A stretch of 64,000 nt of DNA from Opitutales bacterium (GCA_017546455.1 JAFYWY010000017.1:1-64000); one strand, 5' to 3'; counted from the stretch's first letter, positions 1 through 64,000 are shown. Notes: generated by a model not told the origin, from the sequence alone. Program-made: numbers and translations.

Positions 1-3000
1 TCGCTTGTCACGGCGTGCTGGCGAATCGATTCGACGATGCGTTCTGAGACTTCCGGCTTGCTGTCGGCAAGTACGATAGCGATCTGTGCTTGTGCGTAGC
101 GCGGAAGTTTAATCCAAACGTCCGGATCGGCGGCCTCGGCGAGGTAGTGGTCCCACGCCTGATTGGGCTGGCCCATCCCGGAAAGTCGGCGCATGTAGAG
201 CCAATCGGCGAGGTCACTGTTCAGCGGCGCAGGCGTGCGTTCTCCCTTATCGTCAAAGCGGTTGAACTTGGCTTCCGCCCAGCGGTCTTGGGCGTTGACA
301 GCGCCGCGGATGAATTCGATTTCGGATTGATTCAGCGCACCGACGGCAACGAGGCGGGCGAGGCCCTTGATGATCGTGCGCGTGATGCGCGGAGACACTT
401 CCTGCGCGCCCGGGAACCAAGACCAGCCGTCGCCGTTGAGTTCTTGGAGACGTTTTTTCAGGGATTCCAGCGCGATTTCCGATTCCTGCGCCATCGTGTT
501 TTTCTCGAAAAGCTGAGCAACGGCCCGGCGCTGCGCGCTTTCGTCGTTTGCGTCCCTGACGAAGGGTGTGGCTTCGAGCGCGATGTTTTTCGCCTTGTCT
601 TGGGCGAGCGGAGAAAGCAAATCCTGAGACGGCTTGCCGAGCGCATTGAGCGCTTCGAATTTACGGCGGTAATCCGGATTTTGCTCGACGATTTTTTCTG
701 CCAGCTTGTTCGTGTAGAAGCGGTAGAAAATCGAGTCCGACGAATCGTTTTCGCGGGCGAGCAGCGCCAGCCGCGGGAGCGCCAGGAAGGCGTCCCAGGC
801 GGGATCGGCGTTTACGTCGATGCTCAGCTGTTCGATTTTTTTATCCGAAAAATCAAGTGCCGCGTGGCGCTCCGATCCGGCGCGGACGAGGAAGTTTGCG
901 CTTTCGGAGACGGTGACTTTTTTCGGCAGAATCGGAAGCAGGGCTTCTTCGCCGTCGGAAAAATCGTCCGCACGAACCGTAGCCCGGTACGTCAGAAAAC
1001 CGCAATTTTCGGGAACGCGGATTTTCCATTTTACGACGGTTGTTGCGCCGGCGGGCACTTCGAAGGCCTGTTCATTGGCGTCGTCGCAGAGTTCGGCGAA
1101 GACGTTTTGTCCGTCGTCGGCGCGCATGAATGCGAGTTGCGCTTTGCCTTTGAGGAGCGTTTTTCCGCTATTGGAGATTTTTACGGGGAACTCGATGCTG
1201 TCGCCTTCCCGCAGGAATCGCGGTGCATTCGGCTGAGCCATCAGCGGCTTTTCGGTGACGATATCGGTTGCTTCGAGCGAGCCGCTACGCAGGGCCTTGT
1301 CGTGGGCGAAGGCGATGAAGTGCCAGCCGGTCAGCGCTTCGGGGACGACAAAGGTGATTTGTGCGATTCCGTCGGCATTTGTGTTGATAAAGGGCTGGAA
1401 GAATGCCGTTTCCTGCAGATTTTTGCGCGGGGCAATGGGCTTGTTTTTCTCTTGGCGAACCCGTGCGAAGTTGTCTCCGACGGCTCCGGCGGAGTAAGCC
1501 ACAGTCTCGCCTTCTTCGGTGTCATTGTCCGCGAGCCAATCCTCACCGACTGCCTGTGCTTCCGGAGCGGGGGCTGCGGCAAGTGCTCTTGCGCTACCGA
1601 TACCTCCGCCCATGGTTCTTTTGAGCGCGAATCGCTCGCTTATCCCTGCATTATTGTTATCAACAAACATCCAGGAGATAGGCTTGTAGGCTAGCTTTCC
1701 TGCGTACGGCGTTTTCGGGAATTCTTCCGATGAGTAAAGGTCTGTCCGGATATTGCTCGAAAAAAGACTCGGCAGGTAGTTGCGCGGGTCGAAGACCGTG
1801 AAGTCAAAACCGTCAGTGTCCTGCCAATTTGATTCGAGCGAATCGAGTGAGCGATCGTAGAGCAGGGCAAGCATTTCGGCGTCGGCGGGCGTGCCGTTCG
1901 GAAGCGTGACGCGTGCGGTCCAAACTTCTGCGCCGCCGGGCACGAGCTTCGAGCGGAAGCGTTGCCATTCGACATTCAGTTTTTTGTCCTTTACGGGAAC
2001 GGAAACGTGGAAGGTTGTGTCGAGCATTTTCCCGTCGCGGAATTGTGCAACGCGGACCTTAAATCCGCCGGCCAGTTGTTGTGTAACGGGAATTTCGACG
2101 GTCTCCTGTGTATTGCCTTTTTGCGTCCAAAACGTTTTCAGCGTTTTCCCGTTTTTAGAAACTTCGATGCGGGCGCGAGCCGACTCGTAACCGCTTCCCC
2201 AGATGAAGGAAAACGTTTCGCCGAGTTCGACTTTCTGGTTCGCGGTTTTATTGAGCACCAAGGGGAGTTTTACGGCGTAATGCGTGTCGTTACCGCCGAT
2301 TCGGGCAAAATCGACTTCGCTTTCGAACGGGCGGGCAAATGCGTCTTTGCCGGAAATTACGGCGATGAATGCGCCGGAGGCCGGCAATGTTCCTTCCGGA
2401 ATTCGGATTTGCATTTCGGCTTTTTTCGAATCGGTGACAATGTCTTTTTCGAAGAGCTTCTGGCCGCGTTTGCGGGGAGTGGCTATCGGAATAGACATGC
2501 CGCCCACTAATGACGAAACAACGGAACGACGTTCGATTTTTTCGGGAAGCTCGGCTTCGTAAATGCAAAGCTTGGCAGGAACGGAGAGCGCGTTGCGGGA
2601 AGGATCGGTGGTGCGTACGACAAAGCATCCGCTGTCGGAGTATCTTAACGAGGCGTGCACGCCGCAGTTGGCAATGCTGAGCAGGCGGTTGGTTGTAATC
2701 GTTTCGCCGGAGGTGTCGGTGACGGCGATTTCAACAATGTAATCGCGTTCGAGTTGGCGTTCACGCTCGAGTTGCTGTGTCGGAGACAGGTGGCGGGCTT
2801 CTTGCTTGGAAAGCTTCTTGGGTTCCGTCGGGAAGACAATTTTGAAGTTTCCGTCGGCATCGAGCTTAGCTTCTCCGCGGGCGATGGGTTCATTGTCCCG
2901 GAATCTGTTTTCCCAAGATTGCTCGGTGACAGTCCAGGAAATTTTTGCGCCGTCGAGCGGCATGCCGGTAAAGGCCTTTGCGGAGACATGCATTTCCGCG

Positions 3001-5071
3001 TTTTGGCCGAGGATGACCTGTTTGTCGGCGTAGTCGAGTGAGAGTTCGAATTTCGGACGTTTGTATTCTTCGACACTGATGTGTTTTCTGACGTTGTCGA
3101 ATTCAATCCGGAAAGCGCCTTTGAGCAGACCGGCAGGAGCGGTGAAGCTGCCCGCAAACGAACCGAAGGCGTTCGTGTAGCATTCGGTCTTGGCAACTTC
3201 ACGATCGTTGGTGTCGTAGAGCCTGACTTCGACTTTTTCGCCGGGGAGCAATTTTTCCGAACCGGGCTTGTCCGCGTTGTAGCGGGCGCGAATCCCTTTG
3301 AAGTGGATAAGTTGTCCCGGGCGGTAAATGGCGCGGTCGGTAAAAAGCTTGCCGATATCGGAGTCCGGCTTATCGGATCTTCCCAAGTAAGAGTAATCGT
3401 ACCGTTCTTCTATGCTTACGGCGTTTCCGTCGGGCGCAACGGCGAGCGCGACAAAGCCCTGCGTTAATCCGGGAAGCTCGAAGCTGCCGTCGGCGGCCGT
3501 TTTCACACTTTCGACGGGGGTGCGGGCGCCGCCGTAAACTTTATTCCATGCGGCGATTTCGACGTTTTCGAGCGGTTCGCCGCTTTGTGCGTTGACGACG
3601 TAGCCGCGCAAGCTGCGTTTCTCTTTGGCGTTTTGGCGATCCTTAATGCCTTCCGTGATAACGGCGATGTCGGACACCCAAACCGTCATGTAGGGAATTC
3701 TGTCGTTGCTAAAGGATTTGAAATTCGGATCGGCGGACGCAGTGATGAAGTAAAAGCCGGGTTCGAATTTTTCGAACGGAGCGGAAACAACGAATTCGTG
3801 TTGCGCGAAATCGGTGAATTTTTCGAGCTCCTGTGACCAGGTGACGGCACCTTCGTCACAGAGGAGGATTTCCCGGCGTTCCGCTTTCGAGAGATTGACC
3901 GGGCGGTTGCGTTCCCGACGCAGAAAATCCTGCCAGTCCCAAGGTACGGCGCGGAAGTAGATTTTTTCGATGTTTTTCGCTTGGAATTTGAGTTGGGCGG
4001 ATTCGGCATCGAACCAGGTGGATTCGGCGTGAATGCTTCCGATGTCTTGAGAAAGCAGGGAATCCAGAATCTTGGCGCATTCGGCGGAATTCTTGTATTG
4101 CTTATACTTTTCGTACCCTTCCTTGGCAAAGAGGAAGGCTTCTTCCCGGCGCTCGTCATCAATCGCATTTTGCGCGAGTTTGGCAAAGGCTTCGGAGGCA
4201 ATCGGGTAGTAGGAAAATGTCTTCGTGAATTGCTTCAGGGCGTCTTCGTAGTCATCGCTTTCGGCGGCGATTCCCGCAAAGACGGCGCGGGCGTAAGCGG
4301 ATTTATCGGCGTCGTTGACGTGGAATTCCTTCCATGCTTCGAGCTGTTCGTGGCGCGCTTCTTGGGCGGCGGGAAGGTAGCGGGAGAGCTGCGAATAGAA
4401 TTTTACGGCATCCTGTGCGAAGAAATCGTAGAGCGTCGGGAAGTCCGCTACGGGAGAATCGTTGAGCGAGAAAATGCCGAATTCGCGGGTTTCGAATCCG
4501 AGGGCTTTCAGGATTTTTGCGTTAAGCGTTTTCTTGGCGGAAAAGAGCGCGACCGGGATTTTTTTCAGGCTGTCGGCTTCGTCAAAAATGCTTTTGTAGG
4601 TGCTCAGCGCGGCTTGGGTGAGGCGTTCGTTGCTCCAGGCGGCGACATCTTCGTCGTCTCCGGCATTGCCGGCGATCGCCGTGCGCGGGCGCATTTGCCC
4701 GTAGCGCGGGTTTCGCGCCAACTGTGAGAATGCGAAAGCGAGGCGGGCGGAAAGGAAGGCCCGGGCTTCGGGAGACGGAGCATTGTCAACGGCGCGGCGC
4801 AGTTCCCGCACGAGGGTGACGGAGCCGTCCCGGCCTTCAATTACGGCGCGGGCGCCCGCACGCAAATGGAGGGCGAGGGCGTATTCGTCCCAGGCGCTTG
4901 CCTGTGCGGCTTGGTCGGCGATTTCATCGAGTGCGGCGATACCGTCTTTCGGTTTTTCGCGCAGGATGCTGAGGGCGTTTTCCCAGAATACTTCGCGCGG
5001 ATTTTCCTGTGCGGCGAGCGAGAGAGCTCCCGCGGCAAAACAGGAAAGACAAACGGAGATGAAATTTTTCA
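1..5071 (-). CDS. Alpha-2-macroglobulin family protein, thioester motif lost (C-terminus outside window)
   Basis: The minus-strand frame is open from ATG at 5071 to the left edge, giving about 1,690 residues without a stop. The protein opens with a signal peptide (MKNFISV..., likely cut after LSLAA). A helical N-terminal region follows, then macroglobulin-like beta domains with the typical DRAIYRPGQ segment near residue 577, and the A2M core segment (ETAFFQPF, PEALTGWHF) near 1,220 to 1,260. Bacterial relatives are periplasmic or surface protease traps or colonisation factors. Where the family normally has a Cys-x-Glu-Gln thioester before a FxRFYxN motif, this protein reads DSSDSIFYRFYTN near residue 1,440, so covalent trapping looks lost. 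Long plus-strand open frames over this gene are antisense shadows. I am sure of the family; the physiological role is unknown. Confidence 0.9.
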
Positions 5072-5145
5072 TAGCAAAAAGATAGATTAATCTTAGCCGC
5101 CGGAATCGGGCTTTTAAATTTTAATTTTAGGGGGAGTGTTTCTTT

Positions 5146-5817
5146 TTAGAAAAAATCGAATTCGCCTTGAAGGTGTTCCCGGAATTTCTTGGCGCTGGTG
5201 CTGGCGGAGACCAAATCGAGGATTTCCGCACGCTCAAACGACGGATGTTCGCACATGTTGATGAGCAATTCGGCGGCGGCGATGGCATCGTAGAGCGCAC
5301 AGTGATAGCGGGCACGCGCCTTCGGGCAGAATTTCTCGGCCGTTTTTTCAACGCGCTCGCCGATCTCAAAGCGCTCGATCAGCGTCGAAAGCTTGTGTGA
5401 ACGTTCCTGCGGAAACCAGGTTTTGGCGATGCGGCAGGTGTCAATCCACGGCCCCCAATTATTGACCGGCGGGCAGCCCGTGATCGAGAAATCCGGCACT
5501 TTTCCGGGGACGCTCCAAACCGAGCCGAGCATGCCGATTTCCGCCGGCGCGTGGTGCGAACCGAAAAGCCCGCTTTGGCGCAGCCCGGAGAAGACGTTCC
5601 AGTCGTTTTCGACGGGTGCAAGCCCGATGACATCTTCGTTAAAAATGCCGTGTACCTCCGATTCTTCGAGAGGAATAAAGCTTTTTACGCCGCAGATGCG
5701 CGTGCGTGCGTCAATGACCTTTCCGCCGAGCAAAGTGGCAAATCCGTATTCGACAATCCCGGAATTGACCGAGCCTTCGAAGTCCAGAATGTGAATCGGG
5801 ATATTCTTCCAAAACAT
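5146..5817 (-). CDS. DEDDh-type 3'-5' exonuclease (RNase T/DnaQ fold)
   Basis: This 223-residue protein begins FWKNIPIHILDFEGS, where D-x-E matches Exo I of the DEDD superfamily. An Exo II-like stretch SHHAPAEIGML follows in the middle; the usual Asp of this motif appears as Glu. Near the C-terminus YHCALYDAIAAAEL matches the HxxxxD Exo III motif of the DEDDh class. Such enzymes trim DNA or RNA 3' ends. No polymerase or other domain is attached, so the substrate cannot be told. It follows the start of the A2M gene with a 74-nt gap and precedes an RmlD-like gene in the same direction. Confidence 0.75.
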   Translation of the reverse strand: MFWKNIPIHILDFEGSVNSGIVEYGFATLLGGKVIDARTRICGVKSFIPLEESEVHGIFNEDVIGLAPVENDWNVFSGLRQSGLFGSHHAPAEIGMLGSVWSVPGKVPDFSITGCPPVNNWGPWIDTCRIAKTWFPQERSHKLSTLIERFEIGERVEKTAEKFCPKARARYHCALYDAIAAAELLINMCEHPSFERAEILDLVSASTSAKKFREHLQGEFDFF

Positions 5818-5865
5818 GGCAAAATCGTGTTAGCAGAGTCAGAGTGAGTGCGGGAAAGGACAGGA

Positions 5866-6834
5866 TCAGAAATCGACGCCCTTGACGAGGCGCTGGACGA
5901 CTTTTTTGCCCGTCATCGCTTCGTACCATGCCGCAAATCTTGCGGGCACGCGCATTTCCGAGAGCAATTCGTCGAAGACCTGTACGCGCGTTTTCAGTTT
6001 ACCCGGAAGCGGATGCAAAATGAACGACAGGTCGCGCGGGCGCGTCGCTTCGGCACCGGGGACGTCGGCGTAGCTGATTTTTTTGACGAGCTGTTCCGTC
6101 GGCAGGCCGAAGTGTTTGGCAATGCGTACGCCGATTTCGTAACGGGAAAGGGCTTCGCCGCCTGCCCAGTGATAAACGCCGCTCAGGTTCGGGCGCTCGC
6201 AGAGCTCGACGAGTACGTCTGCAAGATTGCTGACGCTGACGGGCTGGCGGATTTCTTCGCCGAAGAGCGCCGTCTGCTTGCCTGCCGCCCAATCGGCGAA
6301 AAGGCGTTCGTGCAAACTGCGGGTGCCCGGGAAGGAATTGCCGGAAATGAGGGTCGTACGAATGACGCTTGCCGAGGATTTCCCGTATTTCAGGACTTCG
6401 CGTTCGCCCATGAGCTTGGTTTGCGCATAGAGGTTGCGCGGGAGCGGCATGTCGGTGTGTTCGTAGTTGCCCTTGTCGCCGTCAAAAACCATATCGGTCG
6501 AAACGTGGACGAAGCGTCCGGAGATGTGGTTGGCAAGCATGGCGAGGCGGCGCGGGAGGGCGACGTTGATGCGTTCGGCGCGGGCGGGGTCGGCCGTGGC
6601 GTCGGCAATGGAGGTCACCGCGGCGCAGTTGATAATCGCGTCGGGGAATTCCTGGAGAATCTGCGCTTCGAGCGCGTCGGTGTTTTCCAAATTCGTTTTC
6701 AGACGGCGCACTTGCGGCGGAAAGATCGGTTCGGCTTCATGCAAAACGGCTGTTACGTCGAAGCCTCGACGCAATGCAGAAAAAACAGTTTCCCGCCCCA
6801 AAAATCCGGCGGCTCCGGTAATAAACACTTTCAT
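5866..6834 (-). CDS. RmlD-like NAD(P)-dependent sugar-nucleotide reductase/epimerase
   Basis: The start is set at ATG 6834 (MKVFITGAAGFLG), because the frame open further upstream overlaps the divergent ilvE gene and has no family similarity. The 322-residue protein has the Rossmann glycine motif GAAGFLG, a HVSTDMVFDG segment and the catalytic YAQTK (YxxxK) of extended short-chain dehydrogenases. The layout resembles dTDP-4-dehydrorhamnose reductase, which makes dTDP-L-rhamnose for surface polysaccharide. No other rhamnose gene is nearby, so the exact substrate is an inference. Confidence 0.75.
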   Translation of the reverse strand: MKVFITGAAGFLGRETVFSALRRGFDVTAVLHEAEPIFPPQVRRLKTNLENTDALEAQILQEFPDAIINCAAVTSIADATADPARAERINVALPRRLAMLANHISGRFVHVSTDMVFDGDKGNYEHTDMPLPRNLYAQTKLMGEREVLKYGKSSASVIRTTLISGNSFPGTRSLHERLFADWAAGKQTALFGEEIRQPVSVSNLADVLVELCERPNLSGVYHWAGGEALSRYEIGVRIAKHFGLPTEQLVKKISYADVPGAEATRPRDLSFILHPLPGKLKTRVQVFDELLSEMRVPARFAAWYEAMTGKKVVQRLVKGVDF

Positions 6835-6996
6835 TGGTATAAGGCTAAATTTTTCCTTCCGCGAACGCAAGCCTGCCGGTAGGTTGCGGAGATGCCGGCC
6901 AAACGCCCGAGCGGGGCGGTTTTCTTTCCGCTTCGTGCTTTTCCCTTTAAAAAATCTTTGCTTTCCCGCGCCGCGAGTGATTCCATGGAGAGAATT

Positions 6997-7866
6997 ATGG
7001 AAGTTTACATCGACGGACAATTTTACAAGAAAGAAGACGCGAAAATTTCCGTCTTCGATCATGGCTTGCTCTACGGAGACGGCCTCTTTGAAGGCATTCG
7101 CGTTTACGACAACTGCATTTTCAAACTCGATGCTCACATCGAACGCATCGAATACTCGGCAAAGGCCATCGCTCTCGAGCTCCCGTGGTCCCGCGAAGAA
7201 CTCGTGCAGGCACACGTGGAAGCCTGCCGTCGCAACGGCGTCGCAAACGGCTACATCCGCACCGTCATCACGCGCGGCGTCGGCGACCTCGGCCTGAGCC
7301 CGCGTAACTGCGCCAAGCCGTCGATTATCATCATCGCCGATACCATCAAGCTGTATCCGCCGGAAGTTTACACCAACGGCATCAAGCTCATCACCGTGCC
7401 GACGCGCCGTATGGGTGTTGCCGCGCTTCCGCCGATGGTGAAATCGTTGAACTATCTCAACAACATCCTCGCGAAAATCGAAGCCCTCCACTGCGGCTAC
7501 GACGAATGCCTCCTCCTCAACGACCAAGGCAATGTCGCGGAATGCTCCGGGGACAATATTTTCATCATCCACAAGGGCAAGCTCATTACTCCGGCTCCGG
7601 CTTCCGGCCTCCTCATCGGCATCACCCGTGCCGCCGCCATGGAATGCGCCCGCGAGCTCGGCATTCCCGTCGTCGAAACGGATATGACGCGCTACGACAT
7701 TTGGAATGCGGACGAAGCCTTCATCACCGGCTCCGCCGCGGAAGTTGTCCCCGTCGTTGAACTCGACGGTCGCAAAATCGGCTCCGGCAAGTGCGGCCCG
7801 CTCACGGAAAAGATCCTCGAGCTCTTCCGCAAGAAGGTTCGCCTCGACGGCACGATGATTGCCTAA
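6997..7866 (+). CDS. ilvE: Branched-chain amino acid aminotransferase
   Basis: This is a 289-residue fold-type IV PLP aminotransferase that interconverts branched-chain amino acids and their 2-oxo acids. FDHGLLYGDGLFEGIRVY near the N-terminus and the PLP lysine in PPMVKSLNYLNNILAK are family hallmarks, and GLLIGITR and EAFITGSAAEVVPV follow in the expected order. I chose ATG 6997 (MEVYIDGQ) rather than the upstream in-frame ATG at 6985, because GGAG at 6987-6990 is an ideally placed ribosome-binding site for it. It is transcribed away from the RmlD-like gene and converges on kdsA. Confidence 0.93.
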   Translation: MEVYIDGQFYKKEDAKISVFDHGLLYGDGLFEGIRVYDNCIFKLDAHIERIEYSAKAIALELPWSREELVQAHVEACRRNGVANGYIRTVITRGVGDLGLSPRNCAKPSIIIIADTIKLYPPEVYTNGIKLITVPTRRMGVAALPPMVKSLNYLNNILAKIEALHCGYDECLLLNDQGNVAECSGDNIFIIHKGKLITPAPASGLLIGITRAAAMECARELGIPVVETDMTRYDIWNADEAFITGSAAEVVPVVELDGRKIGSGKCGPLTEKILELFRKKVRLDGTMIA

Positions 7867-7901
7867 TCGCGTTGGGCGGGTCTCCCGTTCGGGATGCCTT
7901 T

Positions 7902-7953
7902 AGCGCTTAGCTCCGCTTTGTCGGCAACTTGCTGATTCCCGGTGCTAAGCGCT
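7902..7953. repeat. Inverted repeat AGCGCTTAGC / GCTAAGCGCT
   Basis: Ten-base arms at 7902-7911 and 7944-7953 are perfectly complementary around a 32-nt loop, just after ilvE. The arms resemble the TTAAGC-type words seen at many other gene borders of this chromosome. Confidence 0.6.
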
Positions 7954-7987
7954 TTTGTTTTTCGAAACAATACTTTGCTCCGTGAGC

Positions 7988-8024
7988 AAAAAAAGAGCGT
8001 CCCTGTGCGGGGACGCTCTTTTCG
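7988..8024. terminator. Bidirectional Rho-independent terminator between ilvE and kdsA
   Basis: The stem GAGCGTCCC / GGGACGCTC is flanked by an A-run on the left and a T-run on the right. It can therefore stop transcription arriving from ilvE (+) and from kdsA (-). Confidence 0.85.
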
Positions 8025-8042
8025 GTTTTCAGGGCTAAATGC

Positions 8043-8843
8043 TTAGCTCTTGTTTTTAACGATTTCCCAAATCTTGAGGCAGTCTTCGACGAGTTCTTCG
8101 AGGGCCGCCAGCGGGAGTTGCGTTGCGGCATCGGAAATGGCTTTGGCCGGTTCCGGGTGGGTTTCGAGGAAAAGTCCGTTAGCGCCGGAAGCCACGGCTG
8201 CGCGGGAGAGGGCGGGGACGAATTCGCGTTGGCCGCCGGAAGCGCCCATCATTGCACCCGGAAGTTGCACGCTGTGCGTCGCATCCATAATCGTCGGCGC
8301 GCCGGTTTTTCCCATGATGGCGAACGAGCGCATATCGACGACGAGGTTTTGGTAGCCGAAAGCCGTACCGCGGTCGGTCAGCCAGATTTCGTGGGCGCCG
8401 GAAAGGGCGAGCTTGTCGTAAACATAGCGCATTTCCTGCGGGGAAAGGAACTGGCCCTTTTTGACATTCACGCAGCGGCCGGTCTTGGAAGCGGCGACGA
8501 GGAGATCCGTCTGGCGGCAGAGGAATGCGGGAATTTGCAGGACGTCGCAGACCTGCGCCACCTTTTCGCATTGATCGGGTAGGTGGATATCCGTGAGCAC
8601 CGGAAATTTGTATTCGCGTTTGACCATGGCGAGCAATTCCAGGCCGGCGTCCATGCCGGGACCGCGTGCGCCCGTGAGCGAGGTGCGGTTGGCCTTGTCG
8701 AAGGAGCCTTTAAAAACGATGTTGAGCTGCGGGAATTTCTGGCGGAGCTCGCTGAGTTTTTCCGCGACCTTGCGGCAGACTTCTTCGTTTTCGAGCGAGC
8801 AGGGACCGGCGATGAGCAGGAATTTTTTGGAATCGTAAATCAT
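8043..8843 (-). CDS. kdsA: 3-deoxy-8-phosphooctulonate (Kdo-8-P) synthase, metal-dependent type
   Basis: This 266-residue enzyme condenses phosphoenolpyruvate with arabinose 5-phosphate to make Kdo-8-phosphate for the lipopolysaccharide inner core. Its presence argues for a Gram-negative outer membrane. [41 protein letters not shown] and [11 protein letters not shown] are all recognisable. Cys15 in GPC, with His190, Glu227 and Asp238, supplies the metal-ligand set of the metal-dependent (Aquifex-type) class rather than the Asn-containing E. coli class. It converges on ilvE across a shared terminator. Confidence 0.95.
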
Positions 8844-8942
8844 GGCTATAGGGTAAAACGTACATTCTATTTTTCAAAGAAACTCCCGGGGTGCAACGCC
8901 AAAGAGCGGTCCTCGGGTTTGTCGTTACCGCGATTCGTAAAA

Positions 8943-9641
8943 TCAGATTTCGAAACGATAGCCTTCCGCGTAATTTGCTTTTATTTCTGCGGCATCTCCG
9001 AGTTTTGTTCGCAGACGCGATACGAGTGATCGTAGGCCGCTGAACTCTGCGGCTAAGGTGGGATTCATTTTCCAAATTTCAACCAGAAGCGTGCCTTCCG
9101 AAACAGCTTTCCCGCGGCGTTCGTAAAAAGTTCGGAGTAATTGGTTTTCCTTGTAGCTCAAATGTATTCGCTCCCCGGAGTTCTGAATCAGTTCGCGGGA
9201 GTTGTAGTCGAATTTCACACCGCTACGCAGGTTTAGCACAGAAGGGGTTTCCGTTGAGCCCGTTGACCGACGTAACACGGCTTCTATGCGCGCAAGGAGC
9301 GGGCCTGCCCGAACCGGTTTGACGACGAATTCATCTGCACCCGATTTTAGGCAACGCACACAGTGTGCATCGTCGCCGACGGCGGTTTGCATAATGACGG
9401 GAATACCGTTTCCTCGGACTTGCCTCAGGTACTTTAGGACTTCAATGCCGCTTCCGGACTCGTCGAGCATGATATCCAAAATAGCGAGGTCGAAGTGCTC
9501 CTGATCAATGCGGAGAATTGCTTCGTTAAATGTTCCCGCAAGGCAGGTCGTATAGCCGTTTATGTGTAAGATTTCGGCGAGGAAGCTTCGTAGTCCACAA
9601 TCGTCTTCAACGATTAACACACGCTTTTTTGTTTTTTTCAT
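8943..9641 (-). CDS. OmpR/PhoB-family response regulator
   Basis: The 232-residue protein has an N-terminal receiver domain (acidic VEDD, phospho-acceptor D56 in LDIML, T86 in MQTA, K108 in VVKPV) and a C-terminal winged helix with the SGLRSLVSRLRTKL recognition region. I start it at ATG 9641, which overlaps the TGA of the upstream sensor kinase as ATGA. This is tight translational coupling, and an in-frame TTG six bases upstream is less likely. It is the output half of the two-component pair. Confidence 0.92.
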   Translation of the reverse strand: MKKTKKRVLIVEDDCGLRSFLAEILHINGYTTCLAGTFNEAILRIDQEHFDLAILDIMLDESGSGIEVLKYLRQVRGNGIPVIMQTAVGDDAHCVRCLKSGADEFVVKPVRAGPLLARIEAVLRRSTGSTETPSVLNLRSGVKFDYNSRELIQNSGERIHLSYKENQLLRTFYERRGKAVSEGTLLVEIWKMNPTLAAEFSGLRSLVSRLRTKLGDAAEIKANYAEGYRFEI

Positions 9642-11284
9642 GAGCAAATTTTTAGGGTTAGTTGCAGGGAGGTTCCTTTGCTGCTTGTTTTTAGTAATGC
9701 CAAATCACCTTTTTGGGCACGCGCCAATTTCCGCGAAAGCGCTAGCCCGATGCCGAGTCCGCTTGCGCCTGCCGTGAAATCACGGAAAAGATTTTGCTGT
9801 ATTCTTTCCGGAATGCCTCCGGCGTTGTCGCTGAAACGGATTTGAAGCAGGTTTTTGCAAGTGGAGCGTGAGACAGAAACGGTTACCTGGGCGTCATCAA
9901 TTCCTTCGAGATGCTTGGCGGCATTGTCTGCAAGATTGGCGAAAATGCGTTCGAGGGCGGTCGGGGAAGCCCAAATCCGCGTGTGTGTGAGCTCCGTCGG
10001 TAGATAGATGGTTAAATCGACGCCCCTGCGCTCCAAGATTTCGGCGAGGTATTCAAGTACGGGAGGCATGATTTGTTCGAGCGTGTGACAGCTTGCCTGC
10101 AGTCCATAGGCTGAGCATTGTGACATTTTGGCCATCCAGAACAGGTTGTCTGCGAGCATTGTGAGCTGCTGCACGCGCAGGCGCAGGGCATTTGCTTCCC
10201 GCGCTGTTTGGGCTTCACTACGAATGGCAAGCGCTTCCGCCTGGGCTTCAAGCAAGGCGAGCGGCGTGCGTAATTCATGCACGATTGCATCCGAAAAAAG
10301 TCGGCGCAAATCGGCGAGTTTTCGAATATGAACGACGACGGCGTAAATTGCCGAAAGAAGAATTGCGGAGCAGAGCCAGACGATGAGCAGGACTATTCGG
10401 AATTCCCTTAGAGACTTTGCGTGAGATTTGAAATCCGCTTCCTGAAGATGGATTTTCAGCGGAATCCCCAATAAGTTTGTTCCCTCGCCGGAAGTCGTGA
10501 TTTCGAGTCTTATGTTCGGGATGGTTTTTGAAGCGGCTTTATTTAGACGCGCAAGCAGACTGGTTTGGTTGATTAGTATTCCTTGTATGGAGAAACGAAT
10601 TTGAGGTGCCCTCACTTCCCGTACCAGAAAGACGGACTTATGGTTGGTCTCAAAACGGAAGCCACTCGAAAAATATTTTTCAGACATCGGCTGGCTCCCG
10701 TGAAAATAGCCGAGCCATAAACCGTAGCGCGGAAAGAGTCGTGACGGATTGTTGTCGATGTTGAGCGGCGGGATAATATTTTGCCAGGAAGCCTTTCCGT
10801 CGAGTGGGAAACGCGTGTCTGCAAAGCGGACAATGTCGTCTATGAGGGTTTGTGCTTCTCCGCCGGCGATGCGTTCTCCCGGGTAGTTTTTCTTACGAGT
10901 CTGATTCGGCGTCGTTTCATCCTCCGATCCTAATCCGGCTACGCCGTAGAAACCGGCGTAGTGGGCGGATTTCGCATCGTCATCCTCTGCGAGTTCGCAA
11001 AAAACAAATGCGATTCGGCAGTCCTGCCAAAGCGACGTATCATTACTGCGGGAAACGGCGTATTCGCTAAAGTTCTCGGGGGTGATTTTGTCGTTTTGGT
11101 GCAGGATTTCCTGCAGCGCTTCGCTTAAAACTTTTTCCGCGCTATGTATTTGTGCCGCACGTTCCCGCTCAAAGCGTGTTTTAATTTCCGTCGAACGGGA
11201 ACGCTCCGCGCAAATCGCAAGCGTTGTCATCAGGGCGGCCACAAGCAAAACGGTTATAAGTGTAGTTTTTGCGGGAATTTGCAT
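9638..11284 (-). CDS. Membrane sensor histidine kinase
   Basis: The protein has 548 residues. Transmembrane helix 1 spans about residues 7 to 24, a large periplasmic sensor region of roughly 270 residues follows, and transmembrane helix 2 spans about 296 to 320. The H-box is DAIVHELRTPLALLEAQAE with His336. The catalytic domain shows the N-box (NLADNAAKH), G1 (DNAGGIP) and G2 (GLGIGLALS). The periplasmic domain is not one I recognise, so the stimulus is unknown. It is co-transcribed with the response regulator. The secreted-protein gene upstream ends in its own hairpin terminator 62 nt before this start. Confidence 0.92.
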   Translation of the reverse strand: MQIPAKTTLITVLLVAALMTTLAICAERSRSTEIKTRFERERAAQIHSAEKVLSEALQEILHQNDKITPENFSEYAVSRSNDTSLWQDCRIAFVFCELAEDDDAKSAHYAGFYGVAGLGSEDETTPNQTRKKNYPGERIAGGEAQTLIDDIVRFADTRFPLDGKASWQNIIPPLNIDNNPSRLFPRYGLWLGYFHGSQPMSEKYFSSGFRFETNHKSVFLVREVRAPQIRFSIQGILINQTSLLARLNKAASKTIPNIRLEITTSGEGTNLLGIPLKIHLQEADFKSHAKSLREFRIVLLIVWLCSAILLSAIYAVVVHIRKLADLRRLFSDAIVHELRTPLALLEAQAEALAIRSEAQTAREANALRLRVQQLTMLADNLFWMAKMSQCSAYGLQASCHTLEQIMPPVLEYLAEILERRGVDLTIYLPTELTHTRIWASPTALERIFANLADNAAKHLEGIDDAQVTVSVSRSTCKNLLQIRFSDNAGGIPERIQQNLFRDFTAGASGLGIGLALSRKLARAQKGDLALLKTSSKGTSLQLTLKICS

Positions 11285-11305
11285 TTTATCTTTTTACACT
11301 TCGTA

Positions 11306-11338
11306 GATAAAACGTTGCGCAGGCAGACCTGCGCAACG
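11306..11338 (-). terminator. Rho-independent terminator after the secreted-protein gene
   Basis: An 11-bp perfect stem (CGTTGCGCAGG with its complement) closes a four-base loop. On the minus strand it is followed by TTTTATC. It separates the secreted-protein gene from the kinase-regulator operon, so the kinase pair is read by partial read-through or from its own promoter. Confidence 0.75.
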
Positions 11339-11346
11339 CTAAATTT

Positions 11347-12096
11347 CTACAGACGTTTTCTCAGTTTAATGGAGAAGTCTAGCGCATAGGGGCCACCGAT
11401 ATTTTCATAGGTCACAGTTACCGGAAAAGACGTTGTTCCATTAGGAACTTCAATGACCATGCTTCCGGGAGTGTGCAGTGTTGATGAGCAGGTCGCACCC
11501 AAGACGGATATACTCGCATTGTCATCAGATCTGATAGAAAGGACAACTTGGTTAACGCCTTCGCAATCAAGGGTGAACGTCGTCGTCATTGTAAACGGAT
11601 AGGTGAAATATTCTGCGTTGCCTGAGAAACCGGAGGAATAGGACGCGTACTCATAGTAATAATTTTCATCTTCATCGCGATTGTTTACAATTGTCCAAGT
11701 TCCATCCCATCCCGCTACGCTTTCGGGAACAGTGCCCGAATATCTTGTTGATACGCTGTCTGCAAAATCTGCAAGACTGGGAAAATTCGAATTGATATAC
11801 GGAGTTATGTCTTCCTCCGGGGCAAAAGCGCGTCCGTATTTGTTCAGAATCTCTACCACAAGAGAGCCATCATCACATTGAATAAGGCGTTCAACTCGCT
11901 CACACGTTAGATAGGTTTCTTCATGGACGATAATTTCATCACTTTCTGAGTCCCGGAAGAAATTTGATGTTGTTACAGAGCCTCCACCACATGCTTTGAG
12001 AAGACTGCGAGGGTTTTCTCCGGCGTTGAGCGCGACGATGAGACCAAGCGAAAGAAGGCCCGCAAGGAATGATAATAGTTTATATTGTTTATTCAT
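11347..12096 (-). CDS. Secreted beta-rich protein of unknown function, possibly PA14-like
   Basis: ATG 12096 (MNKQYKLLSFLAGLL) gives a 249-residue protein with a clear signal peptide. Upstream in-frame codons overlap the regulatory region and are not used. The C-terminal half alternates strand-forming segments (TMTTTFTLDC, VVLSIRSDDNASISVLG, FPVTVTYENIGGPYALDFSIKL). This resembles the end of PA14-type sandwich domains that bind sugars or surfaces, but the match is weak. Several cysteines could form disulfides outside the cytoplasm. It lies just upstream of the two-component genes and may be their target or ligand partner; that is inference. Confidence 0.6.
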   Translation of the reverse strand: MNKQYKLLSFLAGLLSLGLIVALNAGENPRSLLKACGGGSVTTSNFFRDSESDEIIVHEETYLTCERVERLIQCDDGSLVVEILNKYGRAFAPEEDITPYINSNFPSLADFADSVSTRYSGTVPESVAGWDGTWTIVNNRDEDENYYYEYASYSSGFSGNAEYFTYPFTMTTTFTLDCEGVNQVVLSIRSDDNASISVLGATCSSTLHTPGSMVIEVPNGTTSFPVTVTYENIGGPYALDFSIKLRKRL

Positions 12097-12175
12097 ACGA
12101 TTGTTGATTTTGAGTGATGCGCTTGTGAAACCGAACGCAAGCGTATAATCAGTGTAGCAGGGAAGTCGGCTGCAA

Positions 12176-12197
12176 TTGTTGCAAGATTGTTGCAAAA
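12176..12197. promoter_or_regulatory. Tandem 11-bp direct repeat, candidate response-regulator operator
   Basis: TTGTTGCAAGA is followed at once by TTGTTGCAAAA. The 11-bp period is typical of OmpR/PhoB-family half-sites. It lies between the divergent secreted-protein gene and efp, close to an OmpR-type regulator gene. Confidence 0.4.
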
Positions 12198-12287
12198 TGC
12201 ATTTTTTCGGAAAATTGCCTGCGTCCTTCCCGCTTGTGTGCTTCGTGCTTGACGCGGGAAAAGTCTTTTGAGATTTTCTTAAAACTT

Positions 12288-12851
12288 ATGGCAAATACAA
12301 CCGTCAATAACATTAAGCGCAAGAACATCATCCGCTACAACAACGATCTCTGCCTCGTTCTCGAATGCCAAGTGCGCACGCCTCCGAACAACGCTTCCTA
12401 CTGCCAGATGGAACTGCGTTCCCTCGCTTCGGGTCGCGTCATTCCGGTGCGTACGAACATCGGTGCTTCGTTTGACGTTCTCGAAAACTCGATTAAGCAG
12501 CTCGAACTCCTTTACCAGGCGGACGGAAACTACGTTTTCTCCGACGCGGAAACGTTTGAAGAATACCCGATTTCCGCAGCTTCGCTGAAGGACTCCGAAG
12601 GCTTCCTCGTCGAAGGCCAGACCTACGACATTCTCTTCGTTGAAGAAAAGCCGATCACGGTCAACCTTCCGGCTGCCATCGAAGTGAAGGTCACGGAAGC
12701 GCCGCCGGCCGTTAAGGGTAACACCTCCGGCAACGCGCAGAAGGCCGTCACGATCGAAACCGGCCTCACGGTCATGGTTCCGCTCTTCATCGCGGAAGGC
12801 GAAGTCATCCGCATCAGCACGGAAGACAAGTCCTACCTCGGCCGCGCTTAG
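12288..12851 (+). CDS. efp: Elongation factor P, tip residue Asn34
   Basis: This 187-residue protein has all three EF-P domains. The C-terminal signature GLTVMVPLFIAEGEVIRIS...YLGRA is close to the family consensus. EF-P binds between the P and E sites and rescues ribosomes stalled on polyproline. The exposed loop that normally carries a modified Lys34 (PGKGQ) or Arg32 here reads PPNNASY. By alignment, position 34 is Asn and the loop has no Lys or Arg, so lysinylation or rhamnosylation of that residue is impossible. ATG 12288 is the start; the preceding in-frame extension is not conserved. Confidence 0.93.
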   Translation: MANTTVNNIKRKNIIRYNNDLCLVLECQVRTPPNNASYCQMELRSLASGRVIPVRTNIGASFDVLENSIKQLELLYQADGNYVFSDAETFEEYPISAASLKDSEGFLVEGQTYDILFVEEKPITVNLPAAIEVKVTEAPPAVKGNTSGNAQKAVTIETGLTVMVPLFIAEGEVIRISTEDKSYLGRA

Positions 12852-12877
12852 TCGCATCCGATTCCGTTTTTCGGACG

Positions 12878-12915
12878 AACGTTCCCGCCCACTGCGTGCG
12901 GGAACGTTTTTTTTG
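12878..12915 (+). terminator. Rho-independent terminator of efp
   Basis: AACGTTCCCGC pairs with GCGGGAACGTT and is followed by an eight-T run. Confidence 0.88.
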
Positions 12916-13005
12916 TTTCCGTCGCTGTTTGTTGTTGCGTTCATTCACGGAAAACCTGAGACTGCGCGCCGACTTTTTTAAGTCCGTTGCTTCAGATGGT
13001 AAACG

Positions 13006-13027
13006 ACGCCGGTTTTCCGGCGTTTTT
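13006..13027 (+). terminator. Terminator-like hairpin in the leader of the RRM gene
   Basis: ACGCCGG-TTTT-CCGGCGT is followed by TTTTT. It lies 58 nt upstream of the RRM start and well past the efp terminator. It could be an attenuator or a second efp terminator. Confidence 0.6.
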
Positions 13028-13084
13028 TGAAACCCGACGGTCGGGAACGATGAGGCAGCGAGAAAGTCAGTGAGTATAGATTAC

Positions 13085-13582
13085 ATGGATAACAAGTTAT
13101 TCGTCGGCAATCTCGCTTGGGAAACCAACGAGGACGATTTGAAACAGCACTTCAGCCAGTTCGGCAACGTGGATTCCGCTGAAGTGATGCGCGATAAATT
13201 TACGGGACGTGCGCGCGGCTTCGGCTTCGTCATCATGTCCACGCCGGAAGAGGCTCAAGCAGCCATTGAAAAGACGGAAGGCGTCGAATTCATGGGGCGT
13301 CCGCTCAAGGTCAATATTGCGCGCCCGCGTGAAGAATCTGCTCCGGAACGCCGCAGCTTCGGCGGTTTTCGCGGTGCTCCCCGCCGCGAAGGCGGTTTTG
13401 CCCCGCGCCGTGAACGTGAAGGCCGTGAGGGCGGATTCGCTCCGCGCCGCGAAGGCGGTTTCGGCGGCGGACGTCGCTTCGGTGCTCCCCGCGACGGCGG
13501 CTTCAAGAAGCGTCCCTTCGGCGGCAAGCGCTCGGGCGGCTTCAGAGGCCCGCGCACCTTCGATGCCGGCGGAGAAGTCTAA
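13085..13582 (+). CDS. RRM-domain RNA-binding protein with Arg/Gly-rich tail
   Basis: The first 80 residues form one RNA-recognition motif, with RNP2 LFVGNL and RNP1 RGFGFVIM. A tail of about 80 residues follows, made of repeated RREGGF/APR and GGF units. The design matches bacterial glycine-rich RNA-binding proteins (Rbp type) found in cyanobacteria and the PVC group, often induced by cold. I prefer ATG 13085 (MDNKLFVGNL) over the GTG at 13070, because family members begin at this point. A terminator-like hairpin precedes it and a good terminator follows, so it is monocistronic. Confidence 0.88.
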   Translation: MDNKLFVGNLAWETNEDDLKQHFSQFGNVDSAEVMRDKFTGRARGFGFVIMSTPEEAQAAIEKTEGVEFMGRPLKVNIARPREESAPERRSFGGFRGAPRREGGFAPRREREGREGGFAPRREGGFGGGRRFGAPRDGGFKKRPFGGKRSGGFRGPRTFDAGGEV

Positions 13583-13591
13583 TGTCACCGG

Positions 13592-13630
13592 AAAAACTCC
13601 GATTTTCGTAAGAAAGTCGGAGTTTTTTTA
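13592..13630 (+). terminator. Rho-independent terminator of the RRM gene
   Basis: AAAACTCCGA pairs with TCGGAGTTTT across a 14-nt loop and is followed by a T-run. Confidence 0.8.
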
Positions 13631-13796
13631 TGTTTGTATTCGGCAAGTCCGCCGGCGCTATTCCGATCAAACTTTTAAGCTTCAAACGCCGGCTCCGGCT
13701 CTGTAAAATCATCGGCAAAAATGTTGCTTATACTCGGTGTCTCGCCTGCAAAGCCCTCCTTAAGCTTTAAGCCCTAATCTTTAAGCTCTCCTCACC

Positions 13797-16118
13797 ATGG
13801 AAATCGAAAATGAAATTTTGGAATTGATGCAACGGAAAGATTACGTGCCGCTGCGTCTCGACGAGCTCTACAAGGCAATCGGCGGAAGCGGGAAGATCTT
13901 TTCCCGTCTCAAAAAAATCCTTCCGCGTATGGTGCGTGACGGCAAAATCGCCCAGGTCAAACGCGACCGCTACTGCCTTCCTTCCGATGCCAATCTGATC
14001 AGCGGGCGAATTCATTTTCGTTTCGGCGGTTCCGCCAAGCTGATTCCCGATACGCCCGCCGACGGCTCCGAGCCGCATCCGCCGGTGCACATTCGCGCCG
14101 AGGACACGGGTGTCGCATTGCCGGGAGACCACGTTGTCGTGCGTATCGAAAAGAAGCGACGCAAGGGCGGTTTCCGGGAATCCTATGCCGCGGACGACAA
14201 TTTTGAATTCGGCGCCGTCGTCAAAATCCTCGAACGTGCGTTCACGACGACGACCGGAACTTTGCATTGCACGCGCTATGCGTGGATGGTTACGCCGGAC
14301 GATCCGAAAATCGGTATGGAAATCCTCGTGCAGGATCCCGCGCGTTCGCCGTTGTTTCCGCAGCCTAAAGACGGCGAAAAGGTCATTGTCCGTCTCAACG
14401 AATGGAAACGCCGCAACGAGAACCCGACCGGCGAAATCGAAAAGGTGCTCGGCGTTTCGCACACGCCGCTTGCGGAATACCGCGCGATTTTGTACCGCTA
14501 CAATCTTTCTCCGAAGTTCCCGGAGCCCGTCAATCGCGAGTTGAGCGGCTTGGCGGAGGTGCTTTCGCCGAAAGAAATGAAAGGGCGGAAGGATATTCGC
14601 GATATCTTTACGATTACGATCGATCCGGATGACGCCAAGGACTTCGACGATGCGCTTTCGCTCGAATTTCTCGACGGCGGAAAGCGGCGCGTCGGGATTC
14701 ACATCGCCGACGTTTCGCACTACGTTCGCCCGGGAACAGCGCTCGATGCCGAGGCGCGTGCACGCGGGAATTCGACCTACCTCGTCGGCACGGTGATTCC
14801 GATGCTGCCGCATGCGCTTTCGAGCGGGCTGTGTTCACTCGTCGAAAACGAAAACCGCCTGACGAAATCCGTCTTCATCACGTTCTCCGCGGCGAATGAA
14901 GTGCTTTCGGCGGAGTTTGCCAATACGATCATTGCCTCGCGCAAGCGCCTGACTTACGGGCAGGCGATGGCTCTGATGCGCGAAGACGATAATGCCGCGA
15001 TTCGCGCGATTCCGCCGGTACCCGCGCACCAGTCCGGACATCCGGGCCGTGCGTTGGCGGATTTGAGCGATACGGAACTCGACGAATTGCGCACCCACGT
15101 GCGGGCTTTGGACCAAATCGCGCAGCATCTGCGGGCCGGACGCATGCAGGCGGGAGCGCTCGATCTGGATATGCCGGAAGTCAAAATTTACGTCGATGCG
15201 GACGGTTACGCCGACCGCATTGCGCAGACCTTCCACGACGAATCGCACCAACTGGTCGAAGAATTCATGTTGCTTGCGAACGAGACCGTGGCGCGCGAAT
15301 TTTCATGGGCAAAGTTGCCGTACATTTCCCGCGTGCACGACCAGCCGGAACCGGAAAAGCTTTCGGATTTGCGGGAAGAGCTTTTGGATGCAGGCATTAA
15401 GGTCGGCGATTTGACCAAACGCAGCGAAGTGGTCCGCCTCCTTAAAGTCCTCAATACGCGGGAAGACGCCTATCCGCTGCGCATCCGCTTCCTGCGCAGC
15501 CTGAAACAGGCCTGCTATCGCGCGAAAGCCGACGGCCACTACGGCCTCGCGAAGACGTACTACGCGCATTTTACCTCGCCGATTCGACGTTACGCGGATT
15601 TGACGGTGCATCGCATTTTCGATTTTTACCTGCAGCGCAATCGCCTGCCGACCGCGCCCGTCAAGAAGCTTGCCGCGCTTTCCGTTTCGGAACTGACGGC
15701 GACGGCCGACCACATTTCCGATACCGAACGCTCCTCCATGGAAGCCGAACGGGAATCGACGAAAATCAAGTTGCTGGAATTCTTTGAGCGGGAAGCCGAA
15801 CGTAAAAAGAAAAACGTGTTCGAAGCGATCATTACGGACATCCGTAGCCGCGGACTTTTCGTCGAACTCAAGGTCTCGCAGGCTTTCGGGTTAGTGCCGC
15901 TCTCCTCACTGACGGACGATTTTTACCACCTCGTCGGCGACGGCACGGCGGTCATCGGGCGGCGTACGAAGCGTATGTTCAAACTCGGACAAACCGTTTC
16001 CGTGGAAGTCGCACGTGTCGATCGCTTCCGCCGTATGATGGACTTCCGCATGGTGGTCGATGCCGATAAAAAAAGCGCCAAGGTCAAAACCCCGCGCTTT
16101 AGAGTCGGAAGACGATGA
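13797..16118 (+). CDS. rnr: Ribonuclease R (RNase II/RNB family 3'-5' exoribonuclease)
   Basis: The protein has 773 residues. An N-terminal winged helix and OB-fold cold-shock region (about 1 to 230) precede the RNB catalytic domain. Its active-site signature ITIDPDDAKDFDDALSLE lies near residue 275, where the spaced aspartates bind Mg2+. AHFTSPIRRYADL is the conserved late RNB motif. A C-terminal S1 domain (about 660 to 745) and a short basic tail finish it. RNase R degrades structured RNA and matures or turns over rRNA and tmRNA. The stop codon lies inside the left arm of a 37-bp inverted repeat shared with the convergent czcB-like gene. Confidence 0.95.
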   Translation: MEIENEILELMQRKDYVPLRLDELYKAIGGSGKIFSRLKKILPRMVRDGKIAQVKRDRYCLPSDANLISGRIHFRFGGSAKLIPDTPADGSEPHPPVHIRAEDTGVALPGDHVVVRIEKKRRKGGFRESYAADDNFEFGAVVKILERAFTTTTGTLHCTRYAWMVTPDDPKIGMEILVQDPARSPLFPQPKDGEKVIVRLNEWKRRNENPTGEIEKVLGVSHTPLAEYRAILYRYNLSPKFPEPVNRELSGLAEVLSPKEMKGRKDIRDIFTITIDPDDAKDFDDALSLEFLDGGKRRVGIHIADVSHYVRPGTALDAEARARGNSTYLVGTVIPMLPHALSSGLCSLVENENRLTKSVFITFSAANEVLSAEFANTIIASRKRLTYGQAMALMREDDNAAIRAIPPVPAHQSGHPGRALADLSDTELDELRTHVRALDQIAQHLRAGRMQAGALDLDMPEVKIYVDADGYADRIAQTFHDESHQLVEEFMLLANETVAREFSWAKLPYISRVHDQPEPEKLSDLREELLDAGIKVGDLTKRSEVVRLLKVLNTREDAYPLRIRFLRSLKQACYRAKADGHYGLAKTYYAHFTSPIRRYADLTVHRIFDFYLQRNRLPTAPVKKLAALSVSELTATADHISDTERSSMEAERESTKIKLLEFFEREAERKKKNVFEAIITDIRSRGLFVELKVSQAFGLVPLSSLTDDFYHLVGDGTAVIGRRTKRMFKLGQTVSVEVARVDRFRRMMDFRMVVDADKKSAKVKTPRFRVGRR

Positions 16119-16214
16119 AAGTTTAAAGCTTAATGCTTAAAGTTTAAAGAGGGGCTCGAGATCCTTTCCCTGTTAATCTCTTTAAACTCTAAGCATTAAG
16201 CTTTAAACTTTCAT
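16115..16214. repeat. 37-bp inverted repeat between rnr and the CzcB-like gene
   Basis: Arms at 16115-16151 and 16178-16214 are complementary with a single mismatch, around a 26-nt spacer. They are built from TTTAAAGCTTAA-type words. Lying between two convergent genes, the structure probably ends both transcripts. Confidence 0.85.
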
Positions 16215-16218
16215 CCCT

Positions 16219-17817
16219 CTAATGCTCTCCTTCGTGGAATTTGCCGTCGGCGTGGAAGTGGCCGGCGGCTTTGCGTTGCGGCGCATTGCCTTCGACGGGA
16301 AGCACGTATTTCAATTCATAGCCGCCCTTGGAGACGATGGTTTCCCCGACGCGGACACCCTTGACCGGCGTCATGCCGCGGCGTGCGGGAAGCGTTTTTA
16401 CTTTTCGGGCGAAAAAGAGATTCGGATCGGCCGTCGCGCAGACGAAAACGATGTCGTCCACGCCGACTTTGATAACGGCACTGCTCGGCACGGGGACGAA
16501 GGCGGCTTCGGCTTCCGTTGCGGGCGTGAAGACTTCGAGGCGCGCGACTTGGCCGGGATAAATATCGGCGTCCGCTTTTTCGGGGACGAAGTAGATCGTG
16601 CGGGCCTGCGTCGCTTCGTCGATTTGCGCGGATATGCGCAGGGTGCCGTCGTAGTGGCGGGTTTCGTCGCCGATGTTGACGGCGAGGCGGGCTTTTTTCC
16701 CGACGAAGGAGTCGTTGCCGAAAGCGATACCTTTGAATTCGAGAGCCTGCGGGACGACGAGCGTGAGTGCGCTCGCACCTTGTTCGCCCCAAGCGCCTTC
16801 GTTGAGGTCGAGCGACTGAATGCGTCCGCTAAAGCTTGAATAGACGGTCAGCACGCCGTCGCGGAAAGAACCGCCGAGGGTGGCGATTTGCCAGAGCCCG
16901 CGGGCGCGCTTGGCAGCGGCGGTGAGTACGGGAATTTCCGCTTTGAGGAAGGCGGCTTCGGTTTCGAGATTACTGTTTTTGTTGCCGATTTGGGCAAGGC
17001 GCGCCAAACGGTTTTCGAGGGTCGAAAGATTGGAACGGGCGCGGGAAAGATTGGCTTCGGTTTCGGCGCAGTCGCTTTCGAGCGTGATGAGTTCCGGTGA
17101 GGCGAGCGAGAAAAGCGGTGTGCCGGCGGCGATTTCCTGTCCGGGTTTGACGAGGAAGCGGACGCGGCCGGCAGCGGAGAGCGCGCCGGTTTTGAGGGCT
17201 TCGGCCGGAACGATCATCTGTCCGTAATAGGAACGCGTTTCGGAGATGGGGCGGTCAGCGACCTTTTCAAAACGCATCGCGATGGACTGGCGCGCGCGAT
17301 CGGAAATTTTTACGGGCGTTCCCAGGTCGTTGCCGGAGCAGCAGCTTTCTCCGTGCTCGTGAGCGTGTTCCGCTTCGGCGTGATCATGCGTGCAGCTCTC
17401 GCCGTGAACGTGTTGCTCGGCCGCTTGCTTTTCCTCAGCGTACTTGTGTTCATGCTGATGATTGCAGCTTTCTCCGTGCTCGTGGGCGTGTTCCGCTTCG
17501 GCGTGGTCATGGCTGCAGCTCTCGCCGTGAACATGTTGCTCGGCCGCTTGCTTTTCCTCAGCGTGCTTGTGTTCGTGCTGATGATTGCAACTTTCTCCGT
17601 GTTCGTGGGCGTGTTCCGCTTCGGCGTGATCATGCGTGCAGCTCTCGCCGTGAACGTGTTGTTCGGCCGCTTGCTTTTCCTCGGCCTGCTTGTGTTCATG
17701 CTGATGATTGCAGCTTTCTCCGTGCTCGCGGGCGTGTTCTTCGGCGATGGCAGGGCAGCTCCACGCGACAGCGGCAAAGAAAAGGGCGGAAATTTTCAGA
17801 AGATGTTTTGGGTTCAT
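16219..17817 (-). CDS. CzcB/CusB-like efflux adaptor with His/Cys-rich metal-binding repeats
   Basis: The protein has 532 residues. A signal peptide (about 1 to 25) is followed by three tandem copies plus a fragment of a 41-residue unit dense in His and Cys (HGESC, NHQHEH, THDHAEA). A standard membrane-fusion adaptor follows: barrel-sandwich lipoyl half-motifs, an alpha-hairpin (DCAETEANLSRARSNLS) and beta-barrel segments. The C-terminus is again His-rich (HFHADGKFHEGEH). Such adaptors link an inner-membrane RND pump to an outer-membrane channel and can carry periplasmic metal. The CzcC-like gene precedes it 77 nt upstream. No RND pump gene (CzcA) lies in the window. The metal is not determinable. 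Confidence 0.88.
   Translation of the reverse strand: MNPKHLLKISALFFAAVAWSCPAIAEEHAREHGESCNHQHEHKQAEEKQAAEQHVHGESCTHDHAEAEHAHEHGESCNHQHEHKHAEEKQAAEQHVHGESCSHDHAEAEHAHEHGESCNHQHEHKYAEEKQAAEQHVHGESCTHDHAEAEHAHEHGESCCSGNDLGTPVKISDRARQSIAMRFEKVADRPISETRSYYGQMIVPAEALKTGALSAAGRVRFLVKPGQEIAAGTPLFSLASPELITLESDCAETEANLSRARSNLSTLENRLARLAQIGNKNSNLETEAAFLKAEIPVLTAAAKRARGLWQIATLGGSFRDGVLTVYSSFSGRIQSLDLNEGAWGEQGASALTLVVPQALEFKGIAFGNDSFVGKKARLAVNIGDETRHYDGTLRISAQIDEATQARTIYFVPEKADADIYPGQVARLEVFTPATEAEAAFVPVPSSAVIKVGVDDIVFVCATADPNLFFARKVKTLPARRGMTPVKGVRVGETIVSKGGYELKYVLPVEGNAPQRKAAGHFHADGKFHEGEH
17338..17739 (-). repeat. Tandem 123-bp coding repeat (41-aa His/Cys unit)
   Basis: Codons for residues 27 to 160 of the CzcB-like protein repeat with a 123-bp period. 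There are three near-identical copies plus a partial fourth, differing by single substitutions such as CTHDH and CSHDH. Such identity suggests recent duplication and possible copy-number variation. Confidence 0.9.
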
Positions 17818-17894
17818 GGATTTTTTAGTAAATGGTGGGTGTGAGCGGTAAACGGCGGATGTCTATGAAAGAGTCATTTCGAAGGATGAATTAT

Positions 17895-19217
17895 TTACTG
17901 TTTGCTGTCCGTCGATTTCGGCTCGCTGATTTTTAACGCTAAAATCCGGATGCGGCTTTTCAGGTAATCGCCGAGGGCATCGCAATTGGCAAGCTCGGCG
18001 GCGAAATGCTGTTGGGCGGCTTCGGAAAGAACGGTCGGGAGTGTTTCGCCGGCATCAATTTCGGCGTAGATTTTCCGGATGCGTTCGCGGAATTCTTCCG
18101 TGCGTCGGGCTTGCTCGCGGCAATGAGCTTCGGCGATTTTTTGTTCCCGTTCGAGGCGGCGCAGGGCGTGGAATTGTTCCTGCCACAGGATAAGGGTTTC
18201 GTGGCGGACGAGGGCGCGTTCGCCGCTGGCGTTGGCGATACCGACGCGGTTGCGGTTCCAGGCGGGAAGCGAGAATCCGATGCCGAGGGTGAGCGAATCT
18301 TCGAATTTGTCGTTGCCGTCGATTTCATAGCTCGGTCCGAGCGAGAGTTCCGGATATTGGCGGCGGATTTCCGTTTTCAGAGCTGTTTCGCTCGCGGCGT
18401 AGAGTGCGAGAGCGGCGCGGATTTTCGGAAGCCCGGCGAGTTGCTCAGGCGTAGGCGAGGGGACGGGCGCGGGAATGCTTTCCGGCAGATGAGCGGAAAA
18501 TTGAATTTCGTGAGCGATGCGCGGCGCGAGGCCGAGCTCGCGGACGATACGGGCGCGCAGCTCTACGGCGGAGAAATCCAAATCGCGCTTTTCGGCCGCG
18601 GCTGCGTTGAGGCGGTCGCTCTCTTTTTGCATCTCTCCTGCCGAAATTTCACCCAGCTCAAAGAGCTTTTCGAGCTTGGCTTTTTCTTTGACGAGCTTTG
18701 CGAGATAGGCTTCGGTGACGCGGAGTTTTTCCGCGGTAACGGCGTAATCGATCCAAAGCGCGGCAAAGGAATTGCGGAAATCGAACTCGGCCTGTACCAG
18801 CGTCCACGCATCCGATTCGCTGTAGTGGGCGGCGGCTTCTTCGGCGAGCCCGGGAAGACCGGTTACCGGGATGGTGAGACCGACGCTCGGCGTATAGGCC
18901 CAAGGTTGCGAGCCGCTGTTAAGTACGCGTTTGAGCCCGAAAGATACGGAAGGGTCTTCCCACCAGCCGGATTGCTTTTCGACGTCGCGGCTTTTGGCGA
19001 GGCGGATGCGGGCACGGTTGAGCTCCGGATTGAAGGCGAGCCCGAGGAGTTGAGCATCGGAAAAGGAAAGGGTCGGGAAGCCTTTTGCGAGTGTTTCGGA
19101 GCCTTCGACCCAAGATTGTGTTTCGGTTCCGAGGTTTAAGGGATTCGCCTCGTAGCTTACGCAGGATACGAGCGGCGCAATTGCGGCAAAAAGAATTAGG
19201 GATTTTGTTTTTCGCAT
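17895..19217 (-). CDS. CzcC/TolC-type outer-membrane efflux lipoprotein
   Basis: ATG 19217 (MRKTKSLILFAAIAPLVSC) gives a 440-residue protein with a lipobox LVSC. The frame extends further upstream but that part lacks sense. The rest is long-helical with two related halves, as in outer-membrane efflux channel (OEP) proteins; ELNRARIRLAKSRDVEKQSG and the later QEQFHALRRLEREQKIAE lie in helical regions. It should form the trimeric exit duct for the neighbouring adaptor. It is transcribed with the small Cys-rich gene upstream (113-nt gap) and the adaptor downstream. Confidence 0.85.
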   Translation of the reverse strand: MRKTKSLILFAAIAPLVSCVSYEANPLNLGTETQSWVEGSETLAKGFPTLSFSDAQLLGLAFNPELNRARIRLAKSRDVEKQSGWWEDPSVSFGLKRVLNSGSQPWAYTPSVGLTIPVTGLPGLAEEAAAHYSESDAWTLVQAEFDFRNSFAALWIDYAVTAEKLRVTEAYLAKLVKEKAKLEKLFELGEISAGEMQKESDRLNAAAAEKRDLDFSAVELRARIVRELGLAPRIAHEIQFSAHLPESIPAPVPSPTPEQLAGLPKIRAALALYAASETALKTEIRRQYPELSLGPSYEIDGNDKFEDSLTLGIGFSLPAWNRNRVGIANASGERALVRHETLILWQEQFHALRRLEREQKIAEAHCREQARRTEEFRERIRKIYAEIDAGETLPTVLSEAAQQHFAAELANCDALGDYLKSRIRILALKISEPKSTDSKQ

Positions 19218-19330
19218 GAAAAAAGCGGTTGGAAATTCGGACAAAAGGGGAAGCGTCGCGCGCAAGGCAAAATTGCCCTTGCGGAGACATGACAAAAGCT
19301 CGCACGCGGGTTGCGGCGAGTCGGCGGGTG

Positions 19331-19756
19331 CTAAGCCAGGAGCGGGAGCGCGGCGCCGATCTTCGGCGGCGAGGCGCATAAGCGCGAGTCGGGCGGCGCC
19401 GTTCCGTTTACCCGTGTCGGCGAGAGCTGTGTTTCGGGATACTTTAAAATTGCGAGAAAGTCCTGAAGGAAAAAGGCTCCGACGGTGGGAAGCGAAAGGG
19501 CGCTGAGGGTTGCAGGAATCGTTTCGTCCAAGTCAAAGTCGAGCTTTTCGTGGGAGCCCGAGGGCGCTTCGGAGGCGTGGTCGGCGTGCATGCAAGCGGA
19601 GCAGCAGGCCTTGCAGGCGGATGCGGTAGTCGGGCAGGCATTGATGCCCGCGAAGGAAAATTTCCCTTCGGAGAGACAGAATCCGACGACGCTCATGTTG
19701 CCGACCAAAGTAAGCAACAGGGCGAACGCAAGCGTTAGGATTCTGAAGAAACGCAT
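19331..19756 (-). CDS. Small exported Cys-rich protein at the head of the efflux cluster
   Basis: I start it at ATG 19756 (MRFFRILTLAFALLLTLVG), giving 141 residues with a signal or anchor helix. The centre holds a cluster of cysteines (ACPTTASACKACCSACMHAD) with a following His, suggestive of metal binding. No family is recognised. It is the first gene of the set with the CzcC-like and CzcB-like genes, so a role as a periplasmic metal sensor or carrier is plausible but unproven. Confidence 0.6.
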   Translation of the reverse strand: MRFFRILTLAFALLLTLVGNMSVVGFCLSEGKFSFAGINACPTTASACKACCSACMHADHASEAPSGSHEKLDFDLDETIPATLSALSLPTVGAFFLQDFLAILKYPETQLSPTRVNGTAPPDSRLCASPPKIGAALPLLA

Positions 19757-19908
19757 GCTTAAAAAATCTTCCATGCACTTCCGCCTGTCAACGTTCGATT
19801 TTGTGCGTGCGGGATTTGGCGAAAAATGCGGAAAACACCGCCACGCTAAATTTCAATTTGCGCCGGACCCGCGAAAAATCTACGATTAACCGCAATCCCT
19901 TTTTTCAC

Positions 19909-22506
19909 ATGAGCTCTTCCGAATATAATTTCTCCGAAATCGAAAAACGCTGGCAACAATTCTGGGCGAACGACAAAACGTTCCGCGCCGAAAACAAGTC
20001 GGACAAACCGAAATTCTACGTCCTCGACATGTTCCCGTATCCGTCGGCCGCCGGCCTGCACATCGGCCACCCCGAAGGCTACACCGGTTCCGACATTCTT
20101 GCCCGCTACAAACGCGCGAAGGGCTTTAACGTGTTGCACCCGATGGGCTGGGACGCTTTCGGCCTTCCCGCCGAACAATACGCCATCAAGACCGGCAACC
20201 ACCCGCGCGGACAAACGCTGTCGAACATCGACAACTTCCGCCGCCAGCTCCAGATGCTCGGCTTTGCCATCGACTGGGACCGCGAAATCGCAACCATCGA
20301 TTCCAAGTATTTTAAGTGGACGCAGTGGATTTTCCTCAACCTCTTCAAACACGGCTTGGCTTATGTTGACGACAAGCCGGTTTGGTTCTGTCCGGAACTC
20401 GGCACCGTGCTCGCAAACGAAGAGGTGCTCAATACGGATGAAGGTCCGCGCAGCGAACGCGGGAACTTCCCGGTCGAACGCCGCCCGATTCGCCAGTGGG
20501 TTTTGAAAATCACGGCCTACGCGGAAAAACTCATTGAAGGTCTGGACGCGCTTAACTGGCCGGATTCCACCAAGCGCTTGCAGAAAAACTGGATCGGACG
20601 CAGCGAAGGCGCGGAAGTCGAATTCCCGCTCGCCGACGACCCGGAAACGAAGCTCAAAATTTTCACGACGCGCCCGGACACGCTTTACGGCGTAACCTAC
20701 ATGGTCATTGCGCCGGAACACCCGCTGCGCGAACGCCTCACGGCTCCGGAAAAACGCGCCGAAGTCGAAGCCTATGTCGAAAAGGCACGCAATAAATCCG
20801 ACCTCGAACGCACCGATTTGGCCAAGGAAAAAACCGGCGTTTTCACGGGCTGCTACGCAATCAATCCGCTCAACGGTGACCGCGTTCCGGTCTGGGTGGC
20901 CGACTACGTTCTGATGGGCTACGGCACGGGCGCCATCATGGCGGTTCCCGCGCACGACGAACGCGACTGGGACTTTGCCAAGGCGCACAATATTCCGATT
21001 ATCCAAGTCGTCGATAATCCCGACGCGAAGGTCGATGTGCAGGAATCCTCTTTCGTCGCTAACGGCGTCCTTGTCAACTCCGGCAAGTTCTCCGGCATGC
21101 CGACTTCCGAATCCAAGAAGGCAATCACGCAGTACGTCGAAGAGCAGGGCTGGGGCCGCGGTACCGTCAATTACAAGCTCCGCGACTGGCTTTTCTCCCG
21201 CCAACGCTACTGGGGCGAACCGTTCCCGATCGTTTGGGTTTCCGAAAACGATTACGAAAAAATCCCGGCGGATTCCGTTCTGCGTGAATTCATGCCGCAG
21301 GAAAAAATCGCGTACAAGACTTTTGACGGCGAAACGCTCGTCGCCGTGGCGCTCCCGTCGTCCGCGCTTCCGCTCGAACTCCCCGAAGTCGAATCCTACA
21401 AGCCGTCGGGAACGGGCGAATCGCCGCTCGCTAACGCCAAGGGCTGGGTAAACGTTTTCATCAATCTCGCAACGGGCGAAACGCGTTCCCGCGCCGAGGG
21501 CGAAGCCGCTCCGGAAGGCTGGGCTGCCGCCACGCGCGAAACGAACACCATGCCGCAGTGGGCCGGTTCCTGCTGGTACTACCTGCGCTATCTTTCGCCG
21601 GACTTCGACGGCGCGCCCGTCGATCCCGAAGCATTCGCCTACTGGCAGACGCCGGATTTTTATATCGGCGGCGCCGAACACGCCGTGTTGCACTTGCTCT
21701 ATGCACGCTTCTGGCATCGCTTCCTCTACGACATCGGCGTGCTCTCCACGCCCGAGCCGTTCACGCGCCTCTTCCACCAAGGCATCATTCTCGGCGAAGA
21801 CGGCGAAAAAATGTCGAAATCGCGCGGCAATGTCGTCAATCCCGACCAGATTGTCGCCGATTACGGAACGGACGCTCTGCGCCTTTATCTGATGTTCCTC
21901 GGGCCGCTCGAAGCCATGAAACCGTGGAATACGAAGGGCATCGAAGGCGTTGCCCGCCTCCTGCGCCGTCTGTGGCGCCAGTTCGTCGACGAAAGCACGG
22001 GCGCACTCTCCGCGCGCATTGCCGACGACGCTCAGGAAAGCTCGGACTTCCAACGCGTCTTCAATCAGTCGATCAAAAAGATTTCCTCCGATATCGAGTC
22101 GCTCGGTTTCAATACGGCGATTTCGCAGTACATGATTCTGATGAACGCGCTCGAAAAGGAAGCGGCGTTTACGCGTGAAACCGCGCGCGGCCTGCTCAAG
22201 CTCATCGCGCCGTTTGCTCCGCACATCGCGGAAGAACTTTGGAATCGCCTCGGCGAAACGGGTTCGGTCTGTGTCGCTGCGTGGCCGGTTTGCGACGAAT
22301 CCAAACTCGTCGAAGATTCCGTCACGATCGTCTTCTCCGTCAACGGCAAGCGCCGCAACGAAGCGAAGCTTCCGGTCGGTGCGACGAAGGACGCGATGAT
22401 TGCCGCCGCGAAGGCGGACGCCACGGTGCAGAAATTCATCGAAGGCAAGGAAATCGTCCGCGAAATCGTCGTTCCGGGCAAGCTCGTCAACATCGTCGTG
22501 AAGTAG
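19909..22506 (+). CDS. leuS: Leucyl-tRNA synthetase
   Basis: The 865-residue class I enzyme charges tRNA-Leu. The HIGH motif appears as GLHIGH in the PYPSAAGLHIGHPEGYT segment, the CP1 editing domain is present (ITTRPD-type segment IFTTRPDTLYGV; MAVPAHDERDW) and KMSKSRGNVVNP lies near residue 634. Start ATG 19909 (MSSSEYNFSEIEKRWQ) matches the family N-terminus; upstream codons are leader. It stands alone, divergent from the metal-efflux genes. Confidence 0.97.
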   Translation: MSSSEYNFSEIEKRWQQFWANDKTFRAENKSDKPKFYVLDMFPYPSAAGLHIGHPEGYTGSDILARYKRAKGFNVLHPMGWDAFGLPAEQYAIKTGNHPRGQTLSNIDNFRRQLQMLGFAIDWDREIATIDSKYFKWTQWIFLNLFKHGLAYVDDKPVWFCPELGTVLANEEVLNTDEGPRSERGNFPVERRPIRQWVLKITAYAEKLIEGLDALNWPDSTKRLQKNWIGRSEGAEVEFPLADDPETKLKIFTTRPDTLYGVTYMVIAPEHPLRERLTAPEKRAEVEAYVEKARNKSDLERTDLAKEKTGVFTGCYAINPLNGDRVPVWVADYVLMGYGTGAIMAVPAHDERDWDFAKAHNIPIIQVVDNPDAKVDVQESSFVANGVLVNSGKFSGMPTSESKKAITQYVEEQGWGRGTVNYKLRDWLFSRQRYWGEPFPIVWVSENDYEKIPADSVLREFMPQEKIAYKTFDGETLVAVALPSSALPLELPEVESYKPSGTGESPLANAKGWVNVFINLATGETRSRAEGEAAPEGWAAATRETNTMPQWAGSCWYYLRYLSPDFDGAPVDPEAFAYWQTPDFYIGGAEHAVLHLLYARFWHRFLYDIGVLSTPEPFTRLFHQGIILGEDGEKMSKSRGNVVNPDQIVADYGTDALRLYLMFLGPLEAMKPWNTKGIEGVARLLRRLWRQFVDESTGALSARIADDAQESSDFQRVFNQSIKKISSDIESLGFNTAISQYMILMNALEKEAAFTRETARGLLKLIAPFAPHIAEELWNRLGETGSVCVAAWPVCDESKLVEDSVTIVFSVNGKRRNEAKLPVGATKDAMIAAAKADATVQKFIEGKEIVREIVVPGKLVNIVVK

Positions 22507-22508
22507 AA

Positions 22509-22545
22509 TAATAGAAAGCTTAAAGTTTAACGCTTAGAGCTTAAC
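22509..22545. repeat. TTAAAG/TTAACG-type intergenic tract after leuS
   Basis: A degenerate tandem of words such as AAGCTTAAAG, TTTAACGC and TTAGAGCTTAACG directly follows the leuS stop and precedes the terminator. It is of the same kind as tracts at 13,668-13,795, 16,115-16,214, 24,793-24,905, 25,533-25,575 and 27,558-27,590. Confidence 0.6.
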
Positions 22546-22583
22546 GAACCGTTCCCGTGAATCTTTCGCGGGGACGGTTTTTT
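22546..22583 (+). terminator. Rho-independent terminator of leuS
   Basis: AACCGTTCCC pairs with GGGGACGGTT and is followed by TTTTTT. Confidence 0.85.
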
Positions 22584-22675
22584 GTGGGATTCATTGTTCC
22601 CGGATTCCGGTTTTCTGTTTGCCAAGCCGCTTACTCAGGCGTTTAATAGTCGAACATTTTAATTATCTACACATC

Positions 22676-23920
22676 ATGGCAGCTAAAACAATTCGTGATA
22701 TCGATGTTAACGGCAAACGCGTGTTTATCCGCGTTGACTTCAATGTCCCGCAGGACAAGGTGACGGGTGCGATTACGAACCCGCAGCGCATTATCGCGGC
22801 GCTTCCGACGATTCAGTACGCGCTCGACAACGGAGCCGCCGTCGTGCTCGCTTCTCACCTCGGTCGTCCGAACGGTCAGGTTACGCCGAAATTCTCTCTC
22901 AAGCCCGTCGCCGAAGAGCTTTCCAAGCAGATCGGCAAGCCGGTGAAATTCGTCGAAGATTGTGTCGGCGAAGCCGCTGAACAGGCGAAGGCAGAACTCA
23001 AGCCGGGCGAAATCCTCCTCCTCGAAAACCTGCGCTTCCACATCGAAGAAGAAGGCAAGGCGAAGGACGCTGAAGGCAACAAAATCAAGGCCGATCCGGA
23101 AAAGGTCGCTGCATTCCGCGCCAGTCTCTCCAAGAACGTGGACGTCTATGTGAACGACGCGTTCGGCACGGCTCACCGCGCCCACTCCTCCATGGTCGGC
23201 GTCGATCTTCCCGCGAAGGTTGCCGGCTTCCTCATGGAAAAGGAACTCAAGGCATTTGCTGCGGTGCTCGACAATCCGGCACGCCCGCTCCTCGCCATTC
23301 TCGGCGGCGCAAAGATTGCGGACAAGATTCCGCTGATTAAGAATCTCATCGACAAGGCTGACGAAATCATCATCGGCGGCGGTATGGCATTCACCTTCAA
23401 GAAGGTCATGCAGAACATGGAAATCGGTTCCTCGCTCTTCGACGAAGAAGGCGCGAAGCTCGTTCCGGAACTCGTTGCCAAGGCTGCCGAAAAGGGTGTG
23501 AAGATTACGCTCCCGGTTGACTACGTTTGCGCAGATAAGTTCGCGGCTGATGCTAACACGCAGGACGCGACCGACGAAACCGGCATTCCGGCCGGCTGGA
23601 TGGGGCTCGATGTCGGCCCGAAGACGGCTGAAATCTTCACGGCTTCCATCCTCGCTTCCAAGACCATCGTTTGGAACGGTCCGGCAGGCGTTTTCGAATT
23701 CGACAAGTTCGCAGCCGGCACGAAGGCTATGGCCGACGCCATCGCGAAGGCAACGGCAGACGGCGCAACGACGGTTGTCGGCGGCGGCGACACGGCTACG
23801 GCAGCCAAGAAGTTCGGCGTTGCCAAGACGGTTTCTCACTGCTCCACGGGCGGCGGCGCTTCCCTCGAACTCCTCGAAGGCAAGATCCTCCCGGGCGTTG
23901 ACGCTCTCGACAAGGCCTAA
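22676..23920 (+). CDS. pgk: Phosphoglycerate kinase
   Basis: This 414-residue glycolytic enzyme transfers the acyl phosphate of 1,3-bisphosphoglycerate to ADP. It shows the N-terminal RVDFNVPQ signature, the substrate-binding ASHLGRPNG, the hinge [12 protein letters not shown], and the C-terminal nucleotide-binding [11 protein letters not shown] and [11 protein letters not shown] 22676 ([16 protein letters not shown]) is the natural start. tpiA follows in the same direction after about 100 nt. Confidence 0.97.
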
Positions 23921-23934
23921 AGGCAGTTAATCGT

Positions 23935-23982
23935 GAATAATGAATAGTGAATAGCATTTCGTTGTTCTCTATTCATTATTCG
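23935..23982. repeat. Inverted repeat between pgk and tpiA
   Basis: GAATAATGAATAG at 23935 pairs with CTATTCATTATTC at 23969. The AT-rich stem lies in the intergenic gap and could affect relative expression of the two genes. Confidence 0.6.
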
Positions 23983-24024
23983 CTGAACATCCCTCCATCA
24001 CTAAATTTCTTAAATTAAAACATT

Positions 24025-24792
24025 ATGGCACGTAAAATTCTCATCGCAGGTAACTGGAAAATGAACAAGACGGCGACGGAAGCCGTTGAGCTCGCAAAAC
24101 CGATCATCGAAGCGATCGGCAATCAGAACAACATCGACGTTCTGATGTGCCCGACCTTCACGTCGATTCCGGCGGTTTCCGCTCTCATCGGCAACTCGAC
24201 GGTCAAGCTCGGCGCGCAAAACGTCAGCGACAAGGCTTCGGGCGCTTACACGGGCGAAATCTCGGCCGCTATGCTCCGTGACCTCCATGTCTCCCACGTT
24301 ATCCTCGGACACAGCGAACGCCGCAGCTACTACGGCGAAACCGATGCGTTCATCAACAAGAAGGTTCTCACCTGCCTCGAAAGCAACCTCGTCCCGGTCC
24401 TCTGCGTCGGCGAAACGCTTGAAGAACGCGAAGCGGGCAAGGTTGAAGAAGTCATCAAGACCCAGCTCGTCGGCGGCCTCGCCGATGTTCCCGCAGACAA
24501 GGCGGAAAACATCGTCATCGCTTACGAACCGGTTTGGGCAATCGGCACGGGCAAGACCGCTACGCCGGAACAGGCTCAGGAAGTTCACGCATTCGTCCGC
24601 AAGATGCTTGCTGAAATCCTCGGACCGGTCGCCGACAAGATTCGCATCCTCTACGGCGGATCGATGAAGCCCTCCAATGCTGACGAACTGCTCGCAAAGC
24701 CGGACATCGACGGCGGCCTCATCGGCGGCGCAGCACTCGTTGCGAGCGACTTCCTCGCCCTCGTCGAAAGCGGCGTTAAGGCACAGGCTTAA
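24025..24792 (+). CDS. tpiA: Triosephosphate isomerase
   Basis: This 255-residue TIM barrel interconverts dihydroxyacetone phosphate and glyceraldehyde 3-phosphate. Catalytic residues are all present: K12 in GNWKMN, H96 in ILGHSERR and E168 in AYEPVWAIGTG, with phosphate-binding YGGSMKPSNA and GGLIGGAAL near the end. Placed after pgk, it forms a small glycolytic cluster ending in a strong terminator. Confidence 0.97.
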   Translation: MARKILIAGNWKMNKTATEAVELAKPIIEAIGNQNNIDVLMCPTFTSIPAVSALIGNSTVKLGAQNVSDKASGAYTGEISAAMLRDLHVSHVILGHSERRSYYGETDAFINKKVLTCLESNLVPVLCVGETLEEREAGKVEEVIKTQLVGGLADVPADKAENIVIAYEPVWAIGTGKTATPEQAQEVHAFVRKMLAEILGPVADKIRILYGGSMKPSNADELLAKPDIDGGLIGGAALVASDFLALVESGVKAQA

Positions 24793-24828
24793 TTGAGAGC
24801 TTAAAGATTAAGGCTTAAAGCTTAAAGA

Positions 24829-24866
24829 AGAGCGTTCCCCGGAAATCCGCGGGAACGCTTTTTTTG
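24829..24866 (+). terminator. Rho-independent terminator of tpiA
   Basis: AGCGTTCCCC pairs with GCGGGAACGCT and is followed by a T-run. A TTAAAG-type tract lies immediately before it. Confidence 0.88.
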
Positions 24867-24962
24867 TTAAATAGATTAAAGATTAGAGATTGAAGATTAA
24901 AGAGGTGTGAATGAACTGTTAGGTATTATCTGCTAACTATTAGGTGGTGGATGGTTTCGACG

Positions 24963-25487
24963 CTCTCTTTAGGGCTACCTCTAGAAATTCGTTTTTTAAA
25001 AAGAGCGTATATTTCGTTCCATTGCGCCGCAGGATGCTCAAGGGCACATCATCGTCGCTCAGCGGCGCATGACGTCGAGACGCCTGTCCGCAGGTTCCGC
25101 CTGCGTCTGCACCCGCGGTTACCTCATGTAGTGCACCTCCGGAGCACATGTTCTGACGAACCGGATGGAAGAATGCTTGAACCCGGATCTAAAAAAGGAA
25201 TTTCTAGAGGTTCCCTTAAAAAAACGAAACCAATCATCGAATCCTCTAAGCGGTAATTATTCGGGATTCGTAATTGCGTAGCAGCCTCTGCGAGGCTGTG
25301 CGCTGAAGGTGCACTACATTGGATAACCGCGGGTGCAGGTGGTAGCCGAAACCCGCGGATAGGCGGTCTTGTCGTCATGCGTCGGTCGAGGACGCGCTTA
25401 CAGCCCTGACGTGCCTGCGGCGCAATGGAACGAAATACACGCCCTTTTCGTAGGCGAATCACCGAGAAACGATAGCCCTAAAGAGAG
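24963..25487. repeat. 525-bp imperfect palindrome in a gene-free interval
   Basis: The outer arms CTCTCTTTAGGGCTA (24963-24977) and TAGCCCTAAAGAGAG (25473-25487) are perfect complements. A 24-bp perfect pair lies at 25010-25033 and 25414-25437, and further inside about 75 bp of each arm match with scattered changes (for example GGTGCACTACAT and CCGCGGGTGCAG against their complements). The left half also has its own 13-bp terminal repeat CCTCTAGAAATTC at 24978-24990 and 25198-25210. The interval 24,793-25,572 carries no convincing gene. The structure looks like two inverted copies of a small non-autonomous element. Confidence 0.75.
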
Positions 25488-25572
25488 GCGGAATCTGATG
25501 TGTTTAATAGTTATTAGTTAATAGTTAACAGTTCCTTCAATCCTCTTTAAACTTTAATCTCTAATCTTTAAT

Positions 25573-26262
25573 CTATCTCTCCCGCGGGAGGTATTTCTCG
25601 AAAAACTCCGGCGGCGGGCTTTCCAATTCGATGGGCTTGCTCGTGCGCGGGTGGGCGAAGGCGAGTTTCCAAGCGTGAAGCGCCAAACGCTCGGCGCGGA
25701 TTTTTCCGTACATTCTGTCGCCCAAGACGGGATGGCCGATTTCGGAAAATTGCACGCGGATCTGATTTTTTCTTCCCGTAATCAGCTCTGCACAGACGGC
25801 GGTCCAATTTGCACCGCGGGCCAGTACTCGATAGCGCGTTTGGGCGAGTTTGCCTTCGCGGGGATTTTTAACGGAAAAAACGCGATAGGCCTCGTCTTGA
25901 GCCAAGTAAGATTCGATTATCCCTTCGTCTTGGGGCAGTTTTCCCGCGAGGACGGCGAGGTAATGTTTTTTCACGCTTTGCCAATCTTCGTGCATGGCTT
26001 CGCGCAACACGAGCGATTTGGCGAAGACGAGCAGACCGCTGGTTTCGCGGTCGAGTCGGTTGACGGCAAACAGCTCCTTGCGGGATTTGCTTTGGCCTTT
26101 CCGGATAAAATTTGTCATCAAGGAGAGGGCATTGCGGTCGGGTTCGTAGCGCGCAGGTACGCTGAGCAGGCCGCAGGGCTTTTCGATGATGAGCAGGTCG
26201 GCGTCTTCAAAAAGGATGCGAACGCCGCGCGGAAGAAATTTTTCCGGAGGATTTTTTGCCAT
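25573..26262 (-). CDS. RluA-family rRNA/tRNA pseudouridine synthase
   Basis: ATG 26262 (MAKNPPEKFLPRG) gives 229 residues; the longer open frame overlaps the upstream gene. The catalytic motif reads VNRLDRETSGLLVFAK, keeping the Arg-Leu-Asp with the nucleophilic Asp, and EKPCGLLSVPA and GRKNQIRVQFSEIGHPVLGD are further family signatures. No S4 domain precedes it. The substrate position in rRNA or tRNA cannot be told. The gene begins 8 nt after the stop of the NamZ-like gene, so the two are probably co-transcribed. Confidence 0.88.
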   Translation of the reverse strand: MAKNPPEKFLPRGVRILFEDADLLIIEKPCGLLSVPARYEPDRNALSLMTNFIRKGQSKSRKELFAVNRLDRETSGLLVFAKSLVLREAMHEDWQSVKKHYLAVLAGKLPQDEGIIESYLAQDEAYRVFSVKNPREGKLAQTRYRVLARGANWTAVCAELITGRKNQIRVQFSEIGHPVLGDRMYGKIRAERLALHAWKLAFAHPRTSKPIELESPPPEFFEKYLPRER

Positions 26263-26270
26263 GAAAATGC

Positions 26271-27557
26271 TTAGGCGTAGAGCCAGTATTTTTTGATGCG
26301 GACCTGGAAGAGGCGCGCTTGTTTGTCCCAGAGATCGTACCAGGCGCGGATGTTGATTTTCGCGCCGTCGCGGGCCAAGGCGTTGAAAAATGCTTCCGAG
26401 CCGACGTGTTTGATGAAGAGCTCCCGCTCGCTTTTTTTCAATGCGGCAAAGGGATTTTCGCCGCTCCAAAGGCAGGCCTGGCGCATCATGTGAAAGCTGA
26501 TTTCGCAGGGGCGCAGCGCGTTCCAGTTGGAAATGGCGAGATAAGCGCCTTCCGTCTTTTCGATTTCGCGCGGGAGGGCCGTCAGCCCGCGGATAAAGTA
26601 GCTGTTAATGGTTGAGACCAGAGCTTTTGCGTTCTTCTTCGGATAGGTGATCCAGCGGAACGGGAAAGTCAGCTTGCCGTCGGCGGCGCGGAAAGTATGG
26701 GCAAATTTTCCGGCTTGTGTGCCCAATCCGCTCATCGCGTAGCCTTCGACGGCTTCCGGCGAGTTGATATAGGGTGAGGTCGGCACCCAGCGCAGACCGG
26801 TGTCGCGCCAGCGCATGGCACGCGTCCAACCCTGCATCTTGACGACATCGACGCGGCCGCGGGCGCGCGCGTTTTTCGTCAGCGTCAGCCAGTTCTCACG
26901 CGTGGCGGCGATGGCAAGTTCGCCGATGGTCAGTCCGTGGACATAGGGCACCGGATAAAGCCCGACGTAGCTTTGCCATTTGTCGTCGAGCATCGGACCG
27001 TCCACCTTGAGGCCGCCGAGCGGATTCGGTCGGTCGAGCACGACTACGGGAATGCCGGCGTCGAAGCAGGCTTCGAGGACATAACGCATGCACGAGACGT
27101 AGGTGTAGCTGCGGGAGCCGATGTCCTGCAAGTCAATCACCATGCAATCCAAGCCGCTGAGCATGTCCGGCGTCGGCTTGCGCGTCTTTCCGTAGAGCGA
27201 GAAAACGGGCAGTTTCGTCTTGGAATCGATTTGATTTTGGACGATTTTTTCGGCGGGAACGTTGCCGTAGATGCCGTGTTCCGGACCGAAGAGTTTGACG
27301 AGCTTGACACCCGCCTTGCGTCCGCGCGTATGCAGCACCTGAATCGTACTTTCGCCGCGGGAATTGACGCCCGCCTGGTTGGTGACCAACCCGACGCGCT
27401 TGCCGCGCAAACGCTTGAATTTTTCCGCCTCAAGCACATCGATCCCGAGCTTAATTTTCGGAGCCGGGCCCTCTGTCGTCGCCGCAAACAACCCGCCGCC
27501 GAACGCGAGTGCCGCGCCGGCAAGCAGAGAGGTTTTTATGAACTGACGACGATTCAT
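26271..27557 (-). CDS. DUF1343/NamZ-like exo-beta-N-acetylmuramidase, Tat-exported
   Basis: The 428-residue protein begins MNRRQFIKTSLLAGAALAF, a twin-arginine signal. The mature part shows DUF1343 landmarks: GLVTNQAGV, KLFGPEHGIYGN, SLYGKTRKPTPDML, VIDLQDIGSRSYTY, LDRPNPLGG and SPYINSPEAVEGYA. Characterised members (NamZ, GH171) release N-acetylmuramic acid from peptidoglycan fragments, so a periplasmic cell-wall recycling role is likely. The exact activity of this member is inferred from the family. Confidence 0.88.
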   Translation of the reverse strand: MNRRQFIKTSLLAGAALAFGGGLFAATTEGPAPKIKLGIDVLEAEKFKRLRGKRVGLVTNQAGVNSRGESTIQVLHTRGRKAGVKLVKLFGPEHGIYGNVPAEKIVQNQIDSKTKLPVFSLYGKTRKPTPDMLSGLDCMVIDLQDIGSRSYTYVSCMRYVLEACFDAGIPVVVLDRPNPLGGLKVDGPMLDDKWQSYVGLYPVPYVHGLTIGELAIAATRENWLTLTKNARARGRVDVVKMQGWTRAMRWRDTGLRWVPTSPYINSPEAVEGYAMSGLGTQAGKFAHTFRAADGKLTFPFRWITYPKKNAKALVSTINSYFIRGLTALPREIEKTEGAYLAISNWNALRPCEISFHMMRQACLWSGENPFAALKKSERELFIKHVGSEAFFNALARDGAKINIRAWYDLWDKQARLFQVRIKKYWLYA

Positions 27558-27575
27558 GAGAGGAGAGCTTAAAGA

Positions 27576-28391
27576 TTAGTGCTTAATGCCGGAATAGCCT
27601 TGTTCCACCGCTTCCGCCGTTTTCTGTTTCAGTATCGACGAACCGAACCATTTTTCAAAGCGCGAGACAACCGTTTGTTGCATTTTCACTTCTCGCTTAA
27701 GGGTTCTTCTTACAAAAGAGACGTAGCTTTGAAGTGCTTCGGAAACTTCCATTTTTTCGAGTTCCGGAATTGATTTTTCGTGCGCTTGAGCGATTTCGAC
27801 TGATTTAGCGTAGAGCTTTGCGACTTGTCCCGCGGCTGCATCCGCAGAGGCTTTATCGTGTACGGAAAACCAAAAATCCCGCTGTTCTTTTATGTATTCA
27901 AGAGCGGGTTTCATGGCGGCCCATGCGGCAGCGTCGTCTTTTGCCGTAAACGGAGGAAGGTCTGAAAAATCGGCATTGAAAATCTTGGGCTTAACCGGGA
28001 AAAGGCGTTTTACTTGTGTGGGTCTTCCCGCTTCGTAGTAGGCTTCGCGGTAGGCGTTTTCAAGTTCCCGCGAATCGAACCACTTGTGCGTTTCCGCAAT
28101 CGCTTTCCAAAGTTCCTGTGTCTTGAGAAGCTCCGGAGAAACAGGCATCTCTGCGTTTTCGTAGGAGCGTGTAATGCCCTTCATCAGCGATTTGAGGGAG
28201 GATGCCGCGACGGCGGCGGATTTTTTGTCCGTGACGGATTGGGTTAATTCCAGGAACAGGATGTCATGAGATTTGTTGTTGACGGAAGCTGTCGGCGCTT
28301 TCCGGGAACTTTCCCGTGCCGATGCGGGAAATGCCGAAGAAAAGCAGAGGGCGCAGACGAGGCTGCTTGCGGCGATATAGAATTTTTTCAT
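27576..28391 (-). CDS. Exported helical protein of unknown function
   Basis: The 271-residue protein has a good signal peptide (MKKFYIAASSLVCALCF...ASA). The remainder is predicted largely helical with many Lys, Glu and Ala residues and several Trp (RDFWFSVHDKASADAA, HKWFDSRELENAYREAYY). I recognise no domain. It precedes the NamZ-like gene in the same direction by 18 nt and may share its transcript. Confidence 0.6.
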   Translation of the reverse strand: MKKFYIAASSLVCALCFSSAFPASARESSRKAPTASVNNKSHDILFLELTQSVTDKKSAAVAASSLKSLMKGITRSYENAEMPVSPELLKTQELWKAIAETHKWFDSRELENAYREAYYEAGRPTQVKRLFPVKPKIFNADFSDLPPFTAKDDAAAWAAMKPALEYIKEQRDFWFSVHDKASADAAAGQVAKLYAKSVEIAQAHEKSIPELEKMEVSEALQSYVSFVRRTLKREVKMQQTVVSRFEKWFGSSILKQKTAEAVEQGYSGIKH

Positions 28392-28518
28392 GAGCTGACG
28401 ATTTTAGAAGGTATAAATATTAAAAAGGGGCGGTACTTTTTCCGCTTTGTCGAAATCGCTCTTTCGGGAAACTTCGGCAAAGCGGCAAGAGCGCCGCTCC
28501 CCTTGATGCCTGATGTTT

Positions 28519-29508
28519 TTAGAGTAGTTCCGCGCGAAGCTCGGCGCCGGATTTCGGCGAGAGCCATGCCGGCGGAATGTCGAAAACCGTAAAGGCGCCT
28601 TTTCCGCCGTGGGCGACGAGACGCGTAGCCGCACGTGCGTAGGCGACGAGGACGCTGGCCGTGAATTCCGGATTCGAGCCGAGCTTGATGCCGTATTCGA
28701 CGACGTGTTGCGTTTCGCCGTTGACGCCGGTTACGCCGCTACGCAGCACGAAGCCGCCGTGCGGGATCCCCGCGTGGTCGCGGTTGAGCTCTTCCTGCGA
28801 AATGAAGTGCACGGTCGTGTCGTAATCCGCGAAATAATTCGGCATCGTCTTAATTTCGTTTTCGATGCGGGCGAGGTCGGCGCCGGGCTTGGCGACGACG
28901 AAGCATTCGCGGGTGTGCTTTTGGCGCGTGGAAAGTTCCGGATTTTTTCCGGCGCGAACGGCCTCAAGCGCTTCCGTCACGGGGACGGTGTACTGCTTGC
29001 CGTCGGCAACGCCTTCGACGCGGCGAATCGCATCGGAGTGGCCTTGGCTGACGCCTTTTCCCCAGAAAGTGTAGTCTTTACCTTGCGGGAGGAGGGCATT
29101 TCCGTAGAGGCGATTCAACGAGAACATGCCGGGGTCCCAGCCCACGGAAATGATGCCGACGGTGCCTGCGGCCTTGGCGGCAGCGTCCACGGCGGCGAAG
29201 TGTTCCGGGATTTTTGCGTGCGTATCGAAACTGTCGATGCAGTTAAATTTGGCAACGCATTCCGGAGTCTGCTTCGGAAGGTCGGTCGCGCTTCCGCCGC
29301 AGAGAATCATGACGTCAATTTTACCGATGAAATCATTCATCGCGTCCAAAGCGAAAACTTTCGTTTCCGCGAGTGCGGGTTTTACGTCCGCCGGGTTGCG
29401 GCGGGAAAACACGCCGACGAGTTCCATATCGTCGTTTTGAGCGACCGCGAGCTCTACGCCGCGGCCGAGATTACCATAGCCTAAGATGCCGATTTTGATT
29501 TTTTGCAT
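28519..29508 (-). CDS. ddh: meso-Diaminopimelate D-dehydrogenase
   Basis: This 329-residue NADPH enzyme makes meso-diaminopimelate directly from tetrahydrodipicolinate, feeding lysine and peptidoglycan synthesis. It shows the Rossmann motif GILGYGNLGRGVE, CGGSATDLPKQ, NCIDSFDTHAKIPEHF, SVGWDPGMFSLNRL and GKGVSQGHSDAIRRVEGV, which are characteristic of Ddh and distinguish it from DapB. The start is 8 nt downstream of the stop of the dihydroorotase-like gene, so they form an operon. Confidence 0.92.
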   Translation of the reverse strand: MQKIKIGILGYGNLGRGVELAVAQNDDMELVGVFSRRNPADVKPALAETKVFALDAMNDFIGKIDVMILCGGSATDLPKQTPECVAKFNCIDSFDTHAKIPEHFAAVDAAAKAAGTVGIISVGWDPGMFSLNRLYGNALLPQGKDYTFWGKGVSQGHSDAIRRVEGVADGKQYTVPVTEALEAVRAGKNPELSTRQKHTRECFVVAKPGADLARIENEIKTMPNYFADYDTTVHFISQEELNRDHAGIPHGGFVLRSGVTGVNGETQHVVEYGIKLGSNPEFTASVLVAYARAATRLVAHGGKGAFTVFDIPPAWLSPKSGAELRAELL

Positions 29509-29516
29509 GAATGTGG

Positions 29517-30806
29517 TTATTGGTCTGAAAAAGCGATTTTCCCGCGAACGAGCGTGGTCGCAATCTTGCCGCGAAGCGTGCGTCCGGCGAAGGGCGTGTT
29601 GCGGGCGCGGGAGACGAACTTGTCGGGATCGATGACCTGAGCAGCGTTCGGATCGAAAATGACGATGTCGGCGTCGGCTCCGACGGATAGCGTGCCGGCG
29701 GAAAGGCCGACGATGCGGGCGGGCGCGACGGTGAGTTTTTCGATGACGGCGGAGAGTGTCATGGCGCCGCTGTGATAGAGGGCTTCGAGCGCGGCGGCGA
29801 GCGTCGTTTCAAGATTGATGACACCGAAGGGCGCGTAGTCGAATTCGCAGTCCTTTTCGGTCGGCGTGCGCGGCGAGTGGTCGCTCGCGATGGCGTCGAT
29901 CGTTCCGTCCTTGAGCGCTTCGATAAGGGCGAGGCGGTCCTTTTCGGCACGGAGCGGCGGGTTGATTTTCTTGTTGGTGTCGTAATTGCCGACGTCATTG
30001 TCGGTGAGCAAAAGGTGGCTCGGGGAGACTTCCGCGGAGACGCGCACATTGTGCTTTTTGGCGTCGCGGATCAGATCGACGGCGCGGAAGGAGCTGACGT
30101 GCTGGATGTGTAGTTTGGCGCTCGTGAGGCGGGAGAGCAGGGTATCGCTGGCGACGACGATGTCTTCCGAAGCGCGCGGCATACCGCGCAACCCGAGGCG
30201 GAGGCTCTTTTCGCCTTCGTGCATGACGCCGGTTTTGGACATGCTCGTATCCTGGCAGTGGTCGAAAATCGGGAGGTCGAACATCGAAGAGTATTCGAGG
30301 GCGCGGCGCATGATTTCGTTGTTGGCGACACCGCCGACGGAGTCGGAGATGGCGACGCAACCGGCTTTTTTCAGCGCACCGATGGGGGCGAGCTGTTCGC
30401 CGTTGCCGCCGAGCGTGATGTTGCCGACGGGGTAGAGGTTGACGACGGCGTCTTTTTCGGCGAGGTCCCTGACGAGGCGCACCGTCCCCGCGTTGTCGCA
30501 GATAATTTTTTCGTCCGGCGTGCAGAGCACGGTCGTGAATCCGCCGGCTGCTGCGGCTGCCGTACCCGAGGCGATGGTTTCACGCGCGGTCTTACCGGGC
30601 TGGTAAAGGTGGGCGTTCAAATCGACGAAGCCGGGAGCCACGACTTTCCCGCTCGCATCGATAATTTGAGCCTCGGCGGCTTGTTCCGGCGTGAGCTCGG
30701 AAACGATTTTCCCGTTGGCAATTGCCACATCTCCGACGCTTTCACGTCCGTTGGCGGGGTCGATCACCAATCCGTTTTTGATTAACACGTAAAAATCAGC
30801 GCTCAT
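29517..30806 (-). CDS. pyrC: Dihydroorotase homologue with degenerate active site
   Basis: This 429-residue amidohydrolase aligns along its length with class I dihydroorotase, which cyclises carbamoyl aspartate in pyrimidine synthesis. The usual HxHxR metal and substrate motif (D-x-H-x-H-L-R) reads DLNAHLYQPG: the first His is Asn64 and the Arg is Tyr68. The DHAPH motif reads DHSPR, losing the second His (R313), and PHHL reads PSHL. D155, H183, H236 and D309 are kept. This pattern resembles inactive PyrC-prime/PyrX proteins that support aspartate transcarbamoylase. No pyrB is in view. The family is certain; catalytic activity is doubtful. Confidence 0.8.
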   Translation of the reverse strand: MSADFYVLIKNGLVIDPANGRESVGDVAIANGKIVSELTPEQAAEAQIIDASGKVVAPGFVDLNAHLYQPGKTARETIASGTAAAAAGGFTTVLCTPDEKIICDNAGTVRLVRDLAEKDAVVNLYPVGNITLGGNGEQLAPIGALKKAGCVAISDSVGGVANNEIMRRALEYSSMFDLPIFDHCQDTSMSKTGVMHEGEKSLRLGLRGMPRASEDIVVASDTLLSRLTSAKLHIQHVSSFRAVDLIRDAKKHNVRVSAEVSPSHLLLTDNDVGNYDTNKKINPPLRAEKDRLALIEALKDGTIDAIASDHSPRTPTEKDCEFDYAPFGVINLETTLAAALEALYHSGAMTLSAVIEKLTVAPARIVGLSAGTLSVGADADIVIFDPNAAQVIDPDKFVSRARNTPFAGRTLRGKIATTLVRGKIAFSDQ

Positions 30807-30968
30807 AATTTTTCGTGCATTCTAACGCGGGAATGCGGGAAAAGAAAACCACGAAAATCGGAAAATTTCGGAGCCCCCGATGCCGGTGGGCGGATGCCGA
30901 CAATCCGTGAGCGCCGGATCGCTTTTTCGCCCGGAATTCAGACTAAGCGCAAAGGCCTTTCGAAGCTC

Positions 30969-31886
30969 TTAGGATGCGCTGAAAAGCTTTGCTGCCATGC
31001 CGTAGCGCAGATTGCGGGGCGAGAAAATGAGCGCGTCCGCGCCGCAGAGATCGGCGATTTCGAGGACGACCGCCAAGGCCTCCGGAAAGACATCGGCACG
31101 CCCGGCGGGAATACCGTCGAGGCTGACTCGTTCGGCCGCTGTCCGCATTGCCAGATGTTCGAGCAGGACTTCGAGGCGGATCAGCGGAATTTTACGCGGG
31201 AAGAGCGCCGGAGAAACTTCCGCTTTTTTCGCCAAAATCCGGTGCGCGATTGCCAAGACGCCGCCGCAGAACACGAGCGGTGTTTCCGCATAAACGCGCT
31301 CCTGGAGAACCGTTTTGACGGTCTCGCGGACATGAGTCCGGATCTTGTGAAGGACTTCCGGCGGTACGGGACCTTCCGGGTGGCGGACGAATTCACGCAT
31401 CATGCGCACGGCGCCGAGCGGCCAGCTGCAGACGAAACGGCCTCCGTCGCCGATAAATTCGAGGCTGCCTCCGCCCAAGTCGAAGATTGCGGGCGCGCGC
31501 AGCAGCTCGCTCACGAGCGAGTCCGTCACGACGCCTGCGGCAATGCCCTCCGCCTCTTCTTCGCCCGAAAGGACACGTAGCGGCAAACCCGTTTCCGCCA
31601 AAATTGCCTCCGCAAACGCGCGGGCATTCGTCGCCGTGCGGAAAACACTGGTGCCGACGATGGCCGTTGCATCGGAATGGTGCTCCAATGCCAAATCGTG
31701 AAGCCGTTTCACCGTGCGGACTCCCAGCTCGAATTTTTCGGGAGAAATTGCGCCGCCCGCCTGTTTCTCGAGGAGACGGACATCCTCGTAAGCTTCCGCG
31801 ACCGCCAGCAAATGCGGCCCCTGAGCAACCAAGAGCTTGAAAGAATTGGAACCCAAATCAATGACGGCAACGCGGCGGTTATTCAT
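30969..31886 (-). CDS. Ppx/GppA-family exopolyphosphatase or pppGpp phosphatase
   Basis: The 305-residue protein has the ASKHA phosphate-1 loop AVIDLGSNSFKLLV, the middle GTSVFRTATNA, and phosphate-2 FDLGGGSLEF. It has only the two-domain core and lacks the helical C-terminal domains of E. coli Ppx, as in many short PVC and Bacteroidetes members. It would hydrolyse polyphosphate or pppGpp. It is upstream of the dihydroorotase-like gene with a 162-nt gap and probably a separate transcript. Confidence 0.88.
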   Translation of the reverse strand: MNNRRVAVIDLGSNSFKLLVAQGPHLLAVAEAYEDVRLLEKQAGGAISPEKFELGVRTVKRLHDLALEHHSDATAIVGTSVFRTATNARAFAEAILAETGLPLRVLSGEEEAEGIAAGVVTDSLVSELLRAPAIFDLGGGSLEFIGDGGRFVCSWPLGAVRMMREFVRHPEGPVPPEVLHKIRTHVRETVKTVLQERVYAETPLVFCGGVLAIAHRILAKKAEVSPALFPRKIPLIRLEVLLEHLAMRTAAERVSLDGIPAGRADVFPEALAVVLEIADLCGADALIFSPRNLRYGMAAKLFSAS

Positions 31887-31949
31887 AGCGCAAAACGGAA
31901 GGAATTTTTCGGTAAAATCGGACGGCGGCCGAAATTAAGCGTCGCGGCC

Positions 31950-32570
31950 TCAGTTGTTTCCGTCAAAACGCGGCATCGTTACTTCCGTTCCGCGATTGTC
32001 CGCACTGTTGATACCTTCGGATTTGAGGACCTTGAGCGCCGTCAGCATGAGGATTTTCATATCGAGCCAAAACGAGATGCGATCGACATACCAGACGTCG
32101 AGTTCGAATTTGCGCTTCCACGAAATCGCGTTGCGGCCGTGCGTTTGCGCCCAGCCCGTGACGCCGGGGCGGACTTCGTGGCGCCGTGCCTGTTCCGGCG
32201 AATAAAGCGGCAAATACTCGGGCAGAAGCGGGCGCGGACCGACGATGGCCATGTCGCCCTTGAGGATGTTAAAGAGCTGCGGAAGTTCGTCGAGGGAGGT
32301 CTTGCGGACGAAGCGTCCGACACGTGTCAGGCGTTCGCAATCCGGAAGCAGCTGGCCGTTGGCGTCGCGTTCGTCCGTCATCGTTTTAAATTTGATGACA
32401 CGAAAGATTTTTCCTTCTTTGCCGGGGCGGGCTTGCGTGAAAAAGATCCCTGCGCCCTTGTTGGCGAAGTGCAGGAAAATGCAGAGCGCCAGAATCAGCG
32501 GAGAGGCGCAGATGCAGACGCCGAGAGCGAGCGAAAAATCCAGAACGCGTTTAAAGCCGTTGCGATACAT
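31950..32570 (-). CDS. PglC/WcaJ-type sugar-phosphate transferase (initiating glycosyltransferase)
   Basis: The 206-residue protein starts with a re-entrant membrane helix (FKRVLDFSLALGVCICASPLILALC) and carries the catalytic Asp-Glu pair in KFKTMTDERD. LDELPQLFNILKGDMAIVGPRPLLPEY and VRPGVTGWAQTHGRN are the other signatures. Such monotopic enzymes move a phospho-sugar onto undecaprenyl phosphate to start capsule, O-antigen or glycoprotein glycan synthesis. The small core-only size is like PglC. The sugar is unknown and no other glycan genes lie beside it. Confidence 0.9.
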   Translation of the reverse strand: MYRNGFKRVLDFSLALGVCICASPLILALCIFLHFANKGAGIFFTQARPGKEGKIFRVIKFKTMTDERDANGQLLPDCERLTRVGRFVRKTSLDELPQLFNILKGDMAIVGPRPLLPEYLPLYSPEQARRHEVRPGVTGWAQTHGRNAISWKRKFELDVWYVDRISFWLDMKILMLTALKVLKSEGINSADNRGTEVTMPRFDGNN

Positions 32571-32649
32571 GCTTTTTATTGTTTATCAAAGTGAAGCGCG
32601 GTGCAACCCTGCGTTTTCCGAATCGTTGGCTGGCGGAGACAATTTTCCC

Positions 32650-33612
32650 TTAATCTTCCCGGACGATGCGAAAGCCCAAGTCGTCTTCGAGTTTTGACGG
32701 AGGCATTCCCGCGTCCCGGCATTCCGTGCGGCAGTGCATGCGCGATGAGCGGAAGGAGCCGCCTTTCACGGCTTTGACGGAGGGGTGCTTGTTCAGCGGG
32801 GAAGCAGTCCATTCCCGGCAATTTCCCCACATGTCGATGGCTCCGCAGGCGGACAGTGTCCGGGCATAAGTGTCTACGGAGCTTGTCGTCGAGCTTTTCC
32901 CGCAGTTAAATTCGGCGTCCTTGGGCATATGTCCGGCTGCGAGTTCCCATTCTTCGGCAGTCGGAAGGCGGTAGCGTTGGGCGTTTGAGCGTGCGCTGAG
33001 CCATGCGCAATAGGCTTGAGCGTCGTAAAAAGAAACCATGGTTACGGGATGGCGATTCTTCCCGGCGGGGATTTTCCCCTCCGGCCAATATTGGGGGGCT
33101 TTCCGGCCGCTTTCCTTGATAAATGCGGCGTATTCTTCGCAGGTTACCGGAGTGTAGGCGATGGAGACGTTTTGGGCTGCGCCGATTAGGGGAAGAAAGC
33201 CGTCTCGGGATCGACGTGAGTCGGGTCCCAGGCGCGGGTCCGTGAAGCGGCGCATGCTCTGCTCAATTCGATTTTTCCGGTCGCGTACGACTTCGTCGAC
33301 AATTGCTTCCATCTCACGAATTTTATGGCTGTGGCGCGCCGTTTGTTTCAGCTCTCGCAATTTTGCCTGTTTGCGGGCGATAACTTTGTCGTAGTTGATT
33401 TCCACCTGTTTTCTTAAGGCTGTACGATTCTTTTCGCTCGAATCCCGGCGATAAGCGGCAATTAACGCCTTTGTGGTTTCATCGAGTTCCGGACGCTCTT
33501 TTTCAATTGTCGTGCGCCGATGGTGCGGTGCGGCTTCGTTTGTATTTGCCGGAGCCGCGAGGAGCGGAATAGGGGAGAAGGAGGCGAGTGTGAGAAGGAG
33601 TACTTTTTTCAT
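32650..33612 (-). CDS. Exported FGE/SUMF1-domain protein
   Basis: The 320-residue protein has a signal peptide (MKKVLLLTLASFSPIPLLAA). A charged helical region, likely coiled coil, spans about 35 to 125. A formylglycine-generating-enzyme-like C-terminal domain follows: YTPVTCEEYAAFI, HPVTMVSFYDAQAYCAWLS, YRLPTAEEWELAAG, DMWGNCREWT, GGSFRSSRMHCR and DDLGFRIV. In most bacterial proteins of this kind the domain is structural or binding rather than sulfatase-activating. It is the last chromosomal gene before the prophage border. Confidence 0.8.
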   Translation of the reverse strand: MKKVLLLTLASFSPIPLLAAPANTNEAAPHHRRTTIEKERPELDETTKALIAAYRRDSSEKNRTALRKQVEINYDKVIARKQAKLRELKQTARHSHKIREMEAIVDEVVRDRKNRIEQSMRRFTDPRLGPDSRRSRDGFLPLIGAAQNVSIAYTPVTCEEYAAFIKESGRKAPQYWPEGKIPAGKNRHPVTMVSFYDAQAYCAWLSARSNAQRYRLPTAEEWELAAGHMPKDAEFNCGKSSTTSSVDTYARTLSACGAIDMWGNCREWTASPLNKHPSVKAVKGGSFRSSRMHCRTECRDAGMPPSKLEDDLGFRIVRED

Positions 33613-33848
33613 TTTCGTTACTGCCTAATTTAAACGCCGCTCTCCGAAAATTGTTTTGGGGTTTTTACGGGACAAGTCCTGCCCGGAGAAAGCTGTATTC
33701 CCTTTCCGAAAAGAGCGTTTTTGTGGGCATTTTGTGGTCAAATTTGGGACAAATTTTGGGCCAAAGCGACCTAAAAAGGCCCAAAAGCGCCAAAAGACAG
33801 AAAAATAAAGAAAAGGCCGAAAAAGCCTGTAGGGCGCATAAATAAAGG
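33613..33848. other. Gene-free chromosomal stretch next to the prophage border
   Basis: No convincing gene is seen. The stretch contains a run of TTTGGGACAAATTTTGGGCC-like words (near 33,746-33,765) and GGCC-rich short repeats. A 64-codon plus-strand frame here has low-complexity lysine-rich sense and no start signal. Confidence 0.5.
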
Positions 33849-33880
33849 AATCCCGCTTAGGTACTGGCCTAAACGGGATT
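33849..33880. terminator. 13-bp stem hairpin beside the tRNA fragment
   Basis: AATCCCGCTTAGG pairs with CCTAAACGGGATT (one mismatch) across TACTGG, with A/T-rich flanks. It sits just 3' of the minus-strand tRNA-like end and probably terminates the tRNA transcript. Confidence 0.55.
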
Positions 33881-33888
33881 TTAAAGAG

Positions 33889-33911
33889 TGGGGTGGAAAA
33901 CGGGATTCGAA
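33889..33911 (-). tRNA. 3'-terminal fragment of a tRNA-His gene (probable att site)
   Basis: On the minus strand the bases read T-loop TTCGAAT, T-stem CCCGT, acceptor TTTCCAC, discriminator C, then CCA. An acceptor ending CAC with C73 and CCA is the hallmark of tRNA-His. The bases upstream of the T-loop do not pair with the T-stem, so only the 3' end is present. This fits the distal att site left when a phage integrates into a tRNA gene; the complete gene would lie past the right edge of the window. Confidence 0.55.
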
Positions 33912-33981
33912 TCTAACTAACTTCCTTTATTTATGCGGGTTGCACGGTGGCGTAGGCCACGAAAAGACCATAATCTTGTCG

Positions 33982-36516
33982 CTAACTCTCGTAAAAACTA
34001 AATGTGTTTTCCTCCTGTTTTTTTGCGTATGAGTAGCCCGAAATTACGGGTGCGTCAACCTCCTGTTTTCGCTTCAATCCGAGTACATAATAGAAGCCTC
34101 CTGAAGATTGCTTTACTGGCAGTCCTTGCTCCCGAATTTTGGTCATGAAGTGGCGCCGAGTTTTGCTGGACGCTACTTCCCCGGAAGACTGGCACCAGTT
34201 GTTGTAAACCTCAAACAAATCCTGCGCCTTAATCTTGTAAAACTCCGGACTGTCCATGCGGTCGTAGCACTCTTCCAGGAAGCAGGCGATTTGGTCTTGG
34301 CTGTCGCGGTATTTCTGCGTGGCTTCCTGGACTGCCTGCGGCTTGTCCTTGAGGCCTCGCACCGAGTAATCGAGCCAGCCCTGCAATGCCCAGTTCAGAA
34401 TGCCCGGCATTTCCTGCTGGAAGTCGCGCAGAATTTCGAAGCGGTCACGGCGCGGCTTTGTCTTGTCTGCTCCGAACGTGGCACCAAACGGCACCAGCAC
34501 GATTCGGCGCCAAATGCCGTTGTCGGTGCCGGTAATCGTCGGGACGTGGTTCCCGATCGGGAATAGCTTGTGAGTCGGTTCAAATTCGAACGGACGCTCA
34601 AAGATAGCGCGGGCGAGAATCTTGTCTCCGCCGACCATTGCCTTAATCTGCGATTCGTTGAAGCGTTTGCCCTCCGGGACTTCGTCCGTCCAAACGATTC
34701 GACGGCCTTTCATTGTGGCCTTTTGGTAGTCCACGTTCGAGTCGGATGTCTGAGTGAGCAGGGCCGAAATCTTGATGGACGATGAGTATTCGCCGAAAAG
34801 CATTTCCAGGGCCGATCGGAATGTCGATTTACCGTTTGCGCCGCTTCCGATGCAGAAGAACATGACGTCCTCGGAAGTCTTCCCGGAAAGGCAGTAGCCG
34901 ACGACACGCTGCATGTAATTGATGAGGTCTTGGTCGCCAAGGAAGATGTCCTGCATGAACTGCTCCCATTTCGGGCATGTGGCGTCCGGGTCGAATTCCG
35001 CATTCAGGGCGATAGTGACGTGGTCTTTCGGTGAGTGCTGGCGTGCTTCCCCAAGTGCCAGGTCGATTGTCTTGTTTTTGCAAACGCACAGGTACGGGTT
35101 AGCGTCGTAGCCGGTCGCCTTGCTGGCCAGCAGGGACGACGCGATGGACAAGACGGCCGTAGCGTACTGCTTGTTGAAAACCTGGTTGATTCGCTTCGTC
35201 AGCAGGTCGATTGCTTTCTTGTTGGATTTAACGGCCGGATCGCTTTCGTCTCCGGCTCGGATGTCGTTCTCGTAAATCTTGATGCGCTCACGGTACGCTC
35301 CGGCAATCGTGTCTTGCAGGTCGATGAGGGCGGTGCTCGTGTCGTCTCGCGTCCAAATGCCGTCCGCGTAGTGTCGCCAGCACATAGAAAGGTGGTCGAA
35401 CTCGTAAATGCCTCGCTGGATGACTGCGAACAATTCTGCGTCTCCGCGCTGCTGGCGTCGGAAGCACTCGTCGATGAAAAGCGGCGTAATGGCAACCGGC
35501 GCGTACTCGTTGGCTTCGCTTTGTACGGCTTCTGCGCGAGCGTCGGCTACTTCCGAAGAAACGGCCTGGCCGTCACGGCCGAAGTAGATTCGTCCGGCCC
35601 AGCGTTTTCGGGCTGCTGCTGCACGGACGTCGTACCCTTGCAGGGACGCGTAGTGAACAAGCGTGCCCAGCGTAATCGTCGTCAGGCGCTTGGCGTACTT
35701 CTTTTCGTACTCTCCGGCGGTTTCTTCCGGGATGAACTTCTTGAGCAGCGCCGTCCCGTCGGCCTCTCCTACGGTATTCCATACGGCGGACGCGATTCGG
35801 AGCCAGTCTTCGTATTCCGGTCGGTAGGTGATGAACGAAAGCATCTCCTCAATGTCGTCGATTTCGGAAAGCGTCGAACGTGCCGACGAATGCACCACTG
35901 CTTCGTCTGCTGCCGGCGGAAGCGGCTCCGTGGCGTGTGTGCTTACCCAGGCTTCCGGGTCGTAGGACAAGAAGCACAGACGCCCTACGTCGGACGTAGC
36001 TCGGTCGATTGCCAGGCCGTAGGTTGTCTTGAAGTATTCCTGCGCCGCGATCCAGGACAGTTTGTGCGCCGTCTTGGAATCTCGGATTGCAAAGAAGAGC
36101 TTGAGGCCGTTCCCGGACGGAGAACGAAAACCGGCCGCAACGTGTTTGTCTTCTTTCAGGCGCTTGACGATGTCGTCCCATGCGGTCGCCAGTTGCGGGT
36201 TGTCTTTCGCGTCCAGGTCGATTTGCAGGAATCCGTTGTGTGCGCCGAAACGCTGGTCGGCCGGCAACGATGCGTCGCGGGCCAGCGTGACTACGGACGT
36301 CGTGACGGCAGGGAGACGGTGCTTCAGGCGAGCAGCATCAACTGCACGTCCCGCGTCGAGCGCGTTGCGGATTTCGGTCACCTGGTCTGCAAGTTCGTCC
36401 GAGCGGATTGTCTGAATAACGTCGGCAAGCGTGCATTCCTGTTGCGGGGTCTTTGACAAGACCGAGCTAAAAAAGGACGTTTTTGCCGACGCGAGTTGTG
36501 AGAGCGAATTTTCCAT
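33982..36516 (-). CDS. Phage primase-helicase (VirE-N/BT4734-like primase, PriCT, D5/SF3 helicase)
   Basis: The 844-residue protein joins three parts. The N-terminal region (about 60 to 210, FLQIDLDAKDNP, FRSPSGNGLKLFFAI, RLCFLSYDPEAW) looks like a VirE/BT4734-type primase domain. A PriCT-like helical part follows (IEEMLSFITYRPEYEDWLRIASAVW). A D5-type SF3 helicase with Walker A GSGANGKSTF near residue 555, TDEVPEGKRF and FPIGNHVPTITGTDNGIWRR completes it. It would load and prime phage replication. It is the last gene of the leftward early module and ends about 70 nt from the att region. Confidence 0.92.
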   Translation of the reverse strand: MENSLSQLASAKTSFFSSVLSKTPQQECTLADVIQTIRSDELADQVTEIRNALDAGRAVDAARLKHRLPAVTTSVVTLARDASLPADQRFGAHNGFLQIDLDAKDNPQLATAWDDIVKRLKEDKHVAAGFRSPSGNGLKLFFAIRDSKTAHKLSWIAAQEYFKTTYGLAIDRATSDVGRLCFLSYDPEAWVSTHATEPLPPAADEAVVHSSARSTLSEIDDIEEMLSFITYRPEYEDWLRIASAVWNTVGEADGTALLKKFIPEETAGEYEKKYAKRLTTITLGTLVHYASLQGYDVRAAAARKRWAGRIYFGRDGQAVSSEVADARAEAVQSEANEYAPVAITPLFIDECFRRQQRGDAELFAVIQRGIYEFDHLSMCWRHYADGIWTRDDTSTALIDLQDTIAGAYRERIKIYENDIRAGDESDPAVKSNKKAIDLLTKRINQVFNKQYATAVLSIASSLLASKATGYDANPYLCVCKNKTIDLALGEARQHSPKDHVTIALNAEFDPDATCPKWEQFMQDIFLGDQDLINYMQRVVGYCLSGKTSEDVMFFCIGSGANGKSTFRSALEMLFGEYSSSIKISALLTQTSDSNVDYQKATMKGRRIVWTDEVPEGKRFNESQIKAMVGGDKILARAIFERPFEFEPTHKLFPIGNHVPTITGTDNGIWRRIVLVPFGATFGADKTKPRRDRFEILRDFQQEMPGILNWALQGWLDYSVRGLKDKPQAVQEATQKYRDSQDQIACFLEECYDRMDSPEFYKIKAQDLFEVYNNWCQSSGEVASSKTRRHFMTKIREQGLPVKQSSGGFYYVLGLKRKQEVDAPVISGYSYAKKQEENTFSFYES

Positions 36517-36539
36517 GTGATTATTTTTAACGCAGGGGG

Positions 36540-37868
36540 TTATTGCGGAAGTCCGGACGGAGAGCCTGCGGATAGCTTTTTATAGAGAGCAATCGCCTCG
36601 TTGCTGACGAAAATGCCGGACACGGAATCTTTGAGCCATAATCCGTCGAGAGATTTGACGCGAGAAACGGCGACGTATGCCTGTCCGGGATCTCGGGCCG
36701 CACGGATGTCGATAACGGCTGAATCGAGTGTCAGGCCTTGGGATTTGTGAATCGTCATAGCGTAGGCCAGGCGGAGCGGGAACTGGACAAAGTAGCCGGA
36801 GCGTGGGTTGCGGCGGTCGTACTGCCATTTGTAGCGGCCGGTCTTGTAAACGTCGCCGGAGTCCTTTTGGATTGTGATAAGCTCGTGCTCGCGGTTGATG
36901 TCGATTACTGTTCCGGTCTCTCCGTTTGCCGCGAGAAGCTCGCCGCAGACGGTCTGATTGGCCGTGATCATAACGCGAGCGCCGACTTTCAGGCGCAAGG
37001 TCTGCGGCGTCACCAGGTCTTTTACCAGCTTTGCTGCTTCGTTGGCGTCTCCGCCGGTCTCGGCGACGAAAACGTGTTCTTCCTGGCCCTCAATGCACTC
37101 AAGCTTGGCGTCGTTCCAGTGGTCAACCTGTACGTTGTGCGTGAAAAGACGGACGATGCGGTCGCTCGGGAATCGGGCAATGCGGGTCTGAATCAGCTCT
37201 GCGGATTTTCCGCGAAGACGGCCTACGCGGAAGTCGTTCAGCACGTCGATAAACTCGCGTTCTGACTGGCGGAAGATGTCTTGCAGGTAGAAGCACTGAA
37301 AGTCGGCACCAATCCAAGATTGCGACAGGAAGCACCAGTCGTATTGCCCGGTACGAGACGGTGGCGGCAACTGCAAAAAATCTCCGACGGCGACAATGGA
37401 CATGCCGCCGAACGGTTCAACCGGGTTGCAGCGAACGACACGAAAAATGCGGTCGAGCAGGTTGAAGATTCGGCCCGGCAGCATCGAGATTTCGTCGATG
37501 ATGAGCTGCTGCGTGTTGTAAATGCGGGAACGGGCGCTGTAGGCGTGCGGCGACTTGTTGTTCATGAAGTCGTAAATGAACTGGTCGTCGGTTTGGTCGC
37601 CTTTCGGCCCGATGCCGATTCCTGCCCAGCGGTAGATCGTGTGGGCTGGAATGTCTTTGTCTGCAAAGCGGCGGATGTTGTCTTGCAGGTTGAGGGCGGC
37701 AATGCCCGTTGTAGCGCATGCTGCCACGCGCTCTGTGCCGTCAAGCGAGGCAATGTAGGACTGCACAAGGAAAGACTTTCCCGTTCCCGCCATTCCGGTG
37801 AGAAAGACGTTTCGGTCGCGCGAGCGAATTGCTTTTAGTGCGAGGGTTTGGTGGTCAGAGAGTGTCAT
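36540..37868 (-). CDS. Pif1/RecD-like SF1B DNA helicase
   Basis: The protein has 442 residues with Walker A GMAGTGKSFLV near residue 25, a DEAD-like box IIDEISML near 125, GDFLQLPPP, and a C-terminal FPLRLAYAMTIHKSQGLTLD and YVAVSRVKS. These are the SF1B motifs Ia to VI of Pif1-like helicases. Together with the primase-helicase downstream (23-nt gap) it supports phage DNA replication. Its ATG overlaps the methylase stop codon as ATGA. Confidence 0.9.
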   Translation of the reverse strand: MTLSDHQTLALKAIRSRDRNVFLTGMAGTGKSFLVQSYIASLDGTERVAACATTGIAALNLQDNIRRFADKDIPAHTIYRWAGIGIGPKGDQTDDQFIYDFMNNKSPHAYSARSRIYNTQQLIIDEISMLPGRIFNLLDRIFRVVRCNPVEPFGGMSIVAVGDFLQLPPPSRTGQYDWCFLSQSWIGADFQCFYLQDIFRQSEREFIDVLNDFRVGRLRGKSAELIQTRIARFPSDRIVRLFTHNVQVDHWNDAKLECIEGQEEHVFVAETGGDANEAAKLVKDLVTPQTLRLKVGARVMITANQTVCGELLAANGETGTVIDINREHELITIQKDSGDVYKTGRYKWQYDRRNPRSGYFVQFPLRLAYAMTIHKSQGLTLDSAVIDIRAARDPGQAYVAVSRVKSLDGLWLKDSVSGIFVSNEAIALYKKLSAGSPSGLPQ

Positions 37869-38377
37869 GAGAAGAAAATGAAATGTCCGTTGATAAGTTT
37901 GAATGCTGCTGCCCGGTAAAGTGCGACGGCGGCCTCGTCTCCGTAGGCAATAAGAACGCTCGGGGCCGGAGCAGACGCGCTTGTCTGTGTACCGTCTTGA
38001 TTGTAGAAGCGGATGCGTCCGCGAAGCAGGAACATGGCTCGTGCCTTGCTCAAGACGGCGTCGTGGAACCAGCCTGTGTCGGTGCGGTTAAACACTAAGG
38101 CGATGCCGTCGTTGTGTTCCGCCATTTTGGCCGTCCACTTCTTCGTTTCGGCGCCATATGGCGGGTTAAGCCAAACATGGCCTTTCCACTCGGCTGCCAG
38201 CCCGTCTTCTGCCTTGGTCAGCATGCGCTTCGCCGTTTTCCAAGGCATGTCCGGCGGGCAAGCTGGGTCGAGGTCAAAGCAGAAGTCCTCGTATTCGAGC
38301 GATTCGAAGATTTCCGGCGGCGTCAGGTACGTCTCCTCGGCCTTGGTAATAACGTTGTAGTTCTTATTGCTCTTCAT
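37865..38377 (-). CDS. Phage DNA N6-adenine methyltransferase (Dam family)
   Basis: The ATG at 38377 (MKSNKNYNVITK) gives 170 residues. The segment TYLTPPEIFESLEYEDFCFDLDP and the catalytic VWLNPPYG match the small phage Dam-type (DNA N-6-adenine) methylases, whose NPPY-type motif flips and methylates adenine. Likely uses are escape from host restriction or marking the origin. It overlaps the preceding small gene by 14 nt and the Pif1-like helicase by 4 nt. Confidence 0.85.
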   Translation of the reverse strand: MKSNKNYNVITKAEETYLTPPEIFESLEYEDFCFDLDPACPPDMPWKTAKRMLTKAEDGLAAEWKGHVWLNPPYGAETKKWTAKMAEHNDGIALVFNRTDTGWFHDAVLSKARAMFLLRGRIRFYNQDGTQTSASAPAPSVLIAYGDEAAVALYRAAAFKLINGHFIFFS

Positions 38378-38606
38378 CGGGCGTCTTGAAAGGAATGTCC
38401 ATGAGCACGCGGTTAAAGTAGCCGATTGCCTCGTCGCGGCTTTCAAACTTCTTAACGTTTTTCCATGCAGCCGTTTTCTCGCCGTAAAAGTAGGCGTTGC
38501 AGCAGCACTCAACGGCATTGAGCGGCAAGGCTTTTACCAGCTTCACCGAAAAGGTGACTGTGATTTCGCCTTTGTTGACGCTGTTCCAAACTTCACTCGG
38601 TTTCAT
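38364..38606 (-). CDS. Small early phage protein, unknown
   Basis: The start is ATG 38606, fixed by an excellent AGGAGG ribosome-binding site 6 to 12 nt upstream; the longer open frame is rejected. The 80-residue product (MKPSEVWNSVNKGEITVTF...) holds a CCC triplet within ECCCNAY and no known domain. Confidence 0.65.
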   Translation of the reverse strand: MKPSEVWNSVNKGEITVTFSVKLVKALPLNAVECCCNAYFYGEKTAAWKNVKKFESRDEAIGYFNRVLMDIPFKTPDEEQ

Positions 38607-38748
38607 CGTATTCCTCCTCCTGTTCGTTTTTTTCTTCTTTGGCCGCTTCGGCCGTTTCGCATTCTCGGAATGGGTTGTTGTGGCAAATGCCACGCGTGGC
38701 CCAACATAGGGGTTCTCGGTCGGTAGAGCAGTAGTATGGGCAAATCAT
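38593..38748 (-). CDS. 51-residue Cys-rich early phage protein
   Basis: From ATG 38748 the product reads MICPYYCSTDREPLCW..., with five cysteines and a His in the first 30 residues, then an acidic tail. It is a likely small zinc-binding protein. It overlaps both neighbours, as is usual in this module. Confidence 0.55.
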   Translation of the reverse strand: MICPYYCSTDREPLCWATRGICHNNPFRECETAEAAKEEKNEQEEEYDETE

Positions 38749-38942
38749 TCTTTCGCTTTCTTGAACGGCATTACTGACGTGTTTGTGAGTTCGCAAAAAT
38801 CACAAAGCTGAGAATCGCATACGTTGCGCAGGTCGCACTCGCGGCATACCGGCAGCTTCTTGTTTTGCTGCGGCATCGCGACGTACTTTACGCCATCGAC
38901 GGTGATGGCTCCCTCTATCTTCGTGTCGAATGTGATTATCAT
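38745..38942 (-). CDS. 65-residue Cys-rich early phage protein
   Basis: The product shows TVDGVKYVAMPQ followed by the cluster CRECDLRNVCDSQLCDFC. This resembles the DGVRYVA plus Cys cluster of the protein at 39,564-39,974, so the two appear paralogous. Zinc binding is likely. ATGA-type overlap with the gene upstream. Confidence 0.6.
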   Translation of the reverse strand: MIITFDTKIEGAITVDGVKYVAMPQQNKKLPVCRECDLRNVCDSQLCDFCELTNTSVMPFKKAKE

Positions 38943-39364
38943 GGTTCTACTTTCTTAATATCGAGTTTGATCTTCCGAAGAATTTCCAAAAACGGACGGA
39001 AGTCTTCTCCGGTGGTTTTGTACCACGCCTCAATCCCTGCCTGGAGCATGCACTTCATCAGAAGAATCGGGTGGAATCCGAGTTTCGCTCCGGAACGAAG
39101 AATCCATAGCGTGATAATGTCCGCGAAATCTACAGCCGATGCAGACATCATGTCCTTGATGTATGGCTTTCCGTTGCGTTCCCGCGCATGGAATTGGATT
39201 ACATATCTTGGCGTGGCTTCTCCTTTTACGGGCGATTCCATGCGCTTTATCTTCGTGTCCTTGTCCTTGCGAGGTGAGATTTCTGAGGCGACGTCGTGAC
39301 GCTTACGATACTTCGGCGTCGGCGGTGCGCCTCGGACGTGTTGGGTGTATGCGGGTGTTTTCAT
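38939..39364 (-). CDS. Early phage protein, unknown (141 aa)
   Basis: A basic N-terminal third (KYRKRHDVASEISPRKDKDTKIKR) precedes a mixed region with IKDMMSASAVDFADIITLWIL and LEILRKIKLDIKKVEP. No family is recognised. It is coupled by 4-nt overlaps to both neighbouring genes. Confidence 0.6.
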   Translation of the reverse strand: MKTPAYTQHVRGAPPTPKYRKRHDVASEISPRKDKDTKIKRMESPVKGEATPRYVIQFHARERNGKPYIKDMMSASAVDFADIITLWILRSGAKLGFHPILLMKCMLQAGIEAWYKTTGEDFRPFLEILRKIKLDIKKVEP

Positions 39365-39567
39365 GTGTAAATAATCTTGGGTGGTTGTGATGGTGGTCTC
39401 CGCTTAAAATCGGAGCATTGCAGGTGCGGAAAGCACTTCTTCAAAAGGTCGCAGTGGCAGAGAAAAGTGCAGGGGATTCCGCGTTCGAGCTTCGGCTTGT
39501 CGTACTTGCACGCTTCGACGTAGTAGTGCTCGCAAATCGTGCATGGTCGTAAAGGCGGCCCGCTCAT
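39361..39567 (-). CDS. 68-residue Cys-rich early phage protein
   Basis: Seven cysteines are arranged as CTICEHYYVEACKYD...CTFLCHCDLLKKCF. The pattern suggests a zinc or metal-binding fold. Overlaps its neighbours by 4 nt. Confidence 0.6.
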   Translation of the reverse strand: MSGPPLRPCTICEHYYVEACKYDKPKLERGIPCTFLCHCDLLKKCFPHLQCSDFKRRPPSQPPKIIYT

Positions 39568-39974
39568 TCAATGCGCCTCCTGATAAAGTTGAGCGCGGTG
39601 TCGATTGCCTCTCCCAGCTCCTGGGCCGTAAAACAAGTCGGGAAGCCTGGCACTTCGTCTTGGCCTCGTCGCCAGTCGTTGTAGGCCTGCACGATTTTGA
39701 TGGCCTTTTGGATGATATGTTTATTTTCGTCCGGAAAATAAACATGTTCCGGGAATGTGATTACGGCATCGACATGTTTCTTGTCCTCGTCCTGCACGAA
39801 AATGATGTTTCGTCCGTCGTTTCGGTTGTCGGGACTACAATGCGGCGCCGGGCAGCTCCTATAGCGTTTAAACTCGCATTTGTCGCATCCGTTCTCGAGA
39901 GACACGTCCTTTGCGACGTATCTGACTCCGTCGATCGTAAAACTGTCTTGTTGCAAGAAGTCTTCGTGACTCAT
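39564..39974 (-). CDS. Early phage protein with DGVRYVA/Cys-cluster motif
   Basis: The 136-residue product has FTIDGVRYVAKDVSLENG, then CDKCEFKRYRSCPAPHC and a helical C-terminal half (AQELGEAIDTALNFIRRRIE). The N-terminal part resembles the 65-residue protein at 38,745. Function unknown. Confidence 0.6.
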   Translation of the reverse strand: MSHEDFLQQDSFTIDGVRYVAKDVSLENGCDKCEFKRYRSCPAPHCSPDNRNDGRNIIFVQDEDKKHVDAVITFPEHVYFPDENKHIIQKAIKIVQAYNDWRRGQDEVPGFPTCFTAQELGEAIDTALNFIRRRIE

Positions 39975-40177
39975 TTCGTTTCCTCCCTGATTTCAAAGTT
40001 TAGGCAGTGCATGCTGCGAGCGCTCTTCTTTTGGAAGCCGAATTGGTTGCGCTTCGTCGGCTTGAGCGAACAGACGCCGTACCCGTATCCGAAGCCATTG
40101 TCGGCCCGGTACCAGTGTTTGCATTGGCGGCACCGAAAAATGCCTAATGCGTTTTCGAAAGTGAGACGAAGCTTCAT
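39971..40177 (-). CDS. 68-residue early phage protein with CxxC
   Basis: The product holds CRQCKHWYRADNGFGYGYGVC, a likely zinc knuckle, and a basic middle. Overlaps both neighbours by 4 nt. Confidence 0.55.
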   Translation of the reverse strand: MKLRLTFENALGIFRCRQCKHWYRADNGFGYGYGVCSLKPTKRNQFGFQKKSARSMHCLNFEIREETK

Positions 40178-40521
40178 TTCGTTTCCTCCTTTCCGCTTTC
40201 GGCTAAAGCAACTTCAAGTAAATCTCTCAGCTCTGCGATTTTGCGCGTCGCGTATTTAATCTGATCCTCGAGGTCTAAGATTGCTTCTTTCGCGTTGTCT
40301 CGGATTTCCGCCCAAGCGCTTTTGAGCGATAACGAAACTTCCTTTCGCACGTACATTCGCGAGAATCCGTCTTTGTCTTTCGCGGAAATCATTGCCGGAT
40401 ATCCGGCTCCCATAGCGGGATAAGTTTCCGTGATTACAACCTCGTCCACCTTGCCCATGGAAAGGTTTACAGCGAATACGCTTTGCCCGACGTTTAGTTG
40501 TCTGAATTCTTCTTTAGTCAT
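40174..40521 (-). CDS. Early phage protein, unknown (115 aa)
   Basis: An N-terminal beta-rich part (VGQSVFAVNLSMGKVDEVVI) precedes a C-terminal helix likely to form a coiled coil (LDLEDQIKYATRKIAELRDLL). No family recognised. Confidence 0.55.
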   Translation of the reverse strand: MTKEEFRQLNVGQSVFAVNLSMGKVDEVVITETYPAMGAGYPAMISAKDKDGFSRMYVRKEVSLSLKSAWAEIRDNAKEAILDLEDQIKYATRKIAELRDLLEVALAESGKEETK

Positions 40522-40889
40522 TTCGCTTCCTCCGTTTCCGTGGGCGGCTTCGGGAGCGGGCGCCAGTGGGTGAGATATTGCCTAACGATTGGATTCATCA
40601 CGAACGCTTCATCACTTTCTTCTCGGCGAAGACGCACGACTACTCGGTTAATACAGCCAAGAAACCACCATTTCGGCGGGAATGTCTTCGGGTCGTTCAG
40701 GTCTAACTTCGTCCACGCCACGCGCTCGTAGCCCTCGATTTCGAGTTTCCCATTATCAATTTCGTCAACGGCGGCGGAAAACTCTTCAAGGCATTTTCGG
40801 TTGCACTCAGTTTTTTCGCACAAGTATTTGCAACGGAGAAAGTCATGTGTCATCTTGAGTGCATAACATATCGTCAAAGGACTAATCAT
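40518..40889 (-). CDS. DUF551-like phage protein A
   Basis: The 123-residue product contains LEIEGYERVAWTK, then ends in THWRPLPKPP, the hallmark of phage DUF551 proteins. Cysteines in the N-terminal third (CKYLCEKTECNRKC) may bind metal. It is paralogous to the next gene upstream. Confidence 0.65.
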   Translation of the reverse strand: MISPLTICYALKMTHDFLRCKYLCEKTECNRKCLEEFSAAVDEIDNGKLEIEGYERVAWTKLDLNDPKTFPPKWWFLGCINRVVVRLRREESDEAFVMNPIVRQYLTHWRPLPKPPTETEEAK

Positions 40890-41247
40890 TGCTCGCCTCC
40901 GTTTCTACAGGCGGATTCGGGAGCGGTCGCCAATGGGTAAAACCGTATCTTTGGGTAAATCTGTCGGCAAACTGCTCATCGGTTTCAGTTGCGAGAGAAT
41001 ATCGGAACAGAACACTCATGTGCCCTGGGCTGTATGCAATGATATGGTGACCTACTGGTGGGTAGGTACTCGGATCATTCTTATCGAACTTCGTCCACGT
41101 TGCGCGCTCGTAGCCCTCGATTTCGAGAGTACCTTTTTCTAATGCACTTGATATATTTTCCTCACGCTCCGAGCCATAACCATTGTCTATACAAAAGATT
41201 CTCGAGCATTCAATCATATCAAGGAATTCTTCCTTACTTAGCTTCAT
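40882..41247 (-). CDS. DUF551-like phage protein B
   Basis: ATG 41247 is chosen for its GGAGG ribosome-binding site; the open frame continues upstream but without support. The 121-residue product shares LEIEGYERATWTK and FTHWRPLPNPP with the neighbouring DUF551 protein, showing a tandem duplication. Function unknown. Confidence 0.65.
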   Translation of the reverse strand: MKLSKEEFLDMIECSRIFCIDNGYGSEREENISSALEKGTLEIEGYERATWTKFDKNDPSTYPPVGHHIIAYSPGHMSVLFRYSLATETDEQFADRFTQRYGFTHWRPLPNPPVETEASND

Positions 41248-42062
41248 CGTGCCTCCTGTTCCTTTATGATTTGCTGGATTGCCGCTTTGATTTTCGCGTC
41301 GTCGCACGGGTATTGTGTAAAAAACGCCAAAGACGATCTGTGCGTTGCAACTCCGTTGTCGTGCTTTTCGACGATTACAAAATCTTCGTAAAATCTGCAG
41401 ATCCGAGAGCTCCGAGTCGCCTTAATCAGCGCAATTTCGCCGTCGGTCAACGTTGTGCCGTCAATTACGGCTTGATTGGCAATCAACTTCTCTTTTGCCT
41501 TGTGCAGATTGTCGCAACGGATTTGGAGTGTTTTGAGCTCTTCTTTCAACGAGCCATTTTCTCGTTCCAATGACGTATTTCTGTCGACGAGTGCGTTCAA
41601 GCCGATTGCACTACGTATTGCGCTGTCGGCTTCCTCGCGGCTCATTCCGTCGGACAGTGGCTTGCCGTCGAGTTCAGGACTACCTACGTTAGTACCTACG
41701 TTGGCACTTACGTCGGTGGTACCTTTCAGTGCGGTTTCAACGCGGGGAATGGCGGCTTCAACTTCTTCCTTGGTGGGGAAGATGTTGCCGTGTTTGAAGC
41801 AGCGCTTATCGAAATAGTCGTCCCGCCAAATGGCATTCTCAGGGGCGAAATCAATTCCAAGAAACCAGTATTCATCTCCTAATTTCGGCTTCCAAGGCTC
41901 GTTGGCTTCCGGCTTGATGCGGTATTCAACGCTCGGATCCCACGTGGGGTTAGAATTCACTTCATCTACCCAGCCACCGAACTCACACCGCGACTGGATT
42001 ATAGCTCCTTCTGCCCAAGCTTTAATTAGATCTGCGTGCGGGTGCCGGTTAGAGATACTCAC
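41244..42062 (-). CDS. Phage protein with WDPSVEYRIKP motif and coiled coil
   Basis: A GTG start at 42062 gives 272 residues. The N-terminal half (HADLIKAWAEGAIIQSR, WDPSVEYRIKP) is common in small early proteins of tailed phages. A coiled-coil region follows (NTSLERENGSLKEELKTLQI) and then a C-terminal globular part. Role unknown. Overlaps the preceding gene by 14 nt. Confidence 0.65.
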   Translation of the reverse strand: MSISNRHPHADLIKAWAEGAIIQSRCEFGGWVDEVNSNPTWDPSVEYRIKPEANEPWKPKLGDEYWFLGIDFAPENAIWRDDYFDKRCFKHGNIFPTKEEVEAAIPRVETALKGTTDVSANVGTNVGSPELDGKPLSDGMSREEADSAIRSAIGLNALVDRNTSLERENGSLKEELKTLQIRCDNLHKAKEKLIANQAVIDGTTLTDGEIALIKATRSSRICRFYEDFVIVEKHDNGVATHRSSLAFFTQYPCDDAKIKAAIQQIIKEQEAR

Positions 42063-42357
42063 GGATTGCCTCCATAATAGTGTCGTTCAACTTCTGCTCT
42101 TTCCAGTCGAAGCTCTTTGGGAACTCTTTGCGGACAAGGCTCAACAATGCGTTTTGAATGCGTTCGCTCAGTGCGTCGCGATACTTTTTCATGTGGTCAA
42201 GTTGTTCGCCTAAAGTCCATGTGCTTTTGGTGATGATGTTTTCTATCGTGAAGAACTTGTGGCCGTTCACGATGCGCTCGTTCAGCTCCTGGTATTCTTT
42301 AATCATGCGGACAACGAAGTCCGGCACTTCGAGCTTATTGGTGTTAGGGTCTTTCAT
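42049..42357 (-). CDS. Early phage protein, unknown (102 aa)
   Basis: The sequence VPDFVVRMIKEYQELNERIVNGHKFF resembles helical phage proteins in which a leading RMxxEyxEL helix is conserved. The remainder is helical and polar. Function unknown. Confidence 0.55.
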   Translation of the reverse strand: MKDPNTNKLEVPDFVVRMIKEYQELNERIVNGHKFFTIENIITKSTWTLGEQLDHMKKYRDALSERIQNALLSLVRKEFPKSFDWKEQKLNDTIMEAIREYL

Positions 42358-42359
42358 GG

Positions 42360-42692
42360 TTATTTGTTTCTTCGGGTTGTATGGACTTGGTGGTCGTATG
42401 CTTTAGGGCAGCGAAGTCCGCAGGCCGCCGTAAGCTTTTCAAAAAAATCATTCTCTTCGCGAAAGTCTTGCCGGCCGTCTCTCTCAAACCGCAAACGGTG
42501 AAAATAGGCGTCTCCGGCGCATGCCCGGATGCGGGACGATGTAGCCGTCTCCCAGGAAAGCTTCCAGTATTTGAGGTTTTCCAGCGTTTGCCCCAAAAGC
42601 CCGTTCTTTGTGATGAATCGCTTGAGGGCTCTCTTCGCTTCCGGCTCGGGTATAATGGCAATGACTTTGTCTTGAGGGTTGGTTCGTTTCAT
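42360..42692 (-). CDS. Early phage protein, unknown (110 aa)
   Basis: A basic protein (MKRTNPQDKVIAIIPEPEAKRALKRF...) with no recognisable domain. It overlaps the RHH-like gene upstream by 4 nt. Confidence 0.5.
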   Translation of the reverse strand: MKRTNPQDKVIAIIPEPEAKRALKRFITKNGLLGQTLENLKYWKLSWETATSSRIRACAGDAYFHRLRFERDGRQDFREENDFFEKLTAACGLRCPKAYDHQVHTTRRNK

Positions 42693-43042
42693 ATCTCAAC
42701 AGAAATGTTCTCTATCATCTGCTTGATCGCTTCCGCGTAGTTGTAGTGCTTGATAAACGCTTCGTAGGTTCGAGCATGTCGGCCGGCCGGCTTTACCGTG
42801 ATCGAAATCATGGCAGCAGCTCTGCGGCCTCCCGGCTCATGGTCGTCAAGGTTTCCGAGCGGAGCGCACAAACGGGTCAGGTGCTGGGCCGCACAAGCGC
42901 GCTCAATAATCGCAGAACGTGTCAGGCGTCGTTTCTTTGCCATCATATCGACGGCATTGATTACTTCCTCCGACAAGTAAACCGCGACAACGCGCTTGCG
43001 CGTCAGCGAATTGTTCCGGCGATGTCCTAAACGCGCAGGCAT
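42689..43042 (-). CDS. Ribbon-helix-helix-like DNA-binding protein
   Basis: From ATG 43042 (MPARLGHRRNNSLTRKR) the 117-residue product has VVAVYLSEEVINAVDMMAKKRRLTRSAIIERA, matching the beta-alpha-alpha pattern of RHH (Arc/MetJ-type) proteins. It may control early phage genes. It overlaps the end of the RusA gene. Confidence 0.6.
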   Translation of the reverse strand: MPARLGHRRNNSLTRKRVVAVYLSEEVINAVDMMAKKRRLTRSAIIERACAAQHLTRLCAPLGNLDDHEPGGRRAAAMISITVKPAGRHARTYEAFIKHYNYAEAIKQMIENISVEI

Positions 43043-43455
43043 ATTAAGATTCCCGGATTCGCTCCCCAGTGCTTCGTCGCTTTCAATTCGTAGATCTGCG
43101 AGTCGTCGTTCCAAAAACGGCACCGAGTCATGCAGTCCAACAGAAACTTCAGCAGGTTGTCCATGTCCGGACGGCTGGTGTGCGGGATGTTTACGGCGCT
43201 TTTAATCAGGCGCTTCTTCTCGGACTTGCGGTACGGATAGATCAGGCCGATTTCTACTTTCAGCGGCTTGTCTCGCGGGAACTCTTCCGGCGGCACGGCC
43301 GGCAAAAGAAGCGAAATCAAATCGTTTTGCACGGCGATGCCTTTTGAGTCGGTGCCGAGAAAAGCCTTGCCGTTTTTGCCCGAAAAAATGCGCTTGTGCT
43401 GCTGAGCCGTCGTCGTCGGCGGCAAGCAAGGAATGAACGTGTTATAGTAATCCAT
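43027..43455 (-). CDS. rusA: RusA-family Holliday-junction resolvase
   Basis: ATG 43455 (MDYYNTFIPCLPP) begins a 142-residue product. The segment RPDMDNLLKFLLDCMTRCRFWNDDSQI is the RusA active-site signature, with the acidic residues that bind Mg2+. It should resolve branched phage DNA before packaging. The longer open frame upstream overlaps a different gene and is not used. Confidence 0.9.
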   Translation of the reverse strand: MDYYNTFIPCLPPTTTAQQHKRIFSGKNGKAFLGTDSKGIAVQNDLISLLLPAVPPEEFPRDKPLKVEIGLIYPYRKSEKKRLIKSAVNIPHTSRPDMDNLLKFLLDCMTRCRFWNDDSQIYELKATKHWGANPGILICLRV

Positions 43456-43657
43456 TGACGATAGCGATTGCGCCGAGAAGCACGAATTGGATGAACACGC
43501 AGACGCTAAGCACGGCCAGTGCGATGCGGCCTTTGAGCGCTCCTTTTGCAAGGTGGCGGTTGTGGCAACAAACGGCATCCACCAGCAAGGAAAGCTGGGA
43601 AATGCTGGCCATGTGCTTTGTTTCGAGCGAGCAGACTTTCGTATAGGTCGCGTCCAT
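43442..43657 (-). CDS. Small single-span membrane protein
   Basis: ATG 43657 (MDATYTKVCSLETKHM) gives 71 residues. A polar N-terminal region is followed by a C-terminal transmembrane helix (RIALAVLSVCVFIQFVLLGAIAIV). It starts 4 nt after the TGA of the small frame described next. The 123-codon open frame that includes it upstream is out of frame with the real upstream gene. Confidence 0.6.
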   Translation of the reverse strand: MDATYTKVCSLETKHMASISQLSLLVDAVCCHNRHLAKGALKGRIALAVLSVCVFIQFVLLGAIAIVNGLL

Positions 43658-43661
43658 CTTG

Positions 43662-43813
43662 TCAGTAAGGGGTTTCAAGTTCTGTCCAGAGAATCGCTCC
43701 CGGGATGAACCAGTCCCATTTTTTTGCTGTCCCGTCTTCGGGCGTTGTTGGAAGCCAGCGGTTGAAGACGAGGCCTCGGTTTTCGTGGGTTGTGAGGTAT
43801 AGTTTTTTTGCAT
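43662..43813 (-). pseudogene. Small Trp-rich phage gene, out of frame at a poly-A run (frameshift or homopolymer indel)
   Basis: ATG 43813 is followed by C and seven A. In the ATG frame the product is nonsense-like and runs into the next gene. One base back the frame reads LYLTTHENRGLVFNRWLPTT and then AKKWDWFIPGAILWTELETPY (two adjoining segments, a few residues apart), and ends at TGA 43662-43664 just before the next ATG, which looks like a genuine small protein. The site reads A AAA AAC, a -1 slippery heptamer. Either a programmed -1 shift or a one-base deletion in the A-run explains it. Confidence 0.5.
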
Positions 43814-43861
43814 AATTATTCAGGTTTACGGTGGGTTGGTCGGTTGTTGCGTCGCGCCATA

Positions 43862-44206
43862 TTAGCTCTGTGACGGCGACAAAATTGGTAGTGGTGTTAG
43901 CAGCGCTAAGTCGTTTGCCGATAGGCGGACTGCAAGCCAGGCCAGGTTCGGGTTCTCGCGGTCGAGGGCAATCCCTAACTGGCTCGCTTCCGCGTGCAGT
44001 ACCCGGTGGATTAACTGGCGCGGAAACGGGTCGTCGGATTTCGGAAAGTCGTACGGAACGTCCGCCGTCGTCTGTCCGAGCAACCGAGCTATTGCCGCTT
44101 GCGGATTGTCGGAAATCGGAAGCGACGAGGCTGATGGGTCGCTCAAGAGAAGTTTTTTTTTTGGAACTTCCGGCTTGGCGCCCAGGCGTTCGAACAACGA
44201 TGCCAT
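43862..44206 (-). CDS. Early phage protein, unknown (114 aa)
   Basis: The product MASLFERLGAKPEVPKKK... has a basic N-terminal third and a C-terminal part with RQLIHRVLHAEASQLGIALD. No family recognised. Its start overlaps the upstream stop as TAATG. Confidence 0.5.
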   Translation of the reverse strand: MASLFERLGAKPEVPKKKLLLSDPSASSLPISDNPQAAIARLLGQTTADVPYDFPKSDDPFPRQLIHRVLHAEASQLGIALDRENPNLAWLAVRLSANDLALLTPLPILSPSQS

Positions 44207-44928
44207 TAGAAATCGAAGTCGTTGATGTTCGTGGACGCAGCTCGGACGGATGCCGTCTCTACGATGCAGGCCTCAACGCCCGGAACGGTCTTTCCGGCAA
44301 GGATTTCGGCCTTAATCTTCGTCAGATCGGCCTCAATCTTGCACAGATCGATGCGGGCCGCCGCCAGCGTCACGATGTTTACCGATTTGATTTCGACGCG
44401 ACGCGAAATGCGTGTTCCCGCTACAGGGGCCGCAGCTGCCGCCGCAATGATGTTCGCCGCAGCTTGCTGGGCTACAATGTCCGTAGCGGCCGCGTGAGCC
44501 GTCTGAATTTCGGGTGCGAGTTTTTCGCGCTCGGCCGCAGCTTGAGCTGCAATCTCTGCCGCTTTCGCCGCAGCTTCTTCGGCCGCTTTGCGTGCTTTCT
44601 CTTGCTCGGCGCGTTGGTAGGCGACAATGCGGTTGTTCAACGTGTCTTTGACTGCCGAAAGCGTGCTTACGATGTCTTTCTTAATGCCGTCGAGCAGGCG
44701 GGAACGTTCGAGGTACGGTGCCTTGAGCTTCTTGTGCTCGGCTTCCGCTTCCTTAATGAAGCCGTTGACGCGGGCGATGATTGCCGTGGCCGTAATCGCA
44801 GTGTCCTGGTCTTCAATGACTTCGGGAACGTTCGCGACTTGGTCTTCCAGCGATTTGATTAGGTTGCCGTAGGCAGGCGCCAACATGTACGGCGCGTCGC
44901 CAGTGCAGGGGGTGATGTAGGTTTCCAT
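44206..44928 (-). CDS. Coiled-coil early phage protein (240 aa)
   Basis: A long helical segment rich in Ala, Glu and Lys (ARKAAEEAAAKAAEIAAQAA) and VNGFIKEAEAEHKKLKAPYL recall phage proteins found beside recombination or ssDNA-binding genes. The C-terminus is more globular (SRRVEIKSVNIVTLAA). Function unknown. Confidence 0.6.
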   Translation of the reverse strand: METYITPCTGDAPYMLAPAYGNLIKSLEDQVANVPEVIEDQDTAITATAIIARVNGFIKEAEAEHKKLKAPYLERSRLLDGIKKDIVSTLSAVKDTLNNRIVAYQRAEQEKARKAAEEAAAKAAEIAAQAAAEREKLAPEIQTAHAAATDIVAQQAAANIIAAAAAAPVAGTRISRRVEIKSVNIVTLAAARIDLCKIEADLTKIKAEILAGKTVPGVEACIVETASVRAASTNINDFDF

Positions 44929-45023
44929 GGGTGAGTTGTGGTATTGAAAATGAATGGTTTATCCGCGTTGCCACCAAAAAGCTGTCCCTATGCGCGGTGC
45001 GTTATGGCTCTATCGTTGTGAGG

Positions 45024-45500
45024 TTATTCTTCCGGCGTCACGGCTTCCGCTTCCGGCATAGCGCAGTTGGGTTCAACTTCGGCTTCTTCCGGCATGGGCA
45101 TCGGCTGGCTGGCCAGGATTTCCTGCGTTTTCGGGTGCAAGAGCGAGCGGATTCCCTGCGACGGCACGTTGTCGTACCAATAGCAGAGTTCCTGACGCGT
45201 TTCTTGTCCTGTCGTAATGACTTCCGAGAGCTTCGAGCACTTTTCGGAGAGCACGTCGGCTTCTTTCTTGCGCGTCGCCGCCGCTTTGGCGTATGCCTGG
45301 GCTTCCGAGAGCGCCGTATTGCGAGCTGCCGTCAGCTTTGCCAGTTCAATGCCGCGTTCGCCGATTTCTGCCGCCGTGAGCTGGCAAATAATGGGCGTCG
45401 TGGTAGGCACCGCATCTCTGGACGGTTCCAAAATGCTTCCGTCTTCAAGCGTGATGATGCCGTTCGGCTGTTCAATGATGTCTTCTGTTTGTTCGTCCAT
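45024..45500 (-). CDS. Early phage protein, unknown (158 aa)
   Basis: An acidic N-terminus and a helical centre (GIELAKLTAARNTALSEAQA) are followed by QETRQELCYWYDNVPSQGIRS and a Pro/Glu-rich tail. No domain recognised. It lies between the coiled-coil protein and the putative ssDNA-binding protein. Confidence 0.55.
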   Translation of the reverse strand: MDEQTEDIIEQPNGIITLEDGSILEPSRDAVPTTTPIICQLTAAEIGERGIELAKLTAARNTALSEAQAYAKAAATRKKEADVLSEKCSKLSEVITTGQETRQELCYWYDNVPSQGIRSLLHPKTQEILASQPMPMPEEAEVEPNCAMPEAEAVTPEE

Positions 45501-45508
45501 AGTATTGT

Positions 45509-46330
45509 TTAGTAGGGTGAGTCTTCGGTCGGCACGTCTGCGTCGGCGGCAACGGGAGATTGTCCGTCGAGCACCTTTTTGCCCTCTTCGAGGGCGGCGA
45601 TGAGGCGACGGTCGTCTGCGGACAGACGGTGGCCTTGGTCAAAGTCGTCCAGCTTCATAACGCGCCACTTCGTGTACAGCGCCATGAATGCTTCTTCGTC
45701 GAGATCGCCCAGCGATGATCCGGCAAACTTTCCGACGTGAATCTTGCATTTCATCCAGTCTTCACGCTCTGCGCCCTCGGGCTTGTCGGCCTTACGGAAG
45801 GCCGCAGAAGCGCCGCCTTGGGCTTCGCCGTCTTGGACGCGGTCTTGCTTGCGGACATACTTGCCCGATGCAACGTAGGCCGGCTTTCCGCCGTTTTCTT
45901 CAGCCTTGTACGGCTTGATGCTCGCGATGTTGGCAAACGTGGTCGAACCGTCGCGGGACGGGTTGTGGACTACGACGATGCGGACTGCCGTTCCCATAAG
46001 GGACTCGGAATCGAAGCCGAGCAGTTCCTGCGAGCTGAGCTTACGGCCGAGCATGGATTCAATGAACGGGCGCAACGCTGAGCGCTCGTCGAGCGAGCAT
46101 GTGAACGTGCGGCTCCAAACAGAGTAGGGCGCTCCGTTGCTACGGGTGCCGAAATCCTCCGGGCTCAACTCAAAGACCATCTTAAAGACGGTGCGCTTCT
46201 TAACTTTGCCGTTGAACGTCGATTCGACTTCCTCGGGCGGCGTGATGTCAACAAGGACACCACGGCCCATGCCCTCGGGAGCTTTTTCGAATTCTCCGGA
46301 ATTACTGGATGCTGTGGATTTTAGTATCAT
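45509..46330 (-). CDS. Putative phage ssDNA-binding/replication accessory protein
   Basis: From ATG 46330 (MILKSTASSNSGEFE) the product has 273 residues. The N-terminal 150 residues are beta-rich (GRGVLVDITPPEEVESTFNG, KRTVFKMVFEL, SRTFTCSLDERSALRPFIES) in the manner of phage DUF669/OB-fold-like DNA-binding proteins. The C-terminal third is acidic (AADADVPTEDSPY), as in many SSBs. The position upstream of RusA and the helicases fits a replication role, but the fold is inferred. Confidence 0.5.
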   Translation of the reverse strand: MILKSTASSNSGEFEKAPEGMGRGVLVDITPPEEVESTFNGKVKKRTVFKMVFELSPEDFGTRSNGAPYSVWSRTFTCSLDERSALRPFIESMLGRKLSSQELLGFDSESLMGTAVRIVVVHNPSRDGSTTFANIASIKPYKAEENGGKPAYVASGKYVRKQDRVQDGEAQGGASAAFRKADKPEGAEREDWMKCKIHVGKFAGSSLGDLDEEAFMALYTKWRVMKLDDFDQGHRLSADDRRLIAALEEGKKVLDGQSPVAADADVPTEDSPY

Positions 46331-46428
46331 GATTTTATCGTATTTTTTTGTGTGGGTGAAAAATTGGCGGGCGACGGAGTTATCTCTATCACTATCCCCG
46401 TTAACCATCTGCCTCCGTCGCCCTAAAA

Positions 46429-46599
46429 TTAGCTAATGCAGGCTTTGATGCGTTCGACGCATGACGGCGAGTAAAGTCGCAAGCGGCCGAGCTGGACGGT
46501 AGGCTTGATGCTCTCTTTCAACAGGATGAATTCGAGTACCTTAGTGGAAACGCCGAGTTCGGCTTTAACCTTATAAAATGGCAAAAGATTGTTGTTCAT
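46429..46599 (-). CDS. Small MerR/AlpA-like HTH protein
   Basis: From ATG 46599 (MNNNLLPFYKVKAELGVSTK) the 56-residue product has the LGVSTKVLEFILLK helix-turn-helix-like core and a LGRLRLYSPSCVERI wing, as in excisionase or AlpA-type regulators. It could be the excisionase or an early regulator of this phage. It overlaps the gene upstream by 29 nt. Confidence 0.5.
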   Translation of the reverse strand: MNNNLLPFYKVKAELGVSTKVLEFILLKESIKPTVQLGRLRLYSPSCVERIKACIS

Positions 46600-46789
46600 G
46601 GCGTGAAACGTGGTTGATTTTGTTGGCGTCCAGATAGAACGTGCAGGCGATTGCAATCAGCGCTGAGCGGTCGATGCCCAGGGCGTGGGCGCGGCGGGAA
46701 AGTTTGTTCTCAAGCGTCGGTTGCAGCGTAATGCAGATTCGCTTCTTGTTTGAGCGTGGACGGCCTCTGAGGGTCTTCGAGTTGTTCAT
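46571..46789 (-). CDS. RHH (CopG/Arc-like) regulator
   Basis: From ATG 46789 (MNNSKTLRGRPRSNKKR) the product has 72 residues. A basic N-terminal AT-hook-like GRPRS stretch is followed by ICITLQPTLENKLSRRAHALGIDRSALIAIA, matching a ribbon-helix-helix. It is the first leftward gene after the opposing membrane-protein gene, so it may control that divergent region. Confidence 0.6.
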   Translation of the reverse strand: MNNSKTLRGRPRSNKKRICITLQPTLENKLSRRAHALGIDRSALIAIACTFYLDANKINHVSRHEQQSFAIL

Positions 46790-46834
46790 GAATCGCGTTT
46801 TCGTCGATTTATGCCTGCGTCGCAATTAAAAATC

Positions 46835-46862
46835 GTTGACGACCATTATTGTATGCGTAGTA
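46835..46862 (+). promoter_or_regulatory. Candidate promoter of the opposing membrane-protein gene
   Basis: TTGACG at 46835 and TAGTAT at 46857 are spaced by 16 nt, in the non-coding gap between the RHH gene and the membrane-protein gene. Confidence 0.4.
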
Positions 46863-46938
46863 TATGCTTGGCGTATTCCCAAAAATACAAAAGTTTCGAT
46901 GGTTTGCGCCGTAAAACTGTAAACAAAAGATTCTAAAC

Positions 46939-47436
46939 ATGCTTGAATTAACTGAATATGATGTGAAAGTGTTGGTGCGTTTTTGGAGCTACGCAGAATA
47001 CGTTTTTGTGTTCGCTGCGTTTTTCCAAATTAGCCGGTTCTTTGCCTGGCTAATAAAGGTGATGAAAGGTTGCGCGTTTTCCGCCGACAATGTTTTAAAT
47101 TGGCTTCTTCCGTCGATAGCTTCGTCTGCGGCCATTCTTGTGTTGTTGGCCGCTCGGGCCCTTTGTGCTCACGGCTACTATGGCTGGGGAATATTTTGCA
47201 TCGCTTTAGCGAGTTTTCCTGTTGGAGCTTTTGTTTTTATGGGTCTAATGGAGAGCCTCGAAAAATATTCGAGCGACCTAAGGATTTATAGCAACGTTGA
47301 AAAAAAGGTGTGGCTTATTGATAGGGTTGGAGGCCTTCTTTTTTTCTCGTTCGTCTTTCTGCCATTAAGGTCTTCTCCGCTTTGGATTGTCCCCGCTTGC
47401 ATTCTAATTCACTACGGCAACAACGTTCCCAATTAG
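46939..47436 (+). CDS. Polytopic membrane protein, opposite to the early module (possible moron)
   Basis: The 165-residue product has about four transmembrane helices (for example FWSYAEYVFVFAAFFQIS, LLPSIASSAAILVLLAA and GGLLFFSFVFLPL). No family is recognised. It is the only rightward gene in the 17-kb leftward early module, has its own promoter-like sequence, and its stop lies 3 nt past the end of the next leftward gene. Such lone opposite genes in prophages are often expressed in the lysogen and give superinfection exclusion or other benefits; that is inference here. Confidence 0.6.
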   Translation: MLELTEYDVKVLVRFWSYAEYVFVFAAFFQISRFFAWLIKVMKGCAFSADNVLNWLLPSIASSAAILVLLAARALCAHGYYGWGIFCIALASFPVGAFVFMGLMESLEKYSSDLRIYSNVEKKVWLIDRVGGLLFFSFVFLPLRSSPLWIVPACILIHYGNNVPN

Positions 47437-47801
47437 TGCATGCGACGGCTTTTCAGGTCTTCGAGCACGATCTCGTAAGCAGCCTCAATTACCGACAGAC
47501 GGATGTTCTCCTCGGCTTTCGGTTGCGGCTCCGGTTCATGCTTCGGCTGTTCTCGCTGCGGTTCATGGGAACGCGACGGCTCAATGTCGGAGTAAGCTTC
47601 GACAAGGTGGTGGAGCTGGCCGCGGATAAAGTCCTGCAACGAAGAGCCTTTGCGGCTCAAGATTTCGAGGGCGCGATTCCGCAACCCTGCGGGGACGTGC
47701 GAGACTACTTGGCACGAAATAGTGCCATACACGTATTTCATCTCGTTGAGGTTTGCGGTCGTATATGGGCCGCAAAATGACATATTATTTGTGGTTCGCA
47801 T
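47433..47801 (-). CDS. Early phage protein with possible RHH segment
   Basis: The 122-residue product has VSHVPAGLRNRALEILSRKG, in which a helix-turn-helix-like or RHH-like segment can be seen, followed by a Pro/Glu/Gln-rich linker (EPQREQPKHEPEPQPKA) and a C-terminal helix. The converging membrane-protein gene overlaps its end by 4 nt. Function unknown. Confidence 0.5.
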   Translation of the reverse strand: MRTTNNMSFCGPYTTANLNEMKYVYGTISCQVVSHVPAGLRNRALEILSRKGSSLQDFIRGQLHHLVEAYSDIEPSRSHEPQREQPKHEPEPQPKAEENIRLSVIEAAYEIVLEDLKSRRMH

Positions 47802-47855
47802 AATTCAGTAGCTGTTCTATTTGGTTTTTAAGATTTTTCCCGGATTGCTCCGGGA

Positions 47856-48122
47856 TTAGGCATAAATGGACGGCTCGTGCCCGTGTTCGTAGTTCGCTTT
47901 GTGCCACTTCGAGCGCGGCAATGGCATAACCTGATACTCGCGCCAGGATTCGGCGCTTCCCAGTACCGCAGTGCGCGTAAGCAGTTCGGCATAGGCTTCG
48001 GCATACAGGCGCTGTCTGAACGCGATAATCCAGCCGTTGGCGTCGTGTTCCCAGTCGCGTTCCTCAATGTTGCTCCATACCGTCGAAATGCGACGGATGG
48101 CGTAGGGGGTGTTCGTCTTCAT
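47856..48122 (-). CDS. Early phage protein, unknown (88 aa)
   Basis: The product contains WSNIEERDWEHDANGWIIAF and ends EHGHEPSIYA. No domain recognised; it lies 2 nt after the gene upstream. Confidence 0.5.
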   Translation of the reverse strand: MKTNTPYAIRRISTVWSNIEERDWEHDANGWIIAFRQRLYAEAYAELLTRTAVLGSAESWREYQVMPLPRSKWHKANYEHGHEPSIYA

Positions 48123-48124
48123 GG

Positions 48125-48439
48125 CTACAGCTTAAAGAAGTTCGTGTAAAAGTGTTCGAGCGCCTCGCGGGCAAGGTCTGCGTCAATCTCAATCAGGCGC
48201 TTCCGTGCGTCTTCCTTGGTCGGGAATTCGGCTCGCAAGCGTGCGAGGTCGTTCCCGTTCTCTTCCTCGTCGAGTTCGTTGTCAAGGTAGCGCCATAGCA
48301 GGTCGCTCTCGCCGACGTCTTCCCGCGTCGAGTAGTCGGGAAGCGTGTTCTCAATGAATTCCAGAAAGTGACGGTAGGCGGCAAGCATGCGTTTCTCCGC
48401 TTGCTTCTCGGTTTCGTTAAATGGGATTTGCCAGTTCAT
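48125..48439 (-). CDS. Acidic early phage protein, unknown (104 aa)
   Basis: The product is helical and strongly acidic (YLDNELDEEENGNDLARLRA). An acidic character of this sort is seen in DNA mimics and anti-restriction proteins, but nothing more specific supports it. Confidence 0.5.
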   Translation of the reverse strand: MNWQIPFNETEKQAEKRMLAAYRHFLEFIENTLPDYSTREDVGESDLLWRYLDNELDEEENGNDLARLRAEFPTKEDARKRLIEIDADLAREALEHFYTNFFKL

Positions 48440-48441
48440 AA

Positions 48442-48810
48442 TTATGCTCCGAAATCTACAACAAAAGGGTTAAGGTCGAACGCCTCGGCGACGATGTCGC
48501 GAACGTCGCGGGCAAGCGCGAAATAGCTCGCGCCCGATGGATGCAGGGTAATGCCTACGTCGGCAAAGGCATCAATAGCTGCCTCCGCATCTCCCGCCGT
48601 GCTTCGTCCTACGCCGCGATAAAAACCTGTCGCTCGGCTTACGTCCTTGAGCCAAACAATGGCGCGGAAAGTCTTTCCCGTTTGATAAATGCGGCAACAA
48701 ACAAGCGTTTGCCCGTTGTCAGGCGCGATAATCTCAAAGCCTCCCGTCAGGTTGCGGGCGGTTCTCCAGTCGCCGATTTCGCGTTTTGAAAGTTTCGGTG
48801 TGTAGTTCAT
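48442..48810 (-). CDS. Early phage protein, unknown (122 aa)
   Basis: A mixed alpha/beta product (RNLTGGFEIIAPDNGQTLVC, AIDAFADVGITLHPSG) without a recognised family. Part of the tightly packed leftward series; it overlaps the gene upstream by 4 nt. Confidence 0.5.
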   Translation of the reverse strand: MNYTPKLSKREIGDWRTARNLTGGFEIIAPDNGQTLVCCRIYQTGKTFRAIVWLKDVSRATGFYRGVGRSTAGDAEAAIDAFADVGITLHPSGASYFALARDVRDIVAEAFDLNPFVVDFGA

Positions 48811-49064
48811 GAAATTACGATGATTGCGTTTTTGTGATGGCTCTTCGGCAGGGCGCGTGCTTCGTGAAAGCAGTAAGCCTGCCCGCTCTTTAAAACGGTG
48901 TTTTCGTTCGCCGTCTTGGCGAATCGGCGTGCCGCCTCAATCGACGTAAAGGCAAGAATTCGCTCGCTCCAGTAGTCGTGCGCCAGCCATTTGCGGACTT
49001 CGCGGCTTCCCCAGTCGAGGGAGATTTCGCGGACGGCGTAAAGCTTTTTAGAATGCGTAATCAT
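48807..49064 (-). CDS. Early phage protein, unknown (85 aa)
   Basis: ATG 49064 (MITHSKKLYAVREISLDWG) fits an overlapping gene layout. The sequence AFTSIEAARRFAKTANENT is helical. No family recognised. Confidence 0.5.
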   Translation of the reverse strand: MITHSKKLYAVREISLDWGSREVRKWLAHDYWSERILAFTSIEAARRFAKTANENTVLKSGQAYCFHEARALPKSHHKNAIIVIS

Positions 49065-49320
49065 GGCGCAGTGCGTTTCGGAATTCGGCCTCAACGTCCG
49101 ATTTCAGTTTAAACCGGTATTCATTCGTATCGCTCGCCCAGCAGAAAACGCGGATGGCGATTTCGTCAGGGGCTTCGTAAAAAACTTCGGTGTCTGCGTT
49201 GCCTGCGCCGAAATAATCGGTCGCGACTCTCTGAGCCATAGCGGCCAGTGTTCGCAGGGTCTTGTTCTGCCTCGTGATGTAGGCGAGGGAATGCGTGTAA
49301 ACGGGTAGTGCGGTTTCCAT
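49048..49320 (-). CDS. Early phage protein, unknown (90 aa)
   Basis: Contains EVFYEAPDEIAIRVFCWASD followed by YRFKLKSDVEAEFRNALRHD. No recognised domain. Confidence 0.5.
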   Translation of the reverse strand: METALPVYTHSLAYITRQNKTLRTLAAMAQRVATDYFGAGNADTEVFYEAPDEIAIRVFCWASDTNEYRFKLKSDVEAEFRNALRHDYAF

Positions 49321-49370
49321 GGTTGGTAGCTGTTCTATTTGGTTGTTAAGATTTAAGGGGAAATTTTTTG

Positions 49371-49390
49371 CAGGGCAGAAATCTGCCCTG
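49371..49390. repeat. Perfect 9-bp hairpin downstream of the 49-aa gene
   Basis: CAGGGCAGA and TCTGCCCTG surround two bases. Without a T-run on the minus side it is more likely an RNA-processing or binding site than a terminator. Confidence 0.5.
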
Positions 49391-49410
49391 GTCTTGCGCC
49401 TTTCGGCGCT

Positions 49411-49560
49411 TTAGCGGATGTTGAAAAGGTCGTCGAGCCTTTCGGCTTCTTCAATTTCGGCTTGCTTCGCGAGCGCCTCGCGTTCATCCTTCCAAATCAG
49501 AAAGCATGAGACTACAGGCACAAGAGCCAAAACTATGACGATTGCTTGCATCAGTTGCAT
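49411..49560 (-). CDS. 49-residue membrane-anchored early phage protein
   Basis: A GGAGGT ribosome-binding site sits ideally upstream of ATG 49560. The product starts MQLMQAIVIVLALVPVVSC, a single membrane helix ending in a lipobox-like VVSC. A charged helical tail follows (WKDEREALAKQAEIEEAERL). It fills what would otherwise be a 310-bp gap in the module. Function unknown. Confidence 0.6.
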   Translation of the reverse strand: MQLMQAIVIVLALVPVVSCFLIWKDEREALAKQAEIEEAERLDDLFNIR

Positions 49561-49632
49561 AAGGTTTCACCTCCTTTCTACTTCCCGCCGCCGGTCAGGG
49601 CGTGCGGGAAATTTTTTTGGATCGGTGGCGGC

Positions 49633-50433
49633 TTATTTAAGCCCAAAGGCGAATTCCGGCTTTTTAATTTCGCAGTTGAAAAACCGGTATTCTTCGCTTG
49701 TCAACTTTAACGCGGCGGCGTGCGTTGCTTTCCACTTTTCGAAAGCGGCTTGCACTTCCTGAAAATCTTCCTTTGCCTTTTCCACCGCGGCAATGGCGGC
49801 GAAAATCTTTTCTTCCGTGTCCGCCTTCGGCGGGTTCGGCTCAGGAAAAATGCGCTCGCCCGCTTTGCGTCCGTAGCGGCTCGCCACGCTCTCAAATCGT
49901 GAATAGCGCCCGCTTTCCGAAATAGTGATTTCAATTCTCGGGCATTCCTCGCTGAAAAATTGGTGTCCTGTGTGGTAATACAGGCGGAAGTCTCCGAAAG
50001 CCGAAAGCAGGGGCGCGGCGTCTGCTGTGAATTTCTCGCAAGTTTTTTCGCCCATCTTAGCGGCGGCGTATTTTCCCGAAAGCAGGGTTTCGGCTACGAT
50101 TGTTGCGGCGGCGTGAACAAGCTTGTTTCTCGCGGCTTGAAAGCGGGCAATCGCAGGCTTGAACGTGTCACGGACTGCGGCGGCTTGCTTAAAAGAATCG
50201 TAAAGGCGGCGCAACTTCGCGTCTTCTTCGTTTGTGACGTCTTTTCCGCGCGATCGCAATTCCTCGCGGAACGTGTCCCAAGCGTCAAGCGCTTGTTCGT
50301 ATTCCGTTTTTTGCGCATCATTCTTTTTGCGCAAGCGCGTTAGGCTTTCGCCCAATGCGGCGTATTTGCTCGCGTAGTCTGCGAGCGTCTTCTTGTCCTC
50401 TGCGGACAGTTCGGGCTTGTTTTTCGTTTTCAT
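49633..50433 (-). CDS. Coiled-coil early phage protein (266 aa)
   Basis: A helical, charged protein (YASKYAALGESLTRLRKKND; EKAKEDFQEVQAAFEKWKAT). A less helical centre holds FRLYYHTGHQFFSEECPRIEI. No recognised domain. It is the second gene of the leftward module, after a leader carrying a strong promoter. Confidence 0.6.
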   Translation of the reverse strand: MKTKNKPELSAEDKKTLADYASKYAALGESLTRLRKKNDAQKTEYEQALDAWDTFREELRSRGKDVTNEEDAKLRRLYDSFKQAAAVRDTFKPAIARFQAARNKLVHAAATIVAETLLSGKYAAAKMGEKTCEKFTADAAPLLSAFGDFRLYYHTGHQFFSEECPRIEITISESGRYSRFESVASRYGRKAGERIFPEPNPPKADTEEKIFAAIAAVEKAKEDFQEVQAAFEKWKATHAAALKLTSEEYRFFNCEIKKPEFAFGLK

Positions 50434-50499
50434 GTGTGTATGGTTTTTTGTGCAGGCTTTGTTTTTCGTGCCTGCCCTGGGCGTCCTTTTCGCCCTTGT

Positions 50500-50539
50500 G
50501 CCCTGTGGATGTTGGTAGCATCCTCAGGGCGTTTTTTTT
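50500..50539 (+). terminator. Rightward terminator in the leader of the early module
   Basis: GCCCTGTGGATG pairs with CATCCTCAGGGC (one bulge) and is followed by a run of T on the plus strand. No rightward gene precedes it. It could stop rightward transcription through the leftward early module. Confidence 0.6.
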
Positions 50540-50626
50540 AATGGTTTCTCCCCGCAAGCGGGGACGCATCGAAAGAACAAATTTTAGAAAGAGAGCTTCA
50601 TTAACTGAGCGCTTTTTCTGAAGAAA

Positions 50627-50655
50627 ATAGTAGTAAAAAAGCGGGAAAAAGTCAA
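50627..50655 (-). promoter_or_regulatory. Strong sigma70-like leftward early promoter
   Basis: On the minus strand TTGACT (50655-50650) and TACTAT (50632-50627) are spaced by exactly 17 nt in an AT-rich stretch. This would drive the genes from 50,433 leftward. Confidence 0.65.
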
Positions 50656-50709
50656 ATAAAAAGTGTAAATATTTTTTAATTATTTTTCAGGTTTTCCGCC
50701 GCTTAGGTG

Positions 50710-51057
50710 TTAGGAATAATCCGCCATAAAAAACCGGTCTTCGCCCGTTTCGGCGACGGTGTCGGCGTAGTAGCTTTGGACTTCGTCAAAGACACGCTCG
50801 CAAAACTCGTTCGCCGTGTGGTCATAAATTGCTTCGTCTTCGTCGCCGTAGGGCTGGCAATAAAACTCTCCAAGGAGTTGCTTGTTTTCGTAAACGTCAA
50901 TTCCGGCGAAATCGTCGCCGCCGTCGATAGCGTCGAGGGCTTTCTTGATGTCGCCCGTTTTAATCACGGGCGCTTCGCTGTCGTAGATTCGAAAAATACA
51001 AGAGGGCGCGTGCTTCTTGCACATTTTGAGCAGTGTTTCAATGCGTGGGTTTAACAT
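50710..51057 (-). CDS. First gene of the early module, unknown (115 aa)
   Basis: The acidic product (MLNPRIETLLKMCKKHAP..., DIKKALDAIDGGDDFAGIDV, QPYGDEDEAIYDHTANEF) has no recognised domain. Its position nearest the control region suggests immediate early expression, where host-takeover or regulatory proteins often lie. Confidence 0.55.
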   Translation of the reverse strand: MLNPRIETLLKMCKKHAPSCIFRIYDSEAPVIKTGDIKKALDAIDGGDDFAGIDVYENKQLLGEFYCQPYGDEDEAIYDHTANEFCERVFDEVQSYYADTVAETGEDRFFMADYS

Positions 51058-51692
51058 GGTGGAATAGTGATTTTTGAATGTTGCGAAAACGCCGTTTCTT
51101 CAGGCGACTTGCCCCCCAACCTCGCTTTTCGTCCCAAAACGAAGAAGCTGGGCTGGGTTCGGAAACTGTTTTCACAAACAGGGCGGTAGCCAGCATTTTT
51201 TCGAAAACATTCCCGTAAGCAGCGCGTCGGGAATTTAAATCCTTGCCGCCGTAAGGCGGCGCAATGTTCAGAAAAAAAGACGAAGGAGCAAAAAAAGCGG
51301 AGCGGGATTTTTTTCAATTTTTTTTGAGAGCTTGCGAACAATAAAAAATTTAAAAAAATTTTTTTGCGAGCTGAGCGGTGCGTCGGCTATCCGCCCGTGA
51401 AACAGGTTCCGAAACCAGCACAGATTCGAGTGGTGACAAAAGCTTCGAAAATCATCAAACGGTAATTTTCTCTCAGATGCCGCAAAATCGCACAAAATGC
51501 CGCCAGGAAGCCCTGTCACGCCCTGTAGGCGGTAGATTCATCGGATTCCGCATCGTCGCGCCTCCGGCGACCGTCCTCGCGCCGCATCACGCCGCCAGGC
51601 GCCTCCACCGACGCAGAGCGTAAAGAAAAGGGGAAAGAAAGGTGACTTGCATTATCCTGCCAGCACTGTAGCAACGTTAAGGCCTGCCAGTT

Positions 51693-51796
51693 CCCTTTAG
51701 GAGAAAGGGGTAGCTGAGACGCATACTGTCAGAAAGAGCTGCTTGCAGTCTTTCTGCAACAGTATGCAGGCTCAGCGAGGGGAAAAGCCTGTCCCC
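51693..51796 (+). ncRNA. Candidate structured RNA or cis-element (three tandem hairpins)
   Basis: The hairpins are CCCTTT/AAAGGG, then a long stem with GCTGAG, GCATACTGT and AGAAAGA arms paired to TCTTTCT, ACAGTATGC and CTCAGC, then GGGGA/TCCCC. The long central stem keeps pairing over two internal loops. It could be a small RNA, a leader or a replication structure; transcription is not shown. Confidence 0.45.
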
Positions 51797-51882
51797 CCTA
51801 AAAAGGTGACTAAAATGCCCGAAAGTTGACGTCAGGTTGAGCAAAAGGTGACTATCGAAAGGCGTTAGTCAACTACCAAATC

Positions 51883-51900
51883 CCTTTATTTATGCGGGTT
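51883..51900 (+). repeat. Second copy of the 18-bp CCTTTATTTATGCGGGTT repeat
   Basis: Identical and in the same orientation to 33924-33941 beside the tRNA fragment. A shorter form ATTTATGCGGGCT lies at 52029-52041. Confidence 0.8.
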
Positions 51901-52265
51901 CCAGAATTTTGTATGCCTGAAAGTTGAGTAACTTTTTCCCTAATACGCATGGAAAAAATTAAAATCATGCTTTTACGTTATATAAGGTATTTGCCGCGAA
52001 AATAGTCAACTTAGTCAACTTTTCCAGGATTTATGCGGGCTACAAGTCAACTCTAAGTCACCCTTTTCTCAACCTGTTGCTCAACTTGAGACGGAATGAC
52101 GCATTATTTTCACGGAAATACAAAGAACAATGCAGCATAGGTTGCAAAAATGGAATCTCTGCAAATCAATGCTAAATCCCTATTAAAAACTCAGAGTAGC
52201 TCCAGGCAAGCCTAAAAATATTATCAAAAGGTATCTCTATTGCTCCCTAAAGCGCAAAAAACTTA

Positions 52266-52754
52266 ATGGGACTGAAAATTTACCCGTCGTATTCCGACGA
52301 CCTTGATACAACGCAAGAGCTGCCCGATCCGAAACTCGAAGCTTTCTGCCGAGCTGTAGCACGCGCCACGTCCGCTACAGACGCTTTTCGTACATACGTA
52401 GAACCTAACTGCGACGTTGCAAGAGCAAGACGCGCCAGTGTGTATCTGTGGAAAAAATGGTGGATTCAAGCTCGCACAAAGTATCTTGAGCAGCGGCTTG
52501 CTGAGGTTGCAACGGTTCGTGCTCCTTTAACGAGAGACGATGTCCTGAACACAATCTGCGATAAGTTCAGGGCCGCTGCACAGATGCAGGCAGAATCGCA
52601 CAAAGAGGGAGCAGACCAGGCCAGGTCGCTTTGCCAGTATGGGGAGATGATATGCAAGCTAACCGGCGCGTACATGAATAAGCCCGGCAAGCATGAAGTA
52701 TCGATTAAGGTTAAACGCAAGGCTGACGGAGGGATTGCGGATGCTGATGCGTAG
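52266..52754 (+). CDS. Putative terminase small subunit
   Basis: The 162-residue product has an N-terminal helical DNA-binding region (LEAFCRAVARATSATDAFRTYV, RASVYLWKKWWIQARTKYLEQR) similar to terminase small subunits that bind the packaging site. It directly precedes the large subunit with a 174-nt gap and begins the rightward late module. No obvious Shine-Dalgarno sequence. Confidence 0.7.
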   Translation: MGLKIYPSYSDDLDTTQELPDPKLEAFCRAVARATSATDAFRTYVEPNCDVARARRASVYLWKKWWIQARTKYLEQRLAEVATVRAPLTRDDVLNTICDKFRAAAQMQAESHKEGADQARSLCQYGEMICKLTGAYMNKPGKHEVSIKVKRKADGGIADADA

Positions 52755-52928
52755 CTGTTCTCCGGCTCAGTCCGATGTATCGGGTGGGGGGTGTTTTGGT
52801 TTGGTTGAGAGTTTGCTGGGTGGGGGGGCAAGAGACTACCCACCGGGCAACCTGGAGACACTACCTGACGCGAAAAATTGTACCGCTGGAGATTTCCGGC
52901 TGAGTTTTGTGTATGGAGGGCTGGTATA

Positions 52929-54383
52929 ATGGCTGTTCGAGGCGGTAAGCGAGAGTTTAGGGGAGAGAAGCACCAGGAGTGTCCGACGGTTAGCGGGTCG
53001 TTAGAGGTGAATCCGATGTACGAGGATATTTTGCGAGCTGTTGACAATCCTCGGTTTTCGAAGTTTTTGCTGATTGGGGGCATGCGTAGCGGGAAGAGTC
53101 GCCAGCTGATGATTTGGATGGTGACGGCGTGTTTTAAGCCTGCGGATGTTTTGCCTGAGCACTGGCTTCGCCAGTTGCGGTTGGAGGGTGTCGGGGCTCC
53201 GACGATTTTGATTGCCCGTGAGGTTTTCAAGGACGTTAAGAAGACGTTATGGGAAGACGTTGTGTGGGTCTGCAAGCAGATGCGGATTTGGCCGGACGAT
53301 GGCAAGGAGAATGGGTTGTTAAAGGTGAACAAGTCGGACTACACGTTGACGTTTAAGGAGAGCGGGGGTCAGATTTGGTTTGCCGGTGCGAGCGATGACA
53401 GTTCGGGGATGGGTGTTTCGCCTCACTTTTCGTGGCTGAATGAGATTTCGGAGATTTCTGAGGCGTACTACAGGCAGGTGAATTCGCGAACGAAGTTGGG
53501 GAGTTTTTTTGACTGCAATCCGAAGATGTTTGCGAATCACTGGGCCCGCAAGGAGTTGTTGCCACAGGAGGGCGGGAACGTTTGGGTTCACCGGAGTACG
53601 TGGAAAGACAACAAGTTTTTGCCGCCTAAGGTTCGTGCTGAAATTGCGGGTTGGGAGCCTACGGAGGAGAACATTCGCAAGGGTACGGCTGACGAGTACT
53701 GGTGGAAGGTGTATGGTCTTGGCATTTTTGCTGTTATGGAGGGCCAGGTCTTTCCGGAGGGTCGGACTTGGGATTTCTGCAACGAGGAGGATTTTCCGGA
53801 CATGCGGACAACGCCGTCGGTTTATTGTTTGGACTTTGGCTGGTCGGATCCGATGGCGTTTTGTCGTGTTGCGATTCGAGGGAATGACTTGTTTGTTGAT
53901 GAGCTGCTGTATGAGCGGGAGCTGTTGATTTCGGCACCGGCGTCGAATCCTGGGGTTGACTGTTTGGACAAGCGGTTGAAGCGTTTGGGGATTCCGAAGA
54001 ATGCGATTATTGCGGCGGACTCTGCGTCGACGGAGCAGATTGAGATGTTGCAGGCGTCGGGTTGGACGGGTGTTATTGGGATTAAGAAGCCGTCGGGCAG
54101 TATTCGTTGGGGTATTGGCTTGATGAAAGGGCGTTTTATCCGAGTGACGCGTCGGTCGGGGCACTGGGCGATTGAGGCTCAGGAGTATTGTTGGCCGTCG
54201 GGGGACAAGGTTCGGGATCCCGACACGGTTAATCCGCGCGGTCGTGCCGGAGACCACTTATTGGACGCGGCTCGTTATGGGGCTATGTACTTGTTGGGCA
54301 AGGACGGGAACGTCCGTGCAGGGGTCGGCGGCATTGGTCGTCCTACGTTGAAGTCGGTAAAGGGGGTGCGTTATGACTACTGA
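52929..54383 (+). CDS. terL: Terminase large subunit
   Basis: ATG 52929 (MAVRGGKREF), preceded by GGAGG, gives 484 residues. The N-terminal ATPase has Walker A GGMRSGKS at 50 to 57 and a Walker B-like HFSWLNEISEIS. The C-terminal RNase H-like nuclease has VYCLDFGWSDP near residue 300, AADSASTEQIEML and GDHLLDAARYGAMY near 440, giving the acidic metal triad. It cuts and pumps DNA into the capsid. Codons are rich in T and G (GTT, TTG, GGG), unlike the host genes to the left. Confidence 0.92.
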   Translation: MAVRGGKREFRGEKHQECPTVSGSLEVNPMYEDILRAVDNPRFSKFLLIGGMRSGKSRQLMIWMVTACFKPADVLPEHWLRQLRLEGVGAPTILIAREVFKDVKKTLWEDVVWVCKQMRIWPDDGKENGLLKVNKSDYTLTFKESGGQIWFAGASDDSSGMGVSPHFSWLNEISEISEAYYRQVNSRTKLGSFFDCNPKMFANHWARKELLPQEGGNVWVHRSTWKDNKFLPPKVRAEIAGWEPTEENIRKGTADEYWWKVYGLGIFAVMEGQVFPEGRTWDFCNEEDFPDMRTTPSVYCLDFGWSDPMAFCRVAIRGNDLFVDELLYERELLISAPASNPGVDCLDKRLKRLGIPKNAIIAADSASTEQIEMLQASGWTGVIGIKKPSGSIRWGIGLMKGRFIRVTRRSGHWAIEAQEYCWPSGDKVRDPDTVNPRGRAGDHLLDAARYGAMYLLGKDGNVRAGVGGIGRPTLKSVKGVRYDY

Positions 54384-54636
54384 GGCTCGGAAGATTCGGT
54401 GTTTTTGGCTGGATTTGGAGGAATACGACTCGAAGTTGCGCCGAGGTGACAAGAAGCGTGTTTTTTTGCGGTTTTTGAGGCGAGTTCCTGTGGGTGCGGC
54501 GTTTGAGTTGGACGATCAGCGAGATTTGTGGGCTGTTCACAAGGCTTGTATTTTGAGTCGGGCGGATGGCGGCGAGGTAAAGGTGCGAGTTCGCAAAGAG
54601 GAGCGTGGCGGCTGGATGGTTTGGCGGGTTCAGTAG
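54373..54636 (+). CDS. Small basic late phage protein, unknown (87 aa)
   Basis: The product MTTEARKIRCFWLDLEEYDS... is basic and Trp-containing. It overlaps the end of terL by 11 nt. It may be a packaging or head accessory protein by position only. Confidence 0.55.
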   Translation: MTTEARKIRCFWLDLEEYDSKLRRGDKKRVFLRFLRRVPVGAAFELDDQRDLWAVHKACILSRADGGEVKVRVRKEERGGWMVWRVQ

Positions 54637-54716
54637 CGGCTATTTTGTGGCTATGTGGGTTGAATTGCTGATTTTGGGATAGTTTTGGATATTTTTGCCA
54701 ACGAAAGGCGACGACA

Positions 54717-55223
54717 ATGGGTTTAGGCAGCAAGTTAAAGGGCGCGTGGCGCAAGGTTGAGAAAGAATCGAAGCGTGCCGTGAACAAGACGGCCGGGGCA
54801 CTCCCCGGAAGCCTTGGCGGTCTAGCGATTGGTGCGGCGTTGAACGCGTTTTTGCCTGGGGCTGGCCTTTTGGCTGATTCTTTTTTGGGTGCGAACGGTC
54901 TTTCTATTGCGGGTGGCGCTGTTGGTGGTGCTGCCGGGTACGATACAGGGTATGAGAACCTGGAGCGTATGGGTAAAGCGATGATTGATCGAGCGATGGG
55001 CAAGCAGCCGGAGGTTGCAGATCCGTCGTGGGTCGATACTCAGGGTACGGCGAGCAATGAGGGCGTTGCTATGGATCCGAATGATGAGCGTCGCAAGCGA
55101 GCGGCTGCCTCGTATTCGTTGAGCCGGACGCGGGCTGTTCGTACTGGCCGTGTTTTGGGCGGAAATCTTGGCGGTGCCGGTACCGGAGGCGGTTCGTCGG
55201 CAAAAACGGGAGGGTCTGTTTAA
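54717..55223 (+). CDS. Gly/Ala-rich late protein A (possible ejection or virion protein)
   Basis: The 168-residue product carries a GLA/G-rich hydrophobic stretch (GSLGGLAIGAALNAFLPGAG, GGAVGGAAGYDTG), like membrane-active glycine-zipper proteins. Near the C-terminus RRKRAAASYSLSRTRAV resembles RRARLAASYSLSATRGV of the next gene, so the two appear paralogous. Small Gly-rich proteins beside the portal can be ejected with the DNA; that is inference. Confidence 0.55.
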   Translation: MGLGSKLKGAWRKVEKESKRAVNKTAGALPGSLGGLAIGAALNAFLPGAGLLADSFLGANGLSIAGGAVGGAAGYDTGYENLERMGKAMIDRAMGKQPEVADPSWVDTQGTASNEGVAMDPNDERRKRAAASYSLSRTRAVRTGRVLGGNLGGAGTGGGSSAKTGGSV

Positions 55224-55238
55224 CCTGGAGGCGAAAAA

Positions 55239-55709
55239 ATGAGTTTTTGGGGCAAAATTAAGAAAGAGGTTTCCCGTTTCGGGGACAAAATGAATTTTGA
55301 CCGTAGCCGTAAGGCGTGGTCTGCGACGATTGCTGGAACGGCCGTTGGTACGGTTGCCGGGGCGATTGGCGGTACGATTGCCGGTGGTGGGCTTGGGCCC
55401 GGTACGGCGATTGGCGGCGTTGCCGGCGCGGCTGCCGGCTATGCGGCCGGCTCGGTTGCCGGGGATCAGATGGACGCGATTGATTCGGCCAATGAGCGTA
55501 CGGCGAAGCTTCAAGAGCGGGCGATTACGATGGCTTCCCGTGTTGAGGGCGAGCTTTCGTCGAACAATACGGAGGATGCGGCTCTGAATGACATGGAGCG
55601 TGAGCGCCGTGCGCGTTTGGCGGCTTCGTATTCGCTGTCGGCGACCCGTGGGGTGTTTACTTCTTCGAAATCGAGTTCGGCTTCGGGCCGTCGTAGTACG
55701 TTGGGCTAA
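55239..55709 (+). CDS. Gly-rich late protein B (glycine-zipper type)
   Basis: Preceded by GGAGG; 156 residues. TAVGTVAGAIGGTIAGGGLG and IGGVAGAAAGYAAGSVAG are repeated small-residue (GxxxG) hydrophobic segments typical of membrane-pore glycine zippers. It shares the ASYSLSxTR motif with the gene before it. Its stop overlaps the portal start as TAATG. Confidence 0.6.
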   Translation: MSFWGKIKKEVSRFGDKMNFDRSRKAWSATIAGTAVGTVAGAIGGTIAGGGLGPGTAIGGVAGAAAGYAAGSVAGDQMDAIDSANERTAKLQERAITMASRVEGELSSNNTEDAALNDMERERRARLAASYSLSATRGVFTSSKSSSASGRRSTLG

Positions 55710-57415
55710 TGGAGCAGGGCAACACAGAGTCTTTGGTTCCGCCGAGTATCGTTGAGCGCATGCTCAGCGTGGCGGACGATTTGCGAGAAGAAGCGGCTTG
55801 TCGTGAGGCTGCCTGGCAGCAATGTCGTCGTTATGGGTTCCAGGTTTGGGATCCGTCGTCGTCCACGCCGCCGGATTCGAACACGCGTTATGTTCCGCAG
55901 CAGGACTCTTTGCCGGCTCAGTGTGCGTGGCGTGCTGCGATGTACCTGCATGCCAATACGGTTGGGGTAGGTCAGACGTTTTTCCGTTTGGACGTTGACG
56001 ATGCGACACGCATGGGCTTGGGGCCGGAGAGTGCCGAGTTGAAGCAGCTGCGGGATTTGACGTTGCCGCTGATGCGTGAGATGTCCACGACTAATTTTTC
56101 GTCGGTTTTGATGTCGGCGTTCAACGACAAGACTGTCCTTGGCACGGCTGTCGGGTACGTTGAGTTCAACGAAATGACGCGCAGCCTGGAGTATTCGTCG
56201 TATCAGGTTGGCAAGGAGTGCTACTTGTCGTCGAATTCTCGCGGCAAGCCGGATACGTTTAGCCGGACGTTTACGTTGACTGTGAAGCAGGCGGTCGAGC
56301 GCTATGGAGATCGTGTCGGGCCGGAAGTTTTGAAGCTGGCTTCGAAGCCGGAAACGCTGAAAGAGAAGATTGAGTACGTTTGGATTGTTTATCCGCGTAA
56401 GGTGTTCGGAGAGAAGGTTTCGAAGCCGACGGATAAGATGCCCGTCGTTCCGGCTTGTGAGAAGCCGTGGGGGCACCTGATTTTGGACAGGCGCAACAAG
56501 GTTGCGGTTGACGTGGGTGGGTATGATTCGTTCCCGTTTGCTTCTTCTGTTTGGGGACACTTGCCGAATTCTGTTTATGGCTGGGGCCCGATTGAAATGT
56601 CTCTTTCGGACGTTAAGTATTTGGGCCGCTTGAAGTTCAAGCACGCCGAAGCGATTGATCGCCAGGTCGATCCGGCCGTTATTGTTCCGTACTCGTGGGA
56701 CGGCTTTGATTCGTCTCCGGGAGCTCGCAACTACATTGAGGGCAACGGGGTTGTCCGTGATATGTTTGTGCAGTTGGAACCGCCGCGAGTGGTTAGCGAC
56801 ATTACGCCTCAGCAGCAGCAGTGCTTGCAGAACATCCGCAATAACTGTCTGTTGGACGCGTTTGAAACGTTTGACGCTTACACGAAGACGATGACGGCGA
56901 CTGAAGCTCGCGGCCGCGTCGGCCAGTCTGTTCGCGCCATTGCTCCGATTGTCCACGCGATTCACACGGACTTCCTGAGCGTCCTGATTAAGCGCAGCTT
57001 GGACTTGTTGATTGAGAACGGCGTGCTTGGGACGGGTCTTCCTGAGGGCATCCGCCGTGAGAACGTCGAGATTAAGTACGTTTCGGTGCTTGCGTCGATG
57101 GTTTTGGACGGCGAAACGAACAAGCTTCGGGACTTTTTTGCGAATTGCCTTGAGTTTGCGAACTCTCGTCAGGCGATGGGCGACATGTTCGACGTGTACT
57201 TCGACGTTGATAAGGTTTTCGAGCACATGGCGGACTTTTTCTCTATCCCGCAGGACGTTATTCGCACGAAAACCGAGCGTCAGAAGAAGCGCAAGGAGCT
57301 TGAGGAATCGATGATGGCGGCCCAGCAGCAGCAACAGGAAGAAAAAATCCTGTCCGGACTGGATCCGCAGGCACGATCGGCACCTGGCAGCTTCGCTGAG
57401 CGGTCGGGCTTCTAA
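55709..57415 (+). CDS. Portal (head-tail connector), T7/Bbp podovirus type
   Basis: The 568-residue product matches podovirus head-tail connector proteins in length and layout. LPAQCAWRAAMYLHANTVGVGQ and YVEFNEMTRSLEYSSYQVG are followed by YGWGPIEMSLSDVKYLGRLK, and TATEARGRVGQSV is typical of this portal family. It forms the dodecameric ring through which DNA passes. A Gln-rich C-terminus (MMAAQQQQQEEK) ends it. Its presence with the fibre N-terminus argues for a short-tailed phage. Confidence 0.88.
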   Translation: MEQGNTESLVPPSIVERMLSVADDLREEAACREAAWQQCRRYGFQVWDPSSSTPPDSNTRYVPQQDSLPAQCAWRAAMYLHANTVGVGQTFFRLDVDDATRMGLGPESAELKQLRDLTLPLMREMSTTNFSSVLMSAFNDKTVLGTAVGYVEFNEMTRSLEYSSYQVGKECYLSSNSRGKPDTFSRTFTLTVKQAVERYGDRVGPEVLKLASKPETLKEKIEYVWIVYPRKVFGEKVSKPTDKMPVVPACEKPWGHLILDRRNKVAVDVGGYDSFPFASSVWGHLPNSVYGWGPIEMSLSDVKYLGRLKFKHAEAIDRQVDPAVIVPYSWDGFDSSPGARNYIEGNGVVRDMFVQLEPPRVVSDITPQQQQCLQNIRNNCLLDAFETFDAYTKTMTATEARGRVGQSVRAIAPIVHAIHTDFLSVLIKRSLDLLIENGVLGTGLPEGIRRENVEIKYVSVLASMVLDGETNKLRDFFANCLEFANSRQAMGDMFDVYFDVDKVFEHMADFFSIPQDVIRTKTERQKKRKELEESMMAAQQQQQEEKILSGLDPQARSAPGSFAERSGF

Positions 57416-57428
57416 GAAAGGACGAAAA

Positions 57429-57794
57429 ATGAATAAAATTTTGTGTTTTTTAAGTATTTTTGCGCTCATTGCTTCCGGGTGCCGGCTTGCTGACAATCCG
57501 GAAGCGTCTCCGGGCGCCTGGGAATCGGTAAAAAGCAACATTTCGGCGGCTGTCGAGTCTGTCGAAGCAATTCCGGACAATACGAAAGCCGATATTCTTG
57601 ATGCAGCGGCCCTTGCGTCCGGTTTTTTTGGCGGCGGTCTCCTTATCTCGCCGCTTTTGCGTAGTGCGGCGATGTATTTCCGCAACCGGAAGAAGAAAAA
57701 CGGTGCGGAAACTACTTCCGAGGTTGTCGAGAACATGCAAAACGAGCTTTATCCGGAGATTTCGGAGGCCGAAGAGAAGAAAGAGGTGCAGTGA
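57429..57794 (+). CDS. Phage lipoprotein with additional membrane segment
   Basis: The lipobox IASGC at residues 14 to 18 follows a signal helix. A second hydrophobic segment (ALASGFFGGGLLISPLLRSAAMYF) is followed by basic residues and an acidic tail. A spanin-like or superinfection-exclusion role is possible. It overlaps the next gene as TGATG. Confidence 0.6.
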   Translation: MNKILCFLSIFALIASGCRLADNPEASPGAWESVKSNISAAVESVEAIPDNTKADILDAAALASGFFGGGLLISPLLRSAAMYFRNRKKKNGAETTSEVVENMQNELYPEISEAEEKKEVQ

Positions 57795-58087
57795 TGCCCG
57801 GAACCGACCTTGATGCACACGCTTTGGCTGCCGACATTAAGAATTTGTCGAAAGATTTGCGTGATATGCGCGACGAAAATCGAGCATGGCGCGAGAAGCA
57901 GTTGGCGATTTTGAATCAGCTGAGCGAGAACAAGGAAACGACTCGCATGCTGATTCGTCGTTGTGATGTTTTGGAGCGTCGTTTGGACAAGGCGGATCGT
58001 AGCATTACGTCCCTGACTGCCTGGAAATACTGGCAGACGGGTATTTTGGCCGGTGTTATTGGCGTTTTTGAGTTTTTGAAGCGATGA
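57794..58087 (+). CDS. Holin/XhlA-like small protein
   Basis: ATG 57794 gives 97 residues. A coiled coil (LSKDLRDMRDENRAWREKQL, RRLDKADRSITSL) precedes one C-terminal transmembrane helix (YWQTGILAGVIGVFEFLKR). This build matches XhlA-type membrane proteins and some holins. No endolysin is beside it in the window. Confidence 0.5.
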   Translation: MPGTDLDAHALAADIKNLSKDLRDMRDENRAWREKQLAILNQLSENKETTRMLIRRCDVLERRLDKADRSITSLTAWKYWQTGILAGVIGVFEFLKR

Positions 58088-58380
58088 GAGAACAGAAAAA
58101 TGACGGACTCCCGCTTGAACCGTGGGAAATCGAGTCTCAAGAGAAGCGTGCTGCGCGTGAGAAGCGTGCTGCCGAGGTCGCCGAGCACCGCCGAAAGCTT
58201 GCCGTGACGATGCGTAAGGTGCGCGACATGGACGGTGGCGCTGAGCTTTTGGATTACATCAAGAACCGGATTTGTGAGTTTGACGCTTGCGGGTTTATTA
58301 CGAACGAGCGTGCAGACTGTTTTTGGCAGGGTCGCCGTTTTGTTTGGGGCGAGCTGTCCAAACTGATGAACGAAAAATAA
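58084..58380 (+). CDS. Bbp19-like phage protein
   Basis: The 98-residue product ends with GAELLDYIKNRICEFDACGF and FWQGRRFVWGELSKLM, resembling the Bbp19 domain of Bordetella-phage-like podoviruses (LLDYI...FxxGRR). Its role in those phages is not well known. Coupled by ATGA to the gene before. Confidence 0.6.
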   Translation: MREQKNDGLPLEPWEIESQEKRAAREKRAAEVAEHRRKLAVTMRKVRDMDGGAELLDYIKNRICEFDACGFITNERADCFWQGRRFVWGELSKLMNEK

Positions 58381-58383
58381 TTT

Positions 58384-59316
58384 ATGGAAAACGAAGACAA
58401 CACAACTACTACGACTACGACAACGACTGAGCCGGCGGCAACGGAGAACAAGGCCGTTGAGAATCCGGCAACGGAAAAGCCGGCCGAAACTAAGGCTATG
58501 GAGACGAAGCCGGCGGAAAAGGGGCGTTCGAGCATTTTTGCTTCGGAAGCTAAGCCGGCAACGCACTGGGCGGACTCTCTGCCGGAAGAATTGCGCGGGA
58601 ACGCCGAGCTTCGCAAGTTTAAGGATTCGACTGAGGCCCTTAAAGCCTATGTGAATTTGGTTCCGATGATCGGCCGCAAGGGGCTGGCAGCTCCGGCCGA
58701 CGTAAACGATCAGGTGGCTATGGACGCTTATTTTAAGGCTCGCCGTGGTTCCGTCGAAACTCCGGACGCTTATTCCCGTAAGTTCAGCTCGGAAGATTTG
58801 GTCGGCATGGACAAAGAGGCGTTTGATACGATTTCGGCCTTTATGTTTGCGAACGGCTTCTCCGACATTGAGCACGGCAAGACGCTGGACTTGATTGCCG
58901 GTTTGCGTGAGCGCGAGGCTGCCCGATGGGAAGAAGAAAACGAAGCTCGCTATCAGAAGTGTGTGCGCGAGCTGAAGAACGACTGGGGCGACGAATATGA
59001 CGCGAACCTGAAAAAGGTTCAGAATTTCATGTCCAAGTTCCCGGGTGCGTTGAAAGCATTACAAACTTATGGCCTTGAGAACGATGCGGAGATGTGCCGC
59101 ATGTTCTTGGCGGCGGCTCGTGGTGTTTCCGAAGCCAGCAAACCGCGTGACACGGCATCGGTGCAGTCTCCGAAAGACCTTATGAAAGAGATTGATTCTT
59201 TGATGAAAGAGAAGTCTTTCAGTGATCCGAATTCTGCCGGGTACGCTTTGGCCCAGCGCCGTTTCAATGAGCTTATGCAGCGCAAGGCTGCCCTGCGTGC
59301 GCAGGGACTACTTTAG
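58384..59316 (+). CDS. Putative capsid scaffold protein
   Basis: The 310-residue product has a low-complexity acidic and Thr-rich N-terminus (nine Thr near residue 7, then EN/PAETK repeats). A helical body follows (HWADSLPEELRGNAELRKF, EALKAYVNLVPMIGRKGL, WGDEYDANLKKVQNFMSKFP) that is typical of podovirus scaffold/assembly proteins (T7 gp9-like). In most relatives the major capsid gene comes next, but here a terminator and tail-fibre gene follow instead. Confidence 0.75.
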   Translation: MENEDNTTTTTTTTTEPAATENKAVENPATEKPAETKAMETKPAEKGRSSIFASEAKPATHWADSLPEELRGNAELRKFKDSTEALKAYVNLVPMIGRKGLAAPADVNDQVAMDAYFKARRGSVETPDAYSRKFSSEDLVGMDKEAFDTISAFMFANGFSDIEHGKTLDLIAGLREREAARWEEENEARYQKCVRELKNDWGDEYDANLKKVQNFMSKFPGALKALQTYGLENDAEMCRMFLAAARGVSEASKPRDTASVQSPKDLMKEIDSLMKEKSFSDPNSAGYALAQRRFNELMQRKAALRAQGLL

Positions 59317-59341
59317 TTTTCTCTCATCCATGATATGTCCT

Positions 59342-59370
59342 GGGGAGGCCCGCAAGGGTCTCCCTTTTTT
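59342..59370 (+). terminator. Rho-independent terminator after the scaffold gene
   Basis: GGGAGGCCC-GCAA-GGGTCTCCC is followed by six T. It splits the head and fibre transcription units. GCTCCCC (59384) and GGGGAGC (59415) form another inverted repeat just after it. Confidence 0.85.
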
Positions 59371-59542
59371 ATGGCAAAAAGCGGCTCCCCGTGGTGCGCA
59401 TTGTAAAGAGGCGTGGGGAGCATTCTTGCCGTGAGTATTGGCGTGGAGGTTTTTAAAGACAAGCTATTTGCGAGCTTATGGCTGGAACGTGAAAAAGGTT
59501 TTGTTCGCTCGTATAAAGGGTGCAAACAGAAAGCCGCCTATT

Positions 59543-62500
59543 ATGAGTGAAACTTACCAAAAACATATCGTCTCTGTGAACGGCAGTGGAACCGTTTCTA
59601 TTCCTTTTGAATGGAGCGATCCGAGCGAAGTTTACGTTTATTGCTATGGCTCCGTTGGCCCGTACACGGGAACGTTGGCCGGAATGATTGCGAACGGTTG
59701 GGTTTCGCTTTTGGGCGCAGCCGGTGGCGACGTTTTGACGCACTTCCAGGCTGGGCAGCGCGTATGGATGGTGTTGAGCCGACAAACTGCGCTGGATTCG
59801 TATTCGTCGTTGCGCGATCTGCTTAAAGCGATTGATGAATTGCGCGCCGAGATTCAGTGCACGTTCCGTGTTCCGGATGTTTTTCTGCCTGTGTTGGCGG
59901 CGTTCCCGGCAACCGAGCGAAAGGGCAAGGCGCTTGTCTTTGACGATAATGGCAATCCGGCGCTTGGTGATGTGGCTGGCGGCGACGTAAAGACGGCCCG
60001 TGATGAGACCTTGCAGGCGGCTTCGGACGTTAAGGCCCGAGCGGAACAAACGGCCGAGTCTGTAGAGGATGCGAAGCAGTGGGCTTTGAAGTCGGCTGAT
60101 GCTTATTCTCGTTTGGTCAGTGCTGCGGACGCGATTTTGAAAGCTACCGATGACGCCGTCGTCGGGTGCAAACAGGAAATTCAGCGCCTGCTGAACAACG
60201 CGGACGTCGCCGGGAGCGAAAAGCTGCGTGAATTGCAGGTTCGTTTTGAGCAGTATGTTGCTACGCTCGGTCAGGCGGTTTCTTCGGCCAGCGCCCAGTG
60301 GGATGCGTTGTTGTCCGGCGCTATGACGTCGATTTCCGAGGCTCGTGAAACGTCGGTTTTGAACGTCGAGAATTCCCGCGAAAGCGCTCTGAACGCAATG
60401 GGCGTGGAGCTGAACCATTCTTTGCGCGTGATTCGTGAGTGCGTTGAAGCGTATGGCCTTGAACTGAAAAATCAGACAAAAACCATGCTTGATGAGCTGC
60501 GCGAGGTCTATTCCCAGGAATGGGCCGACAGTGCAAAGCAGTGGGCGACGAAGTTTTCGGATCTTGAGAAAAGCATCGAAAACCGGTTGCAGTGGTCTGA
60601 CGTTCGCAGTGGCATTCAGACTCAGAGCATTCTTGGCTGGGACGAAATTTCGAATAAGGCGACTTCGAACGCCATGTACCTTGACGGTGTCGGCATCCGT
60701 GCGATTAGCCAGGGTGCGGATGTTTTGTTCCCGGTCAAAGGCGGGACGCTTGCGTTGCTTTCCGACGTGGACGAGAAGCTCGGCGATATTTCTTCCGACA
60801 CGTTTGCGTTGCGAGAAAACGGAACGATTAAGTCTCCGACGATTCTTGAGGGCAAGGCTTCTTCGCTTTGCTCGATCCCTGTTGCAGAAGTTCCGGAAAA
60901 CGCGGACAATGCGAGTTATGATGCGTTTCTCGGAACTTTGAATTCGGTTGGGATTGTCGGCGAAAGCATTATTCCTACGACGCTCTCGTTCTATCGCCGA
61001 AACGCAAACGGGTATGTTGATACCGACGTCCCGCGTTTCTTGCAGATTCGCCGTAGAGACGCGAATGGGAATTGGTACATCGCGTACAACTCTTGGAATG
61101 GCCTGGCTCCGAATTCTTTCCTTTTGGCCGGCGATGAAATGAAGTGGATTCTTTTCGAAGTTGCCGGAGGCCCGATCCCGGACGACGAAGTGATTTCCAT
61201 TACAGAAACTGACGATGAGGCCGGCACAAATTTGGTTTCCTGGGGGGCTAAAGCGACTCGCATTTATGGCGGTGGCATTGCTTCGGGAGCTGAAATCATT
61301 GAGTCGAACAGGGCTTCTCACGCTCCGTTGTTGAAGATGGATTTCTACTTGCTGTCCGATATTGCTACGAAAGGCGATGTCGAAGCGGTTGAGCTTTTGA
61401 AAGCTGATTTGGTGCACTTCCATGATATTTCTGACGTCACTAACTTGCAGACTCAGCTTGATTCAAAGGCTCCGAAGACGGCTCTTTCGAATTATCTCCC
61501 GTTCGCTGGGGGTACCTTGAGTGGCGACTTAACGATTGTGACTGGCTCCGGCGGGCTTCGTATGCCTAACGGAGCGAGCATTTTCGCTCCGAACGCTGGA
61601 ATTTATCCGATTACTGTTGATCTTGGCGGAAGTGTAAAACTTGCCGGAAACATGCTTGAGCTTCCGAATAGCGACGGAAGCAACATTGGGATTTATTTCA
61701 ATTACGACCCGTCAACTACTTCCGGCGATGGCCGCATCAATGTCTCTTTCTTTGGGTACAAGGGTGGGAGCATTTTCCCGGACATGACGTATAAATTCCG
61801 AGATGCCCTTGGGGGCGATACTACTGTTGCTACGCTTGGCGACCTTTCCGACTACGCTAAATATGGCACGACTGGCGATGAAACCGATATTTCGTTCGGG
61901 CAGCGATCGAGTGCTAAAGGCGGGTCTTCCGTAGCTATTGGTACTGCCGCTAAGGCGTTGGATAGCGGGGCGGTTGCATTTGGTTCAGCTGCTGAGGGGG
62001 AAGGTAGCTACTCTACTGCTCTTGGCGGTGCATCTTACGCAGCTGGCGAGTCTTCTGTTGCTGTTGGCGATAGTGCGTGTGCGTCCTCAAACTTTACAGT
62101 CACAGCTGGATATTGTGCAAACGTAGACGAGCCGGCAGAGGGTGCTATTGCTATCGGAGCTGAATCAAGTGCGTCTAATATACTCGGCGTTGCCATGGGG
62201 TACTCTTCGTTTACGGAGGGTGGCGCTTCTATTTCAATAGGCAGCAATTCTTATTCTTCAGGTTCCAGCGCTATCGCCTTAGGGTATAAAGCAAGTGCTG
62301 ATGACACGAATGCTATTTCGATTGGAACACAGTCTCATGCGAGCGCTCGATGTAATATTTCTATTGGCCACGATTCCCGTGCTGATGCCAGCGAATCTAT
62401 CGCAGTCGGGCTTTCTGCAAAATCATTAGGAGATAACTCCTGTGCTTTTGGTGCTATTTCCTGCGCGTCAGCGCATTACTCTTGTTCTATTGGTCGGGTG

Positions 62501-62962
62501 TCTTATGCTGGCGGGTCGTATGGAGTCTCTGTTGGTTATGCTGCCGCCTCCGGTTCGGAAGGCTCGACTGCTCTCGGTGCGTTTAGTGTAGCTAATGGAG
62601 TATGCTCGACTGCTGTTGGCTATGGCGCGACGGCTTGTGAGAGTGCTCAGGTTTTTGGCGCTTTTGGACGCAACGCGAATCCCGGGACTACTGTTATTTC
62701 TGCAATTTCCGACGCGTATTGTTGCAGTGTCTCGTCTATTGTTCAGCTGTATTTAATTACTGCTGGAAGCGATCTGTCTAAACAATATTGCGGTGGAGAG
62801 GCTGGCTTGGGGTTTATAGAAACAAGTGCTGCTGGACTTTCCGGGGAGCCGGAGATTATTCATAGCGGGACGAAAAAATTGTCAGACATTTTTACTGACA
62901 ATAAAGATACGTTTTCTCCCCAGATGGAGGCTGTCATTTCCTGTGGAAGTCCGTGTTGTTAA
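59543..62962 (+). CDS. Tail fibre: T7-like N-terminus, coiled coils, YadA-like head repeats
   Basis: From ATG 59543 (MSETYQKHIVSVNGS) the product has 1,139 residues. The first 130 residues match podovirus fibre N-termini that dock on the tail (SIPFEWSDPSEVYVYCY, SSLRDLLKAIDELRAEIQ). Long coiled-coil stretches follow (about 170 to 380), then a mixed part. From about residue 780 to 1,040 the sequence repeats units of the form SxAxGxxAxASGxxS, as in YadA-type trimeric-adhesin heads (IALGYKASADDTNAISIGTQ). A Cys-containing C-terminal tip ends it. It should form a trimeric receptor-binding spike. Confidence 0.85.
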   Translation: MSETYQKHIVSVNGSGTVSIPFEWSDPSEVYVYCYGSVGPYTGTLAGMIANGWVSLLGAAGGDVLTHFQAGQRVWMVLSRQTALDSYSSLRDLLKAIDELRAEIQCTFRVPDVFLPVLAAFPATERKGKALVFDDNGNPALGDVAGGDVKTARDETLQAASDVKARAEQTAESVEDAKQWALKSADAYSRLVSAADAILKATDDAVVGCKQEIQRLLNNADVAGSEKLRELQVRFEQYVATLGQAVSSASAQWDALLSGAMTSISEARETSVLNVENSRESALNAMGVELNHSLRVIRECVEAYGLELKNQTKTMLDELREVYSQEWADSAKQWATKFSDLEKSIENRLQWSDVRSGIQTQSILGWDEISNKATSNAMYLDGVGIRAISQGADVLFPVKGGTLALLSDVDEKLGDISSDTFALRENGTIKSPTILEGKASSLCSIPVAEVPENADNASYDAFLGTLNSVGIVGESIIPTTLSFYRRNANGYVDTDVPRFLQIRRRDANGNWYIAYNSWNGLAPNSFLLAGDEMKWILFEVAGGPIPDDEVISITETDDEAGTNLVSWGAKATRIYGGGIASGAEIIESNRASHAPLLKMDFYLLSDIATKGDVEAVELLKADLVHFHDISDVTNLQTQLDSKAPKTALSNYLPFAGGTLSGDLTIVTGSGGLRMPNGASIFAPNAGIYPITVDLGGSVKLAGNMLELPNSDGSNIGIYFNYDPSTTSGDGRINVSFFGYKGGSIFPDMTYKFRDALGGDTTVATLGDLSDYAKYGTTGDETDISFGQRSSAKGGSSVAIGTAAKALDSGAVAFGSAAEGEGSYSTALGGASYAAGESSVAVGDSACASSNFTVTAGYCANVDEPAEGAIAIGAESSASNILGVAMGYSSFTEGGASISIGSNSYSSGSSAIALGYKASADDTNAISIGTQSHASARCNISIGHDSRADASESIAVGLSAKSLGDNSCAFGAISCASAHYSCSIGRVSYAGGSYGVSVGYAAASGSEGSTALGAFSVANGVCSTAVGYGATACESAQVFGAFGRNANPGTTVISAISDAYCCSVSSIVQLYLITAGSDLSKQYCGGEAGLGFIETSAAGLSGEPEIIHSGTKKLSDIFTDNKDTFSPQMEAVISCGSPCC

Positions 62963-62974
62963 GGAGTTTTACTT

Positions 62975-63529
62975 ATGGAAAAACGATTGAAAAAACGAAA
63001 TGTTTTATCATTTGAGGAACCCAAGCCTCTTGAAGGTAAAAGGGTTTTGCTCATTGGAAGCGGAAGCGATTTGAATGGGCGTAAAATGGGTGACCGTATC
63101 TCGGCCGCAGAGTGCGAATGGGATATGATCGCCCGAGTCAACCGTCCTTACGGTGATGCCGAAGACGTTGGAAAGAGGCTCGACCTATGCTTCGTTTGTC
63201 GGCGTGTTTGGTTGAACCTGAACTTCAACCCGTCTTTCCTGCGCAACAATTTCAACGTTATTGCGTTTGACGATGGCGTTGGCTGCGAACAGGGGTACCG
63301 CTCTAAGGCGGCTCACGAAGCCAATATCGGCACAAAATCTTCTACTGGTTTTGCTGCTGCTTACTGGCTCCTTGAGCAAGGCGCTACCGTCGAAATCATC
63401 GGCTTTGGTTCCGGTGAAAACAAGTCGGTTAAAACCTATCCGGATGGCACGGTCGACAATAACCCGAACTACGACTGGGCTGCAGAGCGCCAATGGCTTG
63501 AATCTCAACCGAACGTTAAGTTCCTATGA
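62975..63529 (+). CDS. GT29 sialyltransferase-like protein
   Basis: AAGGAG lies 8 nt upstream of ATG 62975. The 184-residue product has a motif-L-like VLLIGSGSDLNGRKMGDRIS, MIARVNRPYGDAEDVGKRLD, a motif-S-like IGTKSSTGFAAAYWLL with VEIIGFGSG, and a terminal NYDWAAERQWL. These match the order of GT29 motifs L, S and VS. In the VS-like part the usual catalytic His is Tyr167 (NPNYDWAAE), so activity needs testing. GT29 enzymes transfer sialic acid or related sugars from CMP donors. It overlaps the CMP-sugar synthetase-like gene as ATGA. Confidence 0.65.
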   Translation: MEKRLKKRNVLSFEEPKPLEGKRVLLIGSGSDLNGRKMGDRISAAECEWDMIARVNRPYGDAEDVGKRLDLCFVCRRVWLNLNFNPSFLRNNFNVIAFDDGVGCEQGYRSKAAHEANIGTKSSTGFAAAYWLLEQGATVEIIGFGSGENKSVKTYPDGTVDNNPNYDWAAERQWLESQPNVKFL

Positions 63530-64000
63530 TCCATGTCTTAATTACAGTTAAGCCGAGCGAGCGCCTCCCGAATAAGAATCTATTCTTCTCTCAAAAGACG
63601 TTTGCATGGCTTTTTCAGGAGATTGCCTACATCCAAGAGGCCGTTAAGGTCTATACGGTTGGCTTCCGATCTGAGTTGCCGGAATGCCTCCCGTTTGGGT
63701 GGGAGCATATCGAGTGCGACACGGGTTCTCACTTGGAAGACTGTCGTTTTGCTTGTGACAAAATTGCAGCTATTCGAGGCTCGGCCATTAGTGGAGATGT
63801 GTTCGTCCAGCCGCTCCTTTCTCAGCCGTTTCGTCGGCAACGCCTCCTTGCAGATGCTGTGGCGGCGACGCGCGAACACGGTTCGGCCGTAAGTGTCTGC
63901 ATGGCGAAAGACTTGTCTTGGCGCAACGTTGTTGTTTCGGACGGAAAAGCTAAGCTTTGCGGCATTGAGCGCAGTGAGGATTTGCGTCCGTACCTTGACG
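63526..64000 (+). CDS. CMP-sugar (nonulosonate/Kdo-type) synthetase-like protein, truncated by window end
   Basis: The visible 158 residues begin MIHVLITVKPSERLPNKNLF, matching the N-terminal nucleotide-binding motif of CMP-sialate and CMP-Kdo synthetases (consensus like SKRLPNKNL). GDVFVQPLLSQPFRRQRLLA occupies the place of the family's LQPTSPLR stretch. These enzymes join CTP and a nine- or eight-carbon keto sugar. It is translationally coupled to the GT29-like gene. The catalytic C-terminal half lies outside the window. Confidence 0.6.
   Translation, partial: MIHVLITVKPSERLPNKNLFFSQKTFAWLFQEIAYIQEAVKVYTVGFRSELPECLPFGWEHIECDTGSHLEDCRFACDKIAAIRGSAISGDVFVQPLLSQPFRRQRLLADAVAATREHGSAVSVCMAKDLSWRNVVVSDGKAKLCGIERSEDLRPYLD

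Follow-up and report, generated by a model that had tools for sequence, protein, structure and literature searches.

A putative two-gene CMP-ulosonate cassette behind the tail fibre of a short-tailed prophage

Directly behind the tail fibre gene of a short-tailed prophage lie two overlapping genes, one encoding a GT29-like protein of 184 residues and the other a CMP-ulosonate synthetase-like protein of 214 residues. We tentatively read them as a two-gene CMP-ulosonate cassette of the late operon, in which a sugar would be charged by one product and transferred by the other, with the virion a somewhat likelier acceptor than the host surface. CMP-sugar-dependent transfer of some kind appears probable, and given such transfer the virion would be slightly favoured as its target.

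Gene order and coupling in the late operon

The window, that is the whole stretch of DNA analysed here, comprises positions 1-64000 of a contig of 88,932 bases, which belongs to a genome of 2.15 Mb that is 98% complete. The prophage is of the short-tailed phage type and its late operon is anchored by the head-tail connector. As listed in Table 1, the order is portal, scaffold-like, fibre, the pair, capsid-like and tail genes, all on one strand except for a single inverted DUF3800 gene, which bears out the assignment of fibre and pair to a late operon in the earlier note. Its further description of this region, namely the length and YadA-like head of the fibre, the intergenic distance, the overlap and the coordinates, was correct throughout when the sequence was re-read.

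Table 1. Features of the late operon around the gene pair (positions in the window unless marked as contig positions)
Feature	Position	Strand	Evidence and remarks
Portal (head-tail connector)	55709..57415	+	Pfam PF12236, E 4.9e-61; PHROG 332, E 4.7e-66
Small genes	between portal and scaffold-like gene		
Scaffold-like protein	58384..59316	+	PHROG 3742, E 7e-18; 50% identity in L020; conserved in sister prophages
Tail fibre, 1,139 aa	59543..62962	+	PF05658, E 7.5e-16; 28% identity to L020 fibre, in two blocks
GT29-like protein, 184 aa	62975..63529	+	Profile E 1.7e-14; HHalign 98.1%; model and fold search; residue table
CMP-ulosonate synthetase-like protein (cytidylyltransferase), 214 aa	63526..64170 (contig; window part 63526..64000)	+	HHalign 95.0%; model of residues 1-158
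Terminator-like hairpin, 11 pairs then T	64178-64204 (contig)		Strong; behind the pair
DUF3800 gene	64321-65355 (contig)	- (inverted)	Between the pair and the capsid-like gene
Capsid-like protein with C-terminal BACON domain, then tail proteins	downstream of DUF3800 gene	same as pair	

The fibre gene begins with ATG, an alternative TTG start at 59438 being possible, and its product carries YadA_head repeats. The N-terminal stem and the middle domain are common to the fibres of the sister prophages described below; the C-terminal YadA-like head is not shared. Its stop codon is separated by 12 nt, containing TAAGGAG, from the ATG of the GT29-like gene, whose own end overlaps the start of the synthetase-like gene by 4 nt (ATGA). 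The edge of the window cuts the latter gene at residue 158 of 214. No promoter-like site was found on the coding strand of the pair by a consensus scan, which is weak evidence. Together with the hairpin behind the pair this suggests that the two genes are probably expressed with the late transcripts and not during lysogeny.

The genus includes a sister genome, G012, whose two prophages (L020 and L021) have the portal (53% and 37%) and the capsid protein (72% and 38%) in common with the window prophage, along with parts of the fibre. Behind the fibre, L020 carries a gene for a 405-aa protein and, inverted, one for 194 aa, and L021 a gene for a 638-aa protein and acetyltransferase-like genes, among them an inverted GNAT gene. 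The slot behind the fibre is thus variable, and the pair is cargo of the window prophage. The place of the inverted DUF3800 gene is likewise taken by the other inverted genes in the sisters, as expected of a cargo site. Neither gene had an orthologue in single-sequence searches of IMG/VR, INPHARED, the GTDB representatives, 79 genomes of the family and 373 of the order. Queries with the portal and with the capsid protein brought up no relatives from IMG/VR, and the alignments A1 and A8, used as viral queries, gave no matches. Two matches were discarded as spurious, one to Pantoea phage ROV85, confined to 54 residues inside a large protein, and one to G076, which is antisense to another gene.

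Elsewhere in the prophage, a reading frame that stays open for over 2,900 codons (L002:11267-20000, in the numbering that places the synthetase-like gene at L002:1526-2170) lies downstream of the tail genes and perhaps encodes a giant internal virion protein or a polyvalent protein. Near the phage replication genes, on the minus strand at 32650-33612 of the window, lies a gene whose product has an FGE-sulfatase (C-type-lectin-like) domain, a type often diversified by diversity-generating retroelements.

Families and folds of the two proteins

The Pfam family PF00777 matched the 184-aa protein at residues 10-74 only, which cover motif L, with an E value of 2.6e-4 and 20.9 bits, below the curated cut-off of 23 bits. 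Profiles extended the homology to GT29 over the full length of the protein: a profile of cellular GT29-like proteins gave an E value of 1.7e-4, and one of short viral GT29-like proteins scored as given in Table 1 over residues 19-177. The HHalign probability compares with 1.9% for the best shuffle, and none of 100 shuffles came near the profile score of either protein of the pair. Sialylmotifs L (residues about 23-56) and S (119-130) are both clear, and the positions of motifs III and VS follow in order, though with Thr and Tyr in place of their two His. An AlphaFold2 model (alignment of 24; pLDDT 77, pTM 0.78) has the GT29 fold: the first 13 PDB entries by Z score were all GT29 structures (Z 11.0-12.0), with an rmsd of 3.5-4.7 over 160-176 residues. 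This model was built with viral GT29 relatives in the alignment and is not independent of them, whereas the sequence tests are. The GT42 enzymes Cst-I and Cst-II ranked next, just below the GT29 structures (Z 10.2-10.7); a GT42 identity was rejected because the sequence profiles favour GT29. No membrane anchor was evident in the protein.

For the 214-aa protein no match was obtained in Pfam (even at E 5), NCBIfam, PHROGs or PDB sequence searches, and its HMMER profile scores were not significant (E 0.34 and 0.44). The family call drew instead on the HHalign comparison with shuffled controls, the order of the motifs, the fold and the gene neighbourhood. Against a combined profile of cellular and viral NeuA/KdsB proteins, HHalign gave a score of 53.8 compared with 22.9 for the best shuffle, indicating homology to the CMP-ulosonate synthetases (CTP_transf_3, PF02348). 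The motifs SERLPNKN, QP....PFR, RSEDL, GAIY and DID appear in family order, and the RLPNKN motif noticed earlier is indeed present, within SERLPNKNL. Compared with (A)RxGSKRxPxKN, motif I has one residue deleted, with Arg aligned to Lys and Lys to Glu; DID would correspond to the metal-binding DxD. A model of residues 1-158 of the 214 (pLDDT 70), which is alignment-guided with NeuA relatives and of moderate confidence, showed a cytidylyltransferase fold and matched KdsB, TarI, NeuA, CMP-Pse synthetase and IspD in the PDB with Z scores up to 11.4. The earlier note had named the GT29 assignment and a nucleotide-binding fold in the partner beforehand as the points on which its reading would stand or fall. 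The former was upheld by profiles, shuffles, model and fold search, and the latter is supported by model and HHalign.

Recurrence of the pairing and supply of the sugar

Among 41 viral loci fetched from IMG/VR by a GT29-only query, 17 contained a NeuA/KdsB-like gene in the flanks of the GT29-like gene. In 13 the two genes were no more than 150 nt apart and in most cases overlapped, by 1-11 nt; about 8 of these are independent once near-identical copies are subtracted. Gene order and sizes were the same as in the window for L075, L076 and L082 (about 178 and 216 aa in L075 and L082). Both gene types are also present in LR756508.1, a 484-kb uncultured phage. This recurrence in unrelated viral contigs supports the functional pairing proposed in the earlier note and identifies the combination as a recurrent viral module, of which the window pair is a minimal, divergent copy without a sugar synthase. 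We found no description of such recurrent viral pairs in the literature searched. For phage GT29 or nonulosonic acid genes there was no direct precedent beyond the annotation of an 'alpha-2,3-/2,8-sialyltransferase' in Azotobacter phage TayeBlu.

NeuB is encoded nearby in L075, L082, L089 and L110, a NeuC-type epimerase in L089 and a DAHP/KdsA-family synthase in L108. Viral GT29-like genes thus sit in ulosonic-acid pathways. Several are located within virion modules: that of L089 is flanked by the major head protein and tape measure genes, that of L087 by terminase and portal, and those of L104 and L113 lie downstream of the terminase and after the portal, respectively. Some viral GT29/NeuA pairs lie in replication or glycan clusters away from virion genes, as in L083 with its DNA polymerase neighbour.

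Two of these loci may be described further. L089 (96-12492; IMGVR_UViG_3300030329_004383) contains genes for portal and major head protein, followed by GT-like proteins, the GT29-like protein, NeuB, the NeuC-type epimerase and a NeuA-like protein in near-overlapping order, and then by the tape measure protein; all steps towards nonulosonic acid transfer are apparently encoded here among virion genes. At L108:5986-8917 the GT29-like gene is clustered with the synthase and a CMP-sugar synthetase-like gene, which suggests a Kdo-like rather than a sialic pathway.

No match to NeuB, the synthase that a complete nonulosonic acid pathway needs, was found anywhere in the 98% complete host genome, prophage included. 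The earlier suggestion that the phage makes a sialic-acid-like sugar is not supported for this reason, and self-made sialic acid was rejected. Instead, the host genome encodes KdsB and KdtA for activation and transfer of Kdo, so CMP-Kdo should be available. With these two genes present and NeuB absent, Kdo or scavenged sialic acid is a likelier substrate than self-made sialic acid. The GT29 fold family extends to sugars other than sialic acid, since its plant member RCKT1 probably transfers Kdo (PMC12168206).

Active site, acceptor and relation to known systems

In the proposed cassette the 214-aa protein would charge a 3-deoxy-ulosonic acid with CTP to yield the CMP-sugar, the acid being drawn from the Kdo of the host LPS pathway or from scavenged sialic acid. 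During late gene expression the GT29-like protein would then transfer the sugar to an acceptor. The distance of 12 nt to the fibre gene, the hairpin and the lack of a promoter-like site for the pair make the fibre or another virion component a somewhat likelier acceptor, followed by a host surface glycan. In favour of this cassette we counted the families and folds of both proteins, the recurrence of the pairing, the GT29-like genes in virion modules, KdsB and KdtA of the host, and RCKT1. Against it we counted the changes at the VS His, the motif III His and the motif L Asn, the divergence of the partner, the missing synthase and orthologues, and the viral pairs in replication or glycan clusters such as L083.

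The main weakness of a transferase mechanism is Tyr166, whose codon is TAC in what is probably a metagenome-assembled genome. It occupies the position of the VS His, the catalytic base of GT29 (PMC10225777), and this replacement, seen already in the earlier note, was borne out when the protein was aligned with about 50 further GT29-like ORFs of viruses and 5 cellular proteins. In addition, Thr154 replaces the motif III His and Ser29 the motif L Asn. Ser at the latter position also occurs in L108, L110 and L111, and Thr at the motif III position in the L079/L103 group; the VS His is otherwise absent only from L083 (Ile) and one ORF of L084 (Gln, alignment uncertain). Since the catalytic His is missing, we filed the protein as GT29-like and not as an active GT29 sialyltransferase. 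The three changed positions, the very high divergence of both genes and the missing synthase would also fit a degenerate or repurposed pair, in which the GT29-like protein is a pseudoenzyme, binding a CMP-sugar or glycan or assisting fibre assembly, or the pair as a whole is decaying cargo. However, both frames are intact and tightly coupled, and the GT29-like protein retains motif S, the R-x-N residues and Glu171. Moreover, L083 (5914-7313) carries changes at all three of these positions (Asn to Lys, His to Ser and His to Ile) and keeps a synthetase-like gene directly behind, a single case that simple decay would not readily explain. We consider degeneration or repurposing rather unlikely. 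More speculatively, and in our view doubtful, the window and L083 proteins may form a GT29-like lineage that lost the VS His yet remained coupled to a synthetase, using a different catalytic base or serving a CMP-sugar-dependent non-catalytic role, for example in fibre or virion assembly.

Unlikely, too, is modification of the host surface, whereby the pair would decorate LPS or a different glycan of the envelope with a residue resembling Kdo or sialic acid and mask the receptor of the adjacent fibre, so that superinfecting phages are excluded or released phages are kept off debris. In favour of this reading, the host should make CMP-Kdo and has a Kdo transferase, the sister prophages carry varying cargo behind their fibres, and serotype conversion by phage glycosyltransferases is a known phenomenon (PMC12619734). 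Against it, serotype-conversion cassettes usually include flippase and membrane GT genes, and neither was seen at the pair. The scans for promoter and terminator, weak as they are, also point to late and not lysogenic expression. Finally, it is very improbable that chance motifs and alignment-guided models have misled us about the two families: the single-sequence Pfam score is weak and GT29 or NeuA relatives in the alignments bias the models, but the models play no part in the profile and shuffle controls, and a chance match of two neighbouring genes to the two halves of one pathway is very unlikely.

How a cell is recognised depends on ulosonic acids such as sialic acid and Kdo. If the cassette reading is true, phages that activate and transfer them beside virion genes could alter their own fibres or the receptors of their hosts. 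The recurrent viral pairs, some with NeuB or NeuC and one lying among head and tail genes (major head protein and tape measure), provide a set of testable loci.

Among known systems, the GT29 sialyltransferases ST3Gal1, ST6GalNAc2, ST8SiaIII and ST6Gal1 and the bacterial GT29-like proteins resemble the 184-aa protein in the order of the sialylmotif positions and in fold, and the partner gene would supply a putative maker of the CMP-sugar donor. They differ in length (about 270-300 residues), whereas the window protein is shorter, has no evident anchor, carries Tyr for the VS His and falls under the Pfam cut-off. Cst-I and Cst-II of Campylobacter (GT42), soluble bacterial enzymes using CMP-Neu5Ac, have the same overall fold; Cst-II has a His base, which is without counterpart in the window protein. 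The partner shares motif order and, for residues 1-158, the cytidylyltransferase fold with KdsB, NeuA and PseF, but it has no Pfam match and a motif I that is one residue shorter, with Lys and Glu at the usual Arg and Lys positions. In mycobacteriophages, experiments have demonstrated that phage glycosyltransferases modify the virion (Freeman et al. 2023, cited in PMC12619734), so that a phage-encoded transferase acts there on virion proteins, as the window protein may do; the passage on this work in PMC12619734 mentions no GT29-type enzyme or ulosonic acid. The viral pairs from IMG/VR (L075, L082, L083, L106 and the L074 group) are adjacent, overlapping, of similar size and partly in the same order as in the window; most of them, L075 included, keep the VS His and several carry NeuB, and only L083 clearly shares the loss of this His with the window protein.
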